Below are positions 1-25,812 of a stretch of 25,812 nucleotides of DNA, one piece after another. How positions within the stretch are numbered: the stretch's first letter is position 1; every line of letters starts with the position of its first letter. The translations under genes were made by a program, and so were the position numbers. The stretch is from positions 1-25,812 of IMG/VR virus record IMGVR_UViG_3300042890_001976; one strand, given 5' to 3'. Source of the stretch: a virus. The notes under the pieces are model-generated. The model saw nothing but the letters and a program-made list of their open reading frames with translations, did not search any database and was not told the DNA's origin.

Positions 1-13
1 GTGCGGCCACGAC

Positions 14-349
14 ATGAAGGGCAAACGACGCAGGACCGTAATTCAACGATCCGGCGAACTGAAGGAAGTAACCGGGCTACCAGTCAAACGAGCCAAGCAA
101 GCCAATCTGCCTGACGTGGCAGCAGCATTCGAGCGAGCGTATTGGGCAGCAAAAAGAAAGAAAGCCTCTTTCAGACAGGCGGCTGCATGGATACAGACAG
201 GACACCTGAAGGGATTTGAACATCTCAAGGGTTGTCAGATACCGAAGAATCTTCCGTTCATGCCAGCCAACAGGGCAGACATGAGCCGAATGGTTAATAG
301 CGTCCCAATGGCTGATTTGATCCGCAAGAATGAAGGAGTTGCCAAATGA
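14..349 (+). CDS. Hypothetical small basic phage protein
   Basis: I do not recognise this 111-residue protein. It is rich in Lys and Arg, especially at the N-terminus and around residues 43-55, which would suit nucleic-acid binding, but no motif supports a function. The frame is open back to the first base of the window and no clear Shine-Dalgarno precedes the ATG at 14, so the true start may lie upstream and the gene may be 5'-partial. Its stop overlaps the start of the next gene (ATGA at 346-349), which indicates translational coupling in the early operon with the primase and SSB genes. Confidence 0.6.
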   Translation: MKGKRRRTVIQRSGELKEVTGLPVKRAKQANLPDVAAAFERAYWAAKRKKASFRQAAAWIQTGHLKGFEHLKGCQIPKNLPFMPANRADMSRMVNSVPMADLIRKNEGVAK

Positions 350-612
350 TAGAAGCCAAAAATATACAGGAGCCAGCATTTCCGCGTTTTGTCCCTGAAG
401 GACACTACAACGGAAGCGTAGATTTTGAGGGTATGTCTCTGCGTGACTGGTTTGCCGGGCAGGCACTGGCGGGAGTTTGGGCCGGACGTGAATCTGACTT
501 CGTGAAGATATCGGCACCGACCACCACAGACGTTGCGGTGGCATGTTACGCAATCGCAGACGCAATGATTCAAGCAAGGAGCGGGCATGGACGGCCTACA
601 GGAGAGGCTTGA
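346..612 (+). CDS. Small conserved phage protein with SLRDWFAGQAL motif
   Basis: An 88-residue protein of unknown function. The segment GMSLRDWFAGQALAG (about residues 29-43), followed by a C-terminal YAIADAMIQAR helix, matches a pattern I remember from many small phage proteins (GMTLRDYFAAQAL ... YxxADAMLxAR), usually annotated as hypothetical and found in early regions. The start ATG overlaps the stop of the upstream gene, and its 3' end overlaps the primase start by 26 bases. The family assignment is from memory; no enzymatic role can be read. Confidence 0.7.
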   Translation: MIEAKNIQEPAFPRFVPEGHYNGSVDFEGMSLRDWFAGQALAGVWAGRESDFVKISAPTTTDVAVACYAIADAMIQARSGHGRPTGEA

Positions 613-1390
613 TATCGTTGCCAAGTATTACCTATCCCTCGGGCTGTCCGTTATCCCCATCGGCACCGACAAGAAGCCATTCATTAAGTGGCTGGAACAT
701 ATCGACAAACCACTGACAAACTGGCGTTTTCCGGGTTGCAATATTGCCCTGCTAACGGGACAGTTTAACAATCTGGTGGTGGCCGACTGTGACAGCGAAG
801 ACGCTTACATCGGATGGCTGAAGACGAAGCCACAAACGCCGCTACGGGTGAAAACGAAACGAGGGATGCAGTTTTACTACCGGCATCCGGGACCGGGAGT
901 CTACATCAAGTCAGACGCCCATATCAAAGACCCGTCAGGATTCGAGTACGACGTAAAAGGAGATCGAAGCTATGTCGTTGCACCCCCTTCAGTACGATCC
1001 GGTCATCAGTATTCCATCTGTGTCTGTAGCAGCAACATTCGCGGAAAACTTATCCCGTTCAGCGAGTTGCCTGTCTTCAATCCTGAATGGAGACCTGAGC
1101 GACCGGCATCCTCCGAAGTTGGTTTGGGAGCATACGCCAACAGTCAAACATCCTCCATTCGAGATGGACTTGCTTACATTGATCGAATCAGACCTGTAAC
1201 GGTCAAGCAAGGCGGGCAAGGGCGTGACAAGGATGTTTACCGGGCAGCGTGCAAACTGGTCGAATGCGGGATGAGCCAGGCGGAAGTCGGAATGCACATG
1301 GAACGATGGAACTCAACACACGTCACGCCGCCGCTTCCACGAACTGAATTACTACACAAGATCAACCGGGCCTTCATGCAGGCCAAATGA
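587..1390 (+). CDS. Prim-pol type DNA primase/polymerase domain protein
   Basis: A 267-residue protein resembling the N-terminal domain of bifunctional DNA primase/polymerases (prim-pol, archaeo-eukaryotic primase fold), which make primers and extend DNA in phage and plasmid replication. Visible signatures are the N-terminal YYLSLGLSVIPIG segment, the metal-binding acidic motif VVADCDSED (residues 64-72), KRGMQFYYRHP (91-101) and the KGDRSYVVAPPSVRSGHQY block (about 124-142). No helicase domain follows, so this is a prim-pol alone with about 110 extra C-terminal residues. The ATG at 587 has AAGGAG five bases upstream and overlaps the previous gene. SSB lies about 0.6 kb downstream, consistent with a small replication module. 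Confidence 0.85.
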   Translation: MDGLQERLDIVAKYYLSLGLSVIPIGTDKKPFIKWLEHIDKPLTNWRFPGCNIALLTGQFNNLVVADCDSEDAYIGWLKTKPQTPLRVKTKRGMQFYYRHPGPGVYIKSDAHIKDPSGFEYDVKGDRSYVVAPPSVRSGHQYSICVCSSNIRGKLIPFSELPVFNPEWRPERPASSEVGLGAYANSQTSSIRDGLAYIDRIRPVTVKQGGQGRDKDVYRAACKLVECGMSQAEVGMHMERWNSTHVTPPLPRTELLHKINRAFMQAK

Positions 1391-1397
1391 GACAAGC

Positions 1398-1916
1398 ATG
1401 ATAACCAGCCAGATTGATCAGGCCATCGGGCAGCTATTGCTTGACATCGTGTTGCCGATCGAGCTTTCAAACCGAAACGACGGTCAGGGCCATTCATTTT
1501 GGCGAACTGTTGCCGAAAAAAAAGTATTCAGTAAGCAACTTTCTTTTTACAAACGCCAGCCATTTAAGATACCTACATTCGTCGCTGTAACACGCATCCT
1601 TGGGAAGCGGCAGCAGTTGTGGGACTACAGTTCAGGACTCAGAGGATCATGGAAACAATTAGAAGACACACTGGTCGATGCAGGCTGGTGGTACGATGAC
1701 GGACCTGAATACATCACCGGAATTATCTTCAGACAAGATTCCGGAAACCGACATAGCGGGCCAGCCGTTCGAATCCAAATCTGGCAGTCAGGAGATCAGC
1801 CAGTTAGACCAAAAGCTGACACCATCGCAGTTGCAGGGCGTCAGAAGAGTGCTAAGGTTCCTCGAAAGAGATCGACTCGAAGCAGTAGAAGCAAATCGAA
1901 ACGTAAACTTCGATAG
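1398..1916 (+). CDS. RusA-like Holliday junction resolvase (probable)
   Basis: A 172-residue protein. Residues about 15-130 resemble the RusA family of phage junction-resolving nucleases: a hydrophobic first strand (LLLDIVLPIELS), a central VAVTRILGKRQQLWDYSSGLRGSWKQ region, then LVDAGWWYDDGPEYITG with a paired Asp, and a closing GPAVRIQIW strand. In this family acidic residues in the middle and the DD pair bind metal. The match is by pattern only and the first acidic position is less clear. The last about 42 residues are a Lys/Arg/Ser-rich tail that is overlapped in another frame by the next gene. The position between primase and SSB suits a recombination or replication role. Confidence 0.5.
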   Translation: MITSQIDQAIGQLLLDIVLPIELSNRNDGQGHSFWRTVAEKKVFSKQLSFYKRQPFKIPTFVAVTRILGKRQQLWDYSSGLRGSWKQLEDTLVDAGWWYDDGPEYITGIIFRQDSGNRHSGPAVRIQIWQSGDQPVRPKADTIAVAGRQKSAKVPRKRSTRSSRSKSKRKLR

Positions 1917-2016
1917 GCAAAAGGGCATTACCTCCGGAATGGTGATCGCCTACCAAATAGCGTACTCAGCAATCGTTGCTGAGCATCCCCAAGTTCTTAG
2001 TGGAGATCCGTTCTAA
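1678..2016 (+). CDS. Hypothetical protein upstream of SSB
   Basis: An unrecognised protein of up to 112 residues. The start is uncertain: ATG at 1678 or the in-frame ATG at 1696, and neither has a strong ribosome-binding site. The N-terminal 40 residues are polar. The C-terminal half (LTPSQLQGVRRVLRFLERDRLEAVEAN, then GMVIAYQIAYSAIVAEHP) looks like amphipathic helices, as in a small folded protein. It overlaps the end of the RusA-like gene by about 240 bases in a different frame, and its stop overlaps the SSB start (TAATG at 2014-2018), which suggests coupled translation with SSB. Confidence 0.55.
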   Translation: MQAGGTMTDLNTSPELSSDKIPETDIAGQPFESKSGSQEISQLDQKLTPSQLQGVRRVLRFLERDRLEAVEANRNVNFDRQKGITSGMVIAYQIAYSAIVAEHPQVLSGDPF

Positions 2017-2477
2017 TGGCATCGTTCAATAAAGTGATTCTGATCGGCAACCTGACACGCGACGTTGAGTTGCGTTATCTTGGCAATGGTACAGCAGTCT
2101 CTGATGTGTCGCTGGCGGTCAATGAATCGTACAAGAACAAGGAAGGCCAGAAGGTCGAGAATACAGTATTCGTCGAATGCACCCTGTGGGGCAAAACTGC
2201 CGAGTTAGCAGGTCAGTATCTCTCCAAGGGTAAACCTGTGATGTTCGAGGGTAAGTTGAAACTCGATCAATGGGATGACAAGGAAACCGGAAAGAAGCGT
2301 TCCAAGCTGGGCGTGACAGTTGAAACGATGCAGTTCCTTGGAAGCCCGTCAGGTGGAAAAGATGCACCGCAGGAAGAAGAACGCCCACGGCAGCAGCAGT
2401 CGCGACAATCTGCACCGGCAAAGCAGACAACGTTCTATGATAACCAGCTATCTGGTGGCGATGACGTTCCGTTCTGA
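2016..2477 (+). CDS. ssb: Single-stranded DNA-binding protein
   Basis: A 153-residue SSB of bacterial type that coats single-stranded DNA during replication and recombination. The OB-fold covers about residues 1-107, starting ASFNKVILIGNLTRDVELRY and including the VSLAVNE, FVECTLWGKTAE and GKPVMFEGKLK strands. A Gln/Pro/Ser-rich linker follows, then the acidic tip DDVPF, the usual docking peptide for replication and repair partners. Length and architecture are typical. Its start overlaps the upstream stop, and the preceding primase and RusA-like genes define a DNA-metabolism cluster. Confidence 0.95.
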   Translation: MASFNKVILIGNLTRDVELRYLGNGTAVSDVSLAVNESYKNKEGQKVENTVFVECTLWGKTAELAGQYLSKGKPVMFEGKLKLDQWDDKETGKKRSKLGVTVETMQFLGSPSGGKDAPQEEERPRQQQSRQSAPAKQTTFYDNQLSGGDDVPF

Positions 2478-2527
2478 GATGAGCATCGGTAATTGCATCC
2501 GCTAGGCGCAAAAACATTGGAGTTGTT

Positions 2528-3376
2528 GTGAATTCGAAACCCATCACATTCGGAAGTCTGTTCGCCGGAATCGGTGGGTTTGACCTTGGTTTTGAGCGGG
2601 CTGGAATGGTCTGCAAGTGGCAGGTGGAGATTGACGACTATGCAAACCGAGTGCTTGCCAAACATTGGCCAGAGGTTCACAGGGAGCGAGATATCAGAGA
2701 AACCGGGCCCCACAATCTTGAGCGAGTCGATGTCATCTGCGGCGGGTTCCCCTGCCAAGATATTTCCTACGCCGGACTCGGGGCAGGACTTGACGGAGAA
2801 CGCTCCGGATTGTTTTTCGAGGCCATTCGCCTGGTTCGCGAACTCAGACCGCGAATCGTTGTGCTGGAGAACGTGGCAGCGCTGCTTACTCGGGGGCTGG
2901 ACAGAGTTCTCGGGACGCTGGCCGAGATCGGGTTCGATGCGGAATGGCATTGCATACCGGCTGCCAGCGTTGGTGCCCCGCATATCAGGGACAGAGTCTT
3001 CGTTCTTGCCTACTCCCGACACTGGGGAATCGATCAGCGGGCATGGGGCCCGCGGAGTGAGCAAAAACCAAAAACATCAGTCGGCAAACAGCTTGGTGGC
3101 AATGGCGAAAACGGGGATGTGGCCGACTCCAACAAGTCGGGAATGGAAGGGTGGGCGGAAGCCAGAAACATTGGAGGCGGCAGGAAGAACACCGAACAAC
3201 TCGCTATGCGATTCGGTGAACAATGCAGAGGGGATCACTGGGCAACTGAACCCGACGTGGGTCGAGTGGCTAATGGGGTTCCCAAGCGAGTGGACCGTCT
3301 GCGAGGACTCGGAAACGCCGTCGTCCCGCAAGTCGCGGAATGGATCGGCCGGCGAATAGTTGAACGTGTAGGGTGA
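2528..3376 (+). CDS. dcm: C5-cytosine DNA methyltransferase
   Basis: A 282-residue DNA (cytosine-5) methyltransferase, probably protecting phage DNA from host restriction. Motif I is FAGIGGFDLGF (12-22). The catalytic Cys is C76 in GGFPCQDIS, the ENV motif is at 114-116, motif VIII is GAPHIRDRV (149-157), and motif X is GLGNAVVPQVAEWIG near 260-274. The target-recognition region between about 160 and 240 is short, so the protein is small for the family, as is common in phages. The GTG start at 2528 is preceded by GGAG at a spacing of five. The +1 frame is also open for almost the whole gene. Recognition sequence unknown. Confidence 0.93.
   Translation: MNSKPITFGSLFAGIGGFDLGFERAGMVCKWQVEIDDYANRVLAKHWPEVHRERDIRETGPHNLERVDVICGGFPCQDISYAGLGAGLDGERSGLFFEAIRLVRELRPRIVVLENVAALLTRGLDRVLGTLAEIGFDAEWHCIPAASVGAPHIRDRVFVLAYSRHWGIDQRAWGPRSEQKPKTSVGKQLGGNGENGDVADSNKSGMEGWAEARNIGGGRKNTEQLAMRFGEQCRGDHWATEPDVGRVANGVPKRVDRLRGLGNAVVPQVAEWIGRRIVERVG
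2574..3359 (+). other. Long alternative open frame inside the methyltransferase gene
   Basis: A 261-codon open frame in the +1 register, beginning with GTG and lying wholly within the methyltransferase gene. It contains patterned segments that I recall from phage entries often labelled as methyltransferase or hypothetical: WPRSGSMRNGIAYRLPALVP, two xLPTPD/WPTPTS motifs, and GQLNPTWVEWLMGFPSEWT near the end. These fall opposite conserved parts of the methyltransferase frame (motif VIII, VADSN, and the WATEPDVGRVANGVP segment). Apparent conservation could therefore be a by-product of the real frame rather than a second gene. No good ribosome-binding site was found for the GTG. Confidence 0.25.
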
Positions 3377-3411
3377 GCAGCGGAATTCCGTTCCGATAAC
3401 AGGGGTAAACA

Positions 3412-3606
3412 ATGAAACCAAAAGAATCTGCAAGTGAATCCGGGATGACCGACGCGGCGAGCGAGTGGGCGAAAGCGTGGGGAATCATAGCCGCGTCACT
3501 GAAGGATTTGGGCGTTCAGTACGTAGATGCAAACGCCAGGGCAATAATTGCGAGACTGGCGGCTCAGAACATGCTGATCGTCAGCATTGATAACGTGAAG
3601 GATTGA
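3412..3606 (+). CDS. Small hypothetical protein
   Basis: An unrecognised 64-residue, mainly helical-looking protein (WAKAWGIIAASLKDLG, then ANARAIIARLAAQNMLIVSI). The ATG at 3412 has AGGGG six bases upstream. It is the first of several small genes between the methyltransferase and terminase whose leaders share a TTCCGATA-like motif. Small helical proteins just upstream of a large terminase can be small terminases, but nothing specific supports that here. Confidence 0.6.
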   Translation: MKPKESASESGMTDAASEWAKAWGIIAASLKDLGVQYVDANARAIIARLAAQNMLIVSIDNVKD

Positions 3607-3621
3607 GGATCGGTTGAGCGT

Positions 3622-3631
3622 TCCGATAGTC
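3622..3631 (+). repeat. TCCGATAGTC leader motif, copy 1
   Basis: The 10-mer TCCGATAGTC lies in the leader of the 3647 gene. It recurs directly at 4280-4289 and inverted at 4176-4185. A related TTCCGATAAC sits at 3390-3399 before the 3412 gene. All are intergenic and close to start codons. Confidence 0.5.
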
Positions 3632-3646
3632 GCGGAAGGGAATGAA

Positions 3647-3904
3647 ATGTCATCGTGTAATTGTGAGACATGCGGAGCAATGCTGACAGATACGGAATTC
3701 GGTTACGTGACTGGCTGCGAACATCATCCAGCAGATTCAGGGGCCGCACATCGTTATTTGCTGAAGCAACTCTGCCTGCTGGATAATTCGCTGCCGTTCT
3801 TGTCGCGGGTGGCCGCTGAGCATGGTCATTTTACCGCTGAACCACTCAAGCGGTGGTCGGGTGATTTAAAGACGACGATCGGGCTGATGTTGGGTGGAAA
3901 GTAA
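3647..3904 (+). CDS. Small Cys-containing hypothetical protein
   Basis: An 85-residue protein with an N-terminal CNCETCG cluster and a later Cys-Glu-His-His group (about residues 4-27), which could bind one zinc ion. The rest looks helical. I chose ATG 3647 over the in-frame TTG at 3614 because AAGGGA lies about six bases upstream of the ATG. Function unknown. It belongs to the cluster of small genes before the terminase. Confidence 0.55.
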   Translation: MSSCNCETCGAMLTDTEFGYVTGCEHHPADSGAAHRYLLKQLCLLDNSLPFLSRVAAEHGHFTAEPLKRWSGDLKTTIGLMLGGK

Positions 3905-3943
3905 ACGCGGTATCGTGTTCCTCTGTTGAAGGTTTGGTGAGTT

Positions 3944-4177
3944 ATGGAATGGCGAATTGAAACCGAGATTATCGAAGCAGACACGCCAGTTGTGATGGTT
4001 CGCGTCGTCGTCAACGGCCAGATCATTGGGCCGTCAGTGAGTTGTCATACTGGAGCGTATGATGTGTTCAGTTGTCGGCTGTGTGATCTGGTTCGCAATG
4101 TCAGCGAGCGAGCGTACACAAAAGGCCAGCACGATGCGAAAACCGCAATGCGTGCGGCCATCGGTGCGTTGGGTTGA
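3944..4177 (+). CDS. Small hypothetical protein
   Basis: An unrecognised 77-residue protein. The N-terminal half alternates hydrophobic residues as beta-strands would (VVMVRVVVNGQIIG). The C-terminal half is helical with a basic stretch (AYTKGQHDAKTAMRAAIGAL). A GGTGAG ribosome-binding site precedes the ATG. Function cannot be inferred beyond its place among the small pre-terminase genes. Confidence 0.55.
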   Translation: MEWRIETEIIEADTPVVMVRVVVNGQIIGPSVSCHTGAYDVFSCRLCDLVRNVSERAYTKGQHDAKTAMRAAIGALG

Positions 4178-4185
4178 CTATCGGA
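4176..4185 (-). repeat. TCCGATAGTC leader motif, inverted copy
   Basis: Reads GACTATCGGA on the plus strand immediately after the stop of the 3944 gene. It is the exact reverse complement of the copies at 3622 and 4280, and with the latter it can form a long-range stem around the 4215 mini-frame. Confidence 0.5.
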
Positions 4186-4214
4186 TCGTGGTTCCTCTAG
4201 TCGCGAGGTGAGTC

Positions 4215-4298
4215 GTGAAAAATCCAGTATTGATTATTCGGAAGCCGGGCTGCATTCCATTTGTCAGGCGGTCAGCACGTCCGATAGTCATAACATAA
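4215..4298 (+). CDS. Possible 27-residue leader peptide
   Basis: A very short open frame starting with GTG at 4215 and ending TAA at 4296-4298 (peptide begins MKNPVLIIRKPGC). A GAGGTG purine run lies just upstream. The interval between the 3944 gene and the terminase is otherwise non-coding. It is bracketed by a perfect 10-bp inverted repeat (4176-4185 and 4280-4289), so the region may be a structured leader rather than a gene. Confidence 0.25.
   Translation: MKNPVLIIRKPGCIPFVRRSARPIVIT
4280..4289 (+). repeat. TCCGATAGTC leader motif, copy 2
   Basis: Third exact occurrence of the 10-mer within about 670 bases, located 25 bases before the terminase start codon. It may be a protein-binding or RNA element shared by this gene cluster. 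Confidence 0.5.
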
Positions 4299-4313
4299 CC
4301 AAAGGAACCAAGG

Positions 4314-7115
4314 ATGGTTGCTATATCACAGACTGGTAGCGTCAGAGACTTCCCGGCGTATCTGCACTTCACGCCACGACCAGACCAGCCAGAACGATTC
4401 GACGAGCAGACGGCGTTCTATGAGTCGAAATCAGACGGCGTTAGCTGGTTAATTGGCGGGAACGGCTGCACAGGCAGTGAGCAGGAATTGTGGGACCATG
4501 ATCGTCAGGAATGGCGGCGTTGCGTCGACATCACCGAGCCGTTCACAACCATCGGCATTGGTCCTGATGGCTACCCGCGACTTCAGTTGTCATCACCAGT
4601 CTACTGCAAAGGGCGTGACAGTTTGTTTACTGTCACCTTCACGTCTGGCAATTCTATTGTTTGCACGTCTTCGCACCGCGTGCTAACGGCGACAGGATGG
4701 GCTGAAGTTGGGAAGCTAGTTCCCGGATCGCAGGTGTTATCTGTCGCTCAGGACGTTTTCCCTGAAGGCGGCGGCACTCAGCACGACGGCACCAACTACC
4801 CACAAAGGAATTGGGAAGGCCAGTCAACTGCGATATTTCATTTGGCGACAAGCGATAGCCATTCACAAGATGCCGGAGAATCGGCCCAGCAGCAGCAAGG
4901 ATTGATTCAGTTCGATCCTTGCGAATCTTCATCATGTGAGCGATGCGATCAGGCGAAGCGTGTTCCTGCTTCATGTGATCGGAAGCACTGCTGTAGAGTT
5001 TCAGATTCTCAAAGCGATTGTCGGACTTGTCCAGATTCCTGTGGTGCACCTCCTCATCAGGAAGTAGATACCTGCCTATGTGGGATTCCATCACAAGCCG
5101 ATGCTCAGGTACATAGCCACCAACTGACGCGGGATGCTCAGGATTCCGAACAAGAATGTAGCCACCTGAATCAGTTATCCGGCCACCTTTCCATTGCGAG
5201 TGATCAGGACCAGACTTCCCGCGAATATCAACCCCGTGCTTCACAAGAATATTCCAAACAGTCTTGCTTGTGCATCCAACACGCTCTGCAACAAGCGGCG
5301 TTGAACGCAGTTCAGCATACAGTCCTACGATATCCTGATCAGAGAACTGATCTTTCCACGCTTTCTGTGGCCCAACAGGGCGATGCAGGCTTGCAGCTTT
5401 TAACTGCCTGTGAATCACCGACTGGCTACAGCCAAAGTGTTTCGCCATGTCAGCCGTCGACACTCCAGCAAGCCACATATCCGCAAGCTGCACGCGATCA
5501 ATTTGAATCCTCTGCATTGTCGTCTCTTTCTGTCGATACGATTGAAAGTATAGAATTCCTCAGAATAGATGAATTCTATGACATTACGTGTTATCCGGAT
5601 AGAAACTACCTCACTAAAGGGGGAGTTATTTCGCATAATTCCGGGACAACCACTACGCTTCTGGCTAAGGTTGCTCGGTTCGTCTACGAGACGCCACCGC
5701 CCCGCAAGGATACGCCGTTCTGGGTTATCGCTAAGTCTTATGATCAGGTGACAAAGACCTGCTGGAAGGAGAAGCTATACGGGCAAGGGCACATCCTTGA
5801 TAAAGACGTCGATTGGGCACGAGTAGGCTGGTACAAGTCAAAACAACGTCTACCCTACTCTGTCCCGCTCAAGGCTGACGCAAAGGGCAATAATTGGATG
5901 CTGGAGTTCAGATCCTACGAACAAGGGATCGGGGCGATGATGGCTCAGGCTATCGGTGGTTTCGCGTTCGTAGAACAGTTCCCGTGGGGCGTATTCGAAG
6001 AAGTCTTGCGAGGATGCCGAGAGTACAACTTTCCGGGGTCTAAGCTGGTCGAGTACACGCCAGTCGATCCAGACTTGTCGATCGACATTGAAGAGATGCT
6101 GGAGAACGGGCCGGAGCCTGAATCAGGCAAACAACCGGGTCTGCGATACCTCCCAAAGAACTGGAAGATCTATCGTGCGAACACTATGTGTGCGATGGAA
6201 GCCGGGCACGTTGATAAAAAATGGTTTGAAGAATTCTTCGGCATGGTTCCGGAGGATATGCTCGACGTGAGAATGAAGGGGCTGTTTGCCTCATTCGAGG
6301 GCGTTATCTACAAGGGATTCAATACCGCCACTCATTGCATGGGTGACGAAATGTGGGCACGGATTAAGCACTGTTACCACAGACGCGGAATAGACTGGGG
6401 TGCAGGCCCAGAGAATGATTTTGTCTGTTTGTGGGGAGCACGCAACAGCATAGGGCAGTGGTTCATCTACGATGAGATTGCCTGCCACGATCAGACAAAG
6501 ACGACCGTTGACCACCTGAGCGACGTCTACGAGCAGTGGGAATGGCCAAGCGACGACAAAATGTATGGCCCGTCGTACTGTGACCCATCTTCACCCGACA
6601 ACCTGCGTATCGGAATGAAGCTCAATCTCTACAACCCAAAGGTTGAGAACCTGTCGATGATGAGAGGAAGGAACTCGGTTATTGAGGGTATTGAGCACAT
6701 TCAATATCTGCTGAAACCTCAGATTCCCGTTCCTGTTGTTGACGCAAAGGGAATGCCTGTACTTGATCCTGAGACCGGCAAAGTGAAAATAAAACTGGAG
6801 CCAAAACTGTTCATTCATCGCACGAACTGCCCGAAGTTGGTTCAGCAGATGAAGACCTATAGATGGCTCAGAGGAACAAACAAAAACGCACGAACAGCAT
6901 TAAATCCGCGCGACGCTGCGCCCGAACCCCTCAAAAAGGCCGACCATTGCACGGACGCACTTCGGTATCTCTGTTTTTCTGACGATTTCATGACAGGTTC
7001 AACAATTTCCTCAGCTAAAGCCCATTCAGCTATTACTACCCAGTTAAGCGGTGAGTATCTTCCAGACTCAGGCCGACTGAAAGGCTTTACGACACGACAC
7101 CGAGAGAGAGGCTAG
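4314..7115 (+). CDS. terL: Terminase large subunit precursor, interrupted by an intein
   Basis: The packaging motor ATPase and nuclease, encoded as a 933-residue precursor. Residues 1-51 and 443-933 form the terminase; residues 52-442 are an intein, and splicing would give a protein of about 542 residues, a normal length. The insertion splits the Walker A loop: GGNG before, SGTTTT after. The spliced loop has Thr where the usual Lys would be. The nuclease domain shows the RRGIDWGAG Asp (D694 in the precursor), YCDPSSPDN, and DHCTDALRY near 877-885. AAAGGA precedes the ATG by about eight bases. No small terminase is recognised next to it. Confidence 0.92.
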   Translation: MVAISQTGSVRDFPAYLHFTPRPDQPERFDEQTAFYESKSDGVSWLIGGNGCTGSEQELWDHDRQEWRRCVDITEPFTTIGIGPDGYPRLQLSSPVYCKGRDSLFTVTFTSGNSIVCTSSHRVLTATGWAEVGKLVPGSQVLSVAQDVFPEGGGTQHDGTNYPQRNWEGQSTAIFHLATSDSHSQDAGESAQQQQGLIQFDPCESSSCERCDQAKRVPASCDRKHCCRVSDSQSDCRTCPDSCGAPPHQEVDTCLCGIPSQADAQVHSHQLTRDAQDSEQECSHLNQLSGHLSIASDQDQTSREYQPRASQEYSKQSCLCIQHALQQAALNAVQHTVLRYPDQRTDLSTLSVAQQGDAGLQLLTACESPTGYSQSVSPCQPSTLQQATYPQAARDQFESSALSSLSVDTIESIEFLRIDEFYDITCYPDRNYLTKGGVISHNSGTTTTLLAKVARFVYETPPPRKDTPFWVIAKSYDQVTKTCWKEKLYGQGHILDKDVDWARVGWYKSKQRLPYSVPLKADAKGNNWMLEFRSYEQGIGAMMAQAIGGFAFVEQFPWGVFEEVLRGCREYNFPGSKLVEYTPVDPDLSIDIEEMLENGPEPESGKQPGLRYLPKNWKIYRANTMCAMEAGHVDKKWFEEFFGMVPEDMLDVRMKGLFASFEGVIYKGFNTATHCMGDEMWARIKHCYHRRGIDWGAGPENDFVCLWGARNSIGQWFIYDEIACHDQTKTTVDHLSDVYEQWEWPSDDKMYGPSYCDPSSPDNLRIGMKLNLYNPKVENLSMMRGRNSVIEGIEHIQYLLKPQIPVPVVDAKGMPVLDPETGKVKIKLEPKLFIHRTNCPKLVQQMKTYRWLRGTNKNARTALNPRDAAPEPLKKADHCTDALRYLCFSDDFMTGSTISSAKAHSAITTQLSGEYLPDSGRLKGFTTRHRERG
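4654..5517 (-). CDS. Antisense HNH homing endonuclease inside the intein
   Basis: A 287-residue protein on the strand opposite to the terminase. Two helix-turn-helix-like segments (about residues 8-45 and 59-97) precede an HNH core at about 105-185: GYVPEHRLVMESHIGRYLLP, DEEVHHRNLDKSDNRFEN and SSASDHMKQEH, with H139, H158/H159, N167, N171 and H181 as typical positions of the phage HNH homing family. A third helix-turn-helix-like segment lies near 206-246. The ATG at 5517 has AAAGAG six bases upstream on its strand. The last about 28 codons run antisense to intein block B. Expected role: cutting intein-less terminase genes so the element is copied in by repair. Confidence 0.9.
   Translation of the reverse strand: MQRIQIDRVQLADMWLAGVSTADMAKHFGCSQSVIHRQLKAASLHRPVGPQKAWKDQFSDQDIVGLYAELRSTPLVAERVGCTSKTVWNILVKHGVDIRGKSGPDHSQWKGGRITDSGGYILVRNPEHPASVGGYVPEHRLVMESHIGRYLLPDEEVHHRNLDKSDNRFENLKLYSSASDHMKQEHASPDRIAHMMKIRKDRTESILAAAGPILRHLVNGYRLSPNEISQLTGLPNSFVGSWCRRAECRRLQGKRPERQITPAIRELASQLQPILSPLARGAKTCKQ
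5547..5579 (-). promoter_or_regulatory. Dyad and -10-like box upstream of the antisense HNH gene
   Basis: A perfect 9-bp inverted repeat, ATAGAATTC (5550-5558) and GAATTCTAT (5571-5579) with a 12-base spacer, lies 30-60 bases upstream of the HNH start. The minus strand carries TATACT at 5552-5547, a good -10 match, but no convincing -35 was found. The site could be a promoter and operator for the endonuclease. It also encodes the intein residues IEFLRIDEFY, so the dyad may be partly a codon coincidence. Confidence 0.35.
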
Positions 7116-7118
7116 TTT

Positions 7119-7667
7119 ATGGTTCCTTTGAACTGGATTGCATCACCAATCCTTGCCCAGCGTAACATCGAGATCCACAGCATCGACACGGCTTTTGACG
7201 AGGTCAAAGTTGCGACCGTCTACACAGTGACAGAAGCAACTGGTAAAATCGGGACATTCAGTATCCCGACAATGACACTTGCCAAAGCAGTTGCTGACGG
7301 TGACGCCACCCACAAAGCACTGCTTGAACGGCACTTCGCAGTGATGGAGTTCTCCGATGGCCAACCCGCTATTCCCAAAGTTCAACCAGAGCCAGCAGGA
7401 CCAGAAACAGATTCAGGACAGCCTGAAGAAGATCAAAACCCTGTCAACAAAGACGGAGCCACAGAACCGAGTAGCGTTGATGCAGGAGATCCACCGAGTA
7501 CGCCAGAGGTTGCGGGGGAAGAATCAGACGCTGGACCGGCAATTGAGCCAGTTAGCGAACGACGCCCAAAAGAACGTCGTAAGCGTACACAGCGGAGCAA
7601 GGGAAGCAGTCCGGGGGATTCTGGACCTGCTCCAGACAGCGAACAGCCCGTCGACGTCCAAAGCTAG
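7119..7667 (+). CDS. Hypothetical protein after terminase, acidic Pro-rich tail
   Basis: A 182-residue protein, unrecognised. The first about 85 residues look folded, with alternating strands (NIEIHSIDTAFDEVKVATVY, KIGTFSIPTMTL) and a helix. From about residue 85 on it is a low-complexity Pro/Glu/Ser tail ending in a basic patch. The N-terminal part is the only credible coding in 7119-7356. The tail is overlapped over about 310 bases by the next gene in another frame. Purine-rich GAGAGAGAGG precedes the ATG. It sits between terminase and head protease, where minor head or accessory packaging proteins are common. Confidence 0.6.
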   Translation: MVPLNWIASPILAQRNIEIHSIDTAFDEVKVATVYTVTEATGKIGTFSIPTMTLAKAVADGDATHKALLERHFAVMEFSDGQPAIPKVQPEPAGPETDSGQPEEDQNPVNKDGATEPSSVDAGDPPSTPEVAGEESDAGPAIEPVSERRPKERRKRTQRSKGSSPGDSGPAPDSEQPVDVQS

Positions 7668-8424
7668 GTCTGCACTAGCAAGCACGCTCAAGGCTGGATT
7701 GCGTGACATCAGTGGTGATGTTGGCAGGACGGTTGATCTGATCGAACAATTGACGCCTGAGATGTTCGGTGGCAGCAAAACGCCGGAGCAGGCTGGAGGA
7801 CGGCGGGTAGAGTCAGAACCGACAACCCGCCGTATCGTTCCGTCTGAGCCTCAGACGTGGAACGGGATGCGGCTTGTCTCGAATGATACTGTCGAGATCC
7901 GGACTGCCAATTTCAGAGGCCGATACAAGACAGACGATCCGGCAGTTACGGGCGTCATGGTCCCTGTGACATCCAGCAACGTCCACAGTATCGGGTTTCA
8001 GTTCAACCTGAAAGCCCCAGCCAAGTCGACGCTGCTGGTTCGATATCTTCAGGGCGACAAGCATTCCAAGACGATGGGGCCGCTATACGGCTACGCTGAC
8101 GTGCACCCGAAGTTGTTCGAACAGTTCCTGCGGGCATCCAGTAAGGGCGGGTTTGTTTGGGACGAATTGCGAATCCGGGGCACGATTGCCGGGCATCAGT
8201 ATCGCTACACGCTACTCCAGTCTGTTGGCGGAAACGTGCCACGCCGGGCAATCCTCGTGAACGGAATCCAGATCCTGAAAAAGCGAGTACGTCAAGCAAA
8301 AGATGGCCGCGTCGGGGTTTCTAAGTTGCAAACGGAGGTCAAAGGACCGTATCGTCCTACCAGCAACAGGCCGAATCGTGGCAATCCAGACCGGGGATCT
8401 CAGAGACCAAACCGAGGCAGGTAA
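7357..8424 (+). CDS. KTSC-domain-like head-region protein
   Basis: A 355-residue protein. Residues 1-75 are Gln/Lys-rich and probably helical or coiled coil. Residues about 203-275 resemble the KTSC domain: TSSNVHSIGFQ, LLVRYLQGD, LYGYADVHPKLFEQFLRASSKGGFVW, then LRIRG. KTSC domains occur in phage and nucleic-acid-associated proteins, function unclear. The C-terminus is an Arg/Pro/Asn-rich tail (SNRPNRGNPDRGSQRPNRGR). The ATG at 7357 has GGAG seven bases upstream, which supports this start although it lies inside the previous gene; ATG 7480 is an alternative. Its stop overlaps the next start (TAATG). Confidence 0.7.
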   Translation: MANPLFPKFNQSQQDQKQIQDSLKKIKTLSTKTEPQNRVALMQEIHRVRQRLRGKNQTLDRQLSQLANDAQKNVVSVHSGAREAVRGILDLLQTANSPSTSKARSALASTLKAGLRDISGDVGRTVDLIEQLTPEMFGGSKTPEQAGGRRVESEPTTRRIVPSEPQTWNGMRLVSNDTVEIRTANFRGRYKTDDPAVTGVMVPVTSSNVHSIGFQFNLKAPAKSTLLVRYLQGDKHSKTMGPLYGYADVHPKLFEQFLRASSKGGFVWDELRIRGTIAGHQYRYTLLQSVGGNVPRRAILVNGIQILKKRVRQAKDGRVGVSKLQTEVKGPYRPTSNRPNRGNPDRGSQRPNRGR

Positions 8425-8693
8425 TGGCGACAGGACCGAAAGGCGAAAAGCACTTGTGCGGAGCATGTGGGCAATGGCACGCCCCGCATCGTCCGGACAA
8501 CTGCATCCAAGTCCCTATCTGTCACGCCTGTTGGAAGCTCCTGCCAATCAATACCCGTGTCTGGGCGTTATCACTCGCCAGCATGACCAGTACAGTGTCT
8601 GCATTGGACAACTCGATCCATGAACTGCTTGATGGTGTTGTCGAAGCTATTGCAGCCAGCAAGAAATCTGGAAGCGGCTACGAAGACAACTAA
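8424..8693 (+). CDS. Small zinc-binding-like protein
   Basis: An 89-residue protein with two Cys pairs, LCGACGQWH (about 11-19) and ICHACW (about 32-37), spaced as a treble-clef or rubredoxin-like zinc site. A helical C-terminal half follows (TSTVSALDNSIHELLDGVVEAIAAS). The start overlaps the upstream stop. No function assigned. Position suggests an accessory head-morphogenesis or early structural-operon protein. Confidence 0.6.
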   Translation: MATGPKGEKHLCGACGQWHAPHRPDNCIQVPICHACWKLLPINTRVWALSLASMTSTVSALDNSIHELLDGVVEAIAASKKSGSGYEDN

Positions 8694-8729
8694 TTCTGAT
8701 GATGGCATTGATTCTGACCGTGTGAGTCA

Positions 8730-8758
8730 TTGACAGGATTTGCCGCATACTTGACAAT
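8730..8758 (+). promoter_or_regulatory. Possible sigma70-type promoter for the head operon
   Basis: TTGACA at 8730-8735 is a perfect -35 hexamer. After 17 bases comes GACAAT at 8753-8758, matching four of six -10 positions. A second TTGACA overlaps at 8751. It sits in the 117-base gap before the protease-scaffold gene and would drive head genes. The -10 is imperfect. Confidence 0.35.
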
Positions 8759-8768
8759 TCCAATAACT

Positions 8769-8790
8769 GCCCAATGGATTGGGTGGTTTT
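8769..8790 (+). terminator. Hairpin with T-run in the head operon leader
   Basis: CCCAA-TGGA-TTGGG forms a short stem at 8770-8783 and is followed after three bases by TTTT. It lies about 20 bases before the protease-scaffold start. It may be a weak terminator or attenuator for upstream transcription, or a leader RNA hairpin. The stem is short. Confidence 0.3.
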
Positions 8791-8810
8791 GATATTCAAG
8801 GCAGGACGCT

Positions 8811-10361
8811 ATGAATAACCTAGTACCCAAGGACGGGGAAAGCCAGCCGGATTTTGCGATCCGGTTTCATCAGTCGCTAATGACTGAGATCCCGAACACT
8901 GCTGAACGGAATCAGAAGTGCTTCGAGGCATGGCGTTCTCATGTTGGCGATGAACCAGAAGTTGCTGAAGCTCGACGATATCACAAATCGTCTGAGTTTC
9001 TGGAACGGCGTGACATCCCTGTCTTTGAAGAACATGAGATTCCAGCCCGCAAGTCTCGCGATGGCCGCACAATTCCAGCAGTGAAATACGACCGCAAGGT
9101 ATTGGCTTCTATCTGTCGGAACATGAACGAGCAGATCGCAGACGTAGGTAAGTTCTGCCCAATTACAAACGGACACACATCAGACAACCGGACTGATCCG
9201 GAACCTGAAGTGCTTGGATACACCGGAGCTTATCGCCTCGGAATGATCGGCAACACGAAGCCACGTTATGCAATCTTTGCTGATGAGTACCACCGCAAGG
9301 ATCGTGACGAACTGCTGAGGGGACGACGCGGGCGATCGGTTGAGGTTCTGCCTCTGCCTGATGTTCACAAGCGATCGTTCTACCCGATTGCCGCACTTGG
9401 GGCCGATGAACCAAGACTGAATCTTCCTCCTGCCAGATACTTCAATCGTCCATCCGAACACGGAGAAGACGTTGAGGTCGAGAGATACATGATGGTCGCA
9501 CCGGGTGGAAACGGGACGTTTGTGCCGGGTGACGATCGAGACAAGTACGGCAACGAAGAAGAACTGCCGTCCGGCCTGATTAAGTCGATCATGGAAGCAT
9601 TCATGAACTCGGCAATGGGCCAGTATATCGTTCAGAAGATGGAGGAAGACGGGCAGGCAGGATCTCCAAACCCGCTTGTCCATCAGGCACCACAGATGGC
9701 CGACATGCCAGCAGAAGATGGCAATCAGCCTGGCCAACCGGGAATGCCGGGACAAGACCCAACAGGACAACCCCAGCCGGGCGGACTACCGCAAGACGCT
9801 GGTTCTAATATGGGTGCAGGTGCACCAGATTCAATGATGCCGCCCAAGCCGGATGCTGGCGGTCCACCGAACAAACCGCCATTTGATAAAGGATCAAACC
9901 CAATGGCCGACGAGAAAGAACAGTACTCCAAGTCAGCAGGGCTGCAGGCTCTGGAAGCACGACTCAACGCACTCGAAGCAGAGAACGCGAGCATGAAGGC
10001 TCAGCTTCTCGGATCTCAGCGATACGGCAAGTTGTCGAAGCTGAAGTCTGAAGGCTTCGAGTTCAACATGGAACGCTACATGAAGAAGGCTGAAGTTCAG
10101 ACGGAAGACGAGTTCACCGCTGATCTTCAGGACATTGAAAAGTACGCTCGAAAAAGCCCGTCTGCTGTTGCTGATTTCTCAGCGATCGCAGGTGTCGGCA
10201 AGCAGGGCGAACTGCCTGAAACCGGCAACGGCGTTGACGAACTGACCGCCGCTGACGTTGACGGCGTTATGAAATACGCACGCAAGCATGACGTTGACTA
10301 CGTCACTGCCCGTGAACGGTACTGTGCAGACAAGAAAAGCGGCAAGAACACCGCTGGCTAG
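8811..10361 (+). CDS. Head maturation protease and scaffold (Mu gpI-like)
   Basis: A 516-residue protein with the order expected of a fused head protease and scaffold. Residues about 65-215 resemble phage head proteases of the Mu gpI group: ICRNMNEQIADVGKFCPITNGHTSDN (candidate catalytic His), PEVLGYTGAYRLG, GRRGRSVEVLPL (candidate Ser) and YPIAALGADEP. A Gly/Pro/Gln-rich linker spans about 280-363, and a coiled coil (LQALEARLNALEAENASMKAQLL) follows at about 375-400. Placement immediately before decoration and major capsid genes supports the call. Catalytic residues are proposed by pattern only. Confidence 0.7.
   Translation: MNNLVPKDGESQPDFAIRFHQSLMTEIPNTAERNQKCFEAWRSHVGDEPEVAEARRYHKSSEFLERRDIPVFEEHEIPARKSRDGRTIPAVKYDRKVLASICRNMNEQIADVGKFCPITNGHTSDNRTDPEPEVLGYTGAYRLGMIGNTKPRYAIFADEYHRKDRDELLRGRRGRSVEVLPLPDVHKRSFYPIAALGADEPRLNLPPARYFNRPSEHGEDVEVERYMMVAPGGNGTFVPGDDRDKYGNEEELPSGLIKSIMEAFMNSAMGQYIVQKMEEDGQAGSPNPLVHQAPQMADMPAEDGNQPGQPGMPGQDPTGQPQPGGLPQDAGSNMGAGAPDSMMPPKPDAGGPPNKPPFDKGSNPMADEKEQYSKSAGLQALEARLNALEAENASMKAQLLGSQRYGKLSKLKSEGFEFNMERYMKKAEVQTEDEFTADLQDIEKYARKSPSAVADFSAIAGVGKQGELPETGNGVDELTAADVDGVMKYARKHDVDYVTARERYCADKKSGKNTAG
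9903..10361 (+). CDS. Possible nested scaffold protein from internal start
   Basis: ATG 9903 (residue 365 of the protease gene, same frame) is preceded by AAAGGA at 9888-9893 with a nine-base gap. It follows the low-complexity linker and directly precedes the coiled coil, giving a 152-residue scaffold-like product. Nested in-frame scaffolds are known in Mu (I/Z) and lambda (C/Nu3). Inference from position and ribosome-binding site. Confidence 0.45.
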   Translation: MADEKEQYSKSAGLQALEARLNALEAENASMKAQLLGSQRYGKLSKLKSEGFEFNMERYMKKAEVQTEDEFTADLQDIEKYARKSPSAVADFSAIAGVGKQGELPETGNGVDELTAADVDGVMKYARKHDVDYVTARERYCADKKSGKNTAG

Positions 10362-10364
10362 TTC

Positions 10365-10381
10365 TGTCTCACGGTGAGACA
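10365..10381. repeat. 17-bp near-palindrome TGTCTCACGGTGAGACA, copy 1
   Basis: A perfect inverted repeat around a central base, four bases after the protease-scaffold stop. The identical 17-mer occurs in reverse orientation at 25236-25252 inside the portal gene. In RNA it would form a 7-bp stem with a one-base loop, more realistically 6 bp with three. No T-run follows, so a simple terminator is unlikely. Confidence 0.6.
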
Positions 10382-10411
10382 AAGAGCGTCTGTACACCAA
10401 TTGAATACACC

Positions 10412-10427
10412 AGTGAAAGGATTCACT
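10412..10427 (+). promoter_or_regulatory. Hairpin presenting the AGGA ribosome-binding site (decoration gene)
   Basis: AGTGAA-AGGA-TTCACT forms a 6-bp stem with the Shine-Dalgarno AGGA exactly in the tetraloop, seven bases before ATG 10429. The same design occurs at 10857 and 17602 with different stem bases. Confidence 0.55.
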
Positions 10428-10428
10428 C

Positions 10429-10824
10429 ATGTTCAAGGCATCTGCCAACATCGGCCCATCTCGCTTTGTTAAGCGGTCTGGCACCAACACTGTCGCAACC
10501 TGCGGAGCAGGCGAGCGAATGATTGGTGTCTCTGGCGAGGCAAGCGGTTACGCCCCTCTGCCATCACAAACTGAATACGCCGCAGCGTCCGGCGATCCTG
10601 TGACCATCTACATGGTTGGTGACGGGCTACAGGAAGACCGCCCGGTTCTTCTGATCATCGGATCTGGTGGCTGCACTCAGGGCGACCTGCTCAAGTCTGA
10701 CGCATCTGGTGGTGGCGTTGTAGCCAGCACAGATAAGGACTGCTACGGAGCACTTGCATTGGAATCAGGTTCCGCTGGCGAAGCAGTTCGCGTGCGACTC
10801 CTGTTCGGATACCTCGGAGCCTAA
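10429..10824 (+). CDS. Head decoration protein (probable)
   Basis: A 131-residue protein rich in small residues and beta-strand patterns (DPVTIYMVGDGLQ, RPVLLIIGSGG, AGEAVRVRLLFGYLGA), with a GDLLKSDASGGGVVAS segment. That layout recalls capsid decoration or stabilisation proteins of the DUF2190 type (surface proteins with DxLxxxxxG pattern), which normally sit between scaffold and major capsid genes exactly as here. Family membership is from memory and not certain. A ribosome-binding hairpin precedes it and a weak terminator-like hairpin follows, so it may be expressed at its own level relative to the capsid protein. Confidence 0.6.
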   Translation: MFKASANIGPSRFVKRSGTNTVATCGAGERMIGVSGEASGYAPLPSQTEYAAASGDPVTIYMVGDGLQEDRPVLLIIGSGGCTQGDLLKSDASGGGVVASTDKDCYGALALESGSAGEAVRVRLLFGYLGA

Positions 10825-10828
10825 TCTG

Positions 10829-10847
10829 CCCAGTTGAATGGGTTTTT
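10829..10847 (+). terminator. Weak terminator-like hairpin between decoration and capsid genes
   Basis: CCCA-GTTGAA-TGGG followed directly by TTTTT. The stem is only 4 bp, so it could at most attenuate transcription from decoration to capsid gene. It resembles the CCCAA...TTGGG element at 8770. Confidence 0.3.
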
Positions 10848-10856
10848 CTGAAACAA

Positions 10857-10874
10857 TTGTGAAAGGATTCACAA
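10857..10874 (+). promoter_or_regulatory. Hairpin presenting the AGGA ribosome-binding site (capsid gene)
   Basis: TTGTGAA-AGGA-TTCACAA forms a 7-bp stem with AGGA in the loop, eight bases before ATG 10876. The outer pairs differ from the 10412 copy but stay complementary (A-T there, T-A here). Confidence 0.6.
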
Positions 10875-10875
10875 C

Positions 10876-11922
10876 ATGACCGCTGTTCTACCGGGTGGAA
10901 ATAACACCTTCGTCCCATCGCATGAAGCGAGCGGGAAACTTGTCATCGACTACAGCCGCAACGTCAAGAAATTTGACGTCAACAAGTACACTCAGATCGT
11001 CAAAGCTCCCAAGAGCATTGGCTACTACCTGAAGTGCACGATTGATGAAGGCGGTCGAATCCTCGACGACACCGCCCTTGATGCGCTGTGGAACGATGGC
11101 GACAACGCACCGGGTGGCCGAGACGGCACCTCGGAGCACGAGTACAAGGCATTCCAGACGGCTCGCCGTCAGTGGGCCTTCACGATCGGTGACAAGGCTG
11201 TCGATCAGGCAACTTGGGACGTCGTCGCACAGAACGCTCAGCGTAAGGCACAGCAGGCGATGACCGCCCGCACGATGCTGGCTCTGAACGCCATGCTGAC
11301 GACTGGGAACCACATTTCCAGCCACGTCGTGGATATCTCCGCAGTGTCCGGCAACACCGGCACTTGGGCAGCTTCCACCAGCAACCGTCAGGACATCAAG
11401 CGCAGCCTGAACACGGCTCGCGAACTGATTCTGGACGACACGCTGGCGGCTGTCGACATCGACGACCTGTACCTGGTGATCAACTCCACTTTGGCCCGAC
11501 AGTTGGCTGAGTGTCAGGAGATCGTCGAGTACATCAAGGGTTCTCCTGATGCACTGGCACAAGTTCGGGGTGATCTGCGAACGAGCAACCAGAACTCGTT
11601 CTACGGTCTGCCTTCTCAGTTGTACGGCTTGAACCTGATCGTTGAGAAGACACGCCGCGTGACATCACGCAAGCGAGCTACTTCAACGAAGTCTCAGGTT
11701 CTGCCAACCGCAACGCCGTTCATCTGTGCCCGTCCGGGTTCACTTGAAGGCACTTACGGTGCACCATCCTTCTCGTCTCTGACCTGCTTCATGTATGAAG
11801 AAATGACAGCAGAAACGAAGAAGGACAAGGACAACCGCCGAACATCTGGCCGCGTTGTTGAGGATTACGTTTACATCCTCACTGCTCCAGAAACTGCGGT
11901 TATGTTCCAGAACGCAGTGTAA
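10876..11922 (+). CDS. Major capsid protein
   Basis: A 348-residue protein assigned by position (after protease-scaffold and decoration, before a strong terminator) and composition. It has an N-terminal extended segment, a long helix-rich middle (TARRQWAFTIGDKAVDQATWDVVAQNAQRKAQQAMTAR in parts), the LYLVINSTLARQLAECQEIVEYIKGS segment typical of HK97-fold capsid proteins, and closing strands (EDYVYILTAPETAVMF). Size fits an HK97-fold coat. Its leader hairpin and isolated terminator suggest a separately tuned, high-level product. The exact capsid family is not recognised. Confidence 0.75.
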   Translation: MTAVLPGGNNTFVPSHEASGKLVIDYSRNVKKFDVNKYTQIVKAPKSIGYYLKCTIDEGGRILDDTALDALWNDGDNAPGGRDGTSEHEYKAFQTARRQWAFTIGDKAVDQATWDVVAQNAQRKAQQAMTARTMLALNAMLTTGNHISSHVVDISAVSGNTGTWAASTSNRQDIKRSLNTARELILDDTLAAVDIDDLYLVINSTLARQLAECQEIVEYIKGSPDALAQVRGDLRTSNQNSFYGLPSQLYGLNLIVEKTRRVTSRKRATSTKSQVLPTATPFICARPGSLEGTYGAPSFSSLTCFMYEEMTAETKKDKDNRRTSGRVVEDYVYILTAPETAVMFQNAV

Positions 11923-11926
11923 TCAT

Positions 11927-11940
11927 CAGTCTTCGGACTG
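11927..11940 (+). promoter_or_regulatory. UUCG-tetraloop hairpin after the capsid gene
   Basis: CAGTC-TTCG-GACTG is an ideal C(UUCG)G hairpin, five bases after the capsid stop. It probably protects the mRNA 3' end or assists the terminator just downstream. Confidence 0.6.
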
Positions 11941-11946
11941 TTGCAC

Positions 11947-11985
11947 GGTGGTCAGTCGGACGCCTCCCCGGCTGACCACCTTTTC
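11947..11985 (+). terminator. Strong rho-independent terminator after the capsid gene
   Basis: GGTGGTCAG (11947-11955) pairs perfectly with CTGACCACC (11972-11980). Further inner pairing (TCGG with CCGG, one wobble) extends the stem to about 13 bp, followed at once by TTTTC. It separates the head operon from the connector and tail genes. Confidence 0.88.
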
Positions 11986-12070
11986 ATAAAGACACCGAGT
12001 TCTTTTGAAATCTGGAAGGGTGGTGATCCTTGTCTAATGTTGCTCTGAGCCACAAACCACAACGAACACC

Positions 12071-12086
12071 TCAGGACGAATCCTGA
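12071..12086 (+). promoter_or_regulatory. Hairpin abutting the connector start codon
   Basis: CAGGA-CGAA-TCCTG (12072-12085), with T12071 able to pair with the A of ATG 12086. Unlike the AGGA-loop hairpins, this one would sequester the AGGA in the stem and could hold translation of the first tail-side gene low. Confidence 0.4.
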
Positions 12087-12589
12087 TGCCGACCCCAACA
12101 TACGTTACAGCAACTGATCTGATTGACACGTTCGATGAGCGTGACATCCAGCAACTTGTCGTCGATGACAATAGCGATGGATCAGCGGTCGACGTGTCTG
12201 ATAATCAGCGTGTTGATAAAGCCTTGTGTGCTGCTGAAGGTGAGGTCATAGCGGCACTCAGGAAAGGCGGACGCTACGAGGCGGCACAGCTTGCAGCCTT
12301 GGAGGGATCTGACCTTGAGTGGTTCAAAAGAATCATCTGCGAGATCGCGATGGTTCACTTGTTTCGACGCCGGGCCACATCAAATCCGGACGTATTGCAA
12401 TTCTACGAAAACATTCGCAAGGGCTGTATTAAAGACTTGCAGGACGGAAACTCCGTCATCACGGCTGACGAGCCTGCGGCAACAGTAGCCGGGGAAGTCA
12501 GCAGCGAAGGGCCGACAATCGCAGAGTGGGACAACCTCAACCTCTGGCGTGATCGTGCTCATTACTTTCCAAGCCGAAGATATCCATAA
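12086..12589 (+). CDS. Head-tail connector, Mu gp36/DUF1320-like
   Basis: A 167-residue protein resembling the gp36 (DUF1320) head-completion family. It starts YVTATDLIDTFDERDIQQLVVDD, then has a QRVDKALCAAEGEVIAALR helix, a KRIICEIAMVHLFRRR helix and FYENIRKGCIKDLQDGNSVI, the usual helical order of that family. Family members bridge portal and tail. Placement first after the capsid terminator and before the tail tube gene agrees. The last about 40 residues are a nonconserved tail. Confidence 0.75.
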   Translation: MPTPTYVTATDLIDTFDERDIQQLVVDDNSDGSAVDVSDNQRVDKALCAAEGEVIAALRKGGRYEAAQLAALEGSDLEWFKRIICEIAMVHLFRRRATSNPDVLQFYENIRKGCIKDLQDGNSVITADEPAATVAGEVSSEGPTIAEWDNLNLWRDRAHYFPSRRYP

Positions 12590-12601
12590 GGAATTACCAA
12601 C

Positions 12602-13234
12602 ATGACTGGTCTGTTTTGCCCATACGTGTCCGGCCCTGTGCTGGTAAAAATCAATCTTCGAGACACGAACGGTTTCGTCAATCTTGGATACACCACAGAA
12701 GGGGTTCAGATTGAAGAAGAGTTCTTCACCAATCCAATCCACTCCGATCAATACGGTGGAACTGCTGGCCCTCCTGTCGATCGGCAGTTCATGGGCAAGA
12801 AAGCCAAAATCAGCTTATCGCTGGTTGAATACAGCATTGCTGTTGTGAAGAAGATGAGAGAAGGTCAGGCGTCCACGAACTGGTCCACAGGGGCAGCCGG
12901 AACGCTGACGAACATCGGCGGGTTGCTGTCTTGCGGCAAACGTGCGTTTCAGATTCAGTTACTTGGTGCGGCAGACGTTGCCGCAACCGCTGCTGACGCC
13001 GGGGCTGTTACGATTGCAACGACACTGAACTATCCAAACTGCTGGTACTCCGGACCTGTCCGATTCCCGATTGGGTCAAAGAATACAGTCTGGGACTTCG
13101 ATATCGAAGCCATGCCGTTCACGACTGACACGAGCCAGTCTGGTGACGGAAAAACTTATCTGTTCCTTGAGAACAGTCACCTTGTGACAAACTTCGCGAC
13201 CTACGCTGGTACTTCACAGTCTGTTGAAACATGA
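12602..13234 (+). CDS. Major tail (tube) protein
   Basis: A 210-residue, beta-rich protein between the connector and the frameshifted chaperone, the normal place of the tail tube subunit. Segments such as VQIEEEFFTNPIHSDQYGG, AKISLSLVEYSI and NTVWDFDIEAMPFTTDTS fit a tube-type beta barrel. AAGGA precedes ATG 12602. The stop overlaps the chaperone start (ATGA at 13231-13234). Called mainly from gene order; sequence family not recognised directly. Confidence 0.65.
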   Translation: MTGLFCPYVSGPVLVKINLRDTNGFVNLGYTTEGVQIEEEFFTNPIHSDQYGGTAGPPVDRQFMGKKAKISLSLVEYSIAVVKKMREGQASTNWSTGAAGTLTNIGGLLSCGKRAFQIQLLGAADVAATAADAGAVTIATTLNYPNCWYSGPVRFPIGSKNTVWDFDIEAMPFTTDTSQSGDGKTYLFLENSHLVTNFATYAGTSQSVET

Positions 13235-13641
13235 TCAATCTGATACTTCGATGGTTGTTTAACCGCAACCGCTACGTGTTCAAATTCTGGAACGGCCATC
13301 GGACTGTTTACGCAGATCCGATGGTCCTCTGGAGATCACTGCAACAGCACGAAGACTTCCGCGAAGATGACTTCAAGCTGATGAAGGTCGATGCACTTCG
13401 CGAGAGGATCATCGGCAAAGTCGCAGGCGTGACACGTAGTGTGTTCGGTGTTGGCACTGTCGAAGAACGCGGGCTGACTGAACTGGAGTGTCTTGACCTG
13501 CTCAAGTCATTCATAGCGTACTCTGGATTTCAAAAAAAAAGTGGCGAGGAGAATCTGTTCTCGCCGCCATCTACGGAGCCGACAGCCTTGGGCGACTCGA
13601 CCTCAGAACAGAGCACGAACGAAGATTCGGGATCTACCTGA
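13231..13641 (+). CDS. Tail assembly chaperone, short (G-like) product
   Basis: A 136-residue zero-frame product. The N-terminal VFKFWNGHRTVYADPMVLWRS block and the GLTELECLDLLKSFIAYSGFQKK segment resemble the G-type tail assembly chaperones that lie upstream of tape measure genes. After the A-run at 13532-13540 the zero frame becomes Ser/Glu/Thr-rich and stops at 13641, whereas the -1 frame continues as a folded-looking domain. The short form would bind the tape measure protein and help recruit tube subunits. Confidence 0.75.
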   Translation: MINLILRWLFNRNRYVFKFWNGHRTVYADPMVLWRSLQQHEDFREDDFKLMKVDALRERIIGKVAGVTRSVFGVGTVEERGLTELECLDLLKSFIAYSGFQKKSGEENLFSPPSTEPTALGDSTSEQSTNEDSGST

Positions 13642-13796
13642 ACGCAGAGCAGGTTCAAGCCTGGCAGTCGATGGCAGTAGCACAGGGAATTGGGATCGTG
13701 TTCGGTGCACCCGGCAAAGATTTCTTCGAACAACTTTATGAGAACGAGGCGACGGTAGCCAAAGCCGTTTCCGCAGCAAAGCGAAAGGGCAAGTGA
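13231..13796 (+). CDS. Tail assembly chaperone, -1 frameshift (GT-like) product
   Basis: Reading to codon 103 (ending at 13539), slipping back one base on the A-run, and continuing from 13539 gives a 188-residue protein. The extension includes SVLAAIYGADSLGRLDLRTE, FGIYLNAEQVQAWQSMAVAQ and FFEQLYENEATVAKAVSAAK, ending at TGA 13794-13796, two bases before the tape measure ATG. No plausible start exists for the -1 frame on its own: stops lie at 13479 and 13494 and no ATG or GTG precedes the domain. This matches the lambda G/GT arrangement, known in many long-tailed phages. Confidence 0.8.
13532..13565 (+). promoter_or_regulatory. -1 ribosomal frameshift site: A9 run plus hairpin
   Basis: Nine A residues at 13532-13540 are read CAA AAA AAA in the zero frame, giving an A-AAA-AAA slippery heptamer. 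Three bases later GGCGAG (13543-13548) pairs perfectly with CTCGCC (13560-13565); two further pairs inside make an 8-bp stem with a 7-base loop. This is a plausible stimulatory structure. Confidence 0.8.
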
Positions 13797-13797
13797 A

Positions 13798-15477
13798 ATG
13801 GCTAGACCACTCCGCGACCCAATCGCACAATCCATTGAGGGACTGAGTCAAGCCATTACAGGCGACCGCCCACAATGGCAACAAACTATCACGCAATCGA
13901 CAGAACGACTTGCTGCCAGCGTGGTCAGTGCGACCACAGAACGAGTTACTGCACCGCTAACCAATGCAATCCGCCGGACTGTCTCAACATCACGCACGCG
14001 GCCTATTGAATCGCCAGCAGTCACACGATCAGGCAACGTGACACCCGGAGCAACATTCCAGCCATTTCAGCCAAACGGCGAAGTGCCGGACCTCAATAAT
14101 CCTCCATCGTGGTTCAATAGGCCACCTGCACGACAACCACTTCCGCCGTGGTGGGAAACTGCCAACCTACCAACGGTCGAGGAGAGACAGCAGTCAACCG
14201 CCGACCGTGCAGCAGAGCGGGCAGAAGAAGCACGCCGGATCGTCGAAGACATTGCCGGATCTGGTGGGGCTGGAGGAATTCCACCGGGAGGCGGACAGCC
14301 ACCGGAACCGCCGGACGAGCCGGAAGACGACGATAGCATCCTGAACAGGCTTCTGGAGTTCTTCCAGCGGATGTTCGGCGTGCGTCCTGACATTGCAAAC
14401 CGGAGCTTCCTCGACACACTGGCAAACAACCTGACGTCAATTCTCGGTGGAGTAATTCCACAGCCGGGAGCAGACGGACAGCGACCATCGGCAGTAGCCA
14501 CGCTGATGGACACGTTTGCAGATTACTTCAACGTCCCACGAGAGACGGAAGACGCAACCCGTGAGGCTCAGGATAACCTGCGAAGATCAATCGACCGCCT
14601 GACCGAGGCAACCAATGGGGCAGCCAACGGCGGAACTGCATCACAACCGCAGACGCGATGGCAGCGGTTCAGGGGGATGTTCCGTCGAGGCAGCCGGACA
14701 CGGAGGGGCGGGATTGCTACGGCAACACGCTTGGCAAACTTCATGCGGCCAGTCCTGCGAGGAATTGCTAACGTAGTTCCGTCACGGTGGAGACAAGCAG
14801 CCGGGCAGGTTGGCGTCAACATGGCAACTCAGGTTGGCGGACGGTTCGGAATACCGGCAGCAACGGCGGCACGGTTCGGGGCTGCACTTGGTCCAGCAGC
14901 GATCGGAATCGGCGTTCTGGCCTATGGACTGCCGCTCATTGGGGCAGCCATCAAAGCCACAATCTCTGGCCTGAATCGTTTGGCTGACACTGCATTGCAG
15001 ACCACATTTGCACTGGCAAACTACAGCGGACTGCTGGCCCATGCTAACGCACAACTCGAAGTGAATCGAGAAATGCGGAAGTTTGACATGGCCAACAGAA
15101 TGGGAGGCTTCGGGGCTGATCGTCTCGGGCAACTCAATCGGCTGGAAAATGCAATGCAGCCGTGGAAAGCTGCCGCCGGAAACGCTGGCAATCTTTGGGG
15201 CGCAATGGTTGACTCTGCCCTGTCGACTCTGTTGGAACATATCAACAGTCTCATTGCTGTCGGGATGGATCTGCAGGCGGCAATCCTTGAATGGGTTCCT
15301 GGCGATCAGGGAGAGGCCAACATGAGGAAAGCTGCCGCAAAGCTACGCAATCCAGCAGCCGATATGCCGGATCTACGTGGTGATATTGACGCTGTCTTCG
15401 GCCAAAATGCAGCAGGGATGATTGACGCGGCACGACGACTGAACGGGCCGCGTAGACCAGTGAATGGGGGCAACTGA
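13798..15477 (+). CDS. Tape measure protein
   Basis: A 559-residue protein directly after the frameshifted chaperone, the signature position of the tape measure protein that sets tail length. The N-terminal third is polar, with Pro/Gly-rich linkers (around 155-175). The middle contains helices and a long hydrophobic Ala/Gly/Ile stretch at about residues 350-400 (GPAAIGIGVLAYGLPLIGAA), typical of tape measure proteins that contact the host membrane. If 1.5 angstroms per residue applies, a tail of roughly 80 nm is predicted. AAAGGG precedes the ATG. Its stop overlaps the next ATG (TGATG). Confidence 0.78.
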   Translation: MARPLRDPIAQSIEGLSQAITGDRPQWQQTITQSTERLAASVVSATTERVTAPLTNAIRRTVSTSRTRPIESPAVTRSGNVTPGATFQPFQPNGEVPDLNNPPSWFNRPPARQPLPPWWETANLPTVEERQQSTADRAAERAEEARRIVEDIAGSGGAGGIPPGGGQPPEPPDEPEDDDSILNRLLEFFQRMFGVRPDIANRSFLDTLANNLTSILGGVIPQPGADGQRPSAVATLMDTFADYFNVPRETEDATREAQDNLRRSIDRLTEATNGAANGGTASQPQTRWQRFRGMFRRGSRTRRGGIATATRLANFMRPVLRGIANVVPSRWRQAAGQVGVNMATQVGGRFGIPAATAARFGAALGPAAIGIGVLAYGLPLIGAAIKATISGLNRLADTALQTTFALANYSGLLAHANAQLEVNREMRKFDMANRMGGFGADRLGQLNRLENAMQPWKAAAGNAGNLWGAMVDSALSTLLEHINSLIAVGMDLQAAILEWVPGDQGEANMRKAAAKLRNPAADMPDLRGDIDAVFGQNAAGMIDAARRLNGPRRPVNGGN

Positions 15478-17603
15478 TGACAACTCAGACCATTCTGCAA
15501 TACAACGGGATTCGGCTGCAGAACGTCCAGACCTTGGGCTTTGTTGAAACTCCCGTCAATGACGACGCCGGAAACTACCAGTACACGAAGACATCACTGA
15601 AAGTACTTGGCTACTTCACGATGACCGATCACAAAACGATCGGTGTATTCCCTCAGCTTTCAACGTATCCGGGCAACGGGATTGATCAGGGAGCCAGCCA
15701 GCAATTCGGAGCACTACGGAAGTTTTTACTGCAACCTCGCCGCCGACTGGTTTACTCAACACTTGCGACTGGATCAGTCGACGAGCAAGCCGACAACGGA
15801 TCAGGCGTTCAACTTGACCCAGCTATTGGCGATCCGATCTTTGTCATTGAACCGCCACGATCTACCTACACAGACGCCAGCGATAACCTGAGAACTATCA
15901 ACCTGCGACACGATGTGCACGGTGGGCCATTTCCCAAGGAAGCCAACGTCACACACGTAGCAAACAATCACGTCTGGCGTGTTGAGTTTACAGTCGAGTT
16001 TGCGACAACGGCACAGTGTCACGTTGATCCAACATTCATGGCGGCTGAAAGGATTTATGGCGAAAGCCTAAACCCTGAAGATCCGGCAGAAGAACAGGTC
16101 GCGTATGCACTGGAAAACGTCGAGTTCGAAAGCACGCAAAAGAAGCTCGGAATTCTCGGCCATCGGTGGTCCTGCATGGACCGGATCAGCGACAGCGGAT
16201 TCACGACACGAACATACACGGGAAGCCTGACACTATCGAACCCAAACTGGAGTCCTCACGACTTCAGGGCGATCACTGTCCCGCCTGTCGTTCCGGGAAT
16301 GCAGCGTAAGGCGTTCGACTACGTTTCGAGCGAAGACGGGCTAACGATCCGGTACACCGTAACTGACGAAGAGGTTGGCATCACAGCCCCTGCTCCTGCC
16401 AGAACAATAAAGATCAGCCACAACGAGGCACGGCTTGAGCATGGTGCCAAGGTGGAATTCAGTGTTCGCGTTGCGTTGACTGGAGACCGCTTTGCATCAA
16501 TGTCTGACCTGATGCTGCTGGCGGCTGCAATCATTGATCAGCGGCTGTTTCTCGGAGAAGTGATTGACGCCAACAACAAGGCGGCAGTTCTCATCCGTCG
16601 ATACGACTACACGACCGAGCAGGGTTCTGATCAGACTCGGATGGTTTCTCTGGTTGTCTCTGGATCTCGATTCCCAATCGAGGGCGGAGCGAATGCCATT
16701 GAGAAACGATTTATGACAATGTCTCGAAGTCTGGCATGGAGGCCAGTTCAGGACAACGTCAATCCGCTTCTATCCAACTACAACAACGTGCTGAGTCAAG
16801 GAAACAGGCCTGGGGAGCAGCCTGACACCGAGGGCGGCATTCCGGCAATCAGCATCCTTCACAACTTACTGACAACGCCATGTACTCAGGAATTCGGCAC
16901 GCCTTCGTCCGTTCCAGACAGCACAACCGTTACCGAGCGAATTCGGCGTATTGACGACATCGAGGCGTCAGAGCCGAACTACGACACAGAAGGAATGTAC
17001 GAAGCCTACCCGCAGGCAATCACGGTCGAGATTAACGACAACATCGCCAATGCTGACGTGACATCCACGTATAGCAGTCAGCACAAGACGTTCATGTACA
17101 GCCACTACAACATAACCAGCAGTTACGGAAACAAGGCATTGAAAGTGCCACTGCCGGTTGCCAAGACCTACGGCTACACGCTTCAGTCAAACGTCGTTGT
17201 CGGAATTGGGCCATCTCAGCCAACACGAATCATTCGGATTGAAGCTGAACGAGCCGGTGCACCACCTCGGCTACCGGACCCCGTAGCATCGTTTACAGAA
17301 ACTGGAGCCTATGTCACTGGTTCTGGCTCTCCAACGGTCACAAACACGCTTATTGGCGTGACAACTAAGCATTTGAACCCAGCACCTGTGGCGGACGGAC
17401 AAACGCTGATTTATACTTCCTACATGGATCTTGAGTATTCTCAGGACGCCATGCCAGAAAAACACAAGTTCTGCATTCCTGACTACATCGCTCCGACAAC
17501 ATCAGGCGGAACAATCGACCCGGTTACAGACACAACAAAATACTCATTTGCTCTTTCAAGTATCTTCGTATCCGGTGCACTGGAAACGACTTGGAACTCA
17601 TAG
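15477..17603 (+). CDS. Large tail protein of unknown family
   Basis: A 708-residue protein starting on the last base of the tape measure stop codon. It is beta-rich, acidic and soluble-looking, with no signal peptide or membrane segment. The early sequence (TILQYNGIRLQNVQTLGF) and repeated strand-turn patterns suit a distal tail, hub or baseplate component. Position straight after the tape measure is where distal-tail and tail-associated lysin proteins usually lie, but no peptidase or glycosidase motif was found. Not recognised. Confidence 0.65.
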   Translation: MTTQTILQYNGIRLQNVQTLGFVETPVNDDAGNYQYTKTSLKVLGYFTMTDHKTIGVFPQLSTYPGNGIDQGASQQFGALRKFLLQPRRRLVYSTLATGSVDEQADNGSGVQLDPAIGDPIFVIEPPRSTYTDASDNLRTINLRHDVHGGPFPKEANVTHVANNHVWRVEFTVEFATTAQCHVDPTFMAAERIYGESLNPEDPAEEQVAYALENVEFESTQKKLGILGHRWSCMDRISDSGFTTRTYTGSLTLSNPNWSPHDFRAITVPPVVPGMQRKAFDYVSSEDGLTIRYTVTDEEVGITAPAPARTIKISHNEARLEHGAKVEFSVRVALTGDRFASMSDLMLLAAAIIDQRLFLGEVIDANNKAAVLIRRYDYTTEQGSDQTRMVSLVVSGSRFPIEGGANAIEKRFMTMSRSLAWRPVQDNVNPLLSNYNNVLSQGNRPGEQPDTEGGIPAISILHNLLTTPCTQEFGTPSSVPDSTTVTERIRRIDDIEASEPNYDTEGMYEAYPQAITVEINDNIANADVTSTYSSQHKTFMYSHYNITSSYGNKALKVPLPVAKTYGYTLQSNVVVGIGPSQPTRIIRIEAERAGAPPRLPDPVASFTETGAYVTGSGSPTVTNTLIGVTTKHLNPAPVADGQTLIYTSYMDLEYSQDAMPEKHKFCIPDYIAPTTSGGTIDPVTDTTKYSFALSSIFVSGALETTWNS

Positions 17604-17615
17604 GAAAGGATTCCT
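17602..17615 (+). promoter_or_regulatory. Hairpin presenting the AGGA ribosome-binding site (17619 gene)
   Basis: AGGAA-AGGA-TTCCT, a 5-bp stem with AGGA in the loop, eight bases before ATG 17619. It overlaps the stop codon of the upstream gene. Two stem pairs differ from the 10413 copy and both stay complementary. Confidence 0.5.
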
Positions 17616-17618
17616 TCA

Positions 17619-18164
17619 ATGGCTGACATGACCCCAACGACCGCCTTTGCACATGCTCCAGCAACGGCTGCCAAGACAACCCTACGAACTGCCGTCGATA
17701 CACTGATGACAGCGATTGACACTTTCAAGACGACTGCCGACAGCGGGACGACTCAGGTCTGGACAGCGGCAGTGTCTGGAACGCCGACAGGAGGCACATA
17801 CACACTGACGTTCACTGGCACTGTGGACATCGCCGCACAGACCCTGACGCTGGCCTACAACGCATCGGCTGCCACTCTGCAAACCGCCATTCGGGCACTG
17901 ACCGGAACTGGATTCAGCCAAGCCACTGTTTCTGCGTCAGGATCAGGGGCAAACCTGACACACACGATCACGCTCAAGGGGATGAGGGAAGACGTTCAGT
18001 TGTCACGCTCTATTGCTGGCCTGACGGGCGGTACTCCTGCACTGGCGTTGACGGAAACAACAGCCTACGCCGCTATCCCGTACTTTTCGACTCAGTCTCA
18101 AGTCATGGTCAAGAATGCTCTTGTTGACTGGTGCGAACTATTCGCAAGTGAACTGCGAGCCTAA
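17619..18164 (+). CDS. Structural protein with phage beta-domain
   Basis: A 181-residue Ala/Thr-rich protein. After a helical N-terminus, residues about 45-140 (VWTAAVSGTPTGGTYTLTF, TLTLAYNASAATLQTAIRAL, then LTHTITLKGMREDVQLS and LTGGTPALALTET) match a beta-sandwich-like repeat that I recall in many phage structural proteins, including decoration and tail proteins of Gram-positive and environmental phages. A ribosome-binding hairpin like that of the capsid gene suggests a high-copy structural product. Exact role unknown. Confidence 0.6.
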   Translation: MADMTPTTAFAHAPATAAKTTLRTAVDTLMTAIDTFKTTADSGTTQVWTAAVSGTPTGGTYTLTFTGTVDIAAQTLTLAYNASAATLQTAIRALTGTGFSQATVSASGSGANLTHTITLKGMREDVQLSRSIAGLTGGTPALALTETTAYAAIPYFSTQSQVMVKNALVDWCELFASELRA

Positions 18165-18166
18165 TT

Positions 18167-18706
18167 GTGGGAGCAATTCGGCACACCACCAAAAAGGAAG
18201 TCCTCCAGCGGGCTAGAACTCTGCTGGAGGCTTCCAATACCAAATACAATCATCGCGTCTTCGTGATGGCTGGAGCAGATCAATTGCCAGCCAACGTGAA
18301 GGACCATGATGTGTTGACGGTATCCATTCCAGGCGGCACGTTCGATTACGCCGCACAGTCTGGCGGTGGTCAATACGTGGTTCCATATCAGGGAACTCTT
18401 GCCGTAACGCTATGGCATGTTTGCCGGACAGATAGGCAAGGCACAGACTCGAACGCCCTGCTTGCTGACGATATCGGGCTGTTCACATTGGAGCAGGATA
18501 TCTTAATTGCCATGCTTGGCTCTTTACTTCCGGGGCCGGGAACATACGATCCGATCCTGACTCAATGCTGCTACGCCATAAGTGACACGGAGGCATCACG
18601 ATCCGCTGACGGCGTATTCGGCAAGACTCCTGCCGGTGACATGGCTCAGGCCATGCTGACGGTTAATTTCGGAGTAGACTTTCACTGGGATCTAACAGCG
18701 GAGTAG
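18167..18706 (+). CDS. Hypothetical tail-region protein
   Basis: A 179-residue protein starting with GTG at 18167, two bases after the previous stop. N-terminal helix (KKEVLQRARTLLEAS), then mixed strands and a helix (GLFTLEQDILIAMLGSLLPG), and a C-terminal strand (AQAMLTVNFGVDFHWDL). The size and layout recall tail-terminator or tail-completion proteins, but the position after the tape measure is unusual for one. Not recognised. Confidence 0.55.
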   Translation: MGAIRHTTKKEVLQRARTLLEASNTKYNHRVFVMAGADQLPANVKDHDVLTVSIPGGTFDYAAQSGGGQYVVPYQGTLAVTLWHVCRTDRQGTDSNALLADDIGLFTLEQDILIAMLGSLLPGPGTYDPILTQCCYAISDTEASRSADGVFGKTPAGDMAQAMLTVNFGVDFHWDLTAE

Positions 18707-18710
18707 GCTG

Positions 18711-20333
18711 ATGACAATTTCTCTTGCATCACTGCCTCGGGCATCGGTTGAGGTTGAGCCGATCCACACGCTGCTTCAAGACCCTGACGGCAAGATTGAC
18801 GAGATAATTGAGAGATATCATTCTCAAGCACTGTCACGCCTGCTCTGCCAAAACGCTGCTGTCGTGGTCAACCGTGGCAATGGCTGCATCATTCACAACT
18901 ACGAGCCGACACCACCGCCAAAGATCAACCAGATTGTGATTCCAACAGGGGCCACACGCTGGAGCTATGGCCTTCTGCTTGCTGACGACGCTATCAAACA
19001 GGCTATCTACACAGCGTGCGACAATGGCTCAACGTCACTGAACCTGATTTACGGAACGCCAGTGACGGGACGCGAAGAAAGCGAACACGCAATCACATTG
19101 ACCGTTAAGGTTCTCCCGCCTCGCAGACTGACCCCACACTCCGACGACGAAACGCTCAATAGCCTGTGGATCATTCCAGTTGTTGACGATCGCTATACAT
19201 GGCAGTTTGCCCACACGGGAGACCTGTCTGGAACTGTATCTGACTCCGAGATTACAGCACCAGACGACGCGGCTGAACTTCTGCTTGATCAGTTGGGCGT
19301 CGACTATATCAACGTCGGCGTTAACACGGTTCACACAATTACGCCAACTTGCCTGAAGACAAACGATTACGAAAATCTGCCTATTGTTCTGGACAGTATC
19401 GCCGCTCATTATGGACAACGTCTTGTGCCAGACATCGGTAGTTATGACACCGTGGCTGGTCGATACAACGAAGTAATCTTCGAGACGCCTCCCGGAGGCA
19501 AAACCCGATGGGCCTTGATTGACGGGCTAAACTCCAAGTACGTCTACGACAATAATCTTCTCGGTAAGCTCGGGCTGCGAGAATGCACTTGGGGTGGCGG
19601 TGGCGATTCGCTCAGCACATCTGCATCTGCTGCGGACTACATCATTGGAAAGCCGTTCGTTGTTGCTGGCGGCATGATCAGTTCCTACAGCACAACAGCA
19701 ATCCCGCCTCACACGCCATACGCCTCAACGCCGTCGTCAGTGGACATTCAGACGACCGATGGAACTTACGTCAATAAGGTTCCGGGATCTGAATACAAGA
19801 CGATAGCAATCACGGCCATCTGGAGAACCGAGTTCAATGAATCCCCGCCAACAGGCATGGAGGATCAGATTGGACGGGATTACTTCTATCAGTTCTACAG
19901 GCAGTTCGATTACACATTCGCTGGTGTCCAGCCTTGGCAACAGGGTTACTTCGATGACTACATGGTTCTGCGTCAGACGTGGAACCCGAAGACTGGAGCT
20001 TACGACGCTTACACGAGGGTTTGCAGCCGACAACCAAACCTGACCGGAGAATGGGTCAAGCAGCAAGGGAGAAAGCTAAAGGGTGTCCTTGCTACAGACT
20101 TATCTGCACCAGCCACAACCCTTGCGGCTGCAACATCCTGCACAGTTCGTGTTATTAGAGATCACGAAGATGGAACACGCGAAGTGACAGATGAAGAAAA
20201 AACTGTGTTCAATGATGACCCAACAGTCTCTGGAGACTCTGGCACTTATTGCAGAATTGAAGAGATTAGCGGAAAGTGGTGGATTTATTACCTGTCATGT
20301 GAATCACAATCAGTACTTGAGGCCGAGCTATAA
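18711..20333 (+). CDS. Large hypothetical tail or baseplate protein
   Basis: A 540-residue, beta-rich protein, unrecognised. It has no transmembrane or signal segment. Visible are an N-terminal helical piece (DGKIDEIIERYHSQALSRLL), a middle with aromatic-rich strands and a GGGGDSLSTSASA loop near 298-310, and a Cys-containing C-terminus. Tight spacing with neighbours on both sides (TAATG with the next gene) puts it in the tail-tip operon. A minor tail, hub or receptor-binding role is inferred from position only. Confidence 0.6.
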   Translation: MTISLASLPRASVEVEPIHTLLQDPDGKIDEIIERYHSQALSRLLCQNAAVVVNRGNGCIIHNYEPTPPPKINQIVIPTGATRWSYGLLLADDAIKQAIYTACDNGSTSLNLIYGTPVTGREESEHAITLTVKVLPPRRLTPHSDDETLNSLWIIPVVDDRYTWQFAHTGDLSGTVSDSEITAPDDAAELLLDQLGVDYINVGVNTVHTITPTCLKTNDYENLPIVLDSIAAHYGQRLVPDIGSYDTVAGRYNEVIFETPPGGKTRWALIDGLNSKYVYDNNLLGKLGLRECTWGGGGDSLSTSASAADYIIGKPFVVAGGMISSYSTTAIPPHTPYASTPSSVDIQTTDGTYVNKVPGSEYKTIAITAIWRTEFNESPPTGMEDQIGRDYFYQFYRQFDYTFAGVQPWQQGYFDDYMVLRQTWNPKTGAYDAYTRVCSRQPNLTGEWVKQQGRKLKGVLATDLSAPATTLAAATSCTVRVIRDHEDGTREVTDEEKTVFNDDPTVSGDSGTYCRIEEISGKWWIYYLSCESQSVLEAEL

Positions 20334-21361
20334 TGGTTGGCCCAAAGCAAAAAGCCTGCAATTGCCACTGCGAACAACCGTTTCCAGACTGCTTCGGTTG
20401 TCTCGTCTTAGAGCTTGAAATCCCTACGGCATGGCAAATGGACTTCCCATCGCCAATGTCCTATTTGGGAGCTACAACGGGATCATGTTCGTGGCTGTCG
20501 GCAGAATACAATGAGGGGCTTGGGTCATACCCAAAACTACAGGACTCTTACGACCATTCGTTCACGTTTCCAGATATCTCAACGCTTGGCGATGCAACAC
20601 CTCTTGAGATTGATGATGCACCAGTGACATCCCCATTCTACACGCCGTTTGTAGAGTGCGTTTGGGCAAGCGGAGACTACGAGTTCTACGAAAGAGGATT
20701 TCACACCTCACGTCGTAATGACTTTGGAACCGGGTGTGACGCGGCGGCGTTTATGAACACTCCCTATTCTGGCTTGAATGCTTGGGAGTACAAAAATCCG
20801 ACAGGTTGGATTACACCGCCTTCATTCAGCGGAAACAGAACACGAACAAGTCACCCAATAACAGACGCAAGGTGCGGAACAGTTGCCGCTGGCTGTGTCG
20901 CTGACCCGTGGGTCTGTAGCACGGGCGTGACGGGGAGCTTTGCGACACTTCAGGTTGTGGACCGCTCTGGTATCAAATACTTCGTCGTTAATGTTTACTG
21001 GTATCCGCTGCTGTACACACTGTATCTTAATCGCAGAAAATCTAGCGCCATCGCGACATGGAAACCAAACAAAGGATTCAACGCGGAATACGGAGCGATC
21101 TTCTACATACCGTCAACGCTACATGGGACGCCAACTTGCCCGCCATCAGTGTACCCATACGCAACAAGCCTTAGTAATCTTGGGTCTGGACTAATGTTGA
21201 GGTACGAAAAGATGATAAACTGTTCAACAGATTTCGACGGAACTCCGGTTACACTAACACTAGCTGAAAACTACAAACAGACAGCATCCGCAACGCAAAC
21301 AAAGTGCGAGGCAGTTGGGATCACTTCAGTTCCATCAACCATTGAGATAACGCCAATCTGA
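20333..21361 (+). CDS. Cys-rich hypothetical tail-tip protein
   Basis: A 342-residue protein with an N-terminal Cys cluster (KACNCHCEQPFPDCFGC, about residues 7-23) that could bind metal or form disulfides. The rest is aromatic and Gly/Thr/Ser-rich, with strand-like segments (KYFVVNVYWYPLLYTLYL), in the style of tail-tip or fibre proteins. No chaperone domain or catalytic motif is seen. Its start and stop overlap both neighbours (TAATG and TGATG). Function unknown. Confidence 0.6.
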   Translation: MVGPKQKACNCHCEQPFPDCFGCLVLELEIPTAWQMDFPSPMSYLGATTGSCSWLSAEYNEGLGSYPKLQDSYDHSFTFPDISTLGDATPLEIDDAPVTSPFYTPFVECVWASGDYEFYERGFHTSRRNDFGTGCDAAAFMNTPYSGLNAWEYKNPTGWITPPSFSGNRTRTSHPITDARCGTVAAGCVADPWVCSTGVTGSFATLQVVDRSGIKYFVVNVYWYPLLYTLYLNRRKSSAIATWKPNKGFNAEYGAIFYIPSTLHGTPTCPPSVYPYATSLSNLGSGLMLRYEKMINCSTDFDGTPVTLTLAENYKQTASATQTKCEAVGITSVPSTIEITPI

Positions 21362-22911
21362 TGGCCAGATCCTGTCAGCATCATTCTGAGTATCTTCACG
21401 ACGGAACAATATCCTGTAAAACACTAGGAATTGTGCCTGCAGTATCATGTTCTGGATGCAGTCTATTCAGCCCACAAACAGAGAAGAGGCTACCACGCAA
21501 GCGGTCGATTATTGAGGATATGCCAGCGGCTAAGCAGCCTTGTCGATACCTGGGATCGAAGCGTAAGTGCTGTGCGGATATGTACATCTGCCGTCAAGCA
21601 CCAGACACAAATTGCTTACTCACAGGCGCTTCACCGGGGCTAAGAACGTGCGATTCCTGTGAGTTTTATAGTCCAATAGATCACCCAGCCTATGAAGCAA
21701 TGATCCATGCCAATACTCCGCAGCCGGACCCGTTCACAAGCTCGCCAGTACTGCATCTTGGCGTTCACCTCTGGCCAATCAAGCGTAGGTGGGATTGGCA
21801 CGCTGAGAAATTAAACGAGATCGCAGCAGCAATTAATGGCCGATGTGTAGCCTGCGTGGCAATTGACGAATCGACTGACAGCATCGAAAAGGTCAGGTCT
21901 CTACTTTCAGACAAATTCGAGATCGTTGAACTGAACAACAACGAGGAAGGCGAAAACGATTCATTCAGGCTGTTTCAGAAAATCATCCCGAACGGACAAA
22001 ATGACATCTTCCTTTACTGCCACGGCAAGGGCGTCAGAAAACACACATACAAATCCGATGCTGTCAGGCTGTGGACGGAGATCATGTACGAGACCGTCCT
22101 GCTTAATCATGATGCAATAATCAACAAGCTGGAATCAGGTCACAAAATGTTTGGTTCATTCCGGGCCTTCGGAGATGAACCTTTGAACCCAATAAACCAA
22201 TGGCACTACAGCGGAACATTCTTTGCGGTCAGGGCAAAGCACCTGCCAGAAAAGTCTGTTAAGGCTGACTACGGAGGTGTTGAAGCATGGCCCGGAGATC
22301 ACTTTCGGCCAGAAGAGTGCTGGTGTGAATTCGGTGAAAACACGTACGTGTTAGGTCAGTATCAACTAGCGTCCTGGTACCCGAAACGAGTGGACTCCCA
22401 AATGCAGTGGGAAGCCGATCGCCTTGGCGGCCCACGATGCGAACAACACAAGCGGGAGCTTGACTGGTTTATTTCACATCTCAAGGACACGGATAGAATA
22501 CTCATTATTGGGTCCAAGCATGGAGGGCTTGAATGCCAGATCAAAACTCGGATTCCGTCAGCCCAAACTGTTTCTATCGACATCTCTCCGACGCCAGATA
22601 ACGCGGAGCAGTGCATTGTTGGCGACAGCAAAGACCAGAACGTACGATCACTCGCGGAAAAGAAAGGGCCGTTTGACGTAGTCTTCATTGATGGAGACCA
22701 TTCATTGGCTGGAGTCCGTTCAGACTGGGAATGGAGTAAGACACTAAAGCCGCGATTGATAGCGTTTCATGACATTGCAGACACTGTGAAACACCGAAAC
22801 GAGGGTTGTTTCGTACACCAACTCTGGAAGGAATTAAAGTCCTCCACACTAACCACAAAAGAGATGATTGTTGGTTGTGGATGGGGTGGAATAGGAATCG
22901 TAAAACTATGA
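21361..22911 (+). CDS. Cys-rich / glycosyltransferase-like / methyltransferase-like fusion
   Basis: A 516-residue protein of three parts. Residues 1-106 hold two Cys modules (ending CSGCSLF and CDSCEFYSP). Residues about 123-345 resemble a glycosyltransferase-like family I recall from planctomycetes and cyanobacteria: HLWPIKRRWDWHAEKL, ACVAIDES, DIFLYCHGKGVRKH, VRLWTEIMYE and WHYSGTFFAVRAKHL. Residues about 370-516 look like a class I SAM methyltransferase of the Methyltransf_24 type (ILIIGSKHGGLE, VSIDISP, FDVVFIDGDHSLAGVRSDW, LIAFHDIAD, HQLWKEL). It may modify a tail or host-surface glycan. Substrate unknown. Confidence 0.65.
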   Translation: MARSCQHHSEYLHDGTISCKTLGIVPAVSCSGCSLFSPQTEKRLPRKRSIIEDMPAAKQPCRYLGSKRKCCADMYICRQAPDTNCLLTGASPGLRTCDSCEFYSPIDHPAYEAMIHANTPQPDPFTSSPVLHLGVHLWPIKRRWDWHAEKLNEIAAAINGRCVACVAIDESTDSIEKVRSLLSDKFEIVELNNNEEGENDSFRLFQKIIPNGQNDIFLYCHGKGVRKHTYKSDAVRLWTEIMYETVLLNHDAIINKLESGHKMFGSFRAFGDEPLNPINQWHYSGTFFAVRAKHLPEKSVKADYGGVEAWPGDHFRPEECWCEFGENTYVLGQYQLASWYPKRVDSQMQWEADRLGGPRCEQHKRELDWFISHLKDTDRILIIGSKHGGLECQIKTRIPSAQTVSIDISPTPDNAEQCIVGDSKDQNVRSLAEKKGPFDVVFIDGDHSLAGVRSDWEWSKTLKPRLIAFHDIADTVKHRNEGCFVHQLWKELKSSTLTTKEMIVGCGWGGIGIVKL

Positions 22912-23150
22912 CTCCAGCCCCATGTATCCACCGTGGATCACAGAGACGAATCGGCTGTTGCGGAGGCAAGGCTATCAGTCGTTACGTCTGCCGTAAGATA
23001 ATGCAGCCGGACGGATGCACGCCAAAAGACTGCATCCCCACCGAACGAGTCAACATTGCCATTAAAGACGCCAGCCCTTCTGCGTTGCACGATAAATGGG
23101 ACGAAATGATCCAAGTTTGCGAAAAATGCCCACTTTACGAGGCAAAATAA
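22908..23150 (+). CDS. Small Cys-rich protein related to the upstream N-terminal module
   Basis: An 80-residue protein; ATG 22908 overlaps the upstream stop (ATGA) and is preferred over longer in-frame starts. The Cys pattern PCIHRGSQRRIGCCGG, then VCRKIMQPDGC, DC, and a final VCEKCPLYEAK parallels the second Cys module of the preceding fusion (PCRYLGSKRKCCADMYICR ... NC ... TCDSCEFYSP). Such short proteins are familiar from planctomycete genomes beside glycosyltransferase-like genes. Probably zinc-binding; function unknown. Confidence 0.65.
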   Translation: MTPAPCIHRGSQRRIGCCGGKAISRYVCRKIMQPDGCTPKDCIPTERVNIAIKDASPSALHDKWDEMIQVCEKCPLYEAK

Positions 23151-23236
23151 CCTGCCTGCCTCTGGTAACGTGCTGACAAATTCCCGACAATATCGCGGCT
23201 ACGGATAGCCCCTGAACTCATGGAAGAGTCACGCAG

Positions 23237-25812
23237 ATGGTCCACGCCAACCCGAACGACTTTGCTGTCATGCTCAACCCGCAGTCCAAGAACGCGGAGA
23301 ACGTGGGCAAATGGATCTCTGAGCACATGGACGCTCGAACCGATCCAGCCAGCAAAACGCCGGGTGCACCACCGCTCTACGGACAAGACGCTGTTCCGCA
23401 CTTGCTGACGTACCAGTCGATCGTAGGCAGCTTCTCCCGTGCGTATGTCAATCCCGATGAAGCAATGCGGGATTCGATCGAGAACGCCCACCTGATGGAG
23501 AAGGACGTCGGACTGCTGGAATCCGTCGAATGCCGCCAACGATTAACTGCCCTGTTAGATTGGGAGATTAAGCCGGAAGACGAGAAGTGCCAGTACCAAG
23601 TCAGCCTGGCTCAGGAACTCCAGCGAATCATCAGCCGCATCCGGAACTTCACCAAGTATCGCATGTGGTTGATGAAGGCGATCTGGTCCGGCAGGTCCGG
23701 CATTCAGCACAAGTACGGCTACACTCGCGTCAATGGCGCAATGCGAATGATGCCGACGCCGCTTCATCGGGACCATAACGGCTGGATGCCAATCAACGGC
23801 GACAAGCTGGTTTTTCGCTACGAAGACGGTTGGATGGACTCCGACGAAGGAGCATACCCGCACCAGATGGGTATCCGCGTCGGGACTAACCCCGGCAAGG
23901 GAAAGATGAGGATTCACCGGGATTACAAGCTGGAGCCAGTCTCTGACGGCCTTGCGTTGTTCCTGAAGCCCTACGAGCGTGACACTTTTTGCGTTCACAA
24001 GCATTTCATTGAAGACGCCGACTTCCATCACAGTTACTTCGCAGGTTCTGTGCATGGGATCGGCATTCGGTCCAAAATCTATTGGGAATGGTTCCTCAAG
24101 CAGGAAGCCTTTGCATTCCTGATGCAGTACCTCGAACGCTCAGCGGGCGGTATTGAGGTCTGGACCTACCCGATGGGAGATCCGAAGGCACTGGCTGCAA
24201 CTCAGGCAGCCGCCAAGGAGAAGATGGCCAACGGACGGAATATCGTATTCTTCCCAAAGCCGATGGGTGACGACTCTGAATCGTACAAGTTCGAGGTAAT
24301 CGAGCCGGGTGCGATGGGGCTGGACATCATGCAGAACATCATCGAAAACTATTTCGGTGGTCGTCTGAAACGCTACATCCTCGGGCAGGAGCTTTCGACA
24401 GAGGCCAAAGCTACCGGTATGGGTTCCGGCGTTGCTGAAGCCCACATGGACACACTCAGCCAGATCGTCCAGTTCGACGCCAGCAACCTTGAAGAGACTC
24501 TGACTCATGAACTGGTCAGGTACATCCAGCAGTTGAACTTCCCTGAAACAATGGGATGGCACATGCGGATGAGTCTGAAGACAAAGGACGACAAGACGCA
24601 GGAACGTCTGGAAGCACTCAGCGCGGCCTACCAGATGGGAGCCAGTATTGCTGAATCTGAGGTGTTCAAAACCCTCGGACTATCTGCCCCGACAAGTGGG
24701 GAGAAAGTGCTTTCCATGCAGTCTCAGCAGCCCGCTATGGGTATGCCAGGAATGCCCGGAATGCCGCCAATGGGTGGTAATCCCGATGGGGACAATTCGG
24801 GGCTGGATATGCCTCAAGGTGGGGGTGATTTTCCCGATGGGGAAAACGAGGATGACGGCGAGCAAGATCCTGTCGATTTGATCCGGTCGCTGATGGAGCA
24901 GTATGCCCAGCAGATCGAGCGTGAACGCTACGGAACACAGGGCATGTTCAAGTGGGATGAGACTCTGCACCCCCGTGAAACATCAACGGACATGGTTCAC
25001 AAGGCCGGGCAGTTCACATCGAAGAAGACTGCACCGCAGCAAAAGAGCCTTTTCGAAGGCGTGACACCAGTGGCTAAGCAATCTAGCCGATTCTCCGGGA
25101 AGCCACGTTCTGGCCGTAAGGCACTGAACGACCGAATCCGCAGCCTGTTTGCCGAACACGCCGAGAGCCGTCAGAAGCAATTGAGCTTTGACGATCCGGT
25201 TGAAACTCCGGCCCCAGTTCCAGAGCCAAAACCCGTGTCTCACCGTGAGACAGAGACACCACAGGCCGAAAACACTGAGAAAACGCCGGTTCCGGCACCT
25301 GAGCCACCTCCATTGAATGAAATGGCCCGCATCGCCGCTGGATATCAGTTGCACGGGATGCGAGCAGAACCAGAGGACGACCGACTTGCGAGACAGCACC
25401 AGAAACACATGACAAAATCAGCCTTAGATAACTGGCTGATGAACAAGTTCAATATTGACTCATTTACAGCACGGGGCGTCAGCAACGCCGCTGGTGAAAT
25501 GAATCCATACACAGTTGAAGGCTCTGGGACAGTTGGGGGAACAAAAGTCAGATGGACTCATAAAACCAAAGAGCCGTCGCTAGAAGAAATTGGCGAGACA
25601 CCTTGGAGTCAGAAGCCAGAACCAGTGTCGCCACCTAAAGCTGTTGAACAGACTGCACCGCAATCCCGACAGGATACCCGACAACCTGACGGGAACCCAC
25701 CGAAACGTCGGATGATGGGAGCCAATCCCGACAGCATGAAGGCAGTTGCACAGCCAGCCGCCCCACCTGTCCAGCCTAAGCCACAGCCTGCCCCGCAAAA
25801 ACAAGCTGATCA
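23237..25812 (+). CDS. Portal protein, DUF935-like with long C-terminal extension (3'-partial)
   Basis: At least 858 residues, open at the window end. The first about 480 residues resemble the Mu gp29/DUF935 portal family: KDVGLLESVECRQRLTALLDWEI, WLMKAIWSGRSGIQ, and the hallmark GGRLKRYILGQELSTEA with GSGVAEAHMDTLSQIVQFDA (about 374-414) and HELVRYIQQLNFP. Beyond that come a Met/Gly/Pro-rich linker, an acidic stretch, KWDETLHPRETS...GQFTSKK, then long Pro/Gln-rich tails. Family members are about 500 residues, so a large extension is present. ATG 23237 follows GGAAGAG at eight bases; an in-frame stop lies at 23213. It is far from the terminase, unusually. Confidence 0.8.
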   Translation, partial: MVHANPNDFAVMLNPQSKNAENVGKWISEHMDARTDPASKTPGAPPLYGQDAVPHLLTYQSIVGSFSRAYVNPDEAMRDSIENAHLMEKDVGLLESVECRQRLTALLDWEIKPEDEKCQYQVSLAQELQRIISRIRNFTKYRMWLMKAIWSGRSGIQHKYGYTRVNGAMRMMPTPLHRDHNGWMPINGDKLVFRYEDGWMDSDEGAYPHQMGIRVGTNPGKGKMRIHRDYKLEPVSDGLALFLKPYERDTFCVHKHFIEDADFHHSYFAGSVHGIGIRSKIYWEWFLKQEAFAFLMQYLERSAGGIEVWTYPMGDPKALAATQAAAKEKMANGRNIVFFPKPMGDDSESYKFEVIEPGAMGLDIMQNIIENYFGGRLKRYILGQELSTEAKATGMGSGVAEAHMDTLSQIVQFDASNLEETLTHELVRYIQQLNFPETMGWHMRMSLKTKDDKTQERLEALSAAYQMGASIAESEVFKTLGLSAPTSGEKVLSMQSQQPAMGMPGMPGMPPMGGNPDGDNSGLDMPQGGGDFPDGENEDDGEQDPVDLIRSLMEQYAQQIERERYGTQGMFKWDETLHPRETSTDMVHKAGQFTSKKTAPQQKSLFEGVTPVAKQSSRFSGKPRSGRKALNDRIRSLFAEHAESRQKQLSFDDPVETPAPVPEPKPVSHRETETPQAENTEKTPVPAPEPPPLNEMARIAAGYQLHGMRAEPEDDRLARQHQKHMTKSALDNWLMNKFNIDSFTARGVSNAAGEMNPYTVEGSGTVGGTKVRWTHKTKEPSLEEIGETPWSQKPEPVSPPKAVEQTAPQSRQDTRQPDGNPPKRRMMGANPDSMKAVAQPAAPPVQPKPQPAPQKQAD
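25236..25252. repeat. 17-bp near-palindrome, copy 2 (reverse orientation)
   Basis: TGTCTCACCGTGAGACA inside the portal extension, encoding part of PVSHRETETP. It is the exact reverse complement of the 17-mer at 10365-10381. Confidence 0.6.

Follow-up and report, generated by a model that had tools for sequence, protein, structure and literature searches.

A predicted glycosyltransferase-methyltransferase fusion is exchanged together with a tail-tip candidate gene among related phages

What is a predicted sugar-modifying enzyme doing next to the tail genes of a phage? The question arises from the viral record IMGVR_UViG_3300042890_001976 (IMG/VR), of which we analyzed positions 1 to 25,812; this stretch of 25,812 nucleotides is the window referred to throughout, and the host of the virus may be a planctomycete bacterium. 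All genes of the locus lie on the plus strand. P0004 (18711..20333), which has neither a Pfam nor a PHROG match, is assigned as a tail protein from its position. It is followed by P0003 (20333..21361), by position a tail-tip candidate of 342 residues with 14 cysteines, in which the CC-LP tail-tip domain was not detectable. Cysteine makes up 3.6-9.7% of eight tail-tip candidates, as against 0.81% of 14 other proteins of the window. Next come the enzyme gene, P0001 (21361..22911, an open reading frame of 516 residues), a short open frame for a free Cys module, P0002 (22908..23150, 80 residues), and the gene of a Mu-type portal protein (23237..25812), which extends past the window end. The gene junctions overlap by a few bases, with TGATG at 21361 between P0003 and P0001 and ATGA at 22908 between P0001 and P0002.

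P0001 begins with two Cys modules, at 21361..21480 (residues ~1-40, with C5, C19, C30 and C33) and 21535..21678 (residues ~59-106). These precede a glycosyltransferase-like (GT) domain (21739..22395, residues 127-345), with the conserved motifs HxKG, WHYSGTFF and ExW, and a domain with a SAM O-methyltransferase (MT) fold and a DGDH motif (22396..22908). The first-pass annotation of this DNA had proposed the same composition, and it stands: the reading frame is open, and the GT and MT parts are supported by a profile match to RgpF and by a fold, respectively. The protein has no membrane span, its top 19-residue hydropathy mean being 1.27.

In the AlphaFold2 model, the blocks spanning the GT and MT domains mostly have pLDDT values of 80-98, and the C-terminal domain clearly adopts a predicted SAM methyltransferase fold. 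It resembles COMT and the Rossmann-type methyltransferases TrmR (Z-score 18.0, rmsd 3.3 over 165 residues) and MycE (Z-score 15.4, rmsd 2.9 over 154 residues, 23% identity), and nearly all of the best 50 Foldseek matches are methyltransferases by title, 4cvh not being one. Against the Pfam family Methyltransf_24, the domain alone scored 26.2 bits, with a cut-off of 26.3, and the whole protein 24.3 bits; 11 of the 13 aligned proteins with the same GT+MT arrangement match this family at E 0.01. In a collection of named phages, two records matched P0001, at 30% and in its MT part only, and the portal had no relative at 1e-10. Structure prediction, which had been suggested for each part as a check, gave this fold for the MT domain and no confident model for the Cys modules (pLDDT below 50 for residues 1-103 of P0001, mean of 56 for P0002).

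Neither P0001 nor a profile of GT+MT had a significant match in PDB sequence searches, with E-values of at least 0.27 and at least 0.19, respectively. An hhalign comparison of the GT domain with RgpF (PF05045), the sole family tried, reached a probability of 71% (P 3.6e-5, 85 columns), compared to at most 0.5% for 30 column-shuffled control profiles. This similarity to the RgpF family is distant: none of 13 scanned GT+MT members matches PF05045 at E 0.01, and the domain of P0001 differs in being part of a protein that also has a methyltransferase domain and Cys modules, and in having no direct match in Pfam, nor one in NCBIfam. Its model shows a confident alternation of α-helices and β-strands, with the PDB matches of the whole protein taken up by the MT domain. 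A viral structure library returned proteins titled glycosyltransferase among the matches to P0001, the VIA fold-search matches lying mostly over residues 337-516; the glycosyltransferase of phage Che8 (Q855A2) ranked 13th in the viral fold search, with a weak alignment (E 9e-8, TM 0.23/0.29). The profile match and the viral structure matches support the assignment of the middle domain as putatively glycosyltransferase-like.

The combination of GT and MT is not a phage invention, as unrelated bacteria have the same fusion and it must therefore be old. Long multidomain proteins of Variovorax, Nitrospirae, Aquabacterium and others carry the two domains in the same order, and nine such proteins have 30-33% identity over GT+MT. 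They differ from P0001 in their longer open frames (995-1379 residues) with extra N-terminal sequence; by reading, the ~220 residues upstream of their GT domain contain no Cys module.

Between related viruses, similarity at the DNA level ends at 20056-20061 in all three relatives whose left flank is similar. It restarts at 22900-22908 in three of four relatives and at 22953 in the fourth, which delimits a block (about 20062..22906) comprising the end of P0004, P0003 and P0001. In P0004, residues 1-450 are kept between relatives, and the block takes in the C-terminal ~90 residues. Relative L010 illustrates the exchange: its flanking DNA is 92.3% identical to the window on the left and 98.2% on the right, its upstream tail-region genes are 97-99% identical, P0004 is 89% identical (residues 1-470), and P0002 and the portal are 98.75% and 99.65% identical, respectively, but no counterparts of P0003 and P0001 were found. 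A BLAST search for a P0003 counterpart was equally negative in all four relatives with a different block. On this comparison, the block is replaced whole between relatives, a finding that is new here, and P0002 and the portal, which lie outside it, are conserved. The proposed coupling of the enzyme to the presumed tail-tip gene is thereby strengthened, both by the overlap of the genes and by their exchange as a single unit. A scan with the tail protein added two further records of the lineage, L141 and L143, which end within ~460 bases of the conserved part and therefore add no block; the homing-endonuclease record L131 has no match to P0004.

By reading, all five distinct blocks carry a Cys module, of one or more families, and four of the five carry a GT-like domain, with differing families. 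The RgpF-like domain of the window has its place taken by GT4 in L013 (4e-20), by GT2 in L014 (4e-9) and, with a match below the cut-off, by Rhamno_transf in L008; the block shared by L005 and L010 encodes a Cys-motif protein besides its tail tip and has no detectable glycosyltransferase, so that decoration would not be obligatory. Such diversity would be expected if the site behind the tail tip merely tolerated recombination and the sugar enzymes were unrelated passengers. We consider this improbable, since a Cys module is present in every block and tip and enzyme are swapped jointly. A similar gene order also recurs outside this lineage, in other phages and in genome contigs. By reading, viral records L004 and L018 and genome contig L020 have a Cys-rich gene followed by that of a GT+MT enzyme, which in L020 lacks a Cys module; in genome contigs L025, L030 and L034, the Cys-rich gene is followed by a GT domain with Cys modules. 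Tape-measure-like genes are present in L025 and L030, and not in L034.

Our leading interpretation, held tentatively and at somewhat less than even confidence, is that P0001 is soluble and acts during assembly, glycosylating and methylating its cognate tail tip, with the chemistry, the target and the role of the Cys modules inferred. Expressed from the tail operon, such a two-headed enzyme would transfer a sugar in the cytoplasm from a nucleotide-sugar to the tail-tip protein of the adjacent gene by means of its RgpF-like domain, and its MycE/COMT-like domain would O-methylate the transferred sugar. The N-terminal Cys modules, held by metal or disulfides, might dock the enzyme on a Cys-rich target or assembly site. 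As tip and enzyme are replaced together in relatives, each tip would keep its cognate decoration, which would modulate host binding or protect the tip. If true, receptor-binding specificity of these phages would hinge on a virion-borne glycan that is exchanged with the tip gene. The reading also offers a way into the small Cys modules and the DUF6171 proteins of planctomycetes.

The same co-exchange would, however, also fit receptor masking. In this alternative, P0001 alters the host surface, in lysogenic conversion or superinfection exclusion, by equipping a host glycan with a methylated sugar; the same glycan would be the receptor of the tail tip, hence the joint exchange. The GT domain's relatives in other bacteria, which lie within long multidomain proteins, and its distant similarity to RgpF, a rhamnan-synthesis family, speak for such an activity, as does an additional ORF of 67 residues in the L013 block, with a likely membrane span (hydropathy 2.65). 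Together with the hydropathy peak of 1.76 in the L014 enzyme, this ORF leaves room for membrane work by the products of these two blocks. P0001 itself has no such span and its gene sits inside a structural operon, with overlapping ends, and we consider a host-surface role fairly unlikely. The tail tip is the favoured substrate, with the reservation that gene neighbourhood is no proof of a substrate. Surface glycosylation as the kind of activity had been anticipated in the first-pass annotation, which named a tail glycan or the host surface; the choice between the two goes beyond what sequence can settle.

Glycosylation of virions by phage enzymes is known. PMC11256854 and PMC12363180, which cite Freeman et al. 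2023, describe it for Che8, Corndog and Myrna, the reported targets being capsid and tail-tube proteins; in one relative, Maravista, the 3' end of the genome is close to the genes concerned. For P0001, the decoration of a virion protein is a prediction; compared to the mycobacteriophage systems as presented there, its gene overlaps and swaps with a tail-tip candidate gene and its product carries Cys modules. Following this precedent, P0001 could decorate another virion protein, such as the major tail protein or the capsid. There is little probability of this, as the protein at 17619, which matches a major-tail profile, is 99% identical in L010 and the portal is nearly invariant, while the enzyme is swapped with the tip, in a comparison of tail-region and portal genes. 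The exchanged tail-tip and enzyme block with Cys modules is a new form within this known kind of system; among the titles and abstract openings listed in our literature search, none describes an exchanged block of tail tip and glycosyltransferase.

Phages also glycosylate DNA, and P0001 could in principle modify the phage's own. The position of its gene in a structural operon, the closest methyltransferase folds (TrmR, COMT, MycE) and the exchange with the tail tip make this highly improbable.

P0002 had been taken for a stand-alone copy of one of the Cys modules in the fusion, which our comparisons bear out for module 2 in the sense of a diverged relative and not for module 1. Module 2 and P0002 have 20 identical residues among 47 aligned and a local alignment score of 70, which no shuffle out of 2000 with fixed Cys positions reaches; for module 2 against the GT4-fused module of L013, the count is one of 2000. 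Module 1 against P0002 is no better than shuffles (1773/2000), and we reject the idea that it and the free gene are mutual copies. An HMM built from five free-gene sequences did not find P0001 significantly (E 3.8 per 1000 sequences) and found the L013 fusion at 2.8e-5. From the pairwise score and the shared spacing, module 2 fits a diverged relative of the free gene. It has no match to the L008 module (94/2000 shuffles), nor to the modules of L092, and the model of chromosomal modules does not reach P0001.

An origin of the fusion by local duplication, as initially suggested, is not supported by these data. The identity of module 2 to its free neighbour (43%) does not exceed that to another phage's free gene (45%), and we reject a recent local duplication as its source; the free gene lies in the conserved part, outside the block, and GT+MT is shared with unrelated bacteria. 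P0002 is under purifying selection. Its conservation in L010, where the block lacks a detectable GT, leads us to reject a role as the enzyme's sole substrate or obligatory partner. It would rather be a constant part of the phage that serves virion assembly independently of the enzyme.

Among six bacterial genomes and seven virus records, the model of the free module matches the five virus records that belong to this lineage, is absent from the fragments L004 and L018, and has a single weak match, interrupted by stops, in the genomes. A search of genome contigs from 84,980 species gave nine pattern matches, none of them confirmed. C-x-H-R-G modules, which we presumed to be common in planctomycetes, were not borne out as such by the M1 model, whose matches to 392 Planctomycetota genomes were weak, in 14 of them, and none credible at the loci inspected (11/14).

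A different Cys module, DUF6171 (PF19668, phrog_13558), offers a parallel. Like those of P0001, it is short and occurs fused to or beside glycosyltransferases; its Cys pattern is unlike that of the window's modules, and neither P0001 nor P0002 matches it at E 1. Our literature search yielded no papers on DUF6171 and, among the matches listed, none on antisense endonucleases in inteins. Planctomycetes and their phages might share a modular protein-glycosylation toolkit, an idea we regard as doubtful at present, in which Cys adaptors steer varied glycosyltransferases to Cys-rich surface proteins, in the bacteria beside RHS-repeat and CC-LP proteins and in the phages as an exchangeable block of tip and cognate enzyme, so that tail specificity would evolve as protein and glycan together. 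A search for co-occurring Cys modules and glycosyltransferases in planctomycetes had been suggested as a check, and for DUF6171 such co-occurrence is found: of 13 places in planctomycete chromosomes, six have the module on or near a profile-supported glycosyltransferase and six have it near RHS-repeat proteins.

In the window, an IMG/VR virus record of 25,812 bases, all genes between 18711 and 23150 run in the same direction, in the order P0004 (18711..20333), P0003 (20333..21361), the 516-residue enzyme P0001 (21361-22911) and the free 80-residue Cys gene P0002 (22908-23150), overlapping by a few bases at the junctions 20333, 21361 and 22908. A Mu-type portal gene (Portal_Mu, 1.5e-34) starts 86 bases past P0002. 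Neither P0004 nor P0003 had a match in Pfam or PHROGs; they are candidates for a tail protein and the tail tip, respectively, named from position, and the upstream gene at 17619 matches a major-tail PHROG (2.1e-5).

We modelled P0001 with AlphaFold2 from 20 aligned sequences (mean pLDDT 77). Its glycosyltransferase-like (GT) and methyltransferase (MT) blocks reach mostly 80-98, in some parts 69-79. The first-pass annotation had proposed a methyltransferase-like domain, and the model bears this out: the C-terminal domain is predicted to have an O-methyltransferase fold, with TrmR (Z 18.0) and MycE (Z 15.4, 23% identity) as structural matches. The Cys-module region (residues 1-103) was modelled with pLDDT below 50. 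MycE is a sugar O-methyltransferase, and its entry names the mycinamycin pathway in its title. Among viral structures, the top-scoring matches (E 2.5e-15, 443-495 aligned columns) are nameless, and a glycosyltransferase of Klosneuvirus comes fourth (1.5e-10); TM-scores are low. The middle domain has no match in Pfam. Its 20-row alignment matched the C-terminal halves of RgpF, the single family compared with it by hhalign, with a probability of 71.3% (P 3.6e-5, 85 columns); column-shuffled controls gave at most 0.52% in 30 of 30 cases. The RgpF set was made up of five of the eight places detected in 60 genomes from the phylum to which the genome with contig L025 belongs (titled Elusimicrobia). 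The middle domain appears to be RgpF-like, distantly and outside RgpF membership.

P0002 had been described as a free copy of one Cys module of P0001. For module 2 this agrees with the common spacing PC..xGSxR..CC..xxCR..C..C..C and with a score reached by none of 2000 shuffles with fixed Cys positions; against the fused module of lineage record L013, module 2 scored at a level reached by one of 2000. Module 1, however, did not match P0002 (1773 of 2000 Cys-fixed shuffles reached its score), and an HMM of five P0002 sequences, which finds the L013 fusion protein (2.8e-5), was not significant against P0001 (E 3.8 at Z 1000). The best partner of module 1 is a module on a GT2 protein of the planctomycete chromosomal locus L092 (3 of 2000 shuffles), a link that is only suggestive, because seven partners were tried. 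P0002 is under purifying selection in all four pairs (dN/dS 0.07-0.24; portal 0.01-0.05 in three pairs).

Scans with the portal, P0002 and P0004 returned an almost identical small set of relatives. The stretch ∼20062-22906 (end of P0004, P0003 and P0001) forms a block that occurs in two further records (3300042308_000214, 3300044516_000827), and four carry other blocks: L010 (3300044729_001348), L011 (3300044675_002766), L013 (3300035212_000704) and L014 (3300020044_008144). BLAST (1e-3) found no counterparts of P0003 and P0001 in any of these four; their P0002 proteins are 98.75, 90, 62.5 and 87.5% identical to the window's, respectively. DNA similarity ends on the left at 20061 (L010), 20059 (L013) and 20056 (L014), the left flank of L011 being dissimilar, and restarts at 22907 (L010), 22908 (L011), 22953 (L013) and 22900 (L014). 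Since the L010 flanks are 92.3% and 98.2% identical to the window, ∼2.8 kb of the window with the tail-tip gene and the enzyme must have been exchanged fairly recently. A further variable stretch lies inside the portal ORF (25313-25656), where record L009, 99.4% identical to the window across 17001-25312, has no match.

By reading, all five blocks contain a Cys module, of at least two kinds, and four of five a GT-like domain. The window has the RgpF-like GT+MT with modules 1 and 2. The L005/L010 block encodes a 160-residue protein that bears a CxxC 'LNLM' module, and no GT could be detected in it. L008/L011 combine a 355-residue protein (phrog_7999, 1e-11, function unknown) that carries a Cys module with a 470-residue protein whose Rhamno_transf match (4e-4) falls below cut-off. 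L013 has a P0002-like module with GT4 (PF00534, 4e-20), and L014 an 'LNLM' module with GT2 (PF00535, 4e-9). The 'LNLM' modules of L005 and L014 are 46% identical; by eye, the tips of these two are also similar.

P0001 is predicted likely to modify sugars or glycoconjugates. Of the two targets first proposed, a tail glycan or the host surface, we tentatively prefer the putative tail tip as the best reading, because tip and enzyme genes are exchanged as one unit, because a search for a membrane span in P0001 found none, and because the constant virion proteins stay through the exchange. The L013 block contains a possible membrane protein, and in L010 a tip occurs although no GT was detected there. 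Mycobacteriophages are an established case of phage enzymes that glycosylate virion proteins (PMC11256854, PMC12363180); none of the literature matches listed describes tail-tip-linked exchange or the Cys modules. The lineage portal has a relative (37%) in one of 392 Planctomycetota genomes, where the contig also encodes a tail protein that looks similar by eye, and none among 50,697 named phage records (1e-10).

Scanning genomes with the GT alignment yielded 20 loci: five in planctomycetes (four by title, and Schlesneria), ten in Pseudomonadota, and one each titled Elusimicrobia, Nitrospirae, Omnitrophica, Acidobacteria and 'bacterium'. GT precedes MT in nine proteins aligned from outside the planctomycetes (L021, L022, L024, L026, L027, L028, L029, L031, L032; open frames of 995-1379 residues) and, by reading, in L023, whose frame is within this range; Methyltransf_24 matched 11 of 13 aligned GT+MT members (E 0.01). 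The fusion is therefore old. The GT+MT model matched in 25 of 392 Planctomycetota genomes (5 to the GT part, 20 to the MT part only), with at most four candidates scored per genome and misses thus possible. By reading, a GT+MT enzyme directly follows a Cys-rich gene in the viral records L004 (different N-terminal Cys stretch) and L018 (two GT copies, another Cys module) and in genome contig L020 (no Cys module on the enzyme). Contigs L025, L030 and L034, likewise by reading, have Cys modules and a GT behind a Cys-rich gene, with tape-measure-like genes in the first two and none in L034. A ∼200-residue protein, 2-oxoglutarate-oxygenase-like by eye, lies near GT genes at L018:7128-7799, L034:9681-10283 and L086:6507-7145, and an unrelated phage record (L019:4097-9325) has, by eye, a row of methyltransferase/transferase-like genes behind a tail-like gene.

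Planctomycete chromosomes offer a parallel in DUF6171 (PF19668), a separate kind of Cys module on or beside GTs. None of the window's modules was detected at these chromosomal loci, so the likeness is one of kind rather than of demonstrated descent. DUF6171 occurs in 11 of 392 Planctomycetota genomes (E 0.001; 13 places, all neighbourhoods retrieved), above its cut-off in two, and in none of 14 control genomes. A profile-shown GT is present at 6 of 13 places (L085, L087, L089, L092, L095, L098), the scan covering these six loci and one L096 enzyme, which was TupA-like and no GT; L090, outside the scan, is by eye nearly a copy of L089. RHS_repeat exceeded its cut-off in six of eight scanned proteins, one per place, a raw co-occurrence count (L087, L088, L089, L092, L093, L096); the proteins scanned from L085 and L090, not the largest of either locus, were negative. 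RHS-repeat or RHS-like giants, DUF6171 and other Cys modules, GTs and small CC-LP proteins occur in varied mixes at L085, L087-L090, L092, L093 and L096. Tail-like genes, by eye, adjoin L091, L095 and L097; neither these nor RHS were seen at L094. The eight mixed loci (L085, L087-L090, L092, L093 and L096) look like an undescribed type of surface-protein locus.

The CC-LP model, built from seven small Cys-rich proteins of the chromosomal loci, matches the C-terminal parts of the L004 (9.8e-7) and L030 (5.4e-6) tip candidates and of two proteins of L098 (3.8e-7, 3.1e-5), which is the region of L034 and in which no tail genes were seen. These matches score 22-28 bits versus at most 7.1 for shuffled copies (250 each), and one iteration added the L020 tip candidate (6.7e-5), then still outside the model. 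P0003 did not match, and the L005, L008, L013, L014, L018 and L025 tip candidates were not significant; L008, L013 and L005 exceeded most shuffles with scores too low to count. In some relatives, the protein preceding the enzyme and chromosomal proteins therefore share a domain; the model gives no such link for the window.

Elsewhere in the window, the terminase gene (4314-7115, plus strand) is interrupted within the Walker A motif by an intein (Intein_splicing 1.6e-6, below cut-off). Antisense within it lies an HNH_3/HTH homing-endonuclease ORF of 287 residues (4654-5517, minus strand; HNH_3 7e-9), across which the intein frame stays open. By reading, the intein of relative G011 (L128) sits two residues further on, and it too has an antisense HNH ORF (263 residues, 41% identity over 105), giving two insertion sites for this arrangement. 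Relatives G007 and G008 lack the terminase intein, and record L131 has an identical endonuclease; the literature matches listed did not describe antisense endonucleases in inteins. Two long ORFs overlap on the plus strand: 2528-3376 reads as a C5 cytosine methylase, and 2574-3359, with the segments PTPT..EWKGG and LNPTWVEWLMGFP, looks methylase-associated by eye, making dual coding possible.
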